Shown here piece after piece: positions 1-64,000 of a stretch of DNA of 64,000 nucleotides; within the stretch, counting starts at the first letter, position 1; each line of letters begins with the position of its first letter. The DNA comes from Kineosporia sp. NBRC 101731 (GTDB lineage: Bacteria > Actinomycetota > Actinomycetes > Actinomycetales > Kineosporiaceae). Below the pieces are notes generated by a model. It searched no databases, was not told the DNA's origin, and was given only the letters and a program-made list of their open reading frames with translations. Where the stretch lies: NCBI RefSeq assembly GCF_030269305.1, contig NZ_BSTC01000008.1:248001-312000 (forward strand). The letters run 5' to 3'. The position numbers were made by a program, and so were the translations under genes.

Positions 1-1
1 C

Positions 2-97
2 ACGCAGCGCCGCACGGCGCCCGCCCCGGCGGCCCCTCTGCCGGTCCAGGGTGGCGCCTTCCGGCGGTTCCTCGACGGCTTCCGCTACCGGGATTAA
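2..97 (+). CDS. 3' end of an unidentified gene (partial)
   Basis: An open frame enters from the left edge and stops at TAA 95-97. The last residues read RRFLDGFRYRD after an Ala/Pro-rich stretch, which looks like a natural C-terminus behind a linker. A perfect hairpin at 99-130 follows the stop directly, supporting a true gene end. The piece is too short to assign a family. Confidence 0.45.
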   Translation, partial: TQRRTAPAPAAPLPVQGGAFRRFLDGFRYRD

Positions 98-98
98 T

Positions 99-130
99 CG
101 AGTGGACGATGCCGGTGCGTCGTCCACTCG
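99..130. terminator. bidirectional terminator hairpin
   Basis: Perfect 11-bp inverted repeat (CGAGTGGACGA / TCGTCCACTCG) with a 10-nt loop, lying one base after the stop of the leftmost gene and 40 bp from the stop of the convergent gene at 170. There is no T-tract, as is common in high-GC actinobacteria. Confidence 0.7.
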
Positions 131-169
131 TATTACATTCAGCTAGTGAGAACGGTGGGGTGGGAAAGG

Positions 170-523
170 TCAGGCGCTCCGGCGCCGCGCCGGGATCCGG
201 ATGTCCGCGATCCGCTGCTCGCCCCACGCCACGTCCTCGCAGACCCAGTCCTCGAGCCGGTCGGCCAGGTAGTAGGCGACCTCGCCCAGGGTCTCCTCCG
301 GATCGGCCTGCGGCCCGAACCAGAAGGCCGCCTGCCAGGTCTTGCCCAGTGCCGTCACCTGGGCCCAGATCTCCTGCGCCGGACCGCGTCCCACATCGAT
401 CGCCTGCAGTTCACCCGGTCGGAGCAATGCCTCGACGGTGGGGGCGACGACTCGCTCCCGGACATCGTCCAGATCACTGGGGTCGAAACGGTCGTCGATC
501 CCGGCACCACGCAGGCTCGGCAT
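170..523 (-). CDS. hypothetical protein, about 117 aa
   Basis: Acidic cytosolic protein with no signal peptide or membrane segment and no family I recognise. The codon bias is normal. A central stretch (AQEIWAQVTALGKTWQAAFWFG) is followed by an acidic helix (ADRLEDWVCEDVAW) and a basic C-terminus. I chose the ATG at 523; a TTG at 577 would add 18 residues that look less protein-like. It is transcribed divergently from the sensor kinase at 631 and converges on the gene at the left edge. Confidence 0.6.
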   Translation of the reverse strand: MPSLRGAGIDDRFDPSDLDDVRERVVAPTVEALLRPGELQAIDVGRGPAQEIWAQVTALGKTWQAAFWFGPQADPEETLGEVAYYLADRLEDWVCEDVAWGEQRIADIRIPARRRSA

Positions 524-630
524 GCGCACAGGCTGACACTCCGGGGCGGTACCGACAACCGGCTCGGCCTGATTCAACAGGATCGAAACAGGGGATATCC
601 CTCTTGTCCGAATCTTTGTAGGCCATCAGG

Positions 631-2439
631 GTGAATACGGTGAGGACGACGTCCATCGCTCAGACGTCGCAACAACCTCCGGCCCCGGTGTCCTCGAGTC
701 GGCAGTGGTCCCGCACCCTGGCCGTCACCGTCGCCCTCACCCTGCTCGGTGCCGTGATCTTCGGGCCGTTATGGCGCGTATACCCCGGGGTGGCCGCCGG
801 AAGCATCCTCTTCACGGCGATGTTCAGCTGTGCCGGGGCCATTCTCTGGAGCGAGCCCGGTCACCGTCGCACCGCCGTCCTGCTCCTTCTCGGCGGGCAG
901 TTCTGGGCGCTCGGCTGGAGCGAGGAGTGGGCCGTCAGCCCGCTCCCCTTCGTCTCCGGCATCAGCAGCTATGTCGCCCTCTCCCTCGCGGTCTGGGCGA
1001 TGTTCCGCTACCCCGACCCGGCGCTGATGAACCGGCTGGAGCGGGTCTTCGTCCGGGTGCTCGGCACCGTCGCGGTCGGCGGCATCCTCGCGGAAGACCT
1101 CACCATGCGGCCGGAGTGGAAGGGCTACGACCCCGGCACCTTCTGGATCACCGTGTACGCCGATCGGGTCACCCACAACGGCATCGCCGAGGTCGTCCGC
1201 ACCCTCCAGGTGGTGCTGATCGCGGGTTTCCTGCTGCTCTGGATCATCCGCATCCGCCGCATGCGCGGGCTCGACCGGGAACTGCTCGCCCCGATGGCCC
1301 TGGCCGCCCCCGCCGCCGGCCTGGCCGCCGGGGCCGTGCCGGTGGCGAAACTGTTCGGCCTGAGCGGCGACCGGATGGACACGATCTACGCGTTCCAGCC
1401 GGCCGTGCTCGCCGTGGTGCCGCTGGCCTTCCTGATCAGCGTGGTGCGGCGCCGTCTGGCCGACAATGCCGTGCTCACCCTGATCCAGCAGGTGCAGCGC
1501 CGCCCCACGCCCGAGGCGGTGCAGACCGCCCTGCGCGCGGCCCTGCGAGACCACACGCTGCGGGTGCGGTACTGGGCGCCCGACCTGAACACCCACGTCG
1601 ACATCACCGGCACACCCTCCGGCCTGCCCTCCGACGATCAGCAGGACCGGCTGGTGCTGCCGGTCACCGCGCCCGGCGGGAGCCCGCTGGCCGTGATCGA
1701 CGCCGACCCGGTGCTGCGCCGTCACCCGCACGTGGTCTCGAACGCGCTGGCCGCCAGCGGCCTGGCCCTGGAGAACGCACAGCTGCAGGCCGCGGTGCTG
1801 GGGCGGCTCAGTCAGGTGCGTCAGGTGCGCATGCAGGCGGTGCAGGCCGGGGTGGCCGAACGCCGCCGGGTCGAGCGCGACCTGCACGATGGGGCCCAGC
1901 AGCGGCTGCTGGCCCTGCGGCTGGTGCTGGCGGCCTCGGACTCGCCCGGGATGAGCGAGGTCTCGCGCGAGCGCCTGCGCGCCATGAGTGCCGAGATCGC
2001 CCTCGCCCTCAACGAGCTGCGCGACCTGGCCCGGGGCATCCACCCGGCCGTGCTCAGCCAGGCCGGGCTCTCCGCGGCGATCGAGGCGGTGGCCCAGCAA
2101 CAACCGCTGATCGTCGACTCGGACCTGCCCCGGGGGCGTTTCCCGGCCGCCACCGAGGAGACCGCCTACTACCTGATCTGTGCGGCGCTCAAGGGTGCCG
2201 CCCAGGCCGGCCAGGCCGGGCCCACCCCGGCGGCCTCCCGGGTCTGCATCCGCGGGCACCAGACCGAGGGCGTGCTCACCATCGAGGTGGAGGACGACGC
2301 CCGGCGCCCGGCCCAGATGCGGCTCGACGCCGAGCTGCCCGGGATGCTCGACCGGGTGCGGGCACTGGGCGGTGACATCATGTTCTCCACGCTCGCCCGC
2401 GGCGGCTCACTGATGGTCGCGGCCATTCCCTGCGCCTGA
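631..2439 (+). CDS. NarL-type sensor kinase with degenerate ATPase domain
   Basis: Membrane sensor kinase of 602 aa. An N-terminal block of about 7-8 hydrophobic segments (residues ~30-275) is followed by a GAF-like region (~290-385), a HisKA_3 dimerisation/phosphoacceptor helix and a C-terminal HATPase_c remnant. The phosphoacceptor is intact (ERDLHDGAQQRLL, His419). The ATP-binding boxes are not: where the paralogue downstream reads EAITNAVRHA, this one reads AALKGAAQAG, so the N-box Glu, Asn and His are lost. The DxGxG box reads DDARRP and the second glycine box is also altered. It probably can be phosphorylated but cannot phosphorylate itself. It is followed by a paralogous kinase (2720) and a LuxR-type regulator (4587). 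Confidence 0.88.
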   Translation: MNTVRTTSIAQTSQQPPAPVSSSRQWSRTLAVTVALTLLGAVIFGPLWRVYPGVAAGSILFTAMFSCAGAILWSEPGHRRTAVLLLLGGQFWALGWSEEWAVSPLPFVSGISSYVALSLAVWAMFRYPDPALMNRLERVFVRVLGTVAVGGILAEDLTMRPEWKGYDPGTFWITVYADRVTHNGIAEVVRTLQVVLIAGFLLLWIIRIRRMRGLDRELLAPMALAAPAAGLAAGAVPVAKLFGLSGDRMDTIYAFQPAVLAVVPLAFLISVVRRRLADNAVLTLIQQVQRRPTPEAVQTALRAALRDHTLRVRYWAPDLNTHVDITGTPSGLPSDDQQDRLVLPVTAPGGSPLAVIDADPVLRRHPHVVSNALAASGLALENAQLQAAVLGRLSQVRQVRMQAVQAGVAERRRVERDLHDGAQQRLLALRLVLAASDSPGMSEVSRERLRAMSAEIALALNELRDLARGIHPAVLSQAGLSAAIEAVAQQQPLIVDSDLPRGRFPAATEETAYYLICAALKGAAQAGQAGPTPAASRVCIRGHQTEGVLTIEVEDDARRPAQMRLDAELPGMLDRVRALGGDIMFSTLARGGSLMVAAIPCA

Positions 2440-2719
2440 CCCGCTCCGGACCGGCTCCCGACCTGTTCCTGGCCCGATTCTGACCCGGCCCTCGATCAGC
2501 TCCGGGTCCAGCACAGTCACCACCCTCCGGCGCGACGTATCTCACTCGTCACGCACAGGCTTCACCCCCGTGGGATCCGTCCTGGATGGGGTCATTGCGT
2601 GCGCCAGCAGATACTCTCTGGTGTTGTTCGGTAACGCGCGTGTACGAATCAGGCAGATCAGTCAGATTAGGCCAGCCCGGGCAGTTCGCCGGTCGCGGTC
2701 GCGGCAACTGAGGGATCGA
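2440..2719. other. intergenic gap between the two kinases
   Basis: About 280 bp without a convincing gene. The frame of the second kinase is open back to a GTG at 2570, but the added residues are Arg-rich and unlike a sensor N-terminus. I see no strong terminator, so the three genes could be co-transcribed, with an extra promoter possible in the AT-richer stretch 2600-2670. Confidence 0.4.
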
Positions 2720-4519
2720 TTGTCAGCCAACGCCATGACCGCCAGGTCGACGGCGCCGGCTCCGCCCGGAGGCGGGGGCGGTTCGCCGGCCGCGCGGTTG
2801 CGCCCGGTGCCGTGGCTGGGTGCACTGCTGGCCGGCGTCATGGTCTCCACGGCGGCCTCGATCGCGGTCGCCCCGCTCTGGGAGGCCCTGCCCCAGCTGG
2901 CCGCCCCCACCGTCGCTTTCTCCGGCGCCCTGGTGGCCGTCGGCGTCATCCTCTCCCGGGAGCCCGGCCAGGCGATGGCCGGCCGCGCCCTCGTGCTCGC
3001 GGGCTGCGTCTGGCCGCTGAGCTGGATCGAGGAGGTCAGCCGGGGGCCGTTGCACCTGCTCTCGTTCCTGGCCGCCCCGCTCACGCTGGTGCTCGCGGCC
3101 TGGGCCATCACCGGATACCCCGACCAGACCACGGTCGGCCGGGGTGAACGCCGCTTCCTGATCGGGCTGACCGGCTGGGTGCTGGTCGGCCGCATCGTCG
3201 TGGTGCTCAGCTCCGACCTGGGTGTCGACCGGGATTCGGGCGCCGCCTGGTGGCCGATGCTGCACACCGATCCCGGTCTGCACCGCTCGCTGACCCTGAT
3301 CTCGTCGATCGGTGAGGTGTTGCTGTCCAGCGGGTTCCTGGTGCTCTGGGTGCGCCGCAGCCGCCGTATCCGGGGGCTGGACCGCAAGCTGCTGCTGCCG
3401 GTCGCCGGGGCCGCCGCGATCGCCGGCACGGCCAGCATGGCGGCCTCGATCGCGCAGGTTCTGGGGCTGCGCGGCCACACTCTCGACAACGTGCTGGTGA
3501 TACAGACGTCTCTGCTGCTCACCGTTCCCGTCGCCTTCGTCATCGCCACCGTGCGCCGCCGCCTGGCCAGCGTGGTGATCGCCGACCTGCTGCCGCGCCT
3601 GCGGGTCGAACGCACCCCGGAACGGCTGGAAGAGGCCTTCCGCAACGTGCTCGCCGATCCCGGCCTGGAGATCCACTACTGGGCCGCGGAGATCGGGGCC
3701 TACGTCGACCGGCACGGCGCCACCTCGGCCGAGCGGGGCGGCGAGACCGGCGATCACGGCCTGCTGCTGCCGATCACCTCGACCAACGGCGCGCGACTGG
3801 CCATGATCCGCGCCGACCAGGCCCTCTGGCGGTACCCCGACCTGGTCGAGGCGGTCGTCTCGGCCGCCGGCCTGGCCATCGAGAACGCCCGCCTGCAGGT
3901 CGAGGCCCGCGCCCAGCTGGAGCTGGTGCGAGCCTCCCACGCCCGCATCGTCGCCGCCCAGCTGGCCGAGCGGCAGGCGCTGGAGAAAGACCTGGAAGAC
4001 GGCGCCCTGGCCCGGGTCCAGGGGCTGCTGGCGCAGATCGAGCAACCGCAGCACCCGGAGCTCGAGACCGCCGTCGGTTATGCCGCCGAGCAGCTGAAAC
4101 TGACCCTGGGCGAGCTGCGGGAGATCGCGGCCGGGCTGCACCCCTCGGTGCTGGATCAGGTCGGTCTCGCCGAAGCGGTGCGCCGCATCGGCGCCGCGCA
4201 GCCGCTCACCGTCGAGGTCGACCTGCCCGAGCGTGATCTGCCGATGGCGGCCCAGGTGGCGGGATACTTCGTCGCGGCCGAGGCGATCACGAACGCGGTA
4301 CGGCACGCGTCGGCGTCGCGGATCGACGTCCGGGGCGCGGACACCGGCAGCGCGCTGCGGCTCACGATCGAGGACGACGGGCGCGGCGGGGCCGATCTGG
4401 CCGCGGGCACCGGCCTGAGCGGGCTCGGTGAACGGGTACGGGCCGCCGGGGGAACCTTGCTGCTGGACAGCCCACCGGGGGCCGGCACGACGCTGACGGC
4501 GGAGATCCCCTACCGATGA
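2720..4519 (+). CDS. NarL-type sensor kinase lacking the phosphoacceptor His
   Basis: Paralogue of the kinase at 631 with the same layout: hydrophobic N-terminal half, GAF-like middle, HisKA_3 helix, HATPase_c. The catalytic domain is intact, with N-box EAITNAVRHA (Asn525), G1 box EDDGRGG and G2 box TGLSGLGERV. The phosphoacceptor position, His in HDG, is Glu426 here (EKDLEDGAL). It should bind ATP but cannot accept phosphate on His. I used TTG 2720 because GAGGGA lies just upstream; ATG 2735 is the alternative, and the frame is open further upstream. It sits 67 bp before the response regulator. Confidence 0.85.
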   Translation: MSANAMTARSTAPAPPGGGGGSPAARLRPVPWLGALLAGVMVSTAASIAVAPLWEALPQLAAPTVAFSGALVAVGVILSREPGQAMAGRALVLAGCVWPLSWIEEVSRGPLHLLSFLAAPLTLVLAAWAITGYPDQTTVGRGERRFLIGLTGWVLVGRIVVVLSSDLGVDRDSGAAWWPMLHTDPGLHRSLTLISSIGEVLLSSGFLVLWVRRSRRIRGLDRKLLLPVAGAAAIAGTASMAASIAQVLGLRGHTLDNVLVIQTSLLLTVPVAFVIATVRRRLASVVIADLLPRLRVERTPERLEEAFRNVLADPGLEIHYWAAEIGAYVDRHGATSAERGGETGDHGLLLPITSTNGARLAMIRADQALWRYPDLVEAVVSAAGLAIENARLQVEARAQLELVRASHARIVAAQLAERQALEKDLEDGALARVQGLLAQIEQPQHPELETAVGYAAEQLKLTLGELREIAAGLHPSVLDQVGLAEAVRRIGAAQPLTVEVDLPERDLPMAAQVAGYFVAAEAITNAVRHASASRIDVRGADTGSALRLTIEDDGRGGADLAAGTGLSGLGERVRAAGGTLLLDSPPGAGTTLTAEIPYR

Positions 4520-4586
4520 GAGAGCTGAGGGGTGGGTACGTGGTGAACGGCCAGAGACGTCAGGCATTCCGGACGAGGGGGCAGAC

Positions 4587-5246
4587 GTGCGGGTAGCGAT
4601 TGCGGACGATTCCAGTCTGTTCCGGGGTGGGCTGAAGCTGCTGCTGGGGCAGGTCGGGGTGGAGGTGTGTCTGGAGGCCTCCAACGCCGACGACCTGGTC
4701 GACGGCCTGGCGCAGGCCCGGCCGCAGGTGGCCATCCTCGACATCCGGATGCCACCGACCTACACCCGCGAAGGGCTGCACGCCGCCGCCCGGATCCGCG
4801 AGACGAATCCCGGTGTGGGAGTGCTTATCCTCTCCACCTACGCGGAGACTACTTACGCGGCGGAACTTTTCGCCAACGGCAGTGCGGGCCGCGGGTACAT
4901 GCTCAAAGACCGGGTGGACGACGTGGGCACCCTGCGCGACGCCCTGGTGCGGATCGCGGCCGGAGAGTCGCTGGTCGACGCCACCCTCGTCGACAGCCTG
5001 ATCGGGCACTCCCGGCGGCAGGACGCCCTGGCCGCCCTGACCGTGCGCGAACGCCAGGTGCTGCGCCAGATGGCCGAGGGCCGTTCCAACGCCGGTGTCG
5101 CCGCGGTGCTCAACCTCAGCCACAAGACCGTGGAGAACTACGCCGCGAGCATCTTCGGCAAGCTGGACATCCCGGCCGGGTCCGACGACAACCGCCGTGT
5201 CCTGGCCGTCCTGTCCTGGTTGCGAGCAGGCACCAACGGTTCCTAA
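4587..5246 (+). CDS. LuxR/NarL-family response regulator
   Basis: DNA-binding response regulator, 219 aa. Receiver domain (1-120): acidic pair Asp7/Asp8, phosphoacceptor Asp52 in AILDIRMPP, Ser/Thr at 83-84 and conserved Lys107 in MLKDRV. C-terminal LuxR-type HTH (~148-210) with LTVRERQVLRQMAEG and the recognition helix around LSHKTVENY. GTG start with a purine-rich GAGGGGG upstream. It is the obvious partner of the two kinases before it. Its TAA stop shares two bases with the stop of the convergent gene. Confidence 0.93.
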   Translation: MRVAIADDSSLFRGGLKLLLGQVGVEVCLEASNADDLVDGLAQARPQVAILDIRMPPTYTREGLHAAARIRETNPGVGVLILSTYAETTYAAELFANGSAGRGYMLKDRVDDVGTLRDALVRIAAGESLVDATLVDSLIGHSRRQDALAALTVRERQVLRQMAEGRSNAGVAAVLNLSHKTVENYAASIFGKLDIPAGSDDNRRVLAVLSWLRAGTNGS

Positions 5247-5632
5247 GGAGCGCTGACCAGGCGGTGCAGGGCCAGCCGGGCCATCGGCAGGTAGGGCAGC
5301 ACCAGCGGCGCCGGGCCACGCAGGGCCAGCCAGGTGCGGCTGCCCCGCGGCCCGGGCTCCACGCCGTGCTGCAGCACCACCGAGAAAGGTCCCCGGCGCA
5401 CCACCCAGGTCCAGGTGCGGGCGTCCTCGTCGACGTCCTCGATCCAGAAATTCAGCCACAGCCCCAGGGGACCGAACACCCGGCCACCCGTGCCGGGCCG
5501 CAGCCGCCCGAACTCGTACTCGACCCGGCGCAGCTGGGGCGACCACGACGTCCACCGTTCCGGCTCCAGATATCGCAACCAGGCCACCTCGACCTCGACC
5601 GGACCATCGGCCCGCACCCTCGTCGTGATCAT
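5243..5632 (-). CDS. SRPBCC-like protein
   Basis: 129-aa protein that looks like a START/polyketide-cyclase fold: an N-terminal strand MITTRVRADGPVEVEVAWLRYLEPERW, a strand pair around LWLNFWIEDVDEDARTWTWVVRRG, and a C-terminal amphipathic helix (LPMARLALHRLV). ATG 5632 is preceded by GGGGAGGA with good spacing. It probably binds a small hydrophobic ligand; no specific role can be read from the sequence. It converges on the response regulator with overlapping stops. Confidence 0.75.
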   Translation of the reverse strand: MITTRVRADGPVEVEVAWLRYLEPERWTSWSPQLRRVEYEFGRLRPGTGGRVFGPLGLWLNFWIEDVDEDARTWTWVVRRGPFSVVLQHGVEPGPRGSRTWLALRGPAPLVLPYLPMARLALHRLVSAP

Positions 5633-5733
5633 GTCGATCCTCCCCGTACCCCGCCCCAGCTCTGCCACCCCCAGCCTCGCAGGGCACACTGAAACCCGCG
5701 CGTGCGCGCGGGAGCAGCAGGAGGAAGCCAGCA

Positions 5734-8733
5734 GTGACGACCGTGGACACCACAACCACCGCGAATCCGGCAGAAGGTCCGGCCGACGACGTCGCCCGGG
5801 CGTTGCGCCAGGCCGGGATCTCCGAGGTGGACAACTCCTCCCGACGGCTGGCCGAGTACTCCACCGACGCGTCCAACTACCGCGTGGTCCCCCAGGTGGT
5901 GGTATTCCCCCGGGACGCCGACGAGGTCGAGGCGGCCGTCCGGGTCGCCCGCGGCCACGGCGTGCCCCTCACCGCGCGCGGCGCCGGCACCTCCATCGCC
6001 GGCAACGCCATCGGCACCGGCATCGTGCTCGACTACTCCCGGCACATGAACCGCATCATCAGCCTCGACCCCGAGGCCGAGACCGCCGTGGTCGAACCCG
6101 GCGTCATCCTCGACTCGCTCCAGGCCGCCGCCCGCCCCCACGGCCTGCGCTTCGGGCCCGACCCCTCCACCCACGCCCGCTGCACGATGGGCGGGATGAT
6201 CGGCAACAACGCCTGCGGCTCCAGGGCTCTGGCCTACGGGCGCACCGCCGACAACGTCGTGTCGATGGACGTCATCACCTCCGCCGGCATCAAGTTCACC
6301 GCCGCCCGCTACGGGCGCGACGGCCTGCCCGGCCAGACGTCGGGCAACTCGGCCGGCGCTCTGCTCGCCCAGCTGTCGAAACTCGTCGACACCAACCGTG
6401 CCCTGATCCGCACCGAGTTCGGCCGCTTCGGCCGCCAGGTCTCCGGCTACTCGATGGAGCACCTGCTCAGCGAGAACGGCGTCGACCTGGCCCGCATGCT
6501 CTCCGGCACCGAGGGCACGCTCGCCATCATGACCTCGGCGAACGTGCGCCTGGTGCGCGCCCCCAAGGCCACGGCGCTCGCCGTGCTGGGCTACCCCGAC
6601 ATGGCCGCGGCCGCCGACGTGGTGCCCGCACTGCTGTCGCACCCCCTGGTGGCGCTGGAGGGTCTGGATTCGAGAATTGTGGACGTCTTGCGCGCCCGTC
6701 GCGGAGAGGCGGCGGTTCCCGAGTTGCCCGCCGGTGCGGGCTGGCTGTTCGCCGAGGTGTTCGGTGAGACCCAGGCCGAGGCCGAGGCGGCCGCGGCGGC
6801 CCTGTGCCGGGACGGGGATGCTCTGGGGACGCGGGTGGTCACCGGTTCCACGGCTGCGGCTCTGTGGCGGATCCGGGAGGACGGCGCGGGCCTGGCCGGG
6901 CGTTCGCCCGCCGGCGCGCCCGCCTGGCCCGGCTGGGAGGACGCCGCCGTGCCGCCGGAGAAGCTCGGCACCTACCTGCGCGAGTTCTTCTCGCTGCTCG
7001 ACCACCACGGCCTGGACACACTGGCGTACGGGCACTTCGGCGACGGCTGCGTGCACGCCCGCATTGACTTCCCGTTCGAGACCGAGCCCTCCCGCATGCG
7101 TGAGTTCATGCTCGAAGCGGCCGATCTGGTCGCCCGGCACGGCGGTTCGATGTCCGGCGAGCACGGCGACGGCCGGGCCCGGGGTGAGCTGCTCTCGAAG
7201 ATGTACTCGCCCGAGGCCATCGCCCTGCAGGCCGCGGTGAAGGATCTGTTCGACCCGGCCGACCTGTTCAACCCGGGCATCATCGTGCGCCCCGCACCCC
7301 TGGACGCCGACCTGCGGGTGCCGGCCGCCCACCGGCTCCGCACCAACCTGGCCTTCAGCTACCCGCACGACAAGGGCGATTTCAGTACCGCCGTGCACCG
7401 CTGCGTGGGCGTCGGCAAGTGCCGGGCCGACACCACCGGCTCGGGCGGCGTGATGTGCCCGTCGTACCTCGCCACCCAGGACGAGAAGGACTCGACCCGC
7501 GGCCGCGCCCGGGTACTGCAGGAAATGGCCAACGGCACCCTGGTCTCCGGCGGCTGGAAGTCGCAGGAGGTGCACGACGCGCTCGACCTGTGCCTGTCGT
7601 GCAAGGGCTGCTCGGCCGACTGCCCGGCCGGTGTCGACATGGCCACGTACAAGGCCGAGGCGCTGCACCAGAAGTACAAGGGCAAGCTGCGCCCGGCGAA
7701 TCACTATCTGCTGGGCTGGCTTCCGCGCTGGGCCGACCTTGCCTCGCACGCGCCGCGGGTGGTCAACGCCCTGACCGGGCTGGCCCCGGTGGCCGCGATC
7801 ACGAAGCGTGTCGGGGGCATCGACCACCGCCGCGAACTGCCCCGTTTCGCCCCGAAGACGTTCCGCCAGTGGTTCTCCCGGCACAAGGCGCCGGCGGGGA
7901 AGCGGCAGCGGGTCGTGCTCTGGGCCGACACCTTCACCGACCACTTCTCCCCGGCGGTCGGGCAGGCCGCGGTGGCGGTGCTCGAAGACGCCGGCCTGCG
8001 GGTCGAACTGCCGGTCGGCAACGCCTGCTGCGGTCTGACCTGGATCTCCACCGGTCAGCTCGACGGGGCGAAGAAGCAGATGCGCAACACCCTCGACGTG
8101 CTCGAGGAGGCTCTCGACGAGGGCCTCACCATTGTCGGCCTGGAGCCCTCGTGCACGGCCGCGCTGCGTTCCGACATCCTCGAGCTGCTGCCCGAAGATC
8201 CCCGGGCCCCTCGCCTCGCCGCCTCGCTGAAGACTCTGGCTGAACTGCTGACCTCGCTGCCCGACTGGAAAGCGCCCACGCTGGAAGGTGTTTCCGCTGT
8301 CGCACAGCCGCACTGTCACCAGCACGCGGTGATGGGCTGGCAGGCCGACGCCGATCTGCTGGCCGGCGCCGGGGCCCGCGTCACGTCGGTGGGCGGATGC
8401 TGCGGTCTGGCCGGGAACTTCGGCGTCGAGAAGGGGCACTACGAGGTCTCGGTGGCGGTGGCCGAGAACGCGCTGCTGCCCGCCGTCCGCGAGGCCGCTG
8501 ACGACACCGTGGTGCTGGCCGACGGGTTCTCGTGCCGTACCCAGTTGGAGCAGCTGGCCGACAAGCAGGGGCTGCACCTGGCCGAGCTGCTGGCGGCCCA
8601 CCTGCCCGGCCGGTCGCTGGGCAGTGCGGCCCCGAGCGTGACCCCGACTGTGCCCCCGACTGTCGCCCCCACGCCCGCTCCGGCCCAGACCGCAGCCACG
8701 GAGGCCACTCCGGTGGAGAAGCCCGTCGAGTGA
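5734..8733 (+). CDS. FAD/Fe-S D-2-hydroxyacid dehydrogenase (GlcD-GlcF fusion type)
   Basis: 999-aa fused oxidoreductase. The N-terminal half is a PCMH-type FAD domain (LTARGAGTSIAGNAIGTG; GGMIGNNACGSRALAYG) with the FAD-oxidase C-domain, and includes YGHFGDGCVHARIDFP. The C-terminal half has two 4Fe-4S clusters (CVGVGKCRADTTG..MCPSY; CLSCKGCSADCPAG) and two CCG domains (GNACCGLTW; GGCCGLAGNFG). Length and order match the YdiJ/Dld-type enzymes that oxidise D-lactate or D-2-hydroxyglutarate and pass electrons to the respiratory chain; which substrate is used cannot be told. The last ~40 residues are a Pro/Thr-rich tail. GTG start with GGAGGAAG upstream, and a GC hairpin at 5695-5712 in the leader. 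Confidence 0.92.
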   Translation: MTTVDTTTTANPAEGPADDVARALRQAGISEVDNSSRRLAEYSTDASNYRVVPQVVVFPRDADEVEAAVRVARGHGVPLTARGAGTSIAGNAIGTGIVLDYSRHMNRIISLDPEAETAVVEPGVILDSLQAAARPHGLRFGPDPSTHARCTMGGMIGNNACGSRALAYGRTADNVVSMDVITSAGIKFTAARYGRDGLPGQTSGNSAGALLAQLSKLVDTNRALIRTEFGRFGRQVSGYSMEHLLSENGVDLARMLSGTEGTLAIMTSANVRLVRAPKATALAVLGYPDMAAAADVVPALLSHPLVALEGLDSRIVDVLRARRGEAAVPELPAGAGWLFAEVFGETQAEAEAAAAALCRDGDALGTRVVTGSTAAALWRIREDGAGLAGRSPAGAPAWPGWEDAAVPPEKLGTYLREFFSLLDHHGLDTLAYGHFGDGCVHARIDFPFETEPSRMREFMLEAADLVARHGGSMSGEHGDGRARGELLSKMYSPEAIALQAAVKDLFDPADLFNPGIIVRPAPLDADLRVPAAHRLRTNLAFSYPHDKGDFSTAVHRCVGVGKCRADTTGSGGVMCPSYLATQDEKDSTRGRARVLQEMANGTLVSGGWKSQEVHDALDLCLSCKGCSADCPAGVDMATYKAEALHQKYKGKLRPANHYLLGWLPRWADLASHAPRVVNALTGLAPVAAITKRVGGIDHRRELPRFAPKTFRQWFSRHKAPAGKRQRVVLWADTFTDHFSPAVGQAAVAVLEDAGLRVELPVGNACCGLTWISTGQLDGAKKQMRNTLDVLEEALDEGLTIVGLEPSCTAALRSDILELLPEDPRAPRLAASLKTLAELLTSLPDWKAPTLEGVSAVAQPHCHQHAVMGWQADADLLAGAGARVTSVGGCCGLAGNFGVEKGHYEVSVAVAENALLPAVREAADDTVVLADGFSCRTQLEQLADKQGLHLAELLAAHLPGRSLGSAAPSVTPTVPPTVAPTPAPAQTAATEATPVEKPVE

Positions 8734-8738
8734 TCAGA

Positions 8739-8783
8739 ATTGTGTGCATTCGTTGCGGTCAGAGCGCAACGAATGCACACAAT
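8739..8783. repeat. palindromic repeat family B, copy 1
   Basis: Perfect 19-bp inverted repeat (ATTGTGTGCATTCGTTGCG and its complement) around a 7-nt loop, 5 bp after the dehydrogenase stop. A related element with compensatory base changes lies at 50840-50884. In this position it may act as a terminator before the riboswitch. Confidence 0.85.
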
Positions 8784-8854
8784 GCGCGCGGGGCCGGTGT
8801 CGCCTGGGCCACATGGGCGTACCTGCGATTGCGTGCTCCTCCGGGCTTGTGTCA

Positions 8855-8970
8855 CCCTCGAAGGGTTCCGGAGGGGAGTAGTCCGCGAACTCACGGTCGA
8901 CATACTGAGAGCTTGCTCTCCGGTCGTGAGACCTGCCTGGCGCAGGTGGACGAGACCTTCGGTCCCGAAA
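8855..8970 (+). promoter_or_regulatory. yybP-ykoY manganese riboswitch
   Basis: The leader of the exchanger gene holds the signature blocks of the yybP-ykoY (Mn2+) family in order: GGGGAGTAG (8873-8881), GTCGACATACTG (8898-8909), GAGACCTGC (8930-8938) and GACGAGACCTT (8950-8960). A closing P1 helix can be drawn between CGAAGG 8860-8865 and CCTTCG 8957-8962. Downstream, CCCGAAA (8966-8972) can pair with TTTCGGG (8995-9001), a possible expression platform. The family senses Mn2+ and usually switches Mn2+ export genes on. Confidence 0.85.
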
Positions 8971-9064
8971 GATGAACGCATTCGTGCGTCCGTTTTCGGG
9001 ATCGAAGCTTCCCCGAAAGCCTCAGATCCCGTCTGCGACGCGGATAAGGCTTGGGGAAATCATC

Positions 9065-10117
9065 GTGTGGCACTTCGTGTTGCTCATCGCCTGTGCGGTG
9101 GCGATCTATCTCTCGTGTGAGTGGTTCGTCAACGCCGTCGAATGGCTCGGCCAGCGACTCAACGTCGGAAAGATGGCTGTCGGCAGCATTCTCGCCGCAT
9201 TCGGAACCGCTCTGCCGGAATCTGTCGTCACCCTGGTGGCCGTCACGACGGGGGCCACGCAAGACGCCAAGGACATCGGCGTCGGTGCCGCGATGGGTGG
9301 CCCGCTCGCCCTGGCCACCGTCGCGTACGGTGTCACCGGCGCAATGTTGCTGTACCGCAAGCGGATTCTGGCGCGTGAGCTGGTCCCGGCCGGAGGGTCC
9401 GGAGCCTCCGAGAACCTGGCCGGCCCCGCCGCGCTCGGCGCCCCCGAAGACACCGCCCGCCTGGCCCGTGACCAGAAGTGGTTCCTCGCCGTCTTCGTGT
9501 TCAAGGTGACGCTCGGCCTGGTCGCCTTCGCCTTCAAACCCGTTCTGGGACTGCTGTTCTTCGCCGTCTACCTGCTCTACTTCGCCAAGGAGATGAGCCG
9601 TCAGGGCGACGACGGCGGCGAGGACGGCGAACTGGAGCCGCTCAAACTCCAGCCGAACGCCGCGTCCCCGGCCACCTGGGCGGTTCTCGCGCAGACCGCG
9701 GCCACGCTGGTGGTCATCTTCATCGCCTCACAGCTCTTCGTGCACCAGCTCGACGCGATCGGCCCGATGATCGGTCTCTCCGGCACGGTCACGGCCCTGC
9801 TGCTCTCACCGATCGCCACCGAGCTGCCCGAGATCATGAACGCCATCATCTGGGTGCGTCAGGGCAAGGTACGGCTGGCACTGGCCAACATCTCCGGCGC
9901 CATGATGATCCAGGCGACCGTGCCCAGCGGTCTCGGCCTGCTCTTCACCGACTGGCATTTCGACGGTGCCCTGACCTGGTCCGGCATCGTCACCATGGTC
10001 GCCATCGTCTACCTGCTGGCGACCATGGCCGCACACCGCCTCACCCCCGCGCGCCTGGCCGTCGCCGGACTGTTCTACCTGGTCTTCGCGATCGGCTTGG
10101 TCCCGATCCTCAGCTAG
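9065..10117 (+). CDS. CaCA-family cation exchanger, Mn-riboswitch controlled
   Basis: 350-aa membrane antiporter of the sodium/calcium exchanger superfamily, made of two homologous halves of about five helices. The alpha-repeat motifs are AAFGTALPESVVTLVA in the first half and SPIATELPEIMNAIIW in the second. They are joined by an acidic cytosolic loop (~190-215, DDGGEDGELE). GTG 9065 follows GGGGAAA with proper spacing; upstream in-frame starts fall inside the riboswitch expression platform. The riboswitch argues that the physiological cargo is Mn2+ (efflux) or Ca2+/Mn2+. Confidence 0.88.
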   Translation: MWHFVLLIACAVAIYLSCEWFVNAVEWLGQRLNVGKMAVGSILAAFGTALPESVVTLVAVTTGATQDAKDIGVGAAMGGPLALATVAYGVTGAMLLYRKRILARELVPAGGSGASENLAGPAALGAPEDTARLARDQKWFLAVFVFKVTLGLVAFAFKPVLGLLFFAVYLLYFAKEMSRQGDDGGEDGELEPLKLQPNAASPATWAVLAQTAATLVVIFIASQLFVHQLDAIGPMIGLSGTVTALLLSPIATELPEIMNAIIWVRQGKVRLALANISGAMMIQATVPSGLGLLFTDWHFDGALTWSGIVTMVAIVYLLATMAAHRLTPARLAVAGLFYLVFAIGLVPILS

Positions 10118-10127
10118 ACCCCCCTTT

Positions 10128-10247
10128 CCTCCGTGATCATGCAAAATCTCCCCAGCGTTCTAGAACTCTTCGGCCCACAGTTCTAGAACTTCGGGGAGTG
10201 GGGGCACCTCCCGGCCGAAGGCTGGGGTATTTGCATGATCACGGAGG
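10128..10247. repeat. palindromic repeat family A, copy 1
   Basis: Nested inverted-repeat element between convergent genes. The outer arms are a perfect 18-bp repeat (CCTCCGTGATCATGCAAA at 10128-10145, complement at 10230-10247). Inside are CCCCAGC/GCTGGGG (10150-10156/10221-10227) and two copies of the palindrome GTTCTAGAAC. The inner segment 10193-10221 recurs inverted in the copy at 12509-12620. It may work as a bidirectional terminator. Confidence 0.85.
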
Positions 10248-10266
10248 TTTTTTGGGGGGCCCGCAA

Positions 10267-10307
10267 AAGTGAGGACGCCCACCAGGGGCTGGTGGGCGTC
10301 CTCACTT
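10267..10307 (-). terminator. terminator of the M50 protease gene
   Basis: Perfect 19-bp stem with a 3-nt loop (arms begin AAGTGAGGACGCCC), followed on the minus strand by a short T-run (TTTTGCGG). It lies 10 bp after the protease stop codon. Confidence 0.85.
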
Positions 10308-10316
10308 CTGTCTGTC

Positions 10317-11438
10317 TCAGGACGTGGGGGTTCGCAGGAAGGTCAGGCGGCCCGCCACATCCTCGCGGCCCGTGGCGCGGGCCTCGACGACCGCGCGGTC
10401 GAGCACCGGCGGCGGGATCAGGGGTCCGAGAGGGCCCTGCATGGTGTGGATCAGGGCGTCCCAGTCGTGTTCCAGGGCCTGGGTGAGGGCCAGGATGGCG
10501 GCGATGTTCGGGTCTCCCGGTCGGCGCTGTGTCTCTTGCTCCAGCAGCGCGTGCCCCTGCGGGGCGTCGCCGGTCAGGCTCAGCACCGCACCGTGCAGCG
10601 CCAGGTCGATCGGCACCCCCTCGGGCAGGCTGTGCATCACCTGGCGGGCGCGCTCGGCCTGATTGCGCCAGAGCATGTCGACGATCATCGTCTCCGGGCT
10701 CTGACCCGGCGCGGGTCCGGGCTGGCCGTCGGAACTGACCGAGCGGTTCCGGCTCAGGTCGCGCACGGTCAGGAAGTTGTTGACGGCGAAGAAGAGCAGG
10801 AAGATCACCAGGAAGATCTGGCCGCTCAGCAACTGGTAGACCGCGAGGGCGGCTAGCACGGAGACGACGATCGAGACCATGGCCGCGCGGCGCAGCCGGG
10901 TGATCGGGTCGCCGGGCAGGAATTCCCGCATCGCCTGGCCGCCGTCGAGGGGCAGGATCGGCAGCAGGTTCAGCACGCTCCAGCCGAGCGACGTGAAGAT
11001 GCCGAAACGCAGGGCGTACCAGCCCCACTCGCTGGTGACCTCGGTCCACACGGTGGCCTCGAGGAACATCAGGGTGATGCCGATGGCCAGGCCCACCGCC
11101 GGGCCGGCCAGGGAGATCGCGATCGAGCGGGCCCGGGAGATTTCGTGGGGCGGCGTGAAGCTCGTGACCCCGCCGAAGCCGGCCAGCGCGATCTCCGGCT
11201 TGGCACCGGTGGTGCGCGCGACCAGGGCGTGGCCCAGCTCGTGGGCCAGCACCATCACCGGCGTGATCAGGATCCAGACAGCCAGGCCCACCATCGAGCC
11301 GGGCGTGGACATGTAGCCCAGGACAGCCATGATGATGATGAACGACCAGTCCAGATGCACCGGGAAACCCAGGATCCGGCCTTTGAACAGGGCTCGGCCG
11401 CCTTCGACCGGGCCGCTGGTCGGACCGCTCAGGCTCAT
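10317..11438 (-). CDS. M50 (site-2 type) membrane metalloprotease
   Basis: 373-aa intramembrane zinc protease. Zinc motif HELGH (His66, Glu67, His70) sits in a hydrophobic segment, and the partner motif NLLPILPLDGGQ with the third ligand Asp lies ~90 residues later. Six or so membrane segments occupy residues 25-230. The cytosolic C-terminal third lacks the CBS pair of some relatives and is helical. The family cleaves membrane-bound regulators such as anti-sigma factors; the substrate here is unknown. Confidence 0.9.
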   Translation of the reverse strand: MSLSGPTSGPVEGGRALFKGRILGFPVHLDWSFIIIMAVLGYMSTPGSMVGLAVWILITPVMVLAHELGHALVARTTGAKPEIALAGFGGVTSFTPPHEISRARSIAISLAGPAVGLAIGITLMFLEATVWTEVTSEWGWYALRFGIFTSLGWSVLNLLPILPLDGGQAMREFLPGDPITRLRRAAMVSIVVSVLAALAVYQLLSGQIFLVIFLLFFAVNNFLTVRDLSRNRSVSSDGQPGPAPGQSPETMIVDMLWRNQAERARQVMHSLPEGVPIDLALHGAVLSLTGDAPQGHALLEQETQRRPGDPNIAAILALTQALEHDWDALIHTMQGPLGPLIPPPVLDRAVVEARATGREDVAGRLTFLRTPTS

Positions 11439-11562
11439 GCGCCGGCCTCTTCACGAGGTGCGGCCGGGTCGGTGCAGTCTGTGCGCGTCACCCCTCCATC
11501 GTCTCCCGAGCCCCCGGTCGAGCGCGACCCGGCCCAGGGGATTCCCAGACAACAAACAGTAT

Positions 11563-12402
11563 TCAGTAGGCGTAGAAGCCCCGGCCGGTCTTACGACCCA
11601 GCAGACCGGCCTCGACCATGCGGTTGAGCAGGGGCGGCGGGGCGAAGAGAGGTTCCTTGAACTCGTCGTAGAGCGACCGGGCGATCGCGGCGGTGGTGTC
11701 CAGGCCGATCAGGTCGGCCAGCCGCAGCGGACCCTGCGGGTGGGCGGCGCCTCGCACCAGGCCCTCGTCGATGTCCTCGGCCGTGGCGAAGCCCGACTCC
11801 AGCATCCGGATCGCCGAGAGGATGAAAGGCACCAGCAGGGCGTTGACCACGAAGCCGGCCCGGTCCGGGCTCCGGATGGCGTGCTTGCCCAGCACCTCCT
11901 GGGCGAAGCTCTCGGCGCGGCGCGTGGTCGCGTCGGAGGTCAGCAGGCTGGGCACGATCTCGACCAGGGAGAGCACCGGCACCGGGTTGAAGAAGTGGAT
12001 GCCCAGCACGTTCGCCGCCCGGCCGGTGGCCGTGGCGATCTTCATGATCGGGATGGAAGACGTGTTGCTCGCCAGGATCGCGTCGGTCGCCTTCACGATC
12101 TGGTCGAGCTGGGCGAACAGCTCGAGCTTGGTCTGCTCGTGCTCGACCACGGCCTCGATGACGAGTTCCCGGTCGGCCAGGGCCGCGAGATCGTCCTCGA
12201 TACTGATGTTCTCGAGCACCTGAGCAGCCGACTCGATCTTGCCCTTGCTCTGCGCCCGCTCCAGCGAGCTACTGATGCGGGCCCGCCCGGCCTCGACCCG
12301 TTCCCGGCCCGACTCGACCACGACGACGTCCAGCCCGGCCCGCGCACAGACCTCGGCGATCCCCGCACCCATCAGCCCGCACCCGACCACACCGACCCGC
12401 AT
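11563..12402 (-). CDS. 3-hydroxybutyryl-CoA dehydrogenase
   Basis: 279-aa NAD(P)-dependent 3-hydroxyacyl-CoA dehydrogenase, cytosolic, reducing acetoacetyl-CoA or oxidising 3-hydroxybutyryl-CoA in fatty acid, butanoate or PHB metabolism. Rossmann motif VGVVGCGLMGAGIAEV at the N-terminus, NTSSIPIMKIA, and the family signature HFFNPVPVLSLVEIV with the catalytic His. The C-terminal helical domain reads DRAGFVVNALLVPF and ends in RKTGRGFYAY. ATG 12402 has GGAGG 5 nt upstream; a TTG at 12438 would add 12 residues. There is about 125 bp to the protease gene. Confidence 0.92.
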   Translation of the reverse strand: MRVGVVGCGLMGAGIAEVCARAGLDVVVVESGRERVEAGRARISSSLERAQSKGKIESAAQVLENISIEDDLAALADRELVIEAVVEHEQTKLELFAQLDQIVKATDAILASNTSSIPIMKIATATGRAANVLGIHFFNPVPVLSLVEIVPSLLTSDATTRRAESFAQEVLGKHAIRSPDRAGFVVNALLVPFILSAIRMLESGFATAEDIDEGLVRGAAHPQGPLRLADLIGLDTTAAIARSLYDEFKEPLFAPPPLLNRMVEAGLLGRKTGRGFYAY

Positions 12403-12508
12403 CCCGGCCTCCGCCCTGAGTCGCCCGACGTTGCTCAACCTTGCTCAACGTTGTCAGAACGACCCTAGGTGCCCAAGCGCCTGGACGGGAGAACAAACCC
12501 CCTTTGTT

Positions 12509-12620
12509 CGTGATCATGCAAATCCCGCGGCCTTCGGCCGGGAGGTGCCCCCACTCCCCAGCCTTCTAGAACTCTGTCGCGGACAGTTCTAGAACTCCGG
12601 GGAGGTTTTGCATGATCACG
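12509..12620. repeat. palindromic repeat family A, copy 2
   Basis: Same family as 10128-10247. Outer arms CGTGATCATGCAAA (12509-12522) and complement (12607-12620). The interior is the inverted version of copy 1: a ~29-bp identical block (12530-12559) is in the opposite orientation, and two GTTCTAGAAC-like boxes are present. It lies directly after the stop of the small gene at 12637. Confidence 0.85.
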
Positions 12621-12636
12621 GAGGAATGGGGTGGGG

Positions 12637-12837
12637 TCAGGCGGCGAAGAGGATGCCGTGGAAGAGGCGGTCGTGGATGGCTCGCAGATGTGCAGCCTCG
12701 GCTGCCGGGAAGGGGCCGCCGGTCAGGTCGCAGGTGTCGCACGACATCATCGTGCCGACCTCGGAGGAGTCGGTGGACAGAGGAATTGCCCCGTCGAGAG
12801 GACCTGTCGCGGCGGTTCGCACAACGTCATTGTTCAT
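12637..12837 (-). CDS. small Cys-containing hypothetical protein (66 aa)
   Basis: 66-aa protein with a CDTCDLTGGPFP segment (Cys-x-x-Cys) followed by an amphipathic helix AAEAAHLRAIHDRLFHGILFA. The CxxC and neighbouring His residues could bind a metal or thiol, but no family is recognised. ATG 12837 has GGGAG 6 nt upstream. It follows recD on the same strand after a 158-bp gap with its own likely promoter region. Confidence 0.65.
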   Translation of the reverse strand: MNNDVVRTAATGPLDGAIPLSTDSSEVGTMMSCDTCDLTGGPFPAAEAAHLRAIHDRLFHGILFAA

Positions 12838-12863
12838 GGCGAGCTCCCGAATTTCCCGGTGCT

Positions 12864-12887
12864 GTTTACACGTACTTCACAGTAAAC
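12864..12887 (-). promoter_or_regulatory. operator-like inverted repeat upstream of the small gene
   Basis: GTTTAC (12864-12869) and GTAAAC (12882-12887) are inverted around 12 bp, 27 bp before the start of the 66-aa gene. It lies in an AT-richer patch, so it may mark a promoter or operator. No known regulator site matches clearly. Confidence 0.35.
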
Positions 12888-12995
12888 GGGCAATATGGTC
12901 AGTGGAAGTTGATCAACATGTGTCTGACATCTCGCGCTGCACCTATGGGCAAAAACCCTGACACGTGCTAGTGCCATTTATGGCGTTTGCGCAGG

Positions 12996-14912
12996 TCATC
13001 CGTTCAATCGTTCGCGCAGGCCCGTCGCCCGGGCGGCCGGGCGCAGAATGGCCGTGCGCAGCGCCTCTTCGGACCCCATGACCCGAACGTGCTGACGGGC
13101 CCGGGTCACTGCGGTGTACAACGTCTCGCGCGTGCACAGCGACGACCCGGCGGCCGGCATCAGCACGCTGACCCGGTCGAACTGGCTGCCCTGGCTGCGG
13201 TGAACGGTCATGGCGTAGAGCGGGCGCACGGCCCCGAGCCGGGCCAGGGGTACGGGGATCGGGTCACCGCCCCGGCCGAAAACGGCGAGCAGCGTGTTGT
13301 CGGGCGTCGCGACCACCACGCCGGTATCGCCGTTGTAGAGCCCACTCTCGTAGTCGTTCGTGGTGATGAGCAGCGGTTCCCCGGCGTAACGGCCGTCGCT
13401 GCGGGGCACCACCGGATGGTCTTCGAAGATCCACCCGGCGGCCAGGTCGCTCCACAGCTGCACGCCGCGCGGCCCGCGGCGGTGGGTGCAGAGCAGGCGG
13501 TGCTGTTCCAGCCCGGCCAGGGCGGCGACCCGGTCTCCGGACATGGCCGCGGCCATCACCTGGGCGGCGCCGGCCCGGACCTCGGCGCGTACCGGTTCCA
13601 GTTGCTCGGGCCCGGCCCGTTCGTCGTCGGCCAGTTCGATGAACTCGACGGCGCCGGAAGAGGAACGCAGCACCTCGACGGCCCGGTCGGCCTCACCGTC
13701 GCGAATGGCCGCGGCCAGGGCGGCGATATCGCCCCCGGCCGCGAACCGGCGGGTGGCGAGCAGGGTGCTCACCCCGTTGCGGAACCGGGCCGTGGGGGTG
13801 TCCGGGCTGGGCTCGACGCCGGGCACGGTGCTGCCGGGCAGCACCCGCTGCAGGGCGGCGGTGAAGTCGGCGGTGCGGTGGCCCAGGCTGGAGCGGTCGA
13901 CCAGGTCGCCGAGCACGGCCCCGGCCTCGACCGAGGCCAGCTGGTCGGGGTCGCCGATCAGGATCAGCCGGGTGGCCGGGCGCAGAGCCTCCAGCAGCCG
14001 GGCCATCAGGGTGAGCGAGACCATCGAGCTCTCGTCCACGATGACCACCTCGAAGGGCAGCCGGTTGTTGCGGTCGTGGCGGAACCGGCTGCGCGCGTCG
14101 GGGCGCCAGCCGAGCAGCCGGTGCAGCGTGGTGGCGGTGAGATCCGAACCCAGCCGGGCCTGATCGGCGGTGGGCAGGTCGGTCGCGGACGAGCGCACCG
14201 CCTCGTGCAGCCGGGCCGCGGCCTTGCCGGTGGGGGCGGCCAGGGCGATGCGGTACTCCGGGTGCTGTTCGCGCAGCAGGGCCAGCAGGCGCGAGACCGT
14301 GGTGGTCTTGCCGGTGCCCGGACCGCCCGCGAGCACGCCCACCCGGGCCAGGGCGCACACGGCGGCGGCGAGTTGCTGGTCGGCGTACTGCTGCTCGCTG
14401 AAGAGCCGTTGCAGGCCCTTCGCGAGGACGCCCTCGTCGAGGTCGGTGGGCCGGTCGGCCGCGCGTAACAGCAGTTCGGCGGCCACGGCCTGTTCCTGCT
14501 CCCAGTACCGGGACAGCCACAGCCGGGTCCCGGTCATCCGCACCGGTCCGGTGGTGAGAGGGCTGGCCGCACACTGGGTCACCCAGGCGCTCACGTCCGG
14601 CCAGGGCAACGCGGCGACGGGTTCGGCCGGGTCTTCGCCCTCTTCCTCGTCGTCGGGGCTGATGGTCTGCGCGGCCGTGGCCAGATCGAGCACCACCGAG
14701 CCGTGGCGCACCGAGCGCACAGTGAGAGCGACCGCCAGCAGCACGCTTTCGTCGCCCTCGCCGCCGAGCGCCCCGAGTCGCCGGGCCACGTGCACGTCGG
14801 CGGCGGTCAGGATGCCGGCCCGGTTGAACTCGCCGAGCAGGCCGGTGGCGGAGGAGGCGATGCGGTGCGGGTCGCCGGGTTCGTCGAGTTCCTGCCGATG
14901 CTGGACCGTCAT
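12996..14912 (-). CDS. recD: exodeoxyribonuclease V alpha subunit RecD
   Basis: 638-aa SF1B helicase subunit of RecBCD, the 5'-3' motor for double-strand break repair. Walker A is GVLAGGPGTGKTTT, Walker B VVIVDESSMVS, and helicase motif III LILIGDPDQLASVEAGAVLGDL. The C-terminal UvrD-like motifs are YAMTVHRSQGSQFDRV and ETLYTAVTRARQHVRV. The ATG overlaps the recB stop by 4 bp (ATGA), so translation is coupled. Last gene of the recC-recB-recD operon. Confidence 0.96.
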   Translation of the reverse strand: MTVQHRQELDEPGDPHRIASSATGLLGEFNRAGILTAADVHVARRLGALGGEGDESVLLAVALTVRSVRHGSVVLDLATAAQTISPDDEEEGEDPAEPVAALPWPDVSAWVTQCAASPLTTGPVRMTGTRLWLSRYWEQEQAVAAELLLRAADRPTDLDEGVLAKGLQRLFSEQQYADQQLAAAVCALARVGVLAGGPGTGKTTTVSRLLALLREQHPEYRIALAAPTGKAAARLHEAVRSSATDLPTADQARLGSDLTATTLHRLLGWRPDARSRFRHDRNNRLPFEVVIVDESSMVSLTLMARLLEALRPATRLILIGDPDQLASVEAGAVLGDLVDRSSLGHRTADFTAALQRVLPGSTVPGVEPSPDTPTARFRNGVSTLLATRRFAAGGDIAALAAAIRDGEADRAVEVLRSSSGAVEFIELADDERAGPEQLEPVRAEVRAGAAQVMAAAMSGDRVAALAGLEQHRLLCTHRRGPRGVQLWSDLAAGWIFEDHPVVPRSDGRYAGEPLLITTNDYESGLYNGDTGVVVATPDNTLLAVFGRGGDPIPVPLARLGAVRPLYAMTVHRSQGSQFDRVSVLMPAAGSSLCTRETLYTAVTRARQHVRVMGSEEALRTAILRPAARATGLRERLNG

Positions 14913-17900
14913 GCCAGGCCTGCCAGGAGGTCGGAGGTCGCCGTGATCAGCGAGGTCGGCGGGTTCCAGGTGAAGACGCCCGGGGCGGTGCCGTCCGCAC
15001 ACCGCACGCCGGGGCCGGACATGCCGCGCAGGAACAGGTATCGCACGCCGCCCAGATGCGTGTCCGGGTCGTAGCCGGGCTGGCGCCAGCGCAGGTACCG
15101 GTGCAGGGCCACGCCGTAGAGCAGGGCCTGCAACGGGTAGTGCGCTGCGACCATCGCCTCGGTCATCGCTTCCGGCCGGTAGTCCCACGCGCTGACCGGC
15201 GCGTCGGGCGTCCCCAGGCGGTTGGTCTTGTAGTCGACCACCACGTACCTCGGGTCGGAAAGACCGGGAACCCTTAGTACGGCGTCGATACTGCCGTTGA
15301 GGTACCCGCGCAGCGGGACCGACTCGAGCTCGGCCAGCGCGTCGGCGTAGGTGTGCAGCAGATCGGGCGCCGGGCAGTGCCGGCGCCACAGCGGCACCAG
15401 GTCGGACAGCAGCACCTCGCGCGTCACCGGGTCGTCGCCCCCGGCCAGGGGAAGCTCGAAGTTCATCTCCGAGAGCCGGTCGCGGGCCGAGATGTCGCGC
15501 AGGGTGAGTTCGTTCAGGCCCAGCGGGGTGGAGACGGCCGGGATCAGCGCCCGCACCAGGGTCTCCACATCGACGGCGGGCCCGGAGCGTGCCACCCGGG
15601 CGGCCACGGTGACCCGCAGTTCCTCCTCGTTTCCGGCCTCGGCCGCCAGTTCGAGCACCTCGTGCACCAGGGTGCCGAAGCGAGGGCCGGCCGGGAGGTC
15701 GTTCCAGGCCGACGGGATGTCCTGCAGTTCGAGGTCGCCGGTGCCCGCGACCGGAGCCGGTGCGTCCGGCGAGTCCGGCGAATTGTCGTCGTCCTTGAGC
15801 TGCACCTCCGGCTCGCTCAGGGGCGCGACGGACAGGTCGTGCGCGGCCGCCGTGAGAGCGCTGTAACTGGTGCGGCGCCAGTCCAGGTCGAGTTCCCGGT
15901 CGAGAACGGCCACGCTCAGTGCCGCGGGTTGTGCCGGCGGTGACTGCCAGGATGATGAAGGACGCGGTCGCACCAGTTCCACGGCCAGCCCACCGTCGCT
16001 GCCGGTGGCCAGCCGTTCGAACGCGGCCAGGGCCGCGGCGTCGGAGGGCACCGGGATCCGGCGCGGCGCGGGGCGTTCCGGATCGGGGTTGAGCAGAATG
16101 CGCTGCAGCGGAGCCAGCGTGGTGTTGAACGTGGGAGCCCACCAGATCACCAGGTGGGACTGGGAACGGGTGAGAGCCACATAGGTGAGCCGCAACTCGT
16201 CGTCGGCGTCTTCCTGCAGGCTGGCCGCCAGGTGACCGGCCCAGGCCTGCGAACCCGGGCCGCCCACGTCCCGCAGTCGCCGGTCGCCGTCGTGGAAGGT
16301 GACCGTGGAGATGTCCCGTTCCTTCGGCGCCCACTGGTTCCAGGCGAACGGCACCATCACGACCGGGAATTCCAGGCCCTTGCTGGTGTGCACGGTCATC
16401 ACCTGCACGGCGGCCGCGTCGGACTCCAGGCGGCGGCTGCGTTCGGGAGTCCCCTCGCTGGTGGTCGCCTCGTCCTGGCGGTGCCGCAGCCAGACGAGTA
16501 ATCCGGTCAGGCCCAGCTGGCCGGTGTCCGAGGCCTCCTGGAGGGTCTGCGTCACGTGCCGCAGATCGGTCAGAAGTCTTTCCCCGCCGGGCGTCCCGAG
16601 AATCCGTGGCTGCAGGCGGGTGCTCCGGGCCACGGTCTCGAACAGGGCGCCCACGCCGAACTCGGTCAGGGCCCGGCCCCACTCGCGCAGGTTCAGCGCG
16701 AGCTCCTCGTCGATCTGTTCGCCGCGCTCGTCCAGGTCGCGGGCGGTGGCCCCGAAGAAACAGCCCAGAGCCAGCCGGCGGACGCGGGTGGTGCGGTGGG
16801 GCTGCTCCATCGCCTCCAGCAGTAGTCGCCACTGGGCCGCGGCCGGGGTACTGAACACGCTGGTGCGGCCGGTCACCACCACCGGCACACCGGCTTCGGC
16901 CAGGGCCGTGTTCACCATCTGGGCCTGGTTGTTCGTGCGCACCAGCACGGCGATGTCACCGGGGCGCAGTTCCCGCGCGGGGGAGGAGTCGCGCGGCTGC
17001 ACCCGTCCGGCGCCGTCCAGCAGGCGCACCACCTCGGCCACCAGGTCGCGCTGCACCGCCAGCCGGGCCTGCGGCGACCGGGCCAGTCCGCCGTCGGTCT
17101 GCGGCAGGTCGTCCCGGGAGAGAATCCGCAGCCGCACCGCCGCGTCACCACCGTCGACGTGCACCAGGCGGCCCGTGTGGAAGGCCTCCACCGGTGTCAC
17201 CCGGATGCGTTCGTCGCCCAGGGCGGCGCCGCGGAACACGGCGTCCAGCCCGCGCAGCAGGCCGGCGTCACTGCGGTAACTCGTGGGCAGGGTGCGCACG
17301 GTCTCGGCGGTCTCGAAGGCGTTCAGGTAGGCGTGCACGTCAGCGCCGCGGAACCCGTAGATGGCCTGCTTCGGGTCGCCGATCAGGATCAGGGTGGAGT
17401 GCCCGTGGAACGGCCGGCGGATGATGTCCCACTGCACCGGGTCGGTGTCCTGGAACTCGTCCACCAGAACGAACCGGTAGCGGGAGCGCAGTCTTTCGCA
17501 GGCAGCCGGCCCGACCTGGGGATCGCTCAGGGTGGCGGAGAGCCGGGTGAGGATGTCGTCGAAGCCGAAGACGCCCAGGCGCCGCTTGCGCCGCTCCACC
17601 TCACCGCGCACCGCCCCGGCGATGCGGGCCCGCAGCCCGGGGATGCCGCCGATCGAGGGATCCGGCACCAGCTGCGCCATCTCGGCGACCGCGTCGAGCG
17701 CCAGCTGGTGGAACTCGGCAAGGCCCAGGTCGGGTGCGGGTGCCCCGGGGGAACCCCACTTGCGCAGGTACAGGTCGTCGGCCACCTCACGCACCAGGTC
17801 GGCCACGTCTTCCATCAGCACGGTCTGCGGGTCGTGGTCGCCGCTGGTGCCCAGGGTGGTGAGCACCTGCTGGCAGAAGCCGTGGATCGTGGTGACGGTG

Positions 17901-18289
17901 GCCGCGTCGAAACTGGCCAGGGCCCGGTCGAGTCGCTCCAGCCGGCGTCGGCGCCGGGGTTCGTCGGTGTCGGCCAGGTGCACGAGCACGTGGTCGCCGG
18001 GATCGATCATCGCCGGGTCGGCCAGGGCCAGGCCGTCGCGGGCGCTGACCAGCCGTTCCCGCACCCGCTCGCGTAGCTCACGGGTGGACTCCCGGCTGAA
18101 GCTGACCACGAGCAGGTCGCTCATGTTCTCGGCCAGGCCCTCGGCGAGGTAGCGGGTCACCAGGGCGGCGATGGTGAACGTCTTGCCGGTGCCCGCGCTG
18201 GCCTCGAGCATGGTGGTGGTGTCGCGCGGCAGTTCACCGTTCAGGTCGAACGGGATCTGCCGTCGCAGGGTCTGCTGGCCCAGCGTCAT
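14909..18289 (-). CDS. recB: exodeoxyribonuclease V beta subunit RecB
   Basis: 1126-aa helicase-nuclease subunit. Walker A LEASAGTGKTFTIAAL near residue 30, helicase motif II VLVDEFQDTDPVQW, and motif III LILIGDPKQAIYGFRGADVHAY. The UvrD C-terminal motifs include VMTVHTSKGLEFPVVMVPF and RLTYVALTRSQSHLVIWW. The C-terminal RecB nuclease carries the acidic metal ligands in LNGSIDAV and VVVDYKTN. It overlaps recC by 4 bp (ATGA) at its start and recD at its end. With RecC and RecD it unwinds and resects DNA ends for RecA loading. Confidence 0.96.
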   Translation of the reverse strand: MTLGQQTLRRQIPFDLNGELPRDTTTMLEASAGTGKTFTIAALVTRYLAEGLAENMSDLLVVSFSRESTRELRERVRERLVSARDGLALADPAMIDPGDHVLVHLADTDEPRRRRRLERLDRALASFDAATVTTIHGFCQQVLTTLGTSGDHDPQTVLMEDVADLVREVADDLYLRKWGSPGAPAPDLGLAEFHQLALDAVAEMAQLVPDPSIGGIPGLRARIAGAVRGEVERRKRRLGVFGFDDILTRLSATLSDPQVGPAACERLRSRYRFVLVDEFQDTDPVQWDIIRRPFHGHSTLILIGDPKQAIYGFRGADVHAYLNAFETAETVRTLPTSYRSDAGLLRGLDAVFRGAALGDERIRVTPVEAFHTGRLVHVDGGDAAVRLRILSRDDLPQTDGGLARSPQARLAVQRDLVAEVVRLLDGAGRVQPRDSSPARELRPGDIAVLVRTNNQAQMVNTALAEAGVPVVVTGRTSVFSTPAAAQWRLLLEAMEQPHRTTRVRRLALGCFFGATARDLDERGEQIDEELALNLREWGRALTEFGVGALFETVARSTRLQPRILGTPGGERLLTDLRHVTQTLQEASDTGQLGLTGLLVWLRHRQDEATTSEGTPERSRRLESDAAAVQVMTVHTSKGLEFPVVMVPFAWNQWAPKERDISTVTFHDGDRRLRDVGGPGSQAWAGHLAASLQEDADDELRLTYVALTRSQSHLVIWWAPTFNTTLAPLQRILLNPDPERPAPRRIPVPSDAAALAAFERLATGSDGGLAVELVRPRPSSSWQSPPAQPAALSVAVLDRELDLDWRRTSYSALTAAAHDLSVAPLSEPEVQLKDDDNSPDSPDAPAPVAGTGDLELQDIPSAWNDLPAGPRFGTLVHEVLELAAEAGNEEELRVTVAARVARSGPAVDVETLVRALIPAVSTPLGLNELTLRDISARDRLSEMNFELPLAGGDDPVTREVLLSDLVPLWRRHCPAPDLLHTYADALAELESVPLRGYLNGSIDAVLRVPGLSDPRYVVVDYKTNRLGTPDAPVSAWDYRPEAMTEAMVAAHYPLQALLYGVALHRYLRWRQPGYDPDTHLGGVRYLFLRGMSGPGVRCADGTAPGVFTWNPPTSLITATSDLLAGLA

Positions 18290-21200
18290 CTGCCCTCCAG
18301 GCGTTCGGCTGCCAGCAATCGGTCCCACAGGCGCCGGCTGAGCCGCCCGAACCGGTCGGTCTCGTCCGTCACCCAGCCCTCGCCCTGTTCGTCGGGTGCC
18401 GGTGGCTGAGCGAGAAGAGCTTCCAGACGGGCCTTCTCGCCCAGAATCAGAGCGTGCTCGGCGTCGGACTGCTCGCCGGGGAAGGTGTCGTCCACCCACG
18501 ACTTCTCCGCCTCGATCCGGGCGGCCGCCACCCGGGAGCCGCGGAAGCGCCGGGCGGCGTAGGCTGCGCCGGTCTTCAGCGGCATCGGCAGGGGAGAGCA
18601 CAGGCCGGACCGGTACAGGCCGACGATCTCGGTCAGGGCACCGGTGGCCAGGTGGGGGTCGAGCGGGTCGAAGACACTGCGGGCGGCCCCACCCCGGCCG
18701 CGCCCGACGGCGACCGCCGACCAGCCGCCGCCCGGGTCGGTCGCGGTGAGCGCGAGCAGATCGATCCAGGCGGTCAGCCGGTGCCGCGGGCCCAGTCGCG
18801 AGAACGTCATACCGAGCGCGATCTTCCCCCGTACCCCGCCGACCGTGCCGGTGACCCGGGATCCGTCGGGCAGCGTCACGTCGACGTCGCGGGAGTCGGC
18901 CGCGGCGGTGCGCTCGAGGGTGCTCGCCGTGAGCACCTGCTCCACCTGGCGCCCGACCTGAGCCAGCAGCGTGCGGCCCAGTTCGCCGGGTGGGAGCAGC
19001 CCGCGCCGCAGCTCGACGGTGATGCAGTCGGCCGGGGAGAGGCCGGAGAGTCGTTGCCGCAGAAGTCTTTCGCCAACCGCCCACTTCTGCAGGCTGTCCA
19101 GCTCGACGGGCAGGCTGTCGTCCGGCTCGTCCTCGGCCAGGGCCGCGCCGACCTGCAGTCGTTGCCGCAGAAATCCGCGGGCCGGGTGCTGCAGCAGGCG
19201 GTGCAGGTCGGCCAGCTCGATGTCGGAGGTCCGGACCGGAGCCGGAAGAAGGCCTTCCAGGAAGGGCTTCTCGGGACTCTTCTCGCGGGTCAGGGCCCGG
19301 GCGCCGTCCAGGGCCGGCTGGTCGAAGCTGAACGGGCCGGGCCGGCCGAGCGCGCCCGGGGTGAAGTTGCGGGGGTCGAACGGCTGCAGCGGGTGCATGA
19401 CCGTGATGCGGTCGCGCACTCTCTCGTCGTCGATCCAGGCGGTGCGGTCCACGGCGTCGAGCAGTTCGCCGAGCGGCACGGCCGGGGGGATCGGCACTCC
19501 GGTGCGGTCGTCCGCCCCGGAGTAGGTGATGACCAGCTTCTCCTGGGCGGCGCAGACGGCGTCGAGGAAGAGCTGCCGGTCTTCGCTGCGGGGATCACGC
19601 TCACCGACCCACGGGTCGCGGGCGAGCACGTCGTCGCCGTCCGGGTCGGCGCGGCGCGGGAAGCTGCCGTCGTCCATGCCGAGCAGGCAGATCACCCGGT
19701 GCGGGACCGAGCGCATCGGCACCAGCGTGCACACGGTCAGCGTGCCGGTGCGGAACGACGACCGGGTCGGCCGGCCCGCGAGCAGATCGGCGAGCACCGT
19801 GCGCAGGTCGGCCAGGCTGCACGGGGCCGGGCTGTTCGCCGCGGCCTCGGCCGTGTCCCACAGCTCCGAGCGCAGCTGGTTGACCTCCCAGGCGGTGTTG
19901 CGGTCGGTGCCGGCCAGCCCCAGCACGGCGGCCTCCAACCCGGTCAGCCACCGCGCCACCGGATGCCGGCCCGACATCAGTTCCTGGGCCGTGGCCAGCC
20001 GGTCGACCAGCTCGGCCAGCCGCCCGGCCAGGTCGATGTCGGCACTGTCCACGTCGTCCATACCGACCACACCGCCGAGATGCTCGGTGTCACCCTCCAC
20101 CGCGACGCCGAGCAGCAGCCGGTCCAGCCCGGCTCGCCACGTGCCCTGGCCGATCGACGAGAGGTGCCAGGCCTGCCGGTGCCCCTCGTCCAGACCCCAG
20201 CGAATCCCGGCCCCCACCAGCCAGTCCCGCAGGCGGGCGAGATCGTCGTCATCGAAACCGAACCGCCTGCGCACGGCCTCGCGGCCGGCCAGGTCGAGCA
20301 CCTGCGGGGCGGTGATGCGGGCCGTGCCCAGTTCGAGCAGCAGGCCGAGCACGTCGAACAGGCCGTTGGTCTGGCGCGGCGACCGGTCGGCGACGCGTAC
20401 CCGCAGGCGCTGGGCGGGGTGACCCGGCGCGCTGCCGGGCTGGTCGCCGATCGCGAAGGCAGAGGCCACGAGCGGCGCGAAAGCCTCTACGTCGGGGCAC
20501 ATCACGAGAATGTCCCGCGGTTCCAGGGTGGGGTCGTCGGCGAGCAGACCGACGATCGTCTCGCGCAGCACCTCGACCTGGCGCACCCGGCCGTAACAGG
20601 CGTGCACCTGCACGCTGGTGTCGGAGGGATGCAGAACCGGGCGTTCGGCCACGTCTTTCGTCTCGCCCCGGAACAGGTCCCGCTGGAGGTTGCCGAGCAG
20701 CGTGGCCGGCCGGTCCGCGGAGGGGTGCTCGAGCTCGCGGGCCTGGGGGGCGTAGCGCCGCAGGGTCTGCTGCAGTTCCAGGAGATCCCGGCTCATGGAC
20801 GCCAGCAGCGGGTTTCGCACCCGGCTGCGGCTGTCGTCGTCGGCCCGCCGGACGGCCGGGGCGGTGCTCGCCGTCGCCTCCCAGAGCGGGGGCGAGGGGT
20901 GGTTCAGCCACAGATGCACCTCGCGGTGCTCAGCCAGCGCGGCGAGCACCTGCACCCGGGCCGGGGAGAGGCGGCTGGCGCCGAAGATCGAGATCCGCCC
21001 GGGCAGAGAGCTGAGCGCCGGGTTCTCCCGCAGCTTCGTGCAGGCCTCCTCCAGCAGTTCCGCGGGTGCCGGCCGGCCGATGAGATCCCGCAGGTGCCGC
21101 CAGAGTTCCGCCTGCCAGATCAGGTCGTCGTGCAGCCGGCGGCCGTCGCCGAACTCGTCGCGGCCCTGGGCCCAGGCGCTGATCATGGCCGGGCGGGCCT

Positions 21201-21663
21201 GGCCGTACTCGTCGAACAGCCGGGCCAGGCGGGTCGCGACGGCCAGACGGCGGCCGGTGTCGGCGCCGCCCCGCAGATACCGGGCCAGGGCGGCGCACCA
21301 GGGCTCACCCAGAGAGACATCAATGACTTCGACCAGTGACCATCGGGCCCGGTCGGGAGTCCAGGCCCGCACCGACGCCGAGATCTCCGGGGAGGCGTCC
21401 TGCACGGCCTGTTCGACGACATCAGCCGGTGACGGGAACTCGACGTTCGCGCACACCCCATCGGGTGCAGTTTGAGTTCCTGGTGCAGGGGCGGCGCCCG
21501 TACCCAGGACGTGGGCCAGGCGCTGCGTCAGCCACCGTTCCACGCCCTTGGCGGGAACCGCGATCATCTCCACCGCGAAGGAGTCGGGCAGGGGCTCGGC
21601 CAGTACCCCGGCCAGCGCGTGCGCCAGGTCGGTGCCGTGCGCGCTGCGGTGCACCGTCAGCAC
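18286..21663 (-). CDS. recC: exodeoxyribonuclease V gamma subunit RecC
   Basis: 1125-aa RecC-type subunit with inactivated helicase/nuclease folds that bind Chi. The N-terminus (MLTVHRSAHGTDLAHALAGVLAEPLPDSFAVEMIAVPAKGVERWL) is the family hallmark. Other typical segments are DILVMCPDVEAFAPLV, the TLTVCTLVPMRSVPHRVICLLGMDDGSFPR stretch and QLFLDAVCAAQEKLVITYSG. First gene of the operon. The palindrome at 21784-21827 lies 120 bp upstream. Confidence 0.95.
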   Translation of the reverse strand: MLTVHRSAHGTDLAHALAGVLAEPLPDSFAVEMIAVPAKGVERWLTQRLAHVLGTGAAPAPGTQTAPDGVCANVEFPSPADVVEQAVQDASPEISASVRAWTPDRARWSLVEVIDVSLGEPWCAALARYLRGGADTGRRLAVATRLARLFDEYGQARPAMISAWAQGRDEFGDGRRLHDDLIWQAELWRHLRDLIGRPAPAELLEEACTKLRENPALSSLPGRISIFGASRLSPARVQVLAALAEHREVHLWLNHPSPPLWEATASTAPAVRRADDDSRSRVRNPLLASMSRDLLELQQTLRRYAPQARELEHPSADRPATLLGNLQRDLFRGETKDVAERPVLHPSDTSVQVHACYGRVRQVEVLRETIVGLLADDPTLEPRDILVMCPDVEAFAPLVASAFAIGDQPGSAPGHPAQRLRVRVADRSPRQTNGLFDVLGLLLELGTARITAPQVLDLAGREAVRRRFGFDDDDLARLRDWLVGAGIRWGLDEGHRQAWHLSSIGQGTWRAGLDRLLLGVAVEGDTEHLGGVVGMDDVDSADIDLAGRLAELVDRLATAQELMSGRHPVARWLTGLEAAVLGLAGTDRNTAWEVNQLRSELWDTAEAAANSPAPCSLADLRTVLADLLAGRPTRSSFRTGTLTVCTLVPMRSVPHRVICLLGMDDGSFPRRADPDGDDVLARDPWVGERDPRSEDRQLFLDAVCAAQEKLVITYSGADDRTGVPIPPAVPLGELLDAVDRTAWIDDERVRDRITVMHPLQPFDPRNFTPGALGRPGPFSFDQPALDGARALTREKSPEKPFLEGLLPAPVRTSDIELADLHRLLQHPARGFLRQRLQVGAALAEDEPDDSLPVELDSLQKWAVGERLLRQRLSGLSPADCITVELRRGLLPPGELGRTLLAQVGRQVEQVLTASTLERTAAADSRDVDVTLPDGSRVTGTVGGVRGKIALGMTFSRLGPRHRLTAWIDLLALTATDPGGGWSAVAVGRGRGGAARSVFDPLDPHLATGALTEIVGLYRSGLCSPLPMPLKTGAAYAARRFRGSRVAAARIEAEKSWVDDTFPGEQSDAEHALILGEKARLEALLAQPPAPDEQGEGWVTDETDRFGRLSRRLWDRLLAAERLEGR

Positions 21664-21783
21664 GGTTCAGGGGTGCCCGTCAGCCGTGTCTTCATGGGGA
21701 TCAGTTCTATCCCACGCGGGGGGTGACCCGTCGCTGAGGGCACGCCACCCGTGGTGATCACCAAGCCGTTCTCCGTGATCTTC

Positions 21784-21827
21784 CGTGATCATGCAAACTT
21801 TCCCCGGGGAAAGTTTGCATGATCACG
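21784..21827. repeat. palindromic repeat family A, copy 3 (minimal)
   Basis: Perfect 44-bp palindrome without a loop: CGTGATCATGCAAACTTTCCCC followed by its exact complement. It keeps only the outer arms of the larger copies at 10128 and 12509. It lies 28 bp after the stop of the minus-strand peptidase gene, again a terminator position. Confidence 0.9.
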
Positions 21828-21855
21828 AAGGAGAAGAGGGGACGAGGCGAGCACC

Positions 21856-22779
21856 TCAGGCGTTCGAGGTCACCGGCTCCTCGATCCGGTCGGCCTCCTC
21901 CTGGGCCTCGGCCTCGGCGATCGCGGCCGCGACATCGGCGTCGATCTCCGCGTCCGTGACCTCGGTGCCGTCCAGGATGTCGGCGTCGGCGTCGATCTTC
22001 GCCACCTCGGCCTGGAGCTTGCTGGTGCCGTCGGCGAAGGCCTTCTGCACGTCGGTCGCGGAGCCCGCGGCCAGGGCCGTGACGGCGGCGATCAGGGTGT
22101 CCAGCTGGGCCTTCATCGCGGCATCCCGCTTGGCCGAGGCCGTGGCGAACGCCTTGAGGTCGGCCTGGGTCTTCCGCGCCAGGGTGGGGTAGCGGACCAT
22201 CAGGCCGAACGTGACCTTCTCACCGCTCTTGTAGGGCTTGCCCCAGATCTTGGCGTCTGTGGACGTGAGCTTGACCTGGTCGGTCCACTTCATGTCTTCC
22301 TCGTCCTCCAGTCTCTTCTTCAGCACCGCCCGGGCCCGCTTGACCTGTGCCACCGACGCGTTGATCTCGAAATGCATCGCGTCGATCCGGCCGATGTAGT
22401 CATGACCCCAGCGGAAGATCTTGTGTCCGCGGCCGTCGGTGATCGACGAGAGGATCTTGTGGACCTTGGCGATCTCGCTCGTGGTGAAGGTGCCTCGCAC
22501 GCCCAGGGGATGCTGGGTGGCGTTGAGGTCCCAGGCGGTGGCGCTTGCGTGGTTGCTGATGACGGACGTAGACCCGCGCACATTCCGCGGTGCCCACGAC
22601 CAGTCGTCCAGCACCTTGCCCTTGATCGTCTCGACTTCCTTGTCAAAACGCTCGATCAGGTATTTCGCCAGGAAGGCGACATCGGAATTGGCCGCAGCGA
22701 ACCGGCCCCCGGCTGCGGAGAACCAGGTCAGCCGGTTGCTCGACAGGACGGTCCATCCGTTCTGCGAATGTTCTGCCAT
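21856..22779 (-). CDS. M15-family metallopeptidase (VanY/phage endolysin-like)
   Basis: 307-aa protein. Residues ~70-140 carry the M15 zinc motifs: SNHASATAWDLN (His77, Asp84) and DAMHFEIN (His136, Glu138). These peptidases hydrolyse peptidoglycan stem peptides. A second block (~150-205, MKWTDQVKLTSTDAKIWGKPYKSGEKV) looks like a wall-binding or phage-type module, followed by an acidic coiled-coil tail. No signal peptide is visible, so it may be an endolysin of phage origin or exported by another route. It is monocistronic and divergent from acsA-like 22839. Confidence 0.78.
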   Translation of the reverse strand: MAEHSQNGWTVLSSNRLTWFSAAGGRFAAANSDVAFLAKYLIERFDKEVETIKGKVLDDWSWAPRNVRGSTSVISNHASATAWDLNATQHPLGVRGTFTTSEIAKVHKILSSITDGRGHKIFRWGHDYIGRIDAMHFEINASVAQVKRARAVLKKRLEDEEDMKWTDQVKLTSTDAKIWGKPYKSGEKVTFGLMVRYPTLARKTQADLKAFATASAKRDAAMKAQLDTLIAAVTALAAGSATDVQKAFADGTSKLQAEVAKIDADADILDGTEVTDAEIDADVAAAIAEAEAQEEADRIEEPVTSNA

Positions 22780-22838
22780 ATCGCCCGGAGTCTAGGGCCG
22801 CATAGAGTTGGTTGCATCTGAGCGAGGGAGCTTTAACG

Positions 22839-24818
22839 ATGACGTTGCATTCGGACAGTAGTTCTGCTGCGCAATTGTGGCGCCCGGACGCGGATACGGC
22901 CCGTCACACTCAGATCGCCGATTTCACGCGGTGGCTGGCCACCCACCGTCAGGTGCAACTCGACGAGCTGGATTACAGCGCGTTACATCGCTGGTCCGTC
23001 GAGCATCTCGAGGATTTCTGGTCGGCGGCCGCCGAATATCTCGGCGTGCGCTTCGGTGTTCAGCCCGAACAGGTTCTCGGCGATGCCACGATGCCCGGGG
23101 CGCAATGGTTTCCCGGGGCGACGCTGAACTACGCCGAGCACGCCCTCACGCCCGGGCCCGGGCGCCAGGACGGCGACACCGCCCTGATCTTCGTGCGGGA
23201 GGACGGGGTGGAGCACACCCTGACGCACGCCCGGCTCCGGGATCTCGTCGGCCGGGCTCGGGTCGGTCTGGTCGCAGCCGGTGTCGGCAAGGGCGACCGG
23301 GTGGTGGCCCTGGTGCCGAACGGTATCGGCGCGCTGGTGCTTTTCCTGGCCTCGGCCTCGCTCGGGGCGATCTGGTCGAGCTGCTCGCCGGACTTCGGCG
23401 CCCGGGCCGTCACCGACCGGTTCGCCCAGATCGAGCCCACGGTGATGCTGGCCGTCGACGGGTACGTATACAACGGCAAGGGTTACAGCATCCGCGACAC
23501 CGTCACCACGCTGCGCGAGAGCATGCCATCGCTGAACCTCACGGTGATTCTTCCCTATCTCGACCTGGGGACCGAGCCGGTGCGCGCGGCCGGTGAGGTG
23601 ACCTGGGACGAGTTCACCTCGCAACCGGGGGAGCTCGCGTTCGAGCCGGTGCCGTTCGACCATCCGCTGTGGGTGCTGTACTCGTCCGGCACCACCGGCC
23701 TGCCCAAGGGCATCGTGCAGGGACACGGCGGAATTCTGCTGGAACAGCTGAAAAGCCTTCGACTGCAGCATGATCTGCGACCGGGTGAGGTGTTCTTCTG
23801 GTTCACCACCACCGGCTGGATGATGTGGAACTTCCTCGTCGGCGGGCTGCTGGCGGGTTGCACGATCCTGCTCTACGACGGCAGCCCGGCCTATCCCGGC
23901 CCGTTCCGGCTGTGGGAGCTGGCGTCGCGGCACCGGGTGAAGCTCTTCGGGGTCTCGGCTCCCTTCATCCAGGGCGCGGCCCGATCGGGCATCGTGCCGC
24001 GTGAGCGGTACGACCTCAGTGCCATGGAGTCCATCGGATCGACCGGATCACCGCTCTCGCCGGAGAGTTTCCGCTGGATCGGCTCGGCCGTCGGCCCGCG
24101 GGTGCGGATCTGCTCGGTCTCCGGTGGCACGGACGTCTGCACGGCCTTCCTCACCAGCGCCCCCACCGTGCCGATCTGGCTGGGCGAGCTGTCCTGCGCC
24201 TCTCTGGGGGCCGACGTGCACGCGTTCGACGAGAAGGGCGAAGACGTCGTGGACGAGGTCGGGGAGTTGGTCATCACCCGGCCGATGCCCTCGATGCCGG
24301 TGTCGTTCTGGAACGATCCGGACGGGACCCGGCTACGGGAAGCTTATTTCGAGAACTTTCCCGGCCTCTGGCGGCACGGGGACTGGGTGCGGGCCACCAC
24401 CCGCGGCTCGTTCGTCATCCACGGGCGCAGCGACTCCACGCTGAACCGTGGGGGCGTGCGGATGGGCACGGCCGAGTTCTACGCCGTGGTGGAGGCGTTC
24501 GACGAGGTCAGTGACTCGCTCGTCATCGACAGCACACAGGGCGAACTGCTCTGCTTCCTGGTGATGGCCGACGGCGCCGCCATCGACGACGTGGAAGAAC
24601 CGCTGCGCAAGGCCCTGCGGGCACAACTGTCGCCGCGGCACGTTCCGGACCGCTTCATCCGCATCCCGGTCGTGCCCCGCACCCTGAACGGTAAGAAGTG
24701 CGAGGTACCGGTCAAGAAGATCCTCGCCGGCGTGCCGGTGGACCGCGCCGTCAGCCGCGACGCCCTGGCCGACCCGGATTCCCTGCGCCCGTTCCTGCTA
24801 CTTCGTCCCGGAAGCTGA
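22839..24818 (+). CDS. acetoacetate-CoA ligase
   Basis: 659-aa ANL-superfamily enzyme converting acetoacetate, ATP and CoA to acetoacetyl-CoA in the cytosol. The N-terminal acs cap (WSVEHLEDFWSAAAEYLGV; PGAQWFPGATLNYAEHAL) and P-loop YSSGTTGLPKGIVQGHGG are present. Others are the motif HGRSDSTLNRGGVRMGTAEFY and the C-terminal catalytic Lys in RTLNGKKCEVPVKKIL. ATG 22839 follows GAGGGAG at 8 nt. With the 3-hydroxybutyryl-CoA dehydrogenase 10 kb away it fits ketone-body or PHB turnover. Confidence 0.93.
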   Translation: MTLHSDSSSAAQLWRPDADTARHTQIADFTRWLATHRQVQLDELDYSALHRWSVEHLEDFWSAAAEYLGVRFGVQPEQVLGDATMPGAQWFPGATLNYAEHALTPGPGRQDGDTALIFVREDGVEHTLTHARLRDLVGRARVGLVAAGVGKGDRVVALVPNGIGALVLFLASASLGAIWSSCSPDFGARAVTDRFAQIEPTVMLAVDGYVYNGKGYSIRDTVTTLRESMPSLNLTVILPYLDLGTEPVRAAGEVTWDEFTSQPGELAFEPVPFDHPLWVLYSSGTTGLPKGIVQGHGGILLEQLKSLRLQHDLRPGEVFFWFTTTGWMMWNFLVGGLLAGCTILLYDGSPAYPGPFRLWELASRHRVKLFGVSAPFIQGAARSGIVPRERYDLSAMESIGSTGSPLSPESFRWIGSAVGPRVRICSVSGGTDVCTAFLTSAPTVPIWLGELSCASLGADVHAFDEKGEDVVDEVGELVITRPMPSMPVSFWNDPDGTRLREAYFENFPGLWRHGDWVRATTRGSFVIHGRSDSTLNRGGVRMGTAEFYAVVEAFDEVSDSLVIDSTQGELLCFLVMADGAAIDDVEEPLRKALRAQLSPRHVPDRFIRIPVVPRTLNGKKCEVPVKKILAGVPVDRAVSRDALADPDSLRPFLLLRPGS

Positions 24819-24880
24819 CCGTCTTTGATCTCCCACTGAACAAAGAATTACCCGCTGCTGTGAATATGTGACACGAAGTG

Positions 24881-24909
24881 TTGTCAGTCAACGTCCAGCT
24901 TGTTACCTT
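24881..24909 (+). promoter_or_regulatory. probable housekeeping promoter of the ebo-type operon
   Basis: -35 TTGTCA (24881-24886) and -10 TACCTT (24904-24909) separated by exactly 17 bp, which places a start near 24916 and leaves a leader of about 47 nt before GTG 24963. The fit to the SigA-type consensus is good for a high-GC genome. Confidence 0.55.
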
Positions 24910-24962
24910 TTGACCGACATCGGCGTCAGTGGCGACCCGGTGCGCGGGCCGGAGGTGCGACC

Positions 24963-26108
24963 GTGACTGTCGGGTTGTGGCTGATCGGGGCCAGAGGGTC
25001 CATCGGAACCACCGTGACCGCGGGCCTGGCCCTGCTGGCGGCCGGTGCGGGTGATCCTGCTACCACCGGAATGGTCAGCGAGCTGGACGAATTCGCTGGC
25101 CTCGGGCTGGTTTCGCCGGATGACCTGGTGATCGGCGGGCATGACCTGGCCGGGGTCTCGATGAAGGGTCGCGCCGAGGAGCTCGTGCAGGCCGGGGTGC
25201 TGCCCGCCCACGCCCTGCCCCTGGCCCGTCCCGCACTCGAGGCAGTGGACGCCCGGGTGCGCCCGGGGGTGCGGGGCGGTGGGCGCGATGTGATCGGTCA
25301 GATCCAGCGCGACCTCAGCTCGTTCAGTGACCAGCACGGCCTGGAAACCGTCGTGGTGGTCAACATTGCGACCACCGAGGCGCTTTCGCCCGTGCTCCCG
25401 GTACACGAAGATCTGGGGGTATTGGACCGGGCTCTCGACGACGGGGAGAGCCCGTTGCCCGCCAGCGCCCTGTACGCCTACGCCACCCTCGACATGGGTC
25501 TGGCGTTCATCGATTTCACCCCGTCGATGGGTGCCGCGATCCCGGCCCTGCACGAGCTGGCGGTGCAGCGGGGTACGGTCTATGCCGGGCGGGACGGCAA
25601 GACCGGCGAGACCCTGGTGAAAACCGCTCTGGCCTCGATGTTCGGTAGCCGGAACCTGACCGTGACCTCGTGGGCGGGGCTGAACCTGCTGGGTGGGGGT
25701 GACGGCCGGGCGCTGGCCGATCCGGACCGGGCCGCGGCAAAGCTCGCCTCGAAGGCCCGCTCGGTGCGCCAGGCCTTCGGTCCGGACGTCGCCGCACCCG
25801 TGCACATCGACTACGTCGAGGACCTGGGCGAATGGAAAACCGCTTGGAACCACGTGCGTTTCACGGGCTTCCTGGGCACTCCGATGACCATGCAGATCAC
25901 CTGGCAGGGCTGTGACTCCGCCCTGGCCGCCCCGCTGGTGATCGACCTGGCCCGCTTCACGGCGCGGGCCCGCCTCGCCGGTCAGGTCGGTGCGCTCGAC
26001 GCCCTCGCATTCTTCTTCAAGGATCCGCTCGGTTCGGACGAACACCGGCTCGACCATCAGTTCCGCCGATTGGTTTCGTGGGCCGGTGGTTTCAGGGACG
26101 AGACATGA
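24963..26108 (+). CDS. myo-inositol-1-phosphate synthase family protein of an ebo-type operon
   Basis: 381-aa NAD-dependent sugar-phosphate cyclase. Family motifs: Rossmann GARGSIGTTV, VVVNIATTEAL, DGKTGETLVKTALASMF, SWAGLNLLGGGDG, and the catalytic region LGTPMTMQITWQGCDSALAAPLVIDLARF. Known members cyclise glucose 6-phosphate to 1L-myo-inositol 1-phosphate. GTG 24963 has GGAGG 7 nt upstream. It is the first gene of a seven-gene operon whose other members are EboA, B, C, E and F types. It stands where canonical ebo clusters have EboD, a dehydroquinate-synthase-like sugar-phosphate cyclase. The next gene starts inside its stop codon. Confidence 0.88.
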   Translation: MTVGLWLIGARGSIGTTVTAGLALLAAGAGDPATTGMVSELDEFAGLGLVSPDDLVIGGHDLAGVSMKGRAEELVQAGVLPAHALPLARPALEAVDARVRPGVRGGGRDVIGQIQRDLSSFSDQHGLETVVVVNIATTEALSPVLPVHEDLGVLDRALDDGESPLPASALYAYATLDMGLAFIDFTPSMGAAIPALHELAVQRGTVYAGRDGKTGETLVKTALASMFGSRNLTVTSWAGLNLLGGGDGRALADPDRAAAKLASKARSVRQAFGPDVAAPVHIDYVEDLGEWKTAWNHVRFTGFLGTPMTMQITWQGCDSALAAPLVIDLARFTARARLAGQVGALDALAFFFKDPLGSDEHRLDHQFRRLVSWAGGFRDET

Positions 26109-27037
26109 ACGCCTACGCCGATCTGGTGCGGCTACCGGCGGTGCTGAGCGCGCCCGGTGACGCGTTGCTCGGGGCCGCGGCCGGTGGCGACACCGGTGTC
26201 CGGGGCACAGTGGCCGCGGCGGTGTCGTCGGCCCTGGCCTACATGGCGGGCATGGCGCTGAACGACTACGCGGATCGGCACGTGGACGCCGCGGAACGAC
26301 CCGATCGTCCCATCCCCTCCGGTCGCATCTCGCCGGAGAGGGCTCTGGCGCTGGGAGCAGGTCTCCTGGTGGCTGATCTCGTGGTCGCCGGGTGGGGGTC
26401 GGGACGACGTGGCGTCGCATTGTCGCTCGCCACCACCGGCGCGGTGCTGGGCTACGACTTCGCGGCCAAGGACACCGTGGCCGGGCCCGGGGTGATGGCC
26501 GCCTGCCGGTTCCTGGACGTGCAGCGCGGCAGCCGGAGTTTTCGTGCTGCGCTGCTGCCGGCGGGCCTGGTGGCGGCCCACACCTACATGATCACGGGGG
26601 TAAGCCGTCATGAGGTCGACGGCGGGAACCGGAGGGTGGCTCTGAGCTCCGTGGTGGCCACCGCGGCCATCACTGTCGCAGCGCTCGGGCCGGCCCTGAA
26701 AGCAGCCGTCCCGACATCAGCTGTGCCGAGACCGGCTGCCCAGGAGTCCTCCGGTGTGAGGGCAGCCGTTCCGACGACGGTCACCGATAGCGAGTCCCGC
26801 ATCGTCGCGATGGCCGCGGCTGCCCTCTACGTCCTCCCCTCGATCCGAGCCTCCCTCGCAGCGGCCCGCGACCCCTCGTCCTCCCGTCTGCAGCGCGTGG
26901 TGAAGACCGGTGTGCTCGGGATGCTGCCTCTGCAAGGAACTCTCACCGCGACACAAGGGCGACCGGCCACCGGTGCCGGGATGATCGTCCTCTGGTACGC
27001 CGCTCGAAACCTCGCCGCCCGCCGGCGGGTGACCTGA
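26105..27037 (+). CDS. eboC: UbiA-family prenyltransferase EboC-like
   Basis: 310-aa multi-pass membrane protein of the UbiA superfamily. First Asp-rich motif NDYADRHVDAAERPDRPIPSG and second YDFAAKDT, both of which bind prenyl diphosphate through Mg2+. About eight hydrophobic segments. The segment ~200-235 is a low-complexity Ala/Pro/Ser insert. ATGA overlap with the upstream cyclase gene. By context it may prenylate a cyclitol or a related metabolite head group; that is inference. Confidence 0.85.
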   Translation: MNAYADLVRLPAVLSAPGDALLGAAAGGDTGVRGTVAAAVSSALAYMAGMALNDYADRHVDAAERPDRPIPSGRISPERALALGAGLLVADLVVAGWGSGRRGVALSLATTGAVLGYDFAAKDTVAGPGVMAACRFLDVQRGSRSFRAALLPAGLVAAHTYMITGVSRHEVDGGNRRVALSSVVATAAITVAALGPALKAAVPTSAVPRPAAQESSGVRAAVPTTVTDSESRIVAMAAAALYVLPSIRASLAAARDPSSSRLQRVVKTGVLGMLPLQGTLTATQGRPATGAGMIVLWYAARNLAARRRVT

Positions 27038-27058
27038 GATGCCCAGGGAGGAAACACC

Positions 27059-27889
27059 ATGAGCGGCCTGCGCTTCGCCTACGTCACCAACGGCCTCGGG
27101 GATCATCGGCTGGACGATGCCCTGCGGATGCTCGCCGACCACGGGTACGCGGGGGTGGGGCTGACGCTGGATCATCACCACCTGGACCCGCTCGGTCCCG
27201 ACCTTCCCCGCAAGGTCTCGGTGATCGCTGACCGGTTGCGGGATCTCGGGCTGGCCGTGGTGGTCGAGACCGGCGGCCGGTTCGTGCTGGACCCGCGGCG
27301 CAAGCACGAGCCCACCCTGCTGAGTGACGACGGGCGCGAGCGGCGCGTGGAGTTTCTGCGCATCGCCGTGCGGGTGGCCGCCGACCTGGGTGCCGAGGCG
27401 GTGTCGCTCTGGAGCGGCGCCCGCCGGCCCCCGGTCGGTCAGGGAATCGCCTGGCGGCGTCTGTTGCAGGGCTGCGAGTCCGTGCTTCACACGGCCGAAC
27501 CACTCGGTGTGAAACTGGCTTTCGAGCCGGAGCCGGGCATGTTCATCTCGTCGGTGAGCGATTGGCAGGCCCTGCACGACGAACTGAATCATCACCTGTT
27601 CGGCCTCACTCTCGACATCGGGCACTGCCTGGTCACCGAGAGGCATTCGATTCCGCAGGTGATCGCGTCGGTCCGCGACGACCTGACCTACGTGCAGATC
27701 GACGACATGCGCACCGGCGTGCACGAGCACCTGAACTTCGGCGCGGGCGACGTTGATTTTCCGCCCGTGCTGCAGGCTCTCGCGGATTTCGACGGTCTGG
27801 TGGCAGTCGAGTTGTCGCGACATTCGCACCGGGCCCACGAGACGGTGCCCGGGTCCATCGACTTCCTCCGGGCCCAGGAGCACGCATGA
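27059..27889 (+). CDS. sugar phosphate isomerase/epimerase-like TIM barrel protein
   Basis: 276-aa AP-endonuclease-2-type TIM barrel. Metal-ligand positions are visible in LAFEPEPGMFI, LTLDIGHCLVTE, QIDDMRTGVHEHLNFGAGDVDF and VAVELSRHSHRA. These enzymes isomerise or epimerise sugars and cyclitols. A GGAGG-like site (AGGGAGGAAACACC) precedes ATG 27059, 21 bp after the UbiA gene. Such a gene commonly accompanies actinobacterial ebo clusters. It is coupled to eboA through ATGA. Confidence 0.83.
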   Translation: MSGLRFAYVTNGLGDHRLDDALRMLADHGYAGVGLTLDHHHLDPLGPDLPRKVSVIADRLRDLGLAVVVETGGRFVLDPRRKHEPTLLSDDGRERRVEFLRIAVRVAADLGAEAVSLWSGARRPPVGQGIAWRRLLQGCESVLHTAEPLGVKLAFEPEPGMFISSVSDWQALHDELNHHLFGLTLDIGHCLVTERHSIPQVIASVRDDLTYVQIDDMRTGVHEHLNFGAGDVDFPPVLQALADFDGLVAVELSRHSHRAHETVPGSIDFLRAQEHA

Positions 27890-28518
27890 CGACCACGAGC
27901 AGTGCCGAGATCTGGGTGCGCAGCGCGCTGGTCCAGGTGCGGGCCGACCCGACCACGATCCGGCGCTGGTTCCCGATGGCCGCCCGCAAGGTCGGGGCCG
28001 ACCACGAATCGGTCCGTATCCGCCTGCTCCGGGCCCTTCCCGACCGCAGCGAGATACCCGCCCTCTACCGGTACGGCGACGTGCACGAGCGCTGCGCGAT
28101 CATCCTGTCCGCCGCCCAGCTGGGGGTGGACGACGTGCTGCTGGAACTGGCCCGGGACGCCTTCCGCAGCAACGATCCCCGGCTGGTCACCGCGTCGGCG
28201 AGCCCGGCCGTGGTCGAGCGGCTGAGCGACGAGGAGGCCGACCAGGTGCTGATGAAGTGTGTCTTCATGGAGATACCACTCGACCGGGTACCGGCCCTCA
28301 CCCGGCGGGCCACGGCCCGGACCTCGCAGATGCTGGCCGCTTTCGTGTTGGAGCGGGTCTGTGCCGGGCGATCGGTCACGCCGCAGTTGTGGCCGTTGAT
28401 CGACCGGTTCCCGCCCTCCGACGAGCTGGCCCGGATCGAGCAGCAGCTCACGGCCGACGACCCGGAACGCCGCCGGGCCGCCTCCGCGGCCCTGGACCGG
28501 AGAGGAACCCCGTTGTGA
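27886..28518 (+). CDS. eboA: EboA domain protein
   Basis: 210-aa soluble alpha-helical protein of the EboA family. It has an N-terminal SSAEIWVRSALVQVRADPTTIRRWFPMAARKVG, a central ERCAIILSAAQLGVDDVLLELARDAFRSNDPRLVTASA, and a C-terminal HEAT-like helix run. No catalytic motif is evident and the biochemical role of the family is unknown. In Nostoc the ebo cluster is needed to move a scytonemin precursor to the periplasm. It overlaps its neighbours at both ends (ATGA and GTGA). Confidence 0.82.
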   Translation: MTTTSSAEIWVRSALVQVRADPTTIRRWFPMAARKVGADHESVRIRLLRALPDRSEIPALYRYGDVHERCAIILSAAQLGVDDVLLELARDAFRSNDPRLVTASASPAVVERLSDEEADQVLMKCVFMEIPLDRVPALTRRATARTSQMLAAFVLERVCAGRSVTPQLWPLIDRFPPSDELARIEQQLTADDPERRRAASAALDRRGTPL

Positions 28519-29369
28519 AGATTTTCGAGCCCCACATCCACATGTCCTCGCGTACCACCGACGACTACGAGGCGATGGCGGCGGCCGGGGTGACGGCCCT
28601 GGTCGAACCGTCGTTCTGGACGGGGCAGCCCCGCTCGGGTGTGGGGTCGTTCGTCGACTACTTCAACGCCCTGATCGGCTGGGAGCGCTACCGTGCGGCC
28701 CAGTTCGGCATCGCCCATCACTGCACGATCGCCCTGAACCCGAAAGAGGCCAACGAACCGTCGTTCCGGGCCGAGGTGATGGAGATCCTGCCGCGGTACC
28801 TGGCCAAGGACGGCGTGGTCGGTGTGGGGGAGACCGGCTACGACTCGATCACCCCGGCCGAGGACGAACTGCTGGCCCAGCACCTCGCTCTGGCCGTGGA
28901 GTTCGACCTGCCCGTGCTCGTGCACACCCCGCACCGCGACAAGCTGGCCGGGACCCGCCGCACCCTCGACGTGGTGAAGGAGTCGGGGATCGCGCCGGAA
29001 CGGGTACTCGTCGACCACAACAACGAACTGACGGCTCAGGTGGTGCTGGATGCCGGGGTCTGGGCCGGGTTCTCGATCTACCCCCTGACCAAGATGGACG
29101 AGCGCCGGATGGTGCTGCTGGCCCAGGAACTCGGCACGCAGCGGATCATCGTGAACTCGGCCGCGGACTGGGGCCGCAGCGATCCGCTGAAGGTCGCGAA
29201 GACCGCGCAGGCCCTGCTGGCCGCCGGATTCGCGCAGGCCGAGGTGGAACGTCTGGTCTGGGACAACCCGGTGACGTTCTATGCCCAGAGCGACCGGCTG
29301 GAACTCGTGGTGAAGCCGGACGACACCTTGTCACAGGGCAATTCGATCCAGCGGGGGGAACGAGCCTGA
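28515..29369 (+). CDS. eboB: TatD-like metal-dependent hydrolase EboB
   Basis: 284-aa amidohydrolase-superfamily protein. Metal ligands: EPHIHMSSR at the N-terminus, GVGETGYDSITPAED, VLVHTPHRDK and LVDHNNELT; the last Asp lies in IIVNSAADWGRSDPL. It differs from DNase-type TatD by HIH with an N-terminal pro and the ADWG motif typical of EboB. GTG start overlaps the eboA stop. Substrate unknown. Confidence 0.85.
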   Translation: MKIFEPHIHMSSRTTDDYEAMAAAGVTALVEPSFWTGQPRSGVGSFVDYFNALIGWERYRAAQFGIAHHCTIALNPKEANEPSFRAEVMEILPRYLAKDGVVGVGETGYDSITPAEDELLAQHLALAVEFDLPVLVHTPHRDKLAGTRRTLDVVKESGIAPERVLVDHNNELTAQVVLDAGVWAGFSIYPLTKMDERRMVLLAQELGTQRIIVNSAADWGRSDPLKVAKTAQALLAAGFAQAEVERLVWDNPVTFYAQSDRLELVVKPDDTLSQGNSIQRGERA

Positions 29370-30478
29370 TGCGGTTCCGGCATCGTGACGGCAGCGTGAT
29401 CCATCTGTCCTACTGCACCAACATGCATCCGGCGCAGGACCTCGAAGGAATTCTGGCCCAGCTGCACACCTACGCCGGGCCGGTGCGCCGCCGCCTGGGA
29501 GAGCCGGTGCTCGGGGTCGGCCTGTGGTTGCCGGCCCCTGCCGCCCAGCACCTGGTCACCGATGCCCGGGCCCTGCACCGGCTGCGGGAGGCGCTCACGG
29601 CCGAAGGACTGGAGGTTGTCACCCTGAACGGCTTCCCGCACCGGTCGTTCCAGGCCAAGGTGGTGAAAGGTGCGGTCTACCGCCCGGACTGGCTGGAACA
29701 GCAACGGCTCGACTACACGCTCGACCTGGCGCGGGTCCTGCACCAGATCCTCCCCGAAGACGCGCGGGAGGGCAGCATCTCCACGCTTCCCTTCGGCTGG
29801 CGCACCCGGTTCCCCGACGGCACGGCGCCCGCTGACGCCGCGATGCGCGCGGTCGCGGCCGAACTCCGTTCCCTGGCCGGTGAGTACGGACGCCCGGTGC
29901 GGCTGGCCGTCGAGCCGGAACCGGGATGCGTGGTCGAGACGATGGACGAGGGGGTCGCGGCGGTCGAGCGGCTCGAGGTTCCGGAGTGGATCGGGTTGTG
30001 CGCGGACGCCTGCCACATCGCCACCCAGTTCGAGAGCCTCGGGACGGAAGGGAACATCTACAAGGCCCAGGTGTCCAACGCGCTACGGGTCACCGGCGAC
30101 GACCGTTCCTGGCTGGCCGAGTTCACCGAGCCCCGGTTCATGCATCAGATCCGTCAGGAGGACGGATTCGGCCAGGACGATCTGGACGAGCACACCCTGA
30201 CGTCGTTCGACCCGGAACAGGAATGGCGGGTGCATTTCCACCTTCCTCTGAACCACGCCGAACACACCACGCAGCCCGAGCTGAAGCAGGTGCTGAAGAA
30301 CCTGGTCGGCGGGGAGACATCACGCACCACCCATCTGGACGTCGAGACCTACACGTGGGACGTACTGCCGGGTGACGCGCGTCCTTCCAGCACCGCCGAA
30401 CTGATGGACGGCATCGCCGGTGAACTCGACTGGACGCGTCAGCAGCTCGTGGAACTGGGACTGGAGCCGATCCGGTGA
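29369..30478 (+). CDS. eboE: metabolite traffic protein EboE
   Basis: 369-aa TIM-barrel protein of the EboE family, related to xylose isomerase. It begins with HLSYCTNMHPAQDLEGILAQL, contains LNGFPHRSFQAKVVKGAVYRPDW, and has metal-site segments LAVEPEPGCVVETMDE, GLCADACHIATQFE and VHFHLPLNHAEHTTQPEL. The start shares one base with the eboB stop (TGATG), so the two are translated together. No reaction has been proven for the family. Confidence 0.88.
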   Translation: MRFRHRDGSVIHLSYCTNMHPAQDLEGILAQLHTYAGPVRRRLGEPVLGVGLWLPAPAAQHLVTDARALHRLREALTAEGLEVVTLNGFPHRSFQAKVVKGAVYRPDWLEQQRLDYTLDLARVLHQILPEDAREGSISTLPFGWRTRFPDGTAPADAAMRAVAAELRSLAGEYGRPVRLAVEPEPGCVVETMDEGVAAVERLEVPEWIGLCADACHIATQFESLGTEGNIYKAQVSNALRVTGDDRSWLAEFTEPRFMHQIRQEDGFGQDDLDEHTLTSFDPEQEWRVHFHLPLNHAEHTTQPELKQVLKNLVGGETSRTTHLDVETYTWDVLPGDARPSSTAELMDGIAGELDWTRQQLVELGLEPIR

Positions 30479-31842
30479 ACCCTGTGCTGGTGGTGAACAT
30501 CGTCGGTCTCACACCGAGGCTGCTACGGCACATGCCCCGGGTGGCATCGACGGGATTCAGGGCGAACCTCGGTACCGTGCTGCCGGCCCTCACGTGCAGT
30601 GCCCAGGCCACCTATCTGACCGGCAAGCTGCCCAGCGAGCACGGGATCGTCGGTAACGGCTGGTATTTCCGTGACCAGGGTGAGGTGTATCTGTGGCGCC
30701 AGCACAACCGGCTGATCGAGGCCGAGAAGGTCTGGGAGACAGCGCGGATTCATCGGCCGGGTCTGACGGCGGCGAACGTGTGCTGGTGGTACGCGATGGG
30801 TGCGACCACCGACTGGACCGTCACCCCGAGGCCGATCTACTACGCCGACGGGAAGAAGGACGCCGACTGCTACACGCGTCCGGCACAGCTGCACGACGAG
30901 CTCACGGGTGAGCTCGGCCCCTTCCCTCTGTTCACCTACTGGGGCCCGACCGCGTCCATCATCAGCTCGACCTGGATCGCCCACGCAACCCGCCGGCTGA
31001 TGGCGACCCAGCGACCCGGACTCACGCTGTGCTACCTGCCGCATCTGGACTACGACCTGCAGCGGTTCGGCCCCGACGGCCCTGAGGCGATCCGGGCGGC
31101 GCAGGAGATCGACGCCGTGGCGGGCGATCTGATCGACTTCGCGCGGGAGAGCGGATACACGGTGGTGGTGCTCTCGGAGTACGGCATCACCGCGGTCGAC
31201 CGGCCCGTCGACATCAACCGCCTGCTGCGGCGTGAGGGTCTGCTGGAGGTGTATACGCAGGCGGGGATGGAATATCTGGATCCGTGGGTGTCGCGGGCGT
31301 TCGCCGTCGCCGATCACCAGCTGGCCCATGTGTACGTGCAGAACGAGAAGGACGTGCCCCGGGTGCGGGAGCTGCTCGAGGCTCTGCCGGGGGTGGGAGA
31401 GGTGCTGGGTGAAGACGGCAAGAAGGAGCACGGCCTGGACCATCCGCGCAGCGGTGAGCTGATTGCCGTGGCGCAGAACGACTCCTGGTTCACCTACTAC
31501 TACTGGCTGGACGACGCGCGGGCTCCCGACTTCGCCCGGGGCGTCGAGATCCATCGCAAACCCGGTTACGACCCGGCCGAGCTGTTCATGGACCCGCACG
31601 ATCGCCTGGTGAAGGCCCGGGCCGCGCTGACGCTGGCCCGCAAGTTCGCCGGCCTGCGGTACGCGATGAAGGTGGTGCCGCTGGATCCGGCACCGGTGCG
31701 GGGCAGCCACGGTCGTTCACCGTCCGACCCGGACGACGGGCCGGTGCTGCTGTGCTCCGACCCGTCCGTCTCCTCGACATTCTTCGAGGCCACGGCCGTG
31801 CGTGACCTGATGCTCGAGGTCCTGCTCCGGCCTGCTCGTTGA
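30475..31842 (+). CDS. eboF: EboF-like type I phosphodiesterase/nucleotide pyrophosphatase
   Basis: 455-aa alkaline-phosphatase-fold hydrolase. The catalytic nucleophile is likely Thr40 in VLPALTCSAQATYLTGKLPSEHGIVGNGW. Metal ligands include YLPHLDYDLQRFGPD and AVADHQLAHVYV. The usual SDHG metal motif is SEYGIT here. No signal peptide is seen, so it appears cytosolic. Last gene of the operon (GTGA overlap), followed by a ~100-bp gap. It could remove phosphate or a nucleotide from the pathway product. Confidence 0.85.
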   Translation: MNPVLVVNIVGLTPRLLRHMPRVASTGFRANLGTVLPALTCSAQATYLTGKLPSEHGIVGNGWYFRDQGEVYLWRQHNRLIEAEKVWETARIHRPGLTAANVCWWYAMGATTDWTVTPRPIYYADGKKDADCYTRPAQLHDELTGELGPFPLFTYWGPTASIISSTWIAHATRRLMATQRPGLTLCYLPHLDYDLQRFGPDGPEAIRAAQEIDAVAGDLIDFARESGYTVVVLSEYGITAVDRPVDINRLLRREGLLEVYTQAGMEYLDPWVSRAFAVADHQLAHVYVQNEKDVPRVRELLEALPGVGEVLGEDGKKEHGLDHPRSGELIAVAQNDSWFTYYYWLDDARAPDFARGVEIHRKPGYDPAELFMDPHDRLVKARAALTLARKFAGLRYAMKVVPLDPAPVRGSHGRSPSDPDDGPVLLCSDPSVSSTFFEATAVRDLMLEVLLRPAR

Positions 31843-31940
31843 ACTGCGTTCACCTGGAGGTCGAAATCGCCTAACCCGCACTTGAAAGGCTGGGTACGCC
31901 CGGCCCTCAACGGATCGGGCGACGAAGACTGAGGAGTGAC

Positions 31941-34277
31941 GTGGGTAAGAGGCGCACCGGGGTACGTACAGCAGCCGTCCTGACCGCAACGGCCCTGGCG
32001 GGAGCCGCGCTGGCCACCGCGCAGACAGCCACCGCGCAGACGACCACCGCGCAGACGGCTGGGCACGACAGCCGCGTGTTCAACCGCACCGACACCTTCC
32101 CGGTGTACGAGAACCGGCCGGCCGGTGACGCGGCGGCGGACGAGACGGTCGCCGAGATCTCGACCGTCACCCAGGACGGCAAGACGATGATCTACACCGA
32201 TGCGGTGGGCAAGCGCATCGGTTTCCTCGACATCTCGAACCCGGACCAGGTCAAGGGTCTGGGCACGCTGTCGCTGAAGGAACTGGGCGACGACGAGGAC
32301 GAGCCCACGTCGGTCACCGTGGTCGGCGACTATGTGCTGGTCGTGGTCAACACCAGCAAGAGCTTCACCGAGCCGTCCGGCCGGGTCGACGTGATCCGGG
32401 TCAAGGACCGCAAGCGGGTGCGCAGCATCGACCTCGGTGGCCAGCCCGACTCGATCACCGTGGACAAGACCAGGACGCACGTCGCGATCGCCATCGAGAA
32501 CGAGCGTGACGAGGAGGCCACCCCGGCGAACGGTGAGGAGGGCGACCTTCCGCAGCTCCCGGCCGGCTTCGTGCAGATCCTCGACCTGACGAAGGCCAAG
32601 GACCCCTCGACCTGGACCGCGCACCGGGTCTCGCTGGTCAACCCGGACGGCTCGGCCCTCCCGGCGATGGTGGACGCGGGGATCGACACGCCGATCGACC
32701 CGGAGCCCGAGTACGTCTCCTTCAGTGACAGCGGCGTTCTCGCGCTCACGTTGCAGGAGAACAACGGCATCGTGCTGATCGACGCCCAGAAGCACGCGGT
32801 GACCAAGGTGTTCAGCGCGGGCAGGGCCACGGTCACCGGGATCGACACGAAGGACGACGGGGTGATCGACCAGACCGGCTCCATCGTGGACACACCGCGG
32901 GAGCCGGACGCCGTCGCCTGGCTGGACGACCGCTACCTGGGCACCGCGAACGAGGGTGACTGGAAGGGCGGTACCCGCGGCTGGACCGTCTTCGACACCA
33001 GGACCGGCACCGTGCGCTGGGACTCGGGCAACGAGCTGGAGAAGCTGGCCGTCTCCGCCGGGCTGCACGCCGAGTCGCGCGCCGGTAAGAAGGGCGTGGA
33101 ACCGGAGGGCCTGGCCACCGCGACCTTCAACGGCACGACGTACGCCTTCGTCGGTTCCGAGCGCAGCAACTTCGTCGCGGTCTACGACGTGGACAACGCC
33201 GCCAAGCCGAGGTTCGTGCAGCTCCTGCCTACCACGAACGGGCCGGAGGGCATCCTGCCGATCCCGTCGCGGGGTCTGCTGGCGGTCTCCAGCGAGGTCG
33301 ACGACGCCGGCGCCGGTGTGCGTTCCAGCGTCACGCTCTACCGGATCGGTACGCAGAAGAAGGCCTTCCCGCAGATCGAGTCCGAGAACCAGAAGGGCTC
33401 GCCGATCGGCTGGGGCACGCTGGGGGCGCTCTCGGCGGTTCCCGGCCAGCGCGACGAGCTGGTCAGCGTCACCGATGCCGGATACAGCACCACCGGCATC
33501 CTGACGATCGACACGTCGAAGAGCCCGGCCCGGATCACCGATCGTCTCGGGGTCACCGATGCCGGTGGCCAGGCGGTGGGTCTGGACGCCGAAGGCATCT
33601 ACGCCCGGCCGGCGAAGAGCGGTGGCGGTTACTGGCTGGCCGTCGAGGGGGCGACCGGCGCCGGGAACCAGCTCGTGCGGGTGAGCAAGAAGGGCGTCGT
33701 GCAGCAGAGCGTCGCACTGCCCGCCGAGGTCGCGGCCGGCCTGAAGTCACAGGGCTTCGAGGGGGTCACGGCCACGTACGACCGCGACGGGGAGCACCTG
33801 TACACGGTGATCCAGCGGGCGTCGTCGAACGATCCGGCCAACGTGGCCCGGATCGGCCGGTACGACGTGAAGACCGGCACGTGGACCTGGTTCGGCTACC
33901 CGCTGGAGACCACGAGCACGGCCGGTGACTGGATCGGCCTGTCCGAGATCACCGCGCTGGCCGACGGTCGTCTCGCGGTGATCGAGCGGGACAAGCTGAA
34001 CGGCCCGAACGCGAAGGTCAAGCGCGTCTACACGGTGACCCTGCCGAAGACCGACCCGGCGGGCGCCCTTCCGGTGCTGTCCAAGAAGCTGGCGGTCGAC
34101 GTGCTGCCGTTCCTGCGCTCCACCCACGGCTGGACGCAGGAGAAGCTCGAGGGACTGACCGTCGGTGGCGACGGCCGGGTCTACATCGCGACCGACAACG
34201 ACGGGCTCGACGACTCCACCGGCGAGACCGTGTTCATGTCGATCGGCAAGGCGAGCAAGGTGTTCGGCAAGAAATGA
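31941..34277 (+). CDS. secreted phytase/esterase-like beta-propeller protein
   Basis: 778-aa protein with a Sec-type signal (RRTGVRTAAVLTATALAGAALATAQT), then three tandem TAQT(A/T)-type repeats encoded by a 15-bp direct repeat. The body is a repetitive beta-propeller: FLDISNPDQVKGLGTL and VDVIRVKDRKRVRSIDLGG in the N-terminal half. The C-terminal half resembles the 'esterase-like activity of phytase' domain (FEGVTATYDRDGEHLYTVIQ; WIGLSEITALADGRLAVIERD; EKLEGLTVGGDGRVYIATDNDG). Related proteins are exported phosphatases of phosphate starvation. GTG start with GAGGAG upstream. Its own transcription unit, closed by the hairpin at 34296. Confidence 0.85.
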   Translation: MGKRRTGVRTAAVLTATALAGAALATAQTATAQTTTAQTAGHDSRVFNRTDTFPVYENRPAGDAAADETVAEISTVTQDGKTMIYTDAVGKRIGFLDISNPDQVKGLGTLSLKELGDDEDEPTSVTVVGDYVLVVVNTSKSFTEPSGRVDVIRVKDRKRVRSIDLGGQPDSITVDKTRTHVAIAIENERDEEATPANGEEGDLPQLPAGFVQILDLTKAKDPSTWTAHRVSLVNPDGSALPAMVDAGIDTPIDPEPEYVSFSDSGVLALTLQENNGIVLIDAQKHAVTKVFSAGRATVTGIDTKDDGVIDQTGSIVDTPREPDAVAWLDDRYLGTANEGDWKGGTRGWTVFDTRTGTVRWDSGNELEKLAVSAGLHAESRAGKKGVEPEGLATATFNGTTYAFVGSERSNFVAVYDVDNAAKPRFVQLLPTTNGPEGILPIPSRGLLAVSSEVDDAGAGVRSSVTLYRIGTQKKAFPQIESENQKGSPIGWGTLGALSAVPGQRDELVSVTDAGYSTTGILTIDTSKSPARITDRLGVTDAGGQAVGLDAEGIYARPAKSGGGYWLAVEGATGAGNQLVRVSKKGVVQQSVALPAEVAAGLKSQGFEGVTATYDRDGEHLYTVIQRASSNDPANVARIGRYDVKTGTWTWFGYPLETTSTAGDWIGLSEITALADGRLAVIERDKLNGPNAKVKRVYTVTLPKTDPAGALPVLSKKLAVDVLPFLRSTHGWTQEKLEGLTVGGDGRVYIATDNDGLDDSTGETVFMSIGKASKVFGKK

Positions 34278-34295
34278 CCTGACCCGGGGTGACCA

Positions 34296-34325
34296 GGGGT
34301 CCGTGGCCTTGCGGTCACGGGCCCC
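34296..34325 (+). terminator. terminator after the phytase-like gene
   Basis: 10-bp stem GGGGTCCGTG / CACGGGCCCC (one T-G pair) with a 10-nt loop, 19 bp after the stop codon. Confidence 0.7.
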
Positions 34326-34332
34326 TTCGCGT

Positions 34333-34498
34333 TCATGGCAGCCAGAGGACGATGCCGGTCACCTGGGTCAGCACGGCCGCCACTCCCGCGCGGGTGGCGT
34401 TGCCGGCCCGGTCGGTGGTGAACGTGGCCGGGTCGTAGGGGCTGGACGCCGCCAGGCCCTCCCCGCGGAACGAGGCGCCGGGCCAGAAGCTCGGTGCC
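34333..34498 (-). pseudogene. orphan minus-strand reading frame after the SDR gene
   Basis: A frame different from the SDR gene reads EAPSFWPGASFRGEGLAASS.. and ends in ..VAAVLTQVTGIVLWLP before TGA 34335-34333. The composition is protein-like with a hydrophobic C-terminal segment. It has no start codon and a TGA closes it upstream inside the SDR gene. It may be the tail of a decayed membrane protein gene, or chance. Confidence 0.3.
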
Positions 34499-35179
34499 TC
34501 AGTAGGCGATCCGGCCCCGGCGGTCGTGGAACTCGCCGGTCGGGCCGTCCGGGCCGATCAGGGCCAGGGCGACCGTGGCGTCGGTGCCCTCGGTGACGGT
34601 CTGGTGTCCCAGGTGCTGGGTGAAGTCGGTCTTCGTGTAGCCGGGGTCGGTGGCGTTGATCCGCATCCCGGGCAGATTCTTGGCGTACTGCACGGTCAGC
34701 GCGATCACGGCGCCCTTCGAGCTGGGGTAGGCGATCATGGTGACCGGGAAGCAGTCGTCTTCGGGGTCGAGCAGTGCGCGGGGCCAGCCCAGGGCCGACG
34801 AGACGTTGACGATCACCGGTGAGGACGAGCGACGCAGCCGGGGCAGGGCCGCCTGGGTGACCCGGACGAGGCCGAAGACATTGGTCTCGAACACCGTGCG
34901 CATGGCCTCGACGTCGAGGTCGTCGGTGCTCCACGACGTGCCCGGGATGCCGGCGTTGTTGATCAGCACGTCGAGCTCGGGCAGGGAGGCGATCGCCGCC
35001 TCGACGCTGTCCTGGTCGGTCACGTCGAGCTGAACCGGGACGGCGCCGAGCTCGCGGGCGGCGTCGCCGTTGGCGAGGTCACGCATGCCGGCGTAGACGG
35101 TGTGTCCGGCATCGATCAGGCGGCGGGTGGTTTCCAGACCGAGGCTCTTGTTGGCCCCGGTCACCAGGGTGGTGGTCAT
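34499..35179 (-). CDS. SDR family oxidoreductase
   Basis: 226-aa classical short-chain dehydrogenase: cofactor motif TGANKSLG, LDVTD, NNAG, catalytic Ser in VNVSSALG and YPSSK. Arg residues after the second strand (GMRDL) suggest NADP(H). Substrate unknown. It is divergent from the XRE/MmyB-type regulator at 35281, a common arrangement in which the regulator controls the SDR. Confidence 0.9.
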   Translation of the reverse strand: MTTTLVTGANKSLGLETTRRLIDAGHTVYAGMRDLANGDAARELGAVPVQLDVTDQDSVEAAIASLPELDVLINNAGIPGTSWSTDDLDVEAMRTVFETNVFGLVRVTQAALPRLRRSSSPVIVNVSSALGWPRALLDPEDDCFPVTMIAYPSSKGAVIALTVQYAKNLPGMRINATDPGYTKTDFTQHLGHQTVTEGTDATVALALIGPDGPTGEFHDRRGRIAY

Positions 35180-35280
35180 GTCGCCACCCTGCGCCCCCGC
35201 GGCGCCGGCCGACAGGCACTGTTCGACGGTGGGAACGGCAGTACCACCCGCGGGGCCCGATCGGGGCGCACCATGGACCC

Positions 35281-36132
35281 ATGGACGAGTTCGCGCAGGT
35301 CTTGCGCGCCTGGCGGGACCGGGTGCGCCCGCAGGACGTGGGGCTGGCCCCCGGCCTGGGCCGTCGCACGCCCGGACTGCGGCGTGAGGAGCTGGCGCTG
35401 ATCGCCGGGGTGAGCGTGGACTACATCGTGCGCCTGGAGCAGGGGCGGGCCCGCAACCCCTCGCCGCAGATGCTCACCTCACTGGCCCGGGCGCTGCGTC
35501 TGAACGACGGCGAACGCGACCACCTGTTCCGGGCCGCCGGGGCGGCCCCACCCCCGGCGGGGCTCGTACCGCGGCACATCACCCCGACCGCGCAGCGGCT
35601 GGTCGACCGGTTCCGCGACGCCCCGGTGGCCGTGGCCGTGCACACCGCGATCTACGAGCTGGTGGCGTGGAACCCGCTCTGGGCCGTGCTGTTCGGCGAT
35701 CCGTCGAGCCAGACCCGGCTGGAACGCAACGTCGCCTGGCGGTACTTCACCGGGAACCCGTTCCCGGTCACGCACACTCCCGAGGACGAAGAGGCCTACG
35801 CCCGTGACCTCGTCGGCCATCTGCGCACCGCGTCCGGCCGGTACCCGGACGATCCGCAGATCCCGCAGCTGATCCAGCGTCTGGTCAAGGCCTCCCCGGA
35901 CTTCGCCCGGCGCTGGGAGGAAGGGACGGTCGCGGAACTGCGCACCAGCCGTAAGACGGTGCACAGCGAACTGGTCGGGGACATCGTCCTGGACTGTGAC
36001 ATGGTCACCGGCGGTCCGGGTGACCAGACGATCGTCATCATGACGGCCGCCCCGGGTTCGCCGGACGAGCAGAAGCTCGACCTCCTGCGGGTGATCGGGC
36101 TCCAGGAACTTGAGAACCCGACCCCGAGCTGA
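35281..36132 (+). CDS. XRE-family regulator with MmyB-like ligand domain
   Basis: 283-aa transcription factor. N-terminal HTH (residues ~10-75: RRTPGLRREELALIAGVSVDYIVRLEQGRARNPS) and C-terminal MmyB-like PAS-type domain (YELVAWNPLWAVLFGD; RYPDDPQIPQLIQRLVKASPDFARRWEE). The family typically represses a neighbouring oxidoreductase and responds to a hydrophobic ligand. The 100-bp gap to the SDR gene is the likely operator region. Confidence 0.9.
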   Translation: MDEFAQVLRAWRDRVRPQDVGLAPGLGRRTPGLRREELALIAGVSVDYIVRLEQGRARNPSPQMLTSLARALRLNDGERDHLFRAAGAAPPPAGLVPRHITPTAQRLVDRFRDAPVAVAVHTAIYELVAWNPLWAVLFGDPSSQTRLERNVAWRYFTGNPFPVTHTPEDEEAYARDLVGHLRTASGRYPDDPQIPQLIQRLVKASPDFARRWEEGTVAELRTSRKTVHSELVGDIVLDCDMVTGGPGDQTIVIMTAAPGSPDEQKLDLLRVIGLQELENPTPS

Positions 36133-36151
36133 CCCGAGCTGACCCGAGCCG

Positions 36152-36176
36152 GCCCGCAGGCGGTTCGCCTGCGGGC
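36152..36176. terminator. bidirectional terminator hairpin
   Basis: Perfect 11-bp stem GCCCGCAGGCG / CGCCTGCGGGC with a 3-nt loop between convergent genes. It is preceded by two and a half copies of GAGCTGACCC. Confidence 0.85.
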
Positions 36177-36188
36177 TCTCGGGCCGGA

Positions 36189-36995
36189 TCAGCCGATCTT
36201 CCAGGTTCCGGCGACGACGTCCGCCCGGGGCGACCAGACCAGTGAACCGTCGGCCACGTCCGTGTACTTCACGGTCACGGTCTTGTTGGTCTTCGCCTTC
36301 ACCGTGACGGCCGTCTTGCCGTTGACCGCCCGGTGGTCACCACCGTCCGCGTCTTCCCAGATGAAGGCGGCGGGCTTGAAGGAGAACTTCTTCACGGCCT
36401 CGACCTTCAGCTTCAGCGTGCCGTGGCCGTCCGGGTGTGTGGCCGACGTCGGCGTCACCTTGGCGACGACCTTCCCGGCCTTGTAGACGGTGACAGCACT
36501 GTCGCGCTGCACGTAACTGGCGGGCAGGAGTTCGGAGGCCCCCGTGACCGCACGCCCCTTGACGTACCAGGCGCCGGCCACGGTCTTCAGGCCCGGGGCC
36601 CAGATCACGTCGCCGTTGCCCACCCCGGTGTAGGTGATGGTCACCTTCTTGGTGGTGTTCGCCGGGACACTGATCTCGCGGTTGGCGTCGTCGGCCTCGT
36701 GGTCGCCGCCGCTCGGGTCTTCCCAGAGCCAGTCACCGGCGCTGAACGAGAGGGCCTTCTTCGTCTCGACGGTCAGCACCAGCTTGCCGTCGCCACCGGG
36801 GTGCGCGGACGACACGGCGGTCACCTTGGCCTTCACCGCGCCGTCGCGGTACACCGTGACGGTGTCGCCCCGCTGCACGTACGCCGTCTGGTGACCGGTC
36901 GCGGGCAACGCGGGGGCCGCCTGAGCGGCGGGGGACATGAGCACAGTCCCGCCGAGAGCCAACGCGACAACCCCTACGGTGGCGATCTTCTTCAT
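36189..36995 (-). CDS. secreted protein with two tandem ~110-aa repeats
   Basis: 268-aa exported protein. Signal peptide MKKIATVGVVALALGGTVLMSPAAQA with a plausible AQA cleavage site. The mature part is an internal duplication: AYVQRGDTVTVYRDGAVKAKVT..LWEDPSGGDHEAD..VTITYTGVGNGDVIWAPGLKTVAGAWYVKG is matched by SYVQRDSAVTVYKAGKVVAKVT..IWEDADGGDHRAV..VTVKYTDVADGSLVWSPRADVVAGTWKIG. Each copy looks all-beta with a WED..GGDH motif. I do not recognise the domain. Confidence 0.8.
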   Translation of the reverse strand: MKKIATVGVVALALGGTVLMSPAAQAAPALPATGHQTAYVQRGDTVTVYRDGAVKAKVTAVSSAHPGGDGKLVLTVETKKALSFSAGDWLWEDPSGGDHEADDANREISVPANTTKKVTITYTGVGNGDVIWAPGLKTVAGAWYVKGRAVTGASELLPASYVQRDSAVTVYKAGKVVAKVTPTSATHPDGHGTLKLKVEAVKKFSFKPAAFIWEDADGGDHRAVNGKTAVTVKAKTNKTVTVKYTDVADGSLVWSPRADVVAGTWKIG

Positions 36996-37150
36996 CGGTA
37001 CCTCTCACTCGGACGCTGGCCGGCGCGGCAGCAGTGCCGCGCCGTGTGCTCATCCTGGTGAAACGCGAGGCGCCGGTCGTCAGACCAGGGGCGGGCATTG
37101 CACCATCGCCGTGTACGACCACAGACGCATGCCGGGCTGACCCCCCGATC

Positions 37151-37891
37151 TCACAGGCTCTGGCCGCCCGACAGGTCGATGATCGAGCCGGTGGCCCACT
37201 GGAAACCGTCGGACAGCACGGCGGGGACCGCGGCGGTGATGTCGTCCGGTCCGGCGATGCGGCCCTGGGCGATGGTGTGCGCGGCGAGCTCCTGGACCTG
37301 GGGCGAACGCATCATGCCCCCGCCGAAATCGGTCAGCACGGCCCCGCCCATCAGGGTGTTGACCCGGATGCCGCGGTCGGCCAGCTCCACGGCCTGGTAG
37401 CGGGTCAGCACCTCGATCGCCCCCTTGGTGGCGGCGTACGCGGACATACCAGGGACGACGCCCCGGGTCAGGGCAGTGGTCACGTTGAGCACGCGGCCAC
37501 CCTTGTTGATCAGGGGCAGCAGGGCCTGGGTGAGGAAGAACGGCGCCCGCAGGTTGACCCCGACCAGCTCGTCGAACTGCTCCGGGGTGGTCCGGTCGTA
37601 GGGCGCGTAGGTGCCGATCCCGGCGTTGTTGACCAGGTGGTCGAAGGACTGGGTGCCGAAGCGGTCCTGCAGCGTCTGCCGCACCGTGTCGACGAACTCC
37701 GGGTAGGTGTCGGCGCGGGTGACATCGAGCCGGCAGAAGACCAGGTCGTCCGACGCTGCCTCGGCGGCCTCGCGTTCGCTGTGGTGATAGGTACCCACCA
37801 CCGCCACGCCCGCGCTCGTCAGGTGCCGGGCCATGCTCCGGCCGAGCCCGCGCCCGGCCCCGGTGACCAGGGCGATCTTCCGGTCTGCCAT
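37151..37891 (-). CDS. SDR family oxidoreductase
   Basis: 246-aa classical SDR: TGAGRGLG, LDVTRAD, NNAGIGTYAPYD, catalytic YAATKGA, and an unusual tail LSGGQSL. The start ATG 37891 has AAGGAA upstream. It lies 61 bp downstream of the IclR-type regulator on the same strand, probably co-transcribed with it. Confidence 0.9.
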   Translation of the reverse strand: MADRKIALVTGAGRGLGRSMARHLTSAGVAVVGTYHHSEREAAEAASDDLVFCRLDVTRADTYPEFVDTVRQTLQDRFGTQSFDHLVNNAGIGTYAPYDRTTPEQFDELVGVNLRAPFFLTQALLPLINKGGRVLNVTTALTRGVVPGMSAYAATKGAIEVLTRYQAVELADRGIRVNTLMGGAVLTDFGGGMMRSPQVQELAAHTIAQGRIAGPDDITAAVPAVLSDGFQWATGSIIDLSGGQSL

Positions 37892-37952
37892 GAAAGTTCC
37901 TTCCGTCCGTGGGTGGGTCGCCGCCACGATGGAGGAAGGTCGGCCCCGGCTC

Positions 37953-38618
37953 CTACGCGTTGTCCGCTGAGCGGACAAGAGCCTGCTCGAGAGCCGCGGC
38001 AGCGTGGTGGACGGGTGCCGCGAGACGCTCCGCCGGGTGGTGTGCGGCGGTGGCGACCTGCAAGGACGCCCGCCGCCCCCGGGGCAGGACGACCGGCACC
38101 GCGTAGCAGGTGAGCCCCGGCAGCACCGCCTCGTCGTCGACCGCGGCCCCGAACGACCGGCGCCGCGCGGTCGGGATGCGGCCGGGCGTGAGCACCATCG
38201 CCGCGGCCGTCGAGGCGGGCATCTGCGCACCGCTCCGGGCGTCGATCGGCAGGGTGTCACGGCCGGGCAGCATCTCCAGCGCCACGAACGAATCTTCCGA
38301 CGGGACCACAAAGGACACCGCTGCCCCGGTCTGTTCGCGCAACTCGGCCATCACCCTGGAGGCGGTTCCCCGCAGACCGGTCAGGGGCTCCACCTGCTGG
38401 GCCAGACCCAGCAGCGACGCGGCCAGGTGCCAGTGCCCGTTCTGCAGCTCCACCGCCCCGGCCTCCCGTAACTGACGCAGAAGCCGGTGCACGGTGGGGC
38501 GGGGCAGCCCGGTCGCCCCCGCGATCGTCGCCACCTGATGCTCCCGGCCGCTGCCGGGCAGGGCCCGCAGCACCCGGAACGCACCGTCCACGACGCTTCT
38601 CGGTTCCCGTTCCGCCAC
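37953..38618 (-). CDS. IclR-family transcriptional regulator
   Basis: About 221 aa. N-terminal winged HTH (SVVDGAFRVLRALPGSG..HQVATIAGATGLPRPTVHRLLRQLREAGAVE) and C-terminal effector domain (LREQTGAAVSFVVPSEDSFVALEML; LPGLTCYAVPVVLP). GTG 38618 has GGAGG 8 nt upstream and gives the usual N-terminus. The frame stays open further upstream through the divergent gene's promoter, so a longer form is possible. Likely regulates the SDR next to it and/or the divergent gene at 38823. Confidence 0.8.
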   Translation of the reverse strand: MAEREPRSVVDGAFRVLRALPGSGREHQVATIAGATGLPRPTVHRLLRQLREAGAVELQNGHWHLAASLLGLAQQVEPLTGLRGTASRVMAELREQTGAAVSFVVPSEDSFVALEMLPGRDTLPIDARSGAQMPASTAAAMVLTPGRIPTARRRSFGAAVDDEAVLPGLTCYAVPVVLPRGRRASLQVATAAHHPAERLAAPVHHAAAALEQALVRSADNA

Positions 38619-38822
38619 CGCGCAGACCTCCGTCCAGGGACGCTCGAAGCTCACCACCGTAACGTCGCCCTCCGGGTAGGCCTTCGCCCGGGCCCAGATC
38701 CCGTCGCGTATCGCCGCCGCACTGGTAGAGACGAAACTGTACTTCTCGCGAACCCGGTTCGAGGCTATGGTCGGGGCCTCGTCACTCAGCAGTTCGCTGC
38801 CGTTTCTCGGGGAGGAGCGCCG

Positions 38823-39557
38823 GTGCCCGAACCGCTGCCTGAGCAGAATCCCTTCGCCGCGCCGGAAGACTTCGCCTACGACTCGGTGCGGCGCCATTTC
38901 CGGGACGGCGAGGCACTGACGTTCGACGAGCGTTACCGATACGCCCAGCTGCCACTCATCGAGCCGGGGCATCCCTTGGCTCTGCGCCGCAGCCCGGATG
39001 ATGCGTACCTGAACGGTTCCTACCGGGACGCCCGCATCTCGGTGGTTGCCCGGCTCACGGTGAACCCGTCACTCGGCGAGCAGGCCACCCTGACCTCGTT
39101 CGGTCACAAGATCGACCACGCGATGACGGAGCGCCGAAAGGATCTGCTGCACGTCACGATCGCGGGTGGTCTCGATCGGGGACCGGCGGAACTGGCGCAG
39201 GCGCTGGAGGGTACGGCAGCGTTCTCGATGCGTCTCTACGGCCCGCTGGTCGGGCAGTTCAACTCCGGGCGCCTGTACCTGCCCGCCGTGCCGACCCGCA
39301 CGGCCCGGGGCGACGCGTTCCGGGATCTGCGCGGGCGCCTGGGTGTCTGCGTCGGCGACTTCTTCGCGTGCGGCCTGCTGCATTTCCGAGACGAGCTGAC
39401 TCCGTCCGAAACGATGGACCTGGAGTGCTTTCTCCAGGTGTGGCAGCGAGAGATCGTGGCGGAGAACCGGGTCGATGAGTTGTGGGTCATGTCCACCCAT
39501 GACGACCTCGGAATCGATTCGGCCTTCGTGAGCAGGGTCGAGCTGAGCCAGGGCTGA
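38823..39557 (+). CDS. hypothetical protein, 244 aa
   Basis: No family recognised. Soluble protein without signal peptide. It begins MPEPLPEQNPFAAPEDFAYDSVRRHF, has a middle segment TLTSFGHKIDHAMTERRKDLLHVTIAGGL, and a C-terminal helix-rich part. GTG 38823 has GGGGAGGAG upstream. It is divergent from the IclR gene, so shares a ~200-bp regulatory gap with it. Confidence 0.7.
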   Translation: MPEPLPEQNPFAAPEDFAYDSVRRHFRDGEALTFDERYRYAQLPLIEPGHPLALRRSPDDAYLNGSYRDARISVVARLTVNPSLGEQATLTSFGHKIDHAMTERRKDLLHVTIAGGLDRGPAELAQALEGTAAFSMRLYGPLVGQFNSGRLYLPAVPTRTARGDAFRDLRGRLGVCVGDFFACGLLHFRDELTPSETMDLECFLQVWQREIVAENRVDELWVMSTHDDLGIDSAFVSRVELSQG

Positions 39558-39722
39558 AGTGTCTATTCCGATTCAACTGACTGTTAAGACTTTTCCCGGT
39601 CCAGGGCCGGGGTGGGAACTTTTCTGTGGGTTGGTCATGGCAGGCAACCTTTTCCGCCGCCCCACCGACTAGGTGCCAGTCAGCTCGTCCGGTGATCGTC
39701 GTACAAAGGAAAATGACCACCC

Positions 39723-41552
39723 ATGGTTCAGTTTCGTGCTCGTAGGCGCTGGCAGGTCGCAGGTGTGGCCGGTCTGGTCTCACTGATCGGCGCCGGTGTC
39801 ACTGTTGTCGGCGCCAACGCCGCCGAACCGTCCGGCAGTGCGTTCAGCGCCGACTTCGAGTCCAGCAGCACCAGCGCCTGGTCCAAGTCGGGCGGCACCT
39901 GGGCGATTGCCACCGACGGCACGAAGGTGCTGCGCCAGAGCAACGCGAGCAGCGAGAACGCCCGTGAGTTCGCCGGTGACACCTCCTGGACCGACTACAC
40001 GGTCTCCGGCCGGGTGAAGCCGCTCTCGCTCGGCACCGGCGGTTTCGTCGGCGTGCTCGCCCGCGCCAAGAGCTCGACGACCTTCTACCGGCTCGCGCTG
40101 GTTCCGGGCGCCGTCCAGCTCCAGGCCGTGAGCAGCGGCACCGTCACGGTGCTCGCCACCTCGGCGCAGACCGTCTCGAACAACACCTGGTACACCCTCA
40201 GCCTGAGCGTCTCCGGCACGACCGTCACCGGCAGCGTCAACGGCAAGGTCGTGGGCACGGCCAAGAGCTCGCTCGCGTCCGCCGGCCGCATCGGTCTGCA
40301 GACGGGGAACGCGACCGCGAGCTTCGACGACGTCACCGTGACCACGGGATCGGTCGCCACGCCGACCACGACGACCACGAGTGCGCCGGTCACCACGACG
40401 ACGCCCGCCGCCACGGCGACCACCAGCGCCCCTGCGACCACCACGTCCAGCGGTTCCGCGGTGGCCGGTGCCCTGTACGTGTCGCCCAAGGGCACGGCCA
40501 GTGCGGCCGGTACCGCGGCGGCCCCGACCACCCTGGCCAACGCCATCACCAAGGTGGCCGCCGGTGGCACGATCTACCTGCGGGGTGGCACCTACTCGCT
40601 GTCCGCGACGCAGACCATCGCGGCGGGCAACAACGGCACGGCCAGTGCGCTCAAGACCATCTCGGCGTACCCCGGTGAGAAGCCGGTGCTGGACTTCTCG
40701 GCGATGGCCACGGGTGACGCGAACCGCGGTCTCGCGCTCAACGGCAACTACTGGCACCTGTACGGATTCACGGTGCAGAAGGCCGGTGACAACGGCATCG
40801 CGGTCGGTGGTAGCCACAACACCATCGAGCGCGTCGTGACGGCCTACAACCGCGACAGCGGCCTGCAGATCTCCCGGGTCTCCTCGGCCGTCGCGAAGGC
40901 GGACTGGCCGGCCAACAACCTGGTGCTCAGCTCCGAGTCGCACGACAACGCCGACCCCGACGGTGAGGACGCGGACGGCTTCGCGGCCAAGCTCACCGTG
41001 GGCGTCAACAACGTCTTCCGTTACACCGTTTCGCACCACAACATCGACGACGGCTGGGACCTGTTCGCCAAGGCCGACACCGGTGCGATCTCCCCGGTGA
41101 CCATCGAGGACTCGCTCTCCTACAGCAACGGCACGCTGAGCGACGGTACGGTGAACGCCTCGGGTGACCGGAACGGCTTCAAGCTCGGCGGTTCGGACAT
41201 CAAGGTCAACCACATCGTCAAGCGCAGCATCGCTTACAACAACGGCCACCACGGCTTCACGTACAACAGCAACCCCGGCTCGATGACGATCGCGAACAAC
41301 CTCGGCGTCGACAACGCCGAGCGCAACTACGCGTTCGACGAGGGCACGTCGACGTTCACCAGCAACACCTCGTGCCGCTTCAAGGTGAGCGGCTCGAATG
41401 ACAAGATCACCGGCACGGCCGGCAGCACGAACCAGTTCTACTCGGGTAGCAACGGTTCTCGCTGCTCCGCCTACAGCGGTGCCTTCGCCTGGTCCTTCGA
41501 CACGGCCGGCAAGCTGGTCACCACCTTCGGTGGCAAGGCCGTCACCTTCTGA
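39723..41552 (+). CDS. secreted PL9-family pectate lyase
   Basis: 609-aa extracellular polysaccharide lyase. Signal/anchor segment (RRRWQVAGVAGLVSLIGAGVTVVGANA), then a LamG/CBM-like beta-sandwich (~40-205) and a Thr/Ala/Pro linker (~207-245). The C-terminal right-handed beta-helix carries PL9 hallmarks: GSHNTIERV, DNADPDGEDADGFAAK with Ca-binding Asp, HHNIDDGWDLFAKADTG and GNRNGFKLGG-like DRNGFKLGG. It cleaves polygalacturonate outside the cell. AAAGGAAAA precedes ATG 39723. The convergent eda-edd genes next door suggest a link with uronate catabolism. Confidence 0.88.
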   Translation: MVQFRARRRWQVAGVAGLVSLIGAGVTVVGANAAEPSGSAFSADFESSSTSAWSKSGGTWAIATDGTKVLRQSNASSENAREFAGDTSWTDYTVSGRVKPLSLGTGGFVGVLARAKSSTTFYRLALVPGAVQLQAVSSGTVTVLATSAQTVSNNTWYTLSLSVSGTTVTGSVNGKVVGTAKSSLASAGRIGLQTGNATASFDDVTVTTGSVATPTTTTTSAPVTTTTPAATATTSAPATTTSSGSAVAGALYVSPKGTASAAGTAAAPTTLANAITKVAAGGTIYLRGGTYSLSATQTIAAGNNGTASALKTISAYPGEKPVLDFSAMATGDANRGLALNGNYWHLYGFTVQKAGDNGIAVGGSHNTIERVVTAYNRDSGLQISRVSSAVAKADWPANNLVLSSESHDNADPDGEDADGFAAKLTVGVNNVFRYTVSHHNIDDGWDLFAKADTGAISPVTIEDSLSYSNGTLSDGTVNASGDRNGFKLGGSDIKVNHIVKRSIAYNNGHHGFTYNSNPGSMTIANNLGVDNAERNYAFDEGTSTFTSNTSCRFKVSGSNDKITGTAGSTNQFYSGSNGSRCSAYSGAFAWSFDTAGKLVTTFGGKAVTF

Positions 41553-41566
41553 TCCGGTCCGACACC

Positions 41567-41607
41567 AAGAACCGCCCCGGCCAGAGCTTCTGGCCGGGGC
41601 GGTTCTT
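41567..41607. terminator. strong bidirectional terminator
   Basis: Perfect 19-bp stem with a 3-nt loop (arms begin AAGAACCGCCCCGGCCAGA), flanked by A- and T-rich ends on both strands, between the convergent pectate lyase and eda. Confidence 0.95.
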
Positions 41608-41619
41608 TGCGCGCAGGAG

Positions 41620-42263
41620 CTACCGCAGGGTCCGGGTCGCGGCGGCCAGCGCCGTGATCTGCTGCCAGTCGGCGTCCTTCACCGCGGTCTGGGGCGTCAG
41701 CCAGGTTCCGCCGACACATCCGACGTTGGGTAGGGCCAGGAAGTCGGGAGCCGACTCCGGGGTGATGCCGCCCGTCGGGCAGAACCGCAGCTGTGGCAGC
41801 GGACCGGACACAGCCTTGAGCAAGGCCGTTCCGCCGACCACGGTGGCCGGGAAGAGCTTGGCCTCGGTGATGCCCCGCTCCATGAGCCGCATCATGTCCG
41901 ACGGGGTTGCGCAGCCGGCCAGGAACGGCAGCCCGACGCGGTCGAGACCGTCGAGGAGACGGTCGGTGCTGCCCGGGCTGACCAGGAACCGGGCACCGGC
42001 GGCGGCCGAGTCCTGGGCCTGCTGCTCGGAGCAGACGGTGCCGGCACCGATGAGCATGTCGGGGACCTCGGCGGCGATGGCCCTGATCGCGTCGAGCGCG
42101 GCGGGGGAGCGCAGGGTCACCTCGATGATGCCGACGCCTCCGTCGAGGAGGGCGCGGGCCAGGGGCACGGCGCTCTCGACGTCTTGCACGACGACGACCG
42201 GGATGACCGGGGAGACGTCGAGGAGCGAGGTGGTGGTGTCGGCGAGAACGGCCGGTGCGGTGC

Positions 42264-42267
<4 letters not shown>
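41620..42267 (-). CDS. eda: KDPG aldolase (2-dehydro-3-deoxyphosphogluconate aldolase)
   Basis: 215-aa class I aldolase cleaving KDPG to pyruvate and glyceraldehyde 3-phosphate. Schiff-base Lys137 in ITEAKLFPA, catalytic Glu49 in IIEVTLRS, and the phosphate-binding FCPTGGI and VGGTWL segments. It overlaps edd by 4 bp (ATGA), forming an Entner-Doudoroff operon. Confidence 0.95.
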
Positions 42268-44195
<1,928 letters not shown>

Positions 44196-44250
44196 GTGAC
44201 GAGGGTAACCAGTTTTGCTTCCGAAAGACATAACTCCTGTCCCTCAAAAG

Positions 44251-44259
44251 CTAAATTAG
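44251..44259. promoter_or_regulatory. candidate ROK operator
   Basis: Perfect palindrome CTAAATTAG in an AT-rich patch of the 99-bp gap between edd and the divergent ROK gene. Short A/T-rich TTAG-type half-sites are typical for ROK repressors such as NagC/Mlc and XylR. Confidence 0.4.
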
Positions 44260-44294
44260 AGTGAACGCGTGGAAACGGTGCGGGGGATCGGCCA

Positions 44295-45506
44295 GTGAGG
44301 GGCACTGTGACGGCGGTCACTGCCGGTGACGTACTTCAGCTGGTTCGCGACGGGGAGGCCCGTTCGCGCGCGGAGGTCGCCCGGCTGACCGGTTTGTCGC
44401 GGACGGCGGTCGCCGCCCGGGTGGACGCGCTGGTCGAGGCCCGGCTGGTCGCCGAGACGGAGTCGCCGGGGATCGGCGTCGGGCGTCCGCCCAAGCGTCT
44501 GGACTTCGAGGCCGGGGCCGGTCTGGTGCTCGCCGCCGCCATCGGGCGCAGCCGGGCGCAGTTCACCGTATGTGACCTCGCGGGGCGGGTTCTCGGAGCC
44601 GACGAGCTCGAGCAAGAAGTCGGTCAGGGGCCGGCCGACGTCCTGCCGAGGGCAGTCAGCCGACTGCGGGCCCTGCTCCTGAAGGTCGGGCGGGACCCGG
44701 CGGACGTGCTCGGGATCGGCGTCAGTATCCCCGGCACGGTCGACCCGGTGGCCGGTACGAGCCTCAACTCGGCGATCATGCGTGGGTGGGACAGCGTACC
44801 GATCGCGCCCTACTTCGCCGAGCTCTCCTCGGCGCCCGTGGTGATCGAGAACGACACGAACGCGATCGCCCTGGCTGAGCTCGACGCCCACTTCACGCGC
44901 TACCAGGACGCCCTGATCGTGAAGGCATCCACCGGTCTGGGCGCGGGAATCGTCGCGGGAGGCGTTCTGCAGCACGGAGCGCGGGGTGCGGCGGGTGATA
45001 TCGGACACGTGAAGTACCGCGGCGCCCACAACGTGCCGTGCCGGTGCGGTGACAGTGGCTGCCTCGAGGCGGTGGCCGGTGGGTGGGCGCTGGTGCGCGA
45101 CCTGACGGCTCAGGGCCGCGAGGTCGCACACGTCCGTGACGTCGTCAGCCTCGCCCTCGAAGGTGACGTCGTGGCCCGCCGGGCCATCCGGAGCAGTGGG
45201 CAGGCGATCGGGGCGGTGCTGGCCGCCGCCGTCACCCTGCTGGATCCGGCCGTCATCGTCGTCGGCGGTGACATGGCCCCGGCCTACGACCTGCTCGTGG
45301 CCGGCCTGAGGGAGACCCTCTACCGCGACGCCACCACCGTCGCCGCCCGAGACCTCGATGTCCTGGCCGCAACTCACGGCGCCGACTCCGGAACCCGGGG
45401 CACCGCGGTCCTGGCCCTACGGCGTGTGCTGAGTCCCCGGGCCGTCGACGACCGGCTCAGCCTCGGCATCACGCGGGCACGGTCGACACTTCGGACCGAA
45501 GTCTGA
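44295..45506 (+). CDS. ROK-family transcriptional regulator
   Basis: 403-aa sugar-responsive repressor. N-terminal winged HTH (ARSRAEVARLTGLSRTAVAARVDALVEARLV) and C-terminal ROK/kinase fold (GIGVSIPGTVDPV; VIENDTNAIALAEL; STGLGAGIVAGG; GDIGHVKY) with the zinc site CRCGDSGCLE. GTG start. It is divergent from edd-eda and presumably represses it, releasing on a sugar or sugar acid. Confidence 0.92.
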   Translation: MRGTVTAVTAGDVLQLVRDGEARSRAEVARLTGLSRTAVAARVDALVEARLVAETESPGIGVGRPPKRLDFEAGAGLVLAAAIGRSRAQFTVCDLAGRVLGADELEQEVGQGPADVLPRAVSRLRALLLKVGRDPADVLGIGVSIPGTVDPVAGTSLNSAIMRGWDSVPIAPYFAELSSAPVVIENDTNAIALAELDAHFTRYQDALIVKASTGLGAGIVAGGVLQHGARGAAGDIGHVKYRGAHNVPCRCGDSGCLEAVAGGWALVRDLTAQGREVAHVRDVVSLALEGDVVARRAIRSSGQAIGAVLAAAVTLLDPAVIVVGGDMAPAYDLLVAGLRETLYRDATTVAARDLDVLAATHGADSGTRGTAVLALRRVLSPRAVDDRLSLGITRARSTLRTEV

Positions 45507-45574
45507 GGTCGGGTTCTGGCTGACCGCCCGGAATGCCTGTCCCGCAGTCGTTCCGTTGAGAAGGCACCGCGGTC

Positions 45575-45625
45575 TCAGATGCCGTTCTCGCCACCGTCGA
45601 CGTAGAGGGTGGTGCCGACCAGGCC
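45575..45625 (-). pseudogene. 3' fragment of an SDR gene
   Basis: Minus-strand residues RGLVGTTLYVDGGENGI followed by TGA match the invariant C-terminus of classical SDRs. The rest of the gene is missing; a fragment of another gene on the opposite strand begins immediately upstream. Confidence 0.5.
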
Positions 45626-45631
45626 TCGCTC

Positions 45632-45844
45632 ATGCAGGGCTATCTGGCCCGGTGCATCGAGACCCTCGCGCCGTGGGCGCACCCCCGGACGATGGTCAAC
45701 TTCCTCTCCCCGGACGAGGGTCGTTCCCCGGAAGAACTGCGGAACGTCTACGGCACCGACCTCAATGACCGTCTCGTCGCGGTGAAGGAGAAGTACGACC
45801 CCGAGAACATGTTCCGGCTCAATCACAACACCGTCCGCGCATGA
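45632..45844 (+). pseudogene. 3' fragment of a BBE-type FAD-linked oxidase gene
   Basis: 70 codons reading ..APWAHPRTMVNFLSPDEG..YGTDLNDRLVAVKEKYDPENMFRLNHNTVRA, the C-terminal BBE domain of berberine-bridge-type FAD oxidases. The FAD domain (about 400 residues) is absent, so this is a remnant. Confidence 0.7.
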
Positions 45845-45864
45845 GCACGGGCCTCCTCGGGTCG

Positions 45865-46219
45865 GCGAGGGTGGCGGCACCTGGCCCAGGCATTCGGCCA
45901 GCCGCTTGATCTCCTCCAGGTCGCCGGTTGCCGGGTTGAAAATAATTTCTTCGACTCCGCTTTCCTCGAAGCCGGCGCAAATGGCGCGGACCTGATCCGT
46001 GTCGACCGCTGCGTTCCCGGCGATCAACCCGGCAACCCCTCGGACCACCGTGAAAGTCTCGTTGGAGCGGGGATGTACGTGCTCACCCACGACGGCCGCC
46101 CCCGGGAGGGCGTACAGGTCGGCGACCGTTCTGCCTTCACTACTGACAGCAGCCTGACGCAGAACGCCGTATTCGCCGGTGGCCGGATTGGTCACGACAT
46201 CGAAGGTCATGCCGTCCAT
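45865..46219 (-). pseudogene. chimeric remnant: cupin N-terminus joined to LLM-oxidoreductase C-terminus
   Basis: The first ~65 residues (FDVVTNPATGEYGVLRQAAVSSEGRTVADLYALPGAAVVGEHVHPRSNETFTVV) are the start of a cupin protein with the EHVHP metal motif. They run in frame into VDTDQVRAICAGFEESGVEEIIFNPATGDLEEIKRLAECL, typical of the C-terminus of luciferase-like F420/flavin oxidoreductases. The frame then continues antisense through the BBE fragment. It looks like a deletion junction, not a functional fusion. Confidence 0.6.
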
Positions 46220-46282
46220 CCTGGAACGGGCCGGACGACGTCATCAAGAAGACACAAAAAGTGCCTACTCCGTGTGCGTGGC

Positions 46283-47128
46283 TCAGCCGACCACGCGCAG
46301 ACCACTGTGCTGGGAAACAATGGTGCGCAATGCGTCCTCTGTTGCCGCATCCGCCGGAGTGATGACGGAAAGGCGCTGATCCGAGCCGTCCTGGACGGCC
46401 AGCACGTCGTAGCGAAGGGTCATGACGCCGACGGTCGGATGGAGGACGCGTTTGGTCCCGTTCGTGCGTTCCTGGACCGTCTGGTCGTCCCACCAGGTCG
46501 CGAAATCGGGGCTCTTCTGCCGTAGTTCGCCGACCAGGGCCTGGAGTCGGGGGTCGTCCGGGTGCCGGGTGAGGTTCGCCCGCAGATTGCCGACGTGCTC
46601 GCGGGCGATCCGGGTCCAGTCCATCTGGAAGTCGCGGGAGGCGGGTTCGAGGAACAGCGGCAGCGTCGTATTGGTCGCGACGGCGAAGCCGGGCCCCAAC
46701 AAGGCTACGGCGGCGGCATTGTGGGCCAGCACGTCGAACCGGAAGTCGAGGATCCAGGCCGGGGTCGTCGGCATGCTGCGCAGCAGGGTCTGGAGCGACT
46801 CGCTGGCCGGGGCGGGCACGTGCCGGGCCGGCGGGGCCTCGCCCCGGGCGATCAGGTGCAGATGATGACGCTCGGCCTCCGAGAGCGCCAAGGCCTGCGA
46901 CACCGCGTCCAGGACAGCGGTGCCCGGTACGCCGACCCGCCCCTGCTCAAGCCGGATGTACCAGTCGATGCTGACGGCGGCCAGCTGCGCGACCTCCTGC
47001 CGCCTCAGCCCGGGCGTCCGGCGCCGGGCGACCTCCGGCAGGCCGACGTCACCCGGCTGCACCCGGGCCCGCATCGCCCGGAGAAAGGCAGATAGTTCGG
47101 GCCGGTTCGTCGCCCTGGGCGCTGTCAC
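46283..47128 (-). CDS. XRE-family regulator with MmyB-like domain
   Basis: 281-aa paralogue of the regulator at 35281. HTH (ARRRTPGLRRQEVAQLAAVSIDWYIRLEQGRVGVP) and ligand domain (ILDFRFDVLAHNAAAVALLG; LTRHPDDPRLQALVGELRQKSPDFATWWDD; RYDVLAVQDGSDQRLSVITPADAATED). It lies next to the remnants at 45.6-46.2 kb, which may include its former target genes. Confidence 0.9.
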   Translation of the reverse strand: MTAPRATNRPELSAFLRAMRARVQPGDVGLPEVARRRTPGLRRQEVAQLAAVSIDWYIRLEQGRVGVPGTAVLDAVSQALALSEAERHHLHLIARGEAPPARHVPAPASESLQTLLRSMPTTPAWILDFRFDVLAHNAAAVALLGPGFAVATNTTLPLFLEPASRDFQMDWTRIAREHVGNLRANLTRHPDDPRLQALVGELRQKSPDFATWWDDQTVQERTNGTKRVLHPTVGVMTLRYDVLAVQDGSDQRLSVITPADAATEDALRTIVSQHSGLRVVG

Positions 47129-47279
47129 CGCCCCAGCCTGCTACGCCGCGCGGTGGTTCGTCGAGAGCCGAGGGTGGCACTCCGGGCACCAGCATGCCAA
47201 GGGTCTCCCTGGGAGTTCCCGCAGGTCGCAGGGTTGTGGGTGTTCGCAGTCCACCCTCTTGCCGATGGAGCACCCCAGC

Positions 47280-47798
47280 ATGAACAACCCGTTCGACCGT
47301 CTCCCCGAGGTGCCCGCCTTCGAGCTCAAGAGCGCCGCCGCCGTCGACGGCCGGCCCCTGCCGCTCGCCCAGATGTCCGGCGCCTTCGGGATCCCGGGTG
47401 GCCAGGACATCTCCCCGGACCTGACCTGGTCGGGGGCCCCCGAGGGCACCAAGAGCTACGCCGTGACCATGTACGACCCGGACGCCCCGACCCTGTCGGG
47501 CTTCTGGCACTGGGCCGTCGCCAACATCCCCACCACCGTCACCTCCCTGCCCGCCGGTGCCGACCTGCCGGAGGGAGCGATCCAGCTGCCGAACGACGCC
47601 CGCATGCCGCAGTACATCGGCGCCGCCCCGCCGGCCGGCCACGGCCCGCACCGCTACTTCATCACCGTGCACGCCCTGGACGTGGAAGACATCGGCGTGC
47701 CGGCCGAGGGCACCCCGGCCTTCCTCGGCTTCACCATGGCCTCCCACATCCTTGCCCGCGCCACCATCGTGGCCACCGCCGAGACCCCGGCCTCCTGA
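47280..47798 (+). CDS. YbhB/YbcL-type PEBP protein
   Basis: 172-aa phosphatidylethanolamine-binding-protein family member: SPDLTWSGAPEGTKSYAVTMYDPDAPTLSGFWHWAVANIP and GPHRYFITVHALD are the ligand-pocket motifs. Cytosolic, function in bacteria poorly defined. ATG 47280 has GGAG 9 nt upstream; ATG 47265 is an alternative. Divergent from the XRE regulator with a ~150-bp gap. Confidence 0.9.
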   Translation: MNNPFDRLPEVPAFELKSAAAVDGRPLPLAQMSGAFGIPGGQDISPDLTWSGAPEGTKSYAVTMYDPDAPTLSGFWHWAVANIPTTVTSLPAGADLPEGAIQLPNDARMPQYIGAAPPAGHGPHRYFITVHALDVEDIGVPAEGTPAFLGFTMASHILARATIVATAETPAS

Positions 47799-47806
47799 CA
47801 GCACTG

Positions 47807-47832
47807 GCCCGGTTCCCGAAGGGGAACCGGGC
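47807..47832. terminator. bidirectional terminator hairpin
   Basis: Perfect 11-bp stem GCCCGGTTCCC / GGGAACCGGGC with a 4-nt loop, between the PEBP gene and the convergent GPP34 gene. Confidence 0.9.
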
Positions 47833-47864
47833 AGGCCGTTGATCACGCTGGGAAACGGTGCTCG

Positions 47865-48557
47865 TCAGCTCGAGGCGATCGCGCTTACCGCCCCGGCCGA
47901 TGCAGCGCCGAGGGCGATGGTGCGCAGTGCCGCTGTCACTGCGTCTCCCGCGGGGGAAGCGGCGCCTAGCTCGAGGATCCGATCGCGCAGGTCGCGCGCG
48001 GACAGTTCCGGCAGATCCCGGCCCAGCACTGTCTTGTGGACGCCGAGGCCGAGGAGGATCGACAGGATCGTCAGGTCCCGGTTGGTCACCGGGCCGCCGG
48101 TGAGCGCCTGACGTAGACGCGCGCGCAGAGCTTGTTCGGGAACTGGGTCGAGCGTCGGGTGCTTGGCGGGCACGAGACCACGGAGGCGGGCGTCGCGCAG
48201 GCCGAGAGTCCCCGCGTCGGCGAGTCGCTGACCGGCCGCCGCCTCCGGATTGAGTTTTCGGTCGCGGACCAGTTTGGCGAACTCGTCTCCGTCGCGCTGA
48301 ACGAGTTGGGCGAGCGCGGGGTCGAGGACGGGGTCGCCTAGTGGTGCGGGATCAGTCACGTGGATCCGGTGCCCCTTGGCCTCCTCGACCGTGATCCGGC
48401 CGGCGGCCACGAGGTCTGCGACCATGGCGGCGGTCATGCCGATCCCGCGCTGCGTTCCGAAGCCTTCGCGGACGCCGGCATCGGTGGTCAGCAGGAGGAA
48501 GAGCTCCTCGCAGATGAGCTGTGTCGGGCCATCGGTAGGGCCGTCGGTGGCGGTCAT
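47865..48557 (-). CDS. GPP34 (Golgi phosphoprotein 3-like) family protein
   Basis: 230-aa protein of the GPP34 family: N-terminal ICEELFLLLTTDAGVREG, then RGIGMTAAMVADLVAAGRITVE and a helical C-terminus ending SPAGDAVTAALRTIALGAASAG. Eukaryotic members bind phosphatidylinositol 4-phosphate; actinobacterial roles are unknown. GAGGTGACCC precedes ATG 48557, which overlaps the stop of a small upstream ORF (ATGA). Confidence 0.88.
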   Translation of the reverse strand: MTATDGPTDGPTQLICEELFLLLTTDAGVREGFGTQRGIGMTAAMVADLVAAGRITVEEAKGHRIHVTDPAPLGDPVLDPALAQLVQRDGDEFAKLVRDRKLNPEAAAGQRLADAGTLGLRDARLRGLVPAKHPTLDPVPEQALRARLRQALTGGPVTNRDLTILSILLGLGVHKTVLGRDLPELSARDLRDRILELGAASPAGDAVTAALRTIALGAASAGAVSAIASS

Positions 48558-48670
48558 CGGGTCACCTCTGCACGGGTGATGCCGCACGCCGGTCGCTGGG
48601 CCGGGACGAGGCCGACGACGGCGAAAGCGGCGACGAACGACGTCGCCGCAGGGCTTCTGGTGATGATCAT
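48554..48670 (-). CDS. small 38-aa ORF coupled to the GPP34 gene
   Basis: ATG 48670 is preceded by GAGGAG (10-nt spacing) and the 38-codon frame ends in TGA that overlaps the GPP34 start (ATGA). The peptide has a hydrophobic stretch SFVAAFAVVGLVPA and one Cys. It could be a small membrane peptide or a leader that couples translation to GPP34. No homologue is recognised. Confidence 0.4.
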   Translation of the reverse strand: MIITRSPAATSFVAAFAVVGLVPAQRPACGITRAEVTR

Positions 48671-48992
48671 TGGCAGGGTGCTCCTCGCTGTCCGCCCTCA
48701 GGGGCGTGGCCGTCGATCGACGTTCGACCGATGTCTGGACCAATCCTAGGAAATGGGGCAAGACCCACCAAGAACCAGGAAACGAAGGGTGTCCCTTCGT
48801 GCGGGTCAATCAGGCGTTGCGTGGGCTGCGCCCGGCCTCGATCAGCCGCGAAGACCGCGTCCAGCAGCCCGGCGTCGACCTGGACGCGGACTCCGGTGCC
48901 CCCGAGTTCGGCGCCGAGCGTCTACCCGGCCGCCGAAACTCGCAAGAATTCGTGGGCCATTCCTTGGCCCATGGTTTTGCTGCGCCGGGACC
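48671..48992. other. gene-poor stretch
   Basis: About 320 bp without a supportable gene. A minus-strand stretch reading VRVQVDAGLLDAVFAADRG looks faintly protein-like but has no start and is cut by stops. It may be decayed coding DNA or the GPP34 promoter region. Confidence 0.35.
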
Positions 48993-49685
48993 TCACCCGC
49001 GGGCGGGCACCTTCATCTTCACGTGTCCACAGTCTCCGGCCAAGAGCTTCGTCAGTGCGCGCTTCTCGGCGGTGTCGATACTCAGTTTCCACCGGTACTT
49101 GATCGCGACCCACTGTCGGGCATACGTGCAGCGACTCTTGGCCGGCAGCCACTCGGCGGGGTCCTGGTCAACCTTGTCCTGATTGACGCTGCGGGTGACC
49201 GGCTTGAGTGTCCAGGTGTAGCCGAGGTCGTTGGCGTAGCGGAGGCGCTTTTTCTTCTTCCACTTCGAGGCGCCGGACTTCCAGGCCTCACTGAGGGCGA
49301 CCACGTGGTCGATCTCCAGCTTCTGGGCATCGGTCCAGGTGCGGCCGTCATAGGGCGACGTCCACTTCCCGGTGAGCACGGCGCACCGGCTGGCGGAGTA
49401 GAAGGTGACCTTGACCTGGGAGTCCCGCTGCATGACCTCGGAGCGGGTGTCCTGGCAGTCCTTGTCCACGTCCAGCCAGTCCTTCCCGAACTTGTCCCGC
49501 TCGTAGCCGCCGCGGTGTTCGGCCCTCACCGTGAGTTTGCCCAGCAGCGCCTTGCCCGTGGTGGTGCGGGCGGCAGCGGTCGGCGATGTCTGTGCCTCGC
49601 TACGCGCCTGGGCCGGACCCGCGCCGATCGACGAAGACAGAAGGACGGCCGCCAGACCGAGGACGACGGAAACGGGGCGACGCAC
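48993..49685 (-). CDS. secreted HNH endonuclease family protein (DUF1524-like)
   Basis: 230-aa exported nuclease. Signal peptide RRPVSVVLGLAAVLLSSSIGAGPAQA with an AQA site. The nuclease core has LEIDHVVALSEAWKSGASKW (the HNH first His), ANDLGYTWTLKPVTRSVNQDKVDQDPAEWLP (Asn/Lys) and CTYARQWVAIKYRWKLSID. Probably degrades extracellular DNA for nutrients or competition. GTG 49685 has GGAAGG 7 nt upstream. Confidence 0.87.
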   Translation of the reverse strand: MRRPVSVVLGLAAVLLSSSIGAGPAQARSEAQTSPTAAARTTTGKALLGKLTVRAEHRGGYERDKFGKDWLDVDKDCQDTRSEVMQRDSQVKVTFYSASRCAVLTGKWTSPYDGRTWTDAQKLEIDHVVALSEAWKSGASKWKKKKRLRYANDLGYTWTLKPVTRSVNQDKVDQDPAEWLPAKSRCTYARQWVAIKYRWKLSIDTAEKRALTKLLAGDCGHVKMKVPARG

Positions 49686-49912
49686 GGAGAGACCTTCCGG
49701 GACGTTGAACGGCACCGGCTGGTGCACGCCTCATGATGACCGAGTCGGGGCCGCGCCGGAGTGCATTCCGGGGCACGAATCTATGGGCGACCGGAATCTT
49801 GTCGAAGGTGTCAGACCGACTGTCGCATCAAGCTGGGCCGACGGGGTGGAGGATGCCCGTGCACGAGACTGCTGCGCGCCTCAGGGAGCGAACGTCGTGG
49901 TAGCCATGTCTG

Positions 49913-50422
49913 GTGGCGATCGTTCAGCAACTCGCGCGGCCGACGATGGATCAGCTTGGTCGCTGTCGGGAGTCCGTGGAGGAACTGCATCGGCTCTGTT
50001 CCTTCGAGATGCTTCCGGCAGGTGATCATTTGGACCTGGATTGGGCCCCTGACCCGCTCATGCGTCTTGGACGGCTGACGTCGATCACGGCGGCGGCCGA
50101 AGCCGCGATCAGCAAAGCGCTGTCGGACAGCATCGAAGTCAATCCTGCTTACCGGGAGCATCAAGACACCATCTGGGGCCACCCCGTCACCTACCTCGAG
50201 CAAGATGACGTGGCCGAGGTCGCCTCTGGACTGGCTGCGATCGATGCGCCTGCGGTCATTGGTGGATTGCCCCGCTGGAATCGACGAATCAACTCGCGAT
50301 TGTTCGACGGTCAGAAGGCGTCCGACCCCAAGCACTATCTCCTACAGCACCTGGCCGCGCTTCGAACGTTCTACTCAGAGGCAGCGCAAGCGGGTCGTGC
50401 TGTCGTGCTCTGGTGGGACTGA
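49913..50422 (+). CDS. DUF1877 (YfbM-like) family protein
   Basis: 169-aa soluble protein. The pattern HLDLDWAPDPLMRL in the middle, GHPVTYLEQDDVAEVASGLAAID, and C-terminal YLLQHLAALRTFYSEAAQAGRAVVLWWD match the layout of YfbM-type proteins of unknown function. GTG start at 49913 is the first in the frame; the RBS is weak, so the start is uncertain. Confidence 0.65.
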   Translation: MAIVQQLARPTMDQLGRCRESVEELHRLCSFEMLPAGDHLDLDWAPDPLMRLGRLTSITAAAEAAISKALSDSIEVNPAYREHQDTIWGHPVTYLEQDDVAEVASGLAAIDAPAVIGGLPRWNRRINSRLFDGQKASDPKHYLLQHLAALRTFYSEAAQAGRAVVLWWD

Positions 50423-50551
50423 CCGGCGTCACCCCGGCCGGAAGGCCCCTGTGTCATAGGCGCCTGACCTGCACGGCTGCTCCAGGAAGGTGTCCCTTCT
50501 GAGGCACACCCGGGACACAGTCAGCCACGCAACTCTGGTTTTTGACAGCAT

Positions 50552-50568
50552 CCGGTGGCATCCACCGG
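50552..50568 (-). terminator. hairpin downstream of tRNA-Arg
   Basis: CCGGTGG / CCACCGG (7 bp, 3-nt loop) about 60 bp after the 3' end of the minus-strand tRNA. No T-run. Confidence 0.4.
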
Positions 50569-50627
50569 TAATTGGAGTGAAGAGGTAAAAGAACTGGTCA
50601 GGGCCTGAATAAGGCGTCTGACCGGGG

Positions 50628-50700
50628 TGCCCCCGAGAGGATTCGAACCTCCGACACACGGTTTAGGAAACCGATGCTCTATCCCCTGAGCTACGAGGGC
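50628..50700 (-). tRNA. tRNA-Arg (anticodon CCT)
   Basis: 73-nt cloverleaf on the minus strand: acceptor GCCCTCG/CGGGGGC, D-arm GCTC..GAGC, anticodon loop TTCCTAA (CCT), T-arm GGAGG-TTCGAAT-CCTCT, discriminator A. CCA is not encoded. One T-T mismatch closes the anticodon stem. Confidence 0.95.
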
Positions 50701-50839
50701 GTGAGTCGTCCGAGGACGACCCGCAGACCATAGGCTATCGCAGGACCGGCTCGGGGCGAGAGCATGTCCGGCGAGGCAGCGAAGGTCACACCGCCTGCGG
50801 CTGGGAGCACGGGGGCCGCGACCCCCCCAGATCTACGGG

Positions 50840-50884
50840 ATCGTGTGCGTTCGCAGCGCCATGGGCGCAACGAACGCACACGAT
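50840..50884. repeat. palindromic repeat family B, copy 2
   Basis: 21-bp inverted repeat (ATCGTGTGCGTTCG.. / ..CGAACGCACACGAT) with two mismatches near the loop. It is related to the element at 8739-8783, and the differences are compensatory on both arms (ATT/AAT to ATC/GAT; CATTCG/CGAATG to CGTTCG/CGAACG). Confidence 0.85.
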
Positions 50885-50965
50885 GACCATCGGACGCGGG
50901 CCCGGACCGGCCAGACCGGGCTCCGTAATCCGGTTGCCGCTCCTGCCCGGGCACTGAAATAGTGA

Positions 50966-51067
50966 GTGCAGCACGAAGCGCAGGCGAGGGTTACTTCTGG
51001 CTCTCTGGGTTCGATTCCTGGCGGTGGCTCCGGCCACTGTGTACCCTCGCCGACCCGGATCTCGTGC
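50966..51067 (+). ncRNA. putative Y RNA 1 (Ro60-associated, T-arm-bearing)
   Basis: Terminal helix GCACGA (50971-50976) with TCGTGC (51062-51067). An internal loop AGCGCA / GACCCGGATC follows, then a helix GGCGAGGGT (50983-50991) with ACCCTCGCC (51043-51051). Inside is a tRNA T-arm-like hairpin around GGGTTCGATTCC (51007-51018) and a CGGTGGC-TCCG-GCCACTG hairpin. The internal loop is shared with the RNA at 51068, while the helices differ by compensatory changes. A weak promoter (TTGCCG at 50934, 17 bp, AAATAG) would start the RNA near 50966. Strand inferred from the tRNA-like arm. Confidence 0.7.
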
Positions 51068-51222
51068 CCACAACTGAATTCCGAAGCGTAGACGCGGGTT
51101 ACTTCGACTCCTAATCGGCGGGTTGCGGGTTCAAGTCCCGTCGCCGGAACTCGATCCGGCGTAGCTCAATTGGCAGAGCAGCATGTTCCTTCGTCGCCTT
51201 GGATCTCGGAATTCAGCAGTGG
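51068..51222 (+). ncRNA. putative Y RNA 2 (YrlA-like) with circularly permuted tRNA module
   Basis: Terminal helices: CCAC (51068) with GTGG (51219), then CTGAATTCCGA (51074-51084) with TCGGAATTCAG (51206-51216). Internal loop AGCGTA / GCCTTGGATC, then GACG/CGTC. The distal part is a tRNA in permuted order. It comprises an anticodon-like arm (51103-51118, loop CTCCTAA), T-arm GCGGG-TTCAAGT-CCCGT (51125-51141), and 3' acceptor CGCCGGA (51142-51148). A 6-nt loop leads to 5' acceptor TCCGGCG (51155-51161), then TA and D-arm GCTC..GAGC (51164-51179). The two acceptor strands pair perfectly. This is the architecture described for YrlA RNAs bound by bacterial Ro60. Confidence 0.8.
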
Positions 51223-51260
51223 TCGGGAAGGGTCAGTACTGGTCGGGAAAGGGTCAGTAC
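51220..51260. repeat. 20-21 bp tandem duplication at the synthetase 3' end
   Basis: Two consecutive copies of TGGTCGGGAA(A)GGGTCAGTAC. The second copy contains the stop codon of the minus-strand synthetase gene; the first abuts the Y RNA 2 end. Confidence 0.8.
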
Positions 51261-53863
51261 TGGTCCGGCCAGGCCTTGCTGGGGCGGATCAGGTGCGGTC
51301 GGCTGCCCTCCCGGGGTCGCCGCGGCGTGCGCGACCGCCGTTGCTGAGCCGGTTCCAGCTGGCTCCAGATCACCTCGGCGGTCTTGCGGGCGTACGGGTC
51401 GCGCAGGATGGACATGTGGTCGCCGGGTACGTGGGTGAGGCGCCAGGTGCCGGTCAGGTACGGGGTCCAGGAGCGGCGCACGGCCTTCTTCTCGCTGTCC
51501 GCCGCCACGATCACCAGGGTCTCGCCGTCGTAAGGCTTTCCCCGGTAGCGCAGGTGCAGGAAATTACTCTGCCGCCAGAAGCGCCAGTACTGGTCGTCGG
51601 TGGCGCCGCGCAGGCCGGTGGTGGCCACGCCGATGGCCGCGCGCAGCTTCTCCACGGCTGAACCCTCCAGCGGGACGTGGGATTTCCCGTCCGGCGGGAA
51701 CGAGTCGATGACGACCAGGAGAGCTACCTCCTGACCAGCCTCCCGGAGCCGGCGGGCCACCTCGAGTGAGAGCACGCCACCGAACGAGTGTCCACCGATG
51801 AAGTACGGGCCGGCCGGCTGCACCGCGCGCAGGGTCTTGATGTGGCGCCGGGCCGCGGATTCCACGCTCCAGTCGGGAAGGCCCCGGGCCTCCAGGCCGT
51901 GCGCCTGGAGGGCGAACACCGGCTGGTCGTCCGGGAGATGGCGGACGAGCGGCACCAGGGTGACGCCGAGCCCGCCGCCACCGGTGAAGAGGAACAAGGG
52001 TGGACGAGATCCGTTGGCCCGCAAGGGGACGAGGGTCTGGTGGGCGGCGTCGGTCGTGCGCACGACGCGCTCGGCGAACTGCCGCAGTGTGGGCGCCTGC
52101 ACCAGCACGGTGGTCTGGGCGTCGCTCGCCGGCACCCCGAGCTCCGAGGTCATCCGGCTCATCAGGCTCTCGGCGGCCAGGGAGTCACCGCCGAGCTCGA
52201 AGAAGTCGTCTTCCAGGCCGACCTCGGGCAGCGTCAGCACACTGCACCACAGCGCCCGCACGACCTCTTCCCATTCGCTCAGGTTCTCGGTGCCCCGGCC
52301 GGCTGTGACCACGGGCGGTTCGGGCAGCGCGGCGCGGTCCAGCTTGCCGCGGTCGGTGCGGGGCAGGGCCTCCAGGAAGACGATGGCCTCGGGCACCATC
52401 CACGAGGGCAGCACCCCGGCCAGGTACTGCCGGGCCACGGCCGCGCTGGGGCGGTCGGCGCTGGTCACGATGTAGGAGATGAGGCGTTTGCCCTCGTTCT
52501 CCCCACCCTTGGACGCGCCGATGGTGATCGACTCGCGGACCTCGGGCAGGGCCGACAGCGCGGCGTCCACGTCACCGGGCTCGACCAGGTAACCGCGGAT
52601 CTTCACGCTGTGGTCGCGCCGCCCGAGCAGGCGCAGCGCTCCGTCCGGGCCGATCGTGCCGACGTCGTTGCTGCGGAACGTGCGGGCCCCATCACCGGCC
52701 GGGGTGAACGCCTGGCTGGCCTTTTCGTCACCCAGGTACTCCAGTGCCAGGTTGAGTCCGGTCAGGGTGACCGTGCCGGAACCGCCGGGAGGCACCGGGG
52801 TGCCCTCCTCGTCCACAATTCCGATCTCGATGTCCGGCATCGGCATCCCGACGGGCAGTGCGCCGGTCAGCACCGGATGCGTAGGAGCGACCGGATAGTC
52901 GGTGCAGTAACCAGTTTCGGACGAACCGAACCGGTTGCGCAGCTCGCAGGTATCGGGCAGCAGGGCCCGGGCGGCCTCGAGATCGGGCCCGTAGGCGGCC
53001 TCACCGGCGAACGTCACCGACCGCAGTCCGCCGAGCAGTTCCGGGTCCGGCCCGCTGTTCACCAGGTTCCGCAGGATCGCCGGGCTGGCCTGCATGATCG
53101 TCACGTGGTTCTGGTGGATCCAGGCCGGCAGGTCGCGGATGCCACGGCCCCGGATGTCGTACATCGCCGTGGTGGTGCCGACCAGAACGCCTGCGACGGC
53201 AGCCATCAGCCCGGCGTAGAACGCCATCGGCAGGGCATTCGCGACCACGTCGTCGGCGTCGTAACAGTCGGTCGCCCGGGCGACCGCCCAGGCCTCCCGC
53301 ACGAGCATCCGGTCGTCGTGCACCACTACTTGGGGACGCCCGGTGGAACCGGAGGTGAGGGCGTAGACGACGCGGTCGGTGGGTGCCGGGGCCAGCGTCC
53401 AGAGCTCCTCCAGATCGGCCTCGGTTCCTGGGTTCTCGCCGGAGGTGTCGACGATGACCCGGCCTACCAGCCCGGCCGCGGTCTCGGCGTTGGCCGGGTC
53501 GGTGAGACAGATCCGGGCGTCGACCCGTTCCACGAACGCGCGCAGCCGGGCCGGGGGAGTGCGCGGGTCGAGCACCAGGATCGGGCGGCCGGACGTGAGC
53601 CCGGCCCACAGTCCCGCGACAGCGGCCGCGCCGTGCGCGTACAACAGTGCCACGGGCTGTTGCGGCGGGGTTCCGACCACGGCGGCCGCCACCTGGTGCC
53701 GGAGGGCGGCGGTGCGCCGGGCGAATTGGCCGTAGGTGAGGCTCAGGTCGTCGTCGTGCACGGCCACCTCGTCGGGCAGCGCGGTGACCACCTGCCGCAA
53801 CCGGGCCACGCTGCCCGCCTCGATGTCCCGGTATCTCAGCGGTTCGACCGTCCGCGTGGTCAT
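51254..53863 (-). CDS. stand-alone NRPS-like A-PCP-TE synthetase
   Basis: 869-aa single-module synthetase without a condensation domain. Adenylation domain (~15-500): A3 YALTSGSTGRPQ, A5 NRFGSSETGYCTDYP, A7 RSNDVGTIGPDGALRLLGRRDHSVKIRGYLVEPGDVD, A10 PRTDRGKLDR with the catalytic Lys. Carrier protein (~535-600) with LGGDSLAAESLMSR. Type I thioesterase (~620-840) with GGHSFGG and a late PGDHMSIL His. The A4 region reads FYAG, not the FDxS of amino-acid-activating domains, so the substrate may be a keto or aryl acid. A-T-TE enzymes of that kind make quinones or furanones. No other biosynthetic genes lie beside it. Confidence 0.88.
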   Translation of the reverse strand: MTTRTVEPLRYRDIEAGSVARLRQVVTALPDEVAVHDDDLSLTYGQFARRTAALRHQVAAAVVGTPPQQPVALLYAHGAAAVAGLWAGLTSGRPILVLDPRTPPARLRAFVERVDARICLTDPANAETAAGLVGRVIVDTSGENPGTEADLEELWTLAPAPTDRVVYALTSGSTGRPQVVVHDDRMLVREAWAVARATDCYDADDVVANALPMAFYAGLMAAVAGVLVGTTTAMYDIRGRGIRDLPAWIHQNHVTIMQASPAILRNLVNSGPDPELLGGLRSVTFAGEAAYGPDLEAARALLPDTCELRNRFGSSETGYCTDYPVAPTHPVLTGALPVGMPMPDIEIGIVDEEGTPVPPGGSGTVTLTGLNLALEYLGDEKASQAFTPAGDGARTFRSNDVGTIGPDGALRLLGRRDHSVKIRGYLVEPGDVDAALSALPEVRESITIGASKGGENEGKRLISYIVTSADRPSAAVARQYLAGVLPSWMVPEAIVFLEALPRTDRGKLDRAALPEPPVVTAGRGTENLSEWEEVVRALWCSVLTLPEVGLEDDFFELGGDSLAAESLMSRMTSELGVPASDAQTTVLVQAPTLRQFAERVVRTTDAAHQTLVPLRANGSRPPLFLFTGGGGLGVTLVPLVRHLPDDQPVFALQAHGLEARGLPDWSVESAARRHIKTLRAVQPAGPYFIGGHSFGGVLSLEVARRLREAGQEVALLVVIDSFPPDGKSHVPLEGSAVEKLRAAIGVATTGLRGATDDQYWRFWRQSNFLHLRYRGKPYDGETLVIVAADSEKKAVRRSWTPYLTGTWRLTHVPGDHMSILRDPYARKTAEVIWSQLEPAQQRRSRTPRRPREGSRPHLIRPSKAWPDQY

Positions 53864-54178
53864 CTCAGCCCTTCCTAGGCCCACACCACGCAGAACGTGC
53901 GTGAAAGTTCTTATCCGTTGAGCCCCATGGTAGGCGCGGGACTTGGGCGGAATCTGGGAACAGGTGAAAACACCTGCCGCGTGGGCGGTCGTCATGCGCC
54001 AATGGTCCGTTGGGTGCGGATCGCATGTCCGTCGGACGGACCAACCTCTGGGGGAAGTCACAGCCGCCGCGCGACGGGATTCATAAATCAGTTGTTCTCC
54101 CCGGCGTCGTTTTGGGACGGTACTGGCGCGCGAGGTCCGGATGATCCGGACGCGCCCACGTGATGTAGAGGGACGATC
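53864..54178. promoter_or_regulatory. divergent control region of the synthetase and TROVE genes
   Basis: 315-bp gap. It holds GTCCGTC-G-GACGGAC (54027-54041), whose right half can also pair with TGGTCCGT at 54003-54010, and GTCCGGAT-G-ATCCGGAC (54135-54151) centred 36 bp before the TROVE start. Both are perfect odd-length palindromes and candidate operators. No gene is seen. Confidence 0.45.
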
Positions 54179-55759
54179 ATGGGAAAGTTCTCGATCAGGA
54201 GTGCCGGCCGGGCCGCAGTGGCCTCGCCGGTGAAGAGTGACGGCCGCCGCGGCGCCACGCACGAGGGTGGGCGGGGGTACGGGCGCGACGCCAAGTCGGA
54301 GCTCTATCTGCTGGCCGTCACCAACATGGTCTCCGAGAACACTTTCTACGAGGCCGCTTCGGATCGGGACCAGCGTTTCCGCGCCCTGGTCCACGCCGTC
54401 ACCCTCGAAGATCCCAGCTGGATAGCGCGTTTCGTGCCCTACCTGCGGGACGGGATGAACCTGCGCTCGGCGTCGGTGGTGATGGCGGCCGAGTACGCGC
54501 TGGCCCTGCGGGGGGCCCCGGAATCGACCCGGGCCCAGGCACCTTCGGTGCGAACGGTGATCGGTGCGGCGCTGCGGCGAACGGACGAGCCGGGCGAGTT
54601 CATCGGGTACTGGAAGTTGCGTACGGGTAAGGTGACGCTGCCCGGCGGTGTGCAGCGAGGCGTGGGTGATGCTGTCGCACGGCTTTTCTCGGAGTACGGC
54701 GCGCTCAAGTACGACGGGCGCAGCCACGGTGTGCGGCTCGGCGACGTCATCGAGCTGACCCATCCGCGGGCGGGCAGTGCGGCGCAGGGTGACCTGTACA
54801 CGTACCTGCTCGACCGGCGTCATCACCCCGACGAGGTCCGCGCCGGCCTCGGACGGCTACCGATGATCACGGCGAACCGCGCGCTCGACGAGATGCCGCA
54901 GGAGCAGCGTGCGGCGTTCCTGCGGGAGCCGGGTGCGCCCGCGCGGCTCACGGAGGCGGGCTTCACCTGGGAAGAGCTGTCCGGCTGGCTGAACGGGCCG
55001 ATGGACGCGGCGGCCTGGGGCGCGGTGCTGCCGTCGATGGGCTTCATGGCCCGGTTGCGGAACCTGCGGAACTTCGACAAGGCAGGACTGACCGACGCCG
55101 CAGTGGCCCCGGTCATCGCCATGCTCAGCGATCCGGTGAAGGTGGCGCGTTCCCGGCAGTTCCCCTTCCGGTTCCTGGCCGCGTACCGGGCCGCACCGTC
55201 GCTGCGGTGGGCCTACCCGCTGGAGCAGGCGGTGAACCACAGCCTGGCCGCCGTGCCGTCCCTGCCGGGGCGCACGCTGATCCTCATCGACCGGTCCGGC
55301 TCGATGTGGGCGCCGCTGTCGGCCCGCTCCGACCTGAACCGGGCCGACGCCGCCGCGATCTTCGGCACGGCCCTGGCGGCCCGGGCACAGGATGCGACGC
55401 TCGTGCAGTTCGGCACGACCAGCCAGGTCGTGGCCCGGAAGAAGGGGGAGTCGGTGATGAAGGTGCTCGACCGGTTCGGTGACCTGGGTGGCACCAACAC
55501 CGCCAGTGCCCTGCGGGAGCGCTACGCCCAGCACGACCGGGTCGTCATCGTGACCGACGAGCAGGTGAGCCAGGGCCAGAACGTCGACGCGGCCGTTCCG
55601 CCCCAGGTTCCGCTCTACACCTGGAACCTGGCCGGTTACCAGGCGGGACACACCCCGTCGGGCCACGCGAACCGCCACACCTTCGGCGGGCTGACCGACG
55701 CCGCTTTCCGGATGATTCCCCTGATCGAGGCGGGAAAGTCCGCGGACTGGCCGTTCTGA
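54179..55759 (+). CDS. rsr: TROVE-domain protein, bacterial Ro60 (Rsr)
   Basis: 526-aa Ro60 orthologue. TROVE ring (~20-330: GRDAKSELYLLAVTNMVSENTFYEAASDRDQRFRALV; RFVPYLRDGMNLRSASVVMAAEYA; FIGYWKLRTGKVTLPGGVQRGVGDA; YDGRSHGVRLGDVIELTHP; LRNLRNFDKAG). The C-terminal vWA domain has MIDAS residues D371-x-S-x-S in LILIDRSGSMW and VIVTDEQ. Ro60 binds Y RNAs and misfolded RNA, and in Deinococcus works with PNPase after stress. ATG 54179 follows AGAGGGA. Two Y-like RNAs lie ~3 kb upstream on the same strand. Confidence 0.93.
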   Translation: MGKFSIRSAGRAAVASPVKSDGRRGATHEGGRGYGRDAKSELYLLAVTNMVSENTFYEAASDRDQRFRALVHAVTLEDPSWIARFVPYLRDGMNLRSASVVMAAEYALALRGAPESTRAQAPSVRTVIGAALRRTDEPGEFIGYWKLRTGKVTLPGGVQRGVGDAVARLFSEYGALKYDGRSHGVRLGDVIELTHPRAGSAAQGDLYTYLLDRRHHPDEVRAGLGRLPMITANRALDEMPQEQRAAFLREPGAPARLTEAGFTWEELSGWLNGPMDAAAWGAVLPSMGFMARLRNLRNFDKAGLTDAAVAPVIAMLSDPVKVARSRQFPFRFLAAYRAAPSLRWAYPLEQAVNHSLAAVPSLPGRTLILIDRSGSMWAPLSARSDLNRADAAAIFGTALAARAQDATLVQFGTTSQVVARKKGESVMKVLDRFGDLGGTNTASALRERYAQHDRVVIVTDEQVSQGQNVDAAVPPQVPLYTWNLAGYQAGHTPSGHANRHTFGGLTDAAFRMIPLIEAGKSADWPF

Positions 55760-55760
55760 C

Positions 55761-55799
55761 GCGTACCGGGTGGGGGTCGGTGATCCCCACCCGGCACGC
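55761..55799 (+). terminator. terminator after the TROVE gene
   Basis: Stem CCGGGTGGGG / CCCCACCCGG (55766-55775 / 55785-55794) extended by GCGT/ACGC, one base after the stop codon. Confidence 0.85.
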
Positions 55800-55867
55800 C
55801 CCTGGTCCCTCGACGTCGTGACCTACGACCGTGGCCTGCCCGGAACACACCTCACTACCGTGATGCC

Positions 55868-56236
55868 GTGCGCCGTACCGAGGGGAGACGCCTGGTCGTG
55901 CTCGCCGCCGTGATCGCGGTGCTGGCCGGCCTCCTGGCCATGCATGCCCTCTCCATGGGCGGCCACGGCGACCACCCGCAGACCGGCGTCACCACCCATC
56001 AGGAGCACGGCCGGACCCCGGCGCCTGATCACGATCAGCACGAGATGACGACCATGTGCCAAGCCGTGCTCAGCGGTGCGGCGGCGTTCGTCCTGCTGCT
56101 TCTGGGGCTGGGTCTTCTTCGCCGGCGGGTGTTCCGCGAAAGTCCTACGAACACCTGCGCGACCACCTCGTCCTTCATCGGACAGCACCGAAGACCACCC
56201 CCGTCCCTGACCGAACTCTGTATCAGCCGGACCTGA
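55868..56236 (+). CDS. DUF6153-like small membrane protein
   Basis: 122-aa protein with an N-terminal membrane segment (LVVLAAVIAVLAGLLAMHAL), a His-rich extracytoplasmic loop (GGHGDHPQTG..HQEHGRTPAPDHDQHEMTTM) and a second membrane segment (LSGAAAFVLLLLGLGLL). The His/Met-rich loop could bind copper. It sits 55 bp before the DUF305 gene, a recurrent pairing in actinobacteria. Confidence 0.7.
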   Translation: MRRTEGRRLVVLAAVIAVLAGLLAMHALSMGGHGDHPQTGVTTHQEHGRTPAPDHDQHEMTTMCQAVLSGAAAFVLLLLGLGLLRRRVFRESPTNTCATTSSFIGQHRRPPPSLTELCISRT

Positions 56237-56291
56237 GTCGCGTCTGCCCGCCGACGACTCGAACCGCTCTGATACGAAGGGTTTCCTCAGT

Positions 56292-56849
56292 ATGCGCACC
56301 AACAAGTTCATCGTTGCCCTGGCCGTTCTCGTGCTCACCGGATGTGCCGGTACGAGCACCTCGACCGCCGATCACACCCGCGCCGACGTGACGTTCGCGA
56401 CCGGCATGATTCCGCATCACGGCCAGGCTCTCACGATGGCCGACCTGGCCCTGGACAAGGCCGAGAGCCCGCAGGTCAGAAAACTGGCCGAAGAGATCAA
56501 GGCCGCCCAGGACCCCGAGATCGTGCAGATGTCAGGTCTTCTCAAGGGATGGAATCAGCCCGTCCCGACGGTCACGGGTCACGTCCACGACATGGTGGGA
56601 ATGAGTCACCAGGGTTCCGGCATGATGACCGCCGCCCAGATGATCGAACTGGAGAACGCGAAAGGCGCCACGTTCGACCGGGAGTGGACAGAAATGATGA
56701 TCCAGCACCACCAGGGCGCGGTGGCCATGTCCGAGACCGTGCTCGACGAGGGCAGTAGCCCCGCGATCGAGACCCTCGCCGGGGCGATCATCCAGGGCCA
56801 GACCGCCGAGATCGACGCCATGCAGGCTCTGCTGGAAAAGTCTCTGTAG
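56292..56849 (+). CDS. DUF305 lipoprotein
   Basis: 185-aa exported protein. Lipoprotein signal RTNKFIVALAVLVLTGCAG (Cys18 lipobox). Two DUF305 half-repeats, each with the family motif: FATGMIPHHGQALTMADLAL and MMIQHHQGAVAMSETVL. Met/His-rich stretches (HVHDMVGMSHQGSGMMTAAQM) suggest copper binding. Followed by a strong hairpin. Confidence 0.9.
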   Translation: MRTNKFIVALAVLVLTGCAGTSTSTADHTRADVTFATGMIPHHGQALTMADLALDKAESPQVRKLAEEIKAAQDPEIVQMSGLLKGWNQPVPTVTGHVHDMVGMSHQGSGMMTAAQMIELENAKGATFDREWTEMMIQHHQGAVAMSETVLDEGSSPAIETLAGAIIQGQTAEIDAMQALLEKSL

Positions 56850-56854
56850 GCGAA

Positions 56855-56889
56855 CGGACGCCCTCCCGCCCCGGGCGGGAGGGCGTCCG
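56855..56889. terminator. bidirectional terminator palindrome
   Basis: 17-bp arms CGGACGCCCTCCCGCCC and complement around a single base, between DUF305 and the convergent amidohydrolase gene. Confidence 0.9.
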
Positions 56890-56899
56890 CCAGCAGGCG

Positions 56900-58378
56900 T
56901 CAGAACTCTCGCCAGGTCCAGCGCCCGCCGAGAAGGGTTCCGGCGACGGGTAGTTCGCGTAGCTTTTCGGGGGACAGCGTGGTCGGGTCGTGATCGAGCA
57001 CGATCAGGTCGGCCGGCTCGCCCACGGCGACACGGGTGCGGGTGCTGGCGTCGAGGGCCACGGACACCGGGATGTTCTGCTCCGGGTGCCAGGGCTCGCG
57101 GCCGTCACGACTGCGGCCGGTGGCGGCGGAGATCGCCAGCCAGGGGTCGAGCGGAGCCACCGGTGCATCTGAGCCCAGGTGGAGCTGCGCGCCGGCGTCG
57201 AGCAGCGACCGGAATGCGAAAGCCCTTCCGGTGCGCCCCTCCCAGTGATGGTCGGCGACGTCGCGGTCGTCCATGGCGTGTTCCGGCTGCACGCTGGCGA
57301 CCAGGCCGAGCCGGCCGAACCTCTCGAAGTCGTCCGCGCCGACCAGCTGGGCGTGCTCGATGGTTCCGGGCACGCCGAGGCGCTCGAACTCGTCCAGCAC
57401 CTGCTGGTTGGCCTTGTCGCCGATGGCGTGGACGGCGGCCTTGATGCCGTTGCCGTAGGCGGTCTCCAGCAGATCGCGCAGTTCCGACGGGGAGACACTC
57501 TGCACCCCACAGGCGTGCGGGTGGGCCGGGTCGAGGCCGGGGTACGGGTCGTGGCACAGGGCGGTGCGGGTGTTCAGTGAGCCGTCCACGATCACCTTGA
57601 GGCGGCCGAACGAGATCAGGCCTTCGGGATCGAGCACGTCGCCCGTCCGCAGCCCGGCCGCCACCGCCGCCGCCAGACGGTCCGGCCAGACCGAGGCCTG
57701 CACGCGCAGCGCCGTGACCCCGGCCGCCACCCGGGCGGGCCACTGGGCCACGTTGTCGGCACTCTCGAAATCCACGACCCCGACGACGCCCCGGCGAGCA
57801 GCGGCGTCCGCGGCCTCCCGGTAGTGGGCCACGTCGGGAGCGCTCTCACCCACCAGTGCGTTGGCGTCGATCCACTCGGCCTCGCGCACCAGGCCGAACT
57901 CGTCGGGTGTGACCCCGAGCCGGGCCGCGGCCCGGGAGTTCACCCAGCCGCAGTGCAGATCACCGCTGACCAGGATGACCGCTCGGTCCGGGGCCACCGC
58001 GTCCAGCGCCGCCAGGCTCGGCGGGTGCGGCCACAGGCCGTCGCGGAACCCGTAGCCGACCAGCGCCGTGCCGTCGTCGGGGCGGGTCGCGAGGGCTTGT
58101 GCGACCACGGTCAGGGTGTGCTCGGCGCTCAGCGTGCCGGAGAGGTCCAGCCGCCGGCGGGCCTTCACCCACTGGGTGAAGTGCACGTGGGCGTCCCACA
58201 GGCCCGGTCCCAGCCACCGACCGTCGAGACGCACCTCCTCCAGGGGCTCGACGACGTCCTCCGGCAGGGGATCTCCCGCAGGCAGCACGGCGTGGATCTT
58301 CCCGCCGAGCAGCACCACGTCCGCGAGCCCGGTCGTCCCGGGCCGGCGGGCCTGGCGCAGAACCATTCCCTGGGTCAT
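56900..58378 (-). CDS. YtcJ-like amidohydrolase
   Basis: 492-aa metal-dependent hydrolase of the amidohydrolase superfamily. Metal motif WDAHVHFTQWVK near the N-terminus, the mid-barrel Lys region LKVIVDGSLNTRTA, AVHAIGDKANQQVLDEF, TIEHAQLV and the late HLGSDAPVAPLDPW Asp. Relatives act on N-substituted formamides or other amides. ATG 58378 has AAGGAGGA 3-4 nt upstream. It is divergent from the peptide-type ABC transporter, which may import its substrate. Confidence 0.9.
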   Translation of the reverse strand: MTQGMVLRQARRPGTTGLADVVLLGGKIHAVLPAGDPLPEDVVEPLEEVRLDGRWLGPGLWDAHVHFTQWVKARRRLDLSGTLSAEHTLTVVAQALATRPDDGTALVGYGFRDGLWPHPPSLAALDAVAPDRAVILVSGDLHCGWVNSRAAARLGVTPDEFGLVREAEWIDANALVGESAPDVAHYREAADAAARRGVVGVVDFESADNVAQWPARVAAGVTALRVQASVWPDRLAAAVAAGLRTGDVLDPEGLISFGRLKVIVDGSLNTRTALCHDPYPGLDPAHPHACGVQSVSPSELRDLLETAYGNGIKAAVHAIGDKANQQVLDEFERLGVPGTIEHAQLVGADDFERFGRLGLVASVQPEHAMDDRDVADHHWEGRTGRAFAFRSLLDAGAQLHLGSDAPVAPLDPWLAISAATGRSRDGREPWHPEQNIPVSVALDASTRTRVAVGEPADLIVLDHDPTTLSPEKLRELPVAGTLLGGRWTWREF

Positions 58379-58581
58379 CAGTCCTCCTTGATCCGGCGTG
58401 AAGTGGATCGCTGACGTAGCGTACGGCCCCCCTGGCCGAGGCGGTTGAAGGGGCCTCTGGGCAAGGCAACCCTGAGTGCAGTGAAAGTGCCTGTATGGCA
58501 GAAATTGCGCTCTGTGCCTACGCTTTGGTGGCGCACGGGTCTTCGCGACCTGCCGGGTGGGGCGGACGAAGGAGTCACCAT

Positions 58582-60141
58582 ATGCACCGTTCACTGCCAG
58601 TTCTTGCCGCGATCGCCGTGCTCCTGGCGGCCTGCGGCGGCCCGGCCTCGTCCGACAGTAGTTCCGGCACGGGAACTCTCACCGCCGTGATCGGCTACGG
58701 CAACAACCAGAGCTGGGACCCGACGCAGACCGCGTCGGCCTTCTCGATGGCGGCCTTCACCAACGTCTACGAGCCGCTCGTGGCCGGCGACCCGATCACC
58801 CGTGAGCCGGAGGCCGCGCTGGCCGCGGTACCGGACGAGGTGGACGGCACGACCATCACGTTCCAGCTGCGCGAAGGGGCGAAATGGTCGGACGGGAAAC
58901 CGGTGACGGCCGACGACGTGGTGTTCACCTACGACCGCATCCTCGATCCGCAGGAGAACGTGCAGCTGCGGGCCTTCTTCTCGGGCTGGCTGGACGAGGT
59001 GGTGGCCAAGGACGACTCGACGGTCGAGTTCCGGCTCAAGCGTCCCTTCCGGTACGCGCTGAACCGGGTCGAGACCGCGATGATCGTGCCGCAGCACGTC
59101 TTCGACGGGAAGTGGGAAGAGGCGGCGGCCGGTAAGACGCTCGGGTCGGGGCCGTACGAGATCAGTGAGCAGGCCGCGCTCGACCACACCACCTTCGTGA
59201 AGAACGACCAGTACAACGGTGATCATCCGGCGCAGTACGACTCGATGGTCTGGAAGTCGATCGTCGACGCCGCACCCCGCGTGGCGGCCGTGTCGGGGGC
59301 CCGGCCGCAGGCGCAGATCGCGGACAACATCCCGCCGGCCAACATCGATCAGCTGCGCAAGGACGGCCGCCAGGTCGAGGCGGTGCAGGGGCAGAACAAC
59401 GTCTTCCTGATGTTCAACACCCAGAAGAAGCCGTTCGACGACAAGCGGGTGCGGCAGGCGCTGCACTACGCGATCGACGCCGACAAGGTGGTCTCGGTCG
59501 CGTTGAAGGGGCAGGGGGTCGCGGCCACCTCGTACCTGAACCCCGAGCTGGAGGCCTACCAGAAGGCGTCCACCGACTACGCCTACGACCCGGCGAAGGC
59601 CCAGCAGTTGCTGAAGGAGGCCGGGGTCAGCAATCTGAGCATCACGCTGGGCTCGACCAACACCTCGCTGGTGGCCGACACGATCAACGTGATCAAGGAG
59701 GGCTGGGACGCGGTCGGGGTGAAGACCACGCTGAACGCCCAGGACACCAAGGCCCTGTTCTCGAAGCTCGACGGCGGCGAGGACTACCAGGTGGTGGCGG
59801 CCTCGGGTAACCCGCAGCAGTTCGGCAACGACCCCGACCTGATCGAGCGCTTCTACTACAGCCCGGCCTCGCTCTGGTCGTCCACCTACGCGCGGTTCCA
59901 GGGGCCTGACGCCGACGCGCTGTACGACCAGATGGACAAGGCGGCGTACGCGGAGGACGACGCGACGGCGAAGAGCGAGAACAAGAAGGTGCTCGACACC
60001 ATCGCCGACGAGGCCGTGCTCTACCCGGTGGTGTTCACCCGGCTGGTCACGGCCTGGGTGCCCGACCGACTGGGAGATGTTCAGGCCCAGGGCTATCCGG
60101 GCATCAACGTGCTGCGGGCCCAGCGGATCGACGCGCCATGA
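58582..60141 (+). CDS. peptide/nickel-type ABC transporter substrate-binding lipoprotein
   Basis: 519-aa SBP family 5 protein. Lipobox LLAACGG after MHRSLPVLAAIAVLLAA. Family landmarks: FQLREGAKWSDGKPVTADDVVFTYDRI, GSGPYEISE, NVFLMFNTQKKPFDDKRVRQALHYAIDADKV. It binds small peptides, opines or similar solutes outside the membrane. ATG 58582 has GAAGGAG upstream. First gene of a four-gene operon with ATGA/GTGA overlaps. Confidence 0.93.
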   Translation: MHRSLPVLAAIAVLLAACGGPASSDSSSGTGTLTAVIGYGNNQSWDPTQTASAFSMAAFTNVYEPLVAGDPITREPEAALAAVPDEVDGTTITFQLREGAKWSDGKPVTADDVVFTYDRILDPQENVQLRAFFSGWLDEVVAKDDSTVEFRLKRPFRYALNRVETAMIVPQHVFDGKWEEAAAGKTLGSGPYEISEQAALDHTTFVKNDQYNGDHPAQYDSMVWKSIVDAAPRVAAVSGARPQAQIADNIPPANIDQLRKDGRQVEAVQGQNNVFLMFNTQKKPFDDKRVRQALHYAIDADKVVSVALKGQGVAATSYLNPELEAYQKASTDYAYDPAKAQQLLKEAGVSNLSITLGSTNTSLVADTINVIKEGWDAVGVKTTLNAQDTKALFSKLDGGEDYQVVAASGNPQQFGNDPDLIERFYYSPASLWSSTYARFQGPDADALYDQMDKAAYAEDDATAKSENKKVLDTIADEAVLYPVVFTRLVTAWVPDRLGDVQAQGYPGINVLRAQRIDAP

Positions 60142-61097
60142 CGGTGGTGGCGCGGATGCTGGCCCGGCGTCTGCTGCTGTTCGTACCGCTGGTGCTCGGG
60201 GTGATCCTGTTCGTCTTCGTGGTGATGCGGTTCGCGCCGACTGACCCGGCGCTGGCCGCGTTCGACGGGGGCAACGCGACGGCCGAGCAGCTGGAGGCGT
60301 TCCGGGAGGCGAACGGGCTGAACGACCCGCTGCCGGTGAGGTACGTGCACTTCGTGATCGACCTGCTGCACGGCGATTTCGGTACCTCACTGATCACCCG
60401 TCAGCCGGTGCTCGACACGATCCGCACCGCACTGCCCCTGACTGTGCAGCTGACGGCGCTGGGCATCGTGATCGCGCTGAGCGTGGCCACGCTGCTGGGG
60501 GTCACGGCGGCGGTGTTCCGCGACCGCTGGCCCGACCAGCTGATCCGCCTGGTCAGCCTGATCGGGGTGGCCGCCCCACCGTTCTGGGTGGCGTTGCTGC
60601 TGATCCAGTGGCTGGCGGTGGGCCGGGGCATCTTCCCGACCGGGGGTTATGTGAACCTGGCGGAGGGGATCGGGCCCTGGCTCAATGCCCTCGCCCTGCC
60701 CGCGGTCTCGCTGGCGCTGCCGGTGGCGGCCCAGATGACGCGGATCATCCGCACCTCGGTGGTGGAGGAGCTGGACAAGGACTACGTACGCACGGCCCGG
60801 GGGCTGGGTCTGCCGCCGCTGGTGGTGGTCGGGCGCAACGTGCTGCGCAACGCCCTGGTGAATCCGCTGACCGTGCTCGGCCTGCGGATCGGGTACATGC
60901 TCGGCGGGGCGGTCGTGATCGAGACGATGTTCGCGTTGCCGGGCATGGGGCAGAACATGATCCAGGCCGTCGGCGACGGTGACACGGCCAAGGTGCAGGG
61001 CTTCGTGCTCACCATCGCGGTCGGGTTCCTCGTGGTGAACCTCGTGGTCGACGTGCTCTACCTGATGGCCAACCCCCGATTGAGGACGAACTCGTGA
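60138..61097 (+). CDS. ABC transporter permease (DppB type)
   Basis: 319-aa inner-membrane permease with six helices. N-terminal MLARRLLLFVPLVLGVILFVFVVMRFAPTDPA is the typical DppB start. The EAA loop is VRTARGLGLPPLVVVGRNVLRNALVNPLTVLGL. It overlaps the SBP stop by ATGA. Confidence 0.94.
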   Translation: MTVVARMLARRLLLFVPLVLGVILFVFVVMRFAPTDPALAAFDGGNATAEQLEAFREANGLNDPLPVRYVHFVIDLLHGDFGTSLITRQPVLDTIRTALPLTVQLTALGIVIALSVATLLGVTAAVFRDRWPDQLIRLVSLIGVAAPPFWVALLLIQWLAVGRGIFPTGGYVNLAEGIGPWLNALALPAVSLALPVAAQMTRIIRTSVVEELDKDYVRTARGLGLPPLVVVGRNVLRNALVNPLTVLGLRIGYMLGGAVVIETMFALPGMGQNMIQAVGDGDTAKVQGFVLTIAVGFLVVNLVVDVLYLMANPRLRTNS

Positions 61098-63025
61098 GGC
61101 TCCGTGCGGGGCTGGCGGTTCTCGAGCGGCCCGGGATCCGTTTCCGTCGACTCGGCTGGGCGTCCGGACTGGCTCTCCTGGTGCTCCTGCTCCTGGTGAT
61201 GCTGGCCCTGCTCGCTCCGGTGATCGCGCCGTACAGCCCGAACGCGATCAGCGCGGACACCGGCGGGCCCTCGGGCGCCCACTGGTTCGGGGTGGACGAC
61301 AGCGGTCGCGACGTGTTCACCCGCCTGCTCTACGGCACCCGCTGGTCGCTGGCCATCGGGCTGCTCGCCACCCTCTTCGCGCTGGTCTGCGGGGCCGTTC
61401 TGGGTGCCTTCACGGCTACGGCCGGCCAGGCGGTGGACGAGCTGGTGATGCGGGTGCTCGACGTGGTCATGGCGTTCCCGGGCATCGCGCTGGCGGCCGT
61501 GCTGGTCGCGGTGTTCGGCCGGGACATCCCGGTGCTGATCCTGGCCATCGGCTTCCTCTACGTGCCCCAGGTGACGCGGGTGGTGCGGGCGAACGTACTG
61601 GCCCAGTACGCCGAGGACTACGTCGCGGCGGAGAGGACGATCGGGGCGCGACGGTTCTACACCCTGACCCGGCACGTGGCGGTGAACTGTGCGGCGCCGG
61701 TGCTGGTGTTCTGCACGATCCTGGTGGCCGACGCGATCGTGTTCGAGAGCTCACTGTCGTTCATCGGTGCGGGTATTCAGCCGCCTGACCCGTCGTGGGG
61801 CTCGGTGCTGGCCGACGGGAAAGACCTGGTGCTGATCGGTGGCTGGTGGGCCACACTCTTCCCGGGCCTGCTCATCCTGGTCACCGTGCTGGCACTGAAC
61901 CTGCTGGCCGAGGGGGTCTCCGACGCCTGGGCCGCTCCTGCGGCGCGGCCGCAGGCGCAGCAGGCCGTGGCGGCCGATGTCGCCCGGGCCGCCGCGCAGA
62001 ACGTTGCGCCGGTGCTGCCCGACGATCAATTGAGGACGGTGGGGGCACGTCTGCGCGGACGTCACCGGGATCTCTCGGCGGCCGAGGTGGTGCTCGACGT
62101 GCGGGGGCTCTCCGTCACCTTCCCGGCGCGACACCGGGGAACCTCAGTGGTGCAAGACATCTCGTTCAGCGTGCGGGCGGGGGAGGTGCTCGGGCTGATC
62201 GGTGAGTCGGGGTGCGGCAAGTCCCTGACGGCGCTGTCGGTGATGGGTCTGCAGCCGCCGGGCGCGGTTGTCTCCGGGGCGATCGATTTCGGGGGTCACG
62301 ATCTGCTGGGACTGCCCGCCCGGGAGCGGCGCCGGCTGATGGGCCGCGAGATCGCCATGGTCTATCAGGACGCGCTCAGCTCGCTGAATCCCGCGATGAC
62401 CGTGAGGAGCCAGCTCAAGCAGGTGGTGCGGCGGGGCGGTCACCGCACCCCGGCGCAGCTGCTGGAGCTGGTCGGCCTGGAGCCGGAGCGCACCCTGCGG
62501 GCCTATCCGCACGAGCTCTCCGGCGGTCAGCGGCAGCGGGTGCTCATTGCCCTGGCGCTGTCGCGTGAGCCTCAGTTGATCATTGCCGACGAGCCCACGA
62601 CGGCTCTCGACGTCACCGTGCAGGCCCAGGTGATGGAGCTGCTGCTGCGTCTGCAGTCCGAGCTGGGTTTCGCTCTGGTGCTGGTGTCGCACGACCTGGC
62701 GCTGGTGGCCGATCACACGGACCGGGTGGTGGTGATGTACGCCGGGCAGGTGGCCGAAACAGCGCTGACGGCAGACCTGATCGCCCGATCGCAGCATCAC
62801 TACACCCGTGGGCTGCTGGCCTCGGTGGTGTCCATCGAGCAGCAGGAGCAGGTGCTGGCCCAGATCAAGGGGGTGGTGCCGTCACCGGCGGACTTCCCCG
62901 GCGGCTGCCGGTTCGCCGATCGCTGCCCCGCGGCCCAGGAGAACTGTTCGGTGGAACGGCCCTTCTTGCGCGGCGACGACGAGCACCTGGTGGCGTGTCA
63001 CTACCCGGTCGAGGTGACCAGATGA
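61094..63025 (+). CDS. fused DppC permease-DppD ATPase
   Basis: 643-aa fusion of two usually separate subunits. Residues 1-~285 are a DppC-type permease (HWFGVDDSGRDVFTRLLYGTRWSLAIG; EAA loop AAERTIGARRFYTLTRHVAVNCAAPVLV). An Ala/Gln-rich linker (~285-330) leads to a DppD-type ATPase: Walker A GESGCGKSLTAL, Q-loop VYQDALSSLNPAM, signature LSGGQRQRVLIA, Walker B LIIADEPTTALDVTV, H-loop VSHDL. It ends in the oligopeptide C-terminal Cys motif (GGCRFADRCPAAQENC). GTGA overlap with the DppB gene. Confidence 0.93.
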   Translation: MRLRAGLAVLERPGIRFRRLGWASGLALLVLLLLVMLALLAPVIAPYSPNAISADTGGPSGAHWFGVDDSGRDVFTRLLYGTRWSLAIGLLATLFALVCGAVLGAFTATAGQAVDELVMRVLDVVMAFPGIALAAVLVAVFGRDIPVLILAIGFLYVPQVTRVVRANVLAQYAEDYVAAERTIGARRFYTLTRHVAVNCAAPVLVFCTILVADAIVFESSLSFIGAGIQPPDPSWGSVLADGKDLVLIGGWWATLFPGLLILVTVLALNLLAEGVSDAWAAPAARPQAQQAVAADVARAAAQNVAPVLPDDQLRTVGARLRGRHRDLSAAEVVLDVRGLSVTFPARHRGTSVVQDISFSVRAGEVLGLIGESGCGKSLTALSVMGLQPPGAVVSGAIDFGGHDLLGLPARERRRLMGREIAMVYQDALSSLNPAMTVRSQLKQVVRRGGHRTPAQLLELVGLEPERTLRAYPHELSGGQRQRVLIALALSREPQLIIADEPTTALDVTVQAQVMELLLRLQSELGFALVLVSHDLALVADHTDRVVVMYAGQVAETALTADLIARSQHHYTRGLLASVVSIEQQEQVLAQIKGVVPSPADFPGGCRFADRCPAAQENCSVERPFLRGDDEHLVACHYPVEVTR

Positions 63026-64000
63026 CCGACTTGATGCAGCTGCGCGACGTGTCCGTCGTCCATAAGATCCGCGGTTCAGGTCTTTTCGGAAGCGCGGCGG
63101 TACACGCCCTGACCGGGGCGACCCTGACGGTCCGGGCCGGGGAGACCGTCGGCGTGGTGGGGGAATCCGGTTGCGGCAAGACCACTCTGGCCCGGGTGCT
63201 GGTCGGTCTGCAGCGGCCGAGCTCGGGCGACGTGAGTTTTCGCGGGCAGTCGCTGTGGTCGATGTCGGCCCGGGAGCGGCGCCTGACATTCGGCGCCCAC
63301 ATCGGCACGGTGTTCCAGGATCCCTCCACCGCGCTGAACCGGCGCCTGTCGGTACAGCGCATCATTGCCGACCCGCTCGTGGTGCATCAGCGAGGTTCTC
63401 GCGCCTCGCGGGCCGAACGGGTGCGGGAGCTGATGAATCTTGTCGGGCTGCCGACGGCCGTGGCCGATGCCCTGCCCTCCCAGCTCTCGGGTGGTCAGCG
63501 GCAGCGCGTGGCGATCGCCCGGGCCCTGGCGCTGGAACCAGCGCTGCTGGTGGCCGACGAACCCACCTCGGCGCTGGACGTGTCGGTGCGGGCGCAGATC
63601 CTCAACCTGCTCGACGTGCTGCAACGAGAACTGGGCCTGGCCATGGTGTTCGTGTCACACGACATCCAGACCGTGCGCCGGATGTCCGACCGCATCGTGA
63701 CCATGTACCTCGGCCGGATCGCGGAGGAGGCACCGGCGACGGGCGTGTCCCGGCACCCCTACACGCACGCCCTGTTCGCCGCGACTCCGCGACTGCTCAC
63801 GGCCGCCGAGCCGATCCCGCTGCGCGGCCGCGTGCCGTCGGCGACGAATCCCCCGTCCGGATGCAACTTTCGCACCCGTTGTTGGCGGGCCACGCCGGAG
63901 TGCGGCGAGGCCCTGCCCCCGTTGACGGTGGAGGAGTCGGGCGTCAGCTACCGCTGCCTGCACCCGATGGTGGACGAAGGTCAGCGGGGACACTTTGCAT
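63022..64000 (+). CDS. ABC transporter ATP-binding protein (DppF type), 3' end outside the window
   Basis: At least 326 residues, running off the right edge. Walker A GESGCGKTTLARVL, Q-loop TVFQDPSTALNRRL, signature LSGGQRQRVAIARAL, Walker B LLVADEPTSALDVSV, H-loop VSHDI, and C-terminal oligo/dipeptide motif GCNFRTRCWRATPEC. ATGA overlap with the fusion gene. Second ATPase of the transporter. Confidence 0.93.
   Translation, partial: MTDLMQLRDVSVVHKIRGSGLFGSAAVHALTGATLTVRAGETVGVVGESGCGKTTLARVLVGLQRPSSGDVSFRGQSLWSMSARERRLTFGAHIGTVFQDPSTALNRRLSVQRIIADPLVVHQRGSRASRAERVRELMNLVGLPTAVADALPSQLSGGQRQRVAIARALALEPALLVADEPTSALDVSVRAQILNLLDVLQRELGLAMVFVSHDIQTVRRMSDRIVTMYLGRIAEEAPATGVSRHPYTHALFAATPRLLTAAEPIPLRGRVPSATNPPSGCNFRTRCWRATPECGEALPPLTVEESGVSYRCLHPMVDEGQRGHFA

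Follow-up and report, generated by a model that had tools for sequence, protein, structure and literature searches.

A putative YrlA-type Y RNA near a Ro60 homologue in Kineosporia, with a circularly permuted tRNA module and an anticodon-like arm

How far does the tRNA mimicry of a bacterial Y RNA extend, and what would an anticodon-like arm be kept for in such an RNA? These questions arise from positions 51068-51222 of the window (the whole 64,000-nucleotide stretch analysed here, part of contig 8 of the 8.26-Mb genome of Kineosporia sp. NBRC 101731). According to the available portions of the papers cited here, YrlA comprises a basal stem that tethers Rsr and a domain resembling the D-, T- and acceptor arms of tRNA; this domain is a substrate of DusA and TruB and binds PNPase (PMC8394870), and it might inhibit an anticodon nuclease (PMC7790460). 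Y RNA and tRNA superpose under circular permutation (PMC11472068), and the structure of Salmonella YrlA is 6CU1 (cited in PMC8394870 and PMC11472068). YrlA was already known to be permuted and linked to Ro60, and what the present analysis adds is the anticodon arm. The available text of PMC8394870, PMC7790460, PMC9569102 and PMC11472068 mentions neither an anticodon arm nor t6A in YrlA; the primary papers may already show it. Since the arm is absent from the Rfam model and from this description, we treat the RNA of the window as a YrlA variant. Judged from its sequence, 51068-51222 is very probably a bacterial Y RNA gene. Its product would be small and stable, with P1 and P2 helices that bind the Ro60 homologue (Rsr) and a module that is a complete, permuted tRNA mimic for an enzyme that reads the loop.

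Architecture and Ro60 neighbourhood in Kineosporia

The 5′ and 3′ ends of the RNA are joined by a long stem, P1, of 4 + 11 bp flanking an AA/CA internal loop, and D-, T- and acceptor-like arms follow one another within it in permuted order (Table 1). The first-pass annotation had described reversed tRNA halves inside a 4 + 11 bp terminal helix, and every part that it named was found in its place. A second basal helix, P2, is recovered in part by unsupervised RNAalifold on 26 sequences, and a conserved linker, UUAC, lies directly 3′ of its 5′ strand. The loop of the anticodon arm occupies 51108-51114; pair 27-43 is U-C in all three Kineosporia (the window and the two sister species K. babensis and K. 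rhizophila), which leaves 4 bp in their anticodon stem. The acceptor strands (51142-51148 and 51155-51161) are joined by a 6-nt loop (51149-51154), and the 21 nt at 51162-51182 are identical to the same genome's tRNA-Lys(CTT).

Table 1. Predicted features of the Y RNA locus, in coordinates of the window
Feature	Position	Strand	Basis or remark
Putative Y RNA, YrlA-type variant with anticodon arm	51068-51222	+	Sequence, fold, Rfam match, model R2, sister species
P1, 5′ strand of terminal helix, CCAC-AA-CUGAAUUCCGA	51068-51084	+	Sequence, fold, sister comparison
P2, 5′ strand, GACGCGGG	51091-51098	+	7 of 8 positions pair with 51188-51195
Anticodon arm, tRNA positions 27-43, UUCGA-CUCCUAA-UCGGC, triplet CCU	51103-51119	+	ARAGORN, geometry, covariation, R2
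Variable loop, positions 44-48, GGGUU	51120-51124	+	Pair 15-48 conserved
T-arm, GCGGG-UUCAAGU-CCCGU	51125-51141	+	Rfam match, arm pairing
Acceptor hairpin, CGCCGGA / loop ACUCGA / UCCGGCG	51142-51161	+	Sequence, Rfam match, arm pairing
D-arm, GCUC-AAUUGGCA-GAGC	51164-51179	+	Rfam match, identity to tRNA-Lys(CTT)
P2, 3′ strand, CCUUCGUC	51188-51195	+	Pairing with 51091-51098; RNAalifold
P1, 3′ strand, UCGGAAUUCAG-CA-GUGG	51206-51222	+	Sequence, fold, sister comparison
Second, smaller Y-like element	50971-51067	+	P1 GCACGA/UCUCGUGC, P2 GGCGAGGG/CCCUCGCC, T-arm-like hairpin, without D-arm
NRPS-like reading frame, AMP-binding + carrier + thioesterase domains	51254-54826	-	Between RNA and Ro60
Ro60 gene (TROVE / von Willebrand A), likely partner	54179-55759	+	Domain search

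For the smaller Y-like element upstream, our model R2 (described below) gives 17.9 bits (E 1.5e-4) over 50983-51069; at the corresponding site, both sister species have a shorter hairpin that includes no module. Scr5676 (RF02832) was tried on this element and set aside at 14.7 bits, the chance level. Two tandem Y-type elements beside Ro60 are likewise found at Salmonella rsr-yrlBA, as described in the available portion of PMC7790460, whereas no rtcBA adjoins the window's locus within the 44-58 kb stretch; the RtcB ligase genes (C23:62160-63272 and C7:170137-171147) lie on contigs other than that of Ro60.

In the Ro60 relative, TROVE scores 44.9 bits over aligned residues 263-338 only, and VWA_2 is barely above the cut-off. 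Of 13 family genomes, three encode a Ro60 relative of this kind, and these are the three that carry the RNA; among the five further genomes of the genus examined, the RNA was found again in two (K. babensis JCM 31032 and K. rhizophila JCM 9960). In these two species the terminal helix ends 19 nt short of the Ro60 start codon and the NRPS-like gene is missing from the interval, whereas 2,956 nt separate RNA and Ro60 in the window. The earlier placing of a Ro60 gene 3 kb away was correct as to the gene, but the distance is peculiar to the window, where the NRPS-like gene intervenes. As the permuted-module description would lead one to expect, both sister species retain the RNA and its terminal helix; in one 21-pair register P1 is fully paired in K. 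rhizophila (21 pairs), one pair short of this in K. babensis (20) and down to 17 pairs in the window, and 5 of the 21 pairs are changed on both strands among the three species.

Other neighbours include a GmrSD_C-domain protein (48993-49727, -) and DUF1877 and DUF305 proteins among 49913-50422 (+) and 56292-56849 (+). A direct repeat of ~20 nt at about 51219-51262 adjoins the end of the NRPS-like frame. A tRNA-Arg(CCT) gene (50626-50700, -), some 370 bp away from the Y RNA, shares its triplet with the anticodon-like loop; the stretches examined around the two sister loci contain no tRNA genes.

The 19-nt spacing in K. babensis and K. rhizophila would also suit a cis-acting leader of the Ro60 mRNA, in which the tRNA-like fold controls Ro60 expression. 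Such a role is compatible with a Y RNA gene, yet we consider it unlikely: almost 3 kb and an opposite-strand gene lie in between in the window, tandem elements are possible (locus L055, below), and published Y RNAs work in trans.

Fold and covariance models

The fold of 51068-51222 is more stable than most shuffled sequences (z-score -2.99; 3 of 200 shuffles equally good). The Rfam YrlA model, RF02553, matches the window at 51118-51182 with 35.5 bits (E 6.9e-6 for 901 nt searched), a match that spans model positions 24-84 only. A covariance search with Rfam YrlA thus finds the RNA, but below the gathering score of 69; at the gathering threshold, Rfam returns only tRNA-Arg over the window. RF02553 is above its cut-off in none of the 13 family genomes, and below it (E 0.01) in 11 of the 13; because 9 of 14 control genomes match at this level too, weak RF02553 matches were not used as evidence.

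Support also comes from model R2, built from 23 sequences with the three Kineosporia rows left out. Its score for the window is 84.6 bits (E 2e-28 in a search of 85.6 kb, the E-values of the search tool being rough), and together with the K. babensis and K. rhizophila RNAs the three species give 84.6, 89.6 and 79.3 bits. An alternative model, R1, gives 92-102 bits for the RNAs of the three Ro60-bearing family genomes, a result that follows by construction because R1 includes Kineosporia rows. Over the phylum, R1 matches 394 of 396 genomes at E 1e-6, and its E-values were set aside; tandem tRNA genes resemble this model, which makes it unfit as a census tool.

The unconstrained minimum-energy fold of the RNA differs from the cloverleaf and forms an alternative long hairpin. 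Forcing the tRNA-like arms and P2 costs 5.0 kcal/mol in the window, 5.0 in K. babensis and 3.3 in K. rhizophila, figures that concern secondary structure only, tertiary contacts being outside the model. The minimum-energy folds of all three Kineosporia lack the anticodon-like hairpin, and the T-, acceptor and D-parts suffice for the Rfam match. Both observations would agree with an ordinary Rfam-type YrlA, in which the hairpin arose by chance and the real fold differs at this place, as would the 39 of 72 related modules that lie outside the arm-bearing class described below. The RNA of the window and RF02553 do share a Ro60-linked gene, a basal stem, a permuted T-arm, a looped acceptor and a D-arm; the former differs in having an entire anticodon arm, spaced exactly as in tRNA, and in folding without the inner helix and closing stem of RF02553. 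That inner helix (model 13-19 / 89-95) consists mostly of non-pairs in the matches at L112 and L055 and is partly formed in L061, and instead of inner helix and closing stem, RNAalifold on 26 relatives shows the anticodon hairpin. Together with the geometry, covariation and loop data that follow, this makes a chance hairpin in an ordinary YrlA distinctly unlikely.

The anticodon-like arm in actinomycetes and phages

To place the arm among relatives of the RNA, we searched 394 genomes of the class for Ro60, finding relatives in 52, and scanned Ro60-upstream stretches and viral contigs (picked by Ro60 or by a T-arm/D-arm pattern) for a T-arm, a looped acceptor and a D-arm. This gave 72 permuted modules in 60 loci, at most 4 kb from a Ro60 reading frame and on the same strand; many come from one genus (g83), which we take to be Streptomyces-like, and the rows are non-independent. 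The initial description, which read from the letters a permuted tRNA module within a Y RNA-like transcript close to a Ro60 gene, is strengthened by these 60 loci and by the close spacing in the sister species.

The 72 modules were then tested for a hairpin in 35 combinations of loop (5-9) and variable loop (2-8). The tRNA geometry (loop 7, variable loop 5) gave three inner pairs in 34 of the 72 modules and at least four of five pairs in 31, an excess over the 0-14 modules of 33 other geometries; the remaining combination, loop 9 with variable loop 4 (27 of 72), is the same helix shifted one pair outward. The arm had been called unusual, which is true against the Rfam YrlA model and the published description as far as available, but not against Ro60-linked modules, nearly half of which have the exact-geometry hairpin. 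We labelled 33 modules as arm-bearing, a few of them doubtful (the first module of L112; L213, with a weak Ro60 match). The anticodon arm is evidently dispensable for some Y RNAs, as 39 of the 72 modules fall outside this class. Among 26 selected arm-bearing rows, the four arms are paired in 98.3% of cells, compared with 31-54% when slid; since the rows were chosen by pairing, the figure for helix 1 is partly circular and the geometry histogram is the fairer measure. In the anticodon stem of these selected rows, 2 of 5 pairs change on both sides, and unsupervised RNAalifold on the 26 rows returns the same arms.

At L055 (4960-5570; G008 C273), inspection by eye suggested a tandem array of four Y-like elements that precedes a Ro60 of more typical kind (vWA_Ro60 209 bits): two with T-, acceptor and D-arms, one with a T-arm only and one without any.

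The likeness to tRNA extends to the whole module. When the tRNA order is restored, the three Kineosporia modules each yield a full cloverleaf and are called tRNAs by ARAGORN, with triplets CCT, CTT and CCT. Compared with 34 tRNA sequences of the same genome (among 57 tRNA matches), the window module is nearest to tRNA-Lys(CTT), with 62 matching positions, followed by tRNA-Asn and a tRNA-Met. Of the 72 modules, 71 retain the tertiary pair 15-48 (A-U 30, G-C 41, A-C 1), which speaks for a tRNA-like L-fold.

Phages extended the comparison, with 87 records containing a Ro60 relative. In each of the four records examined, R2 finds a match shortly before Ro60 (82.2, 61.7, 50.3 and 47.9 bits). A first pattern, with U33, A37 and A38 fixed and 34-36 free, matched 49 viral contigs; 43 sites have T- and D-arms, and 40 a same-strand Ro60 frame. 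U36 is present in 48 of the 49, along with 13 different triplets, some with A34. In class genomes the pattern found 15 sites in 14 of 394 genomes, with U36 in 14; the count of genomes is a lower bound, because the exact pattern misses the window itself (stem ending UCGGC). Among CUNNNAA-loop tRNAs with the same stem pairs in the loci examined, U36 is found in 123 of 195, compared with 42 of 43 distinct Y RNA sites (Fisher 7.6e-7, kinship ignored).

Patterns that leave the loop free are a fairer test and superseded the one fixing A37 and A38. With the whole loop free, 139 distinct sites were found. T- and D-arms are present at 71 of them, 61 of which have Ro60; of the 68 sites that lack these arms, 4 have Ro60. 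The 71 modules keep U33 in 70, U36 in 54, A37 in 59 and A38 in 68, and have only 0.32 bits of information at position 34 and 0.12 at 35; the loop ends in UAA in 53 and in GGA in 10. The 68 sites without T- and D-arms have a flat profile (at most 0.22 bits). GGA at the same spacing (36-38) is also common in Ro60-linked modules without the paired arm.

A C-U-N-N-U-A-A loop, with U36-A37-A38, is the signal for t6A37, and G36-G37 that for m1G37. The window loop and the phage set fit the t6A37 rule of U33, U36, A37 and A38 in a 7-nt loop. Freedom at positions 34-35 argues against a decoding role, and the loop rule points to modification of position 37 or to loop-reading nucleases. These data suggest that, in the window RNA and its relatives in actinomycetes and phages, the anticodon arm is kept by selection and the anticodon itself is not.

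Some of these RNAs appear to be annotated as tRNAs. Gordonia phage VanLee (L381 1204-1275) has an annotated tRNA-Arg(tct) that overlaps a permuted Y RNA, and Streptomyces phage Alone3 (L380 1274-1347) carries a tRNA-Ser(gct) annotation that overlaps another, whose score is within the tandem-tRNA range, yet whose own acceptor strands pair. ARAGORN calls tRNAs in 10 of the 33 arm-bearing and 2 of the 39 other Ro60-linked modules, and at 18 of the 49 phage sites, so it was dropped as a filter against true tRNAs. On the strength of these overlaps and calls, the tRNA counts and anticodon inventories of these phages are partly wrong.

Permuted tRNA genes, origin and significance

The full cloverleaf in restored order raises the possibility of a circularly permuted tRNA gene, whose transcript would be cut and ligated into a working tRNA reading AGG. 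The available portion of PMC3978253 describes such genes in algae and archaea, which resemble the window in placing the 3′ half first and in a segment joining the acceptor ends, and RtcB is encoded at two places in the genome. However, the window differs in the Ro60-type stem around its module, in closed acceptor loops, in changing triplets and in having no signs of processing ends. Where such a gene would show a constant anticodon, a 7-bp acceptor and processable ends, the three sister species have CCT, CTT and CCT and phage triplets include A34, while over the 72 modules acceptor stems score 5-8 bp, UUCG-type loops close 11 and GNRA loops 6, and CCA starts the loop in only 9, which makes a mature tRNA unlikely. 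tRNA-Arg(CCT) and tRNA-Lys(CTT) are already present in the genome, and this reading leaves the terminal helix and the Ro60 linkage unexplained. We reject it as very improbable on account of the changing triplets, the acceptor lengths and the closed loops. Two-piece tmRNA, as described in the same available text (PMC3978253), is likewise a permuted RNA with tRNA-like parts; the window differs from it in its Ro60 linkage and anticodon arm, and a tag reading frame would not be expected.

The permutation of the proposed Y RNA may have originated at the junction of two tandem tRNA genes, because such a junction directly gives the order anticodon arm, T-arm, acceptor, spacer, acceptor, D-arm. Under R1, pairs of tandem tRNA-Asn genes reach 69.2-75.3 bits at the five loci examined, like some arm-less Y RNAs, and other tandem tRNAs about 60 bits or less among the matches listed. 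These five loci (L257-L261), in five genomes of genus g83, have spacers of about 4-5 nt, and the spacer loop GCUCGG at L257 resembles the ACUCGA loop of the window. That the module is itself a functionless remnant of tandem tRNA genes is scarcely credible even though tandem tRNA-Asn junctions fit the model, given the absence of flanking half-tRNAs, the compensation within P1 in three species and the recurrent Ro60 linkage.

In the Y RNA reading, the module would represent a complete tRNA opened between the D-arm and the anticodon arm, with its acceptor ends looped. By analogy with YrlA, P1 and P2 would hold Ro60 with the module facing outward, and the tether to Rsr, PNPase binding and modification by DusA and TruB may carry over to the RNA of the window. 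The anticodon arm would complete the mimicry for tRNA enzymes, and its loop may be kept for recognition by an anticodon-loop enzyme, most simply the t6A37 machinery.

Beyond this locus, we tentatively propose, at somewhat less than even confidence, that a large subclass of Ro60-linked Y RNAs, common to actinomycetes and their phages, comprises full-length tRNA mimics whose loop is selected for position-37 recognition (U36-A37-A38 for t6A, and in a minority G36-G37 for m1G37) and not for decoding. Tethered to Ro60, they may act as non-tRNA substrates or decoys of essential modifying enzymes, or as bait for anticodon nucleases. Rfam and the published description, in its available portions, grant YrlA only D-, T- and acceptor arms, and a tandem-tRNA junction would be a simple source of the permutation. 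With its free triplet and fixed positions 36-37-38, the arm-bearing subclass offers a direct way to test what tRNA mimicry serves in Y RNAs: is the loop modified, and by whom is it bound?
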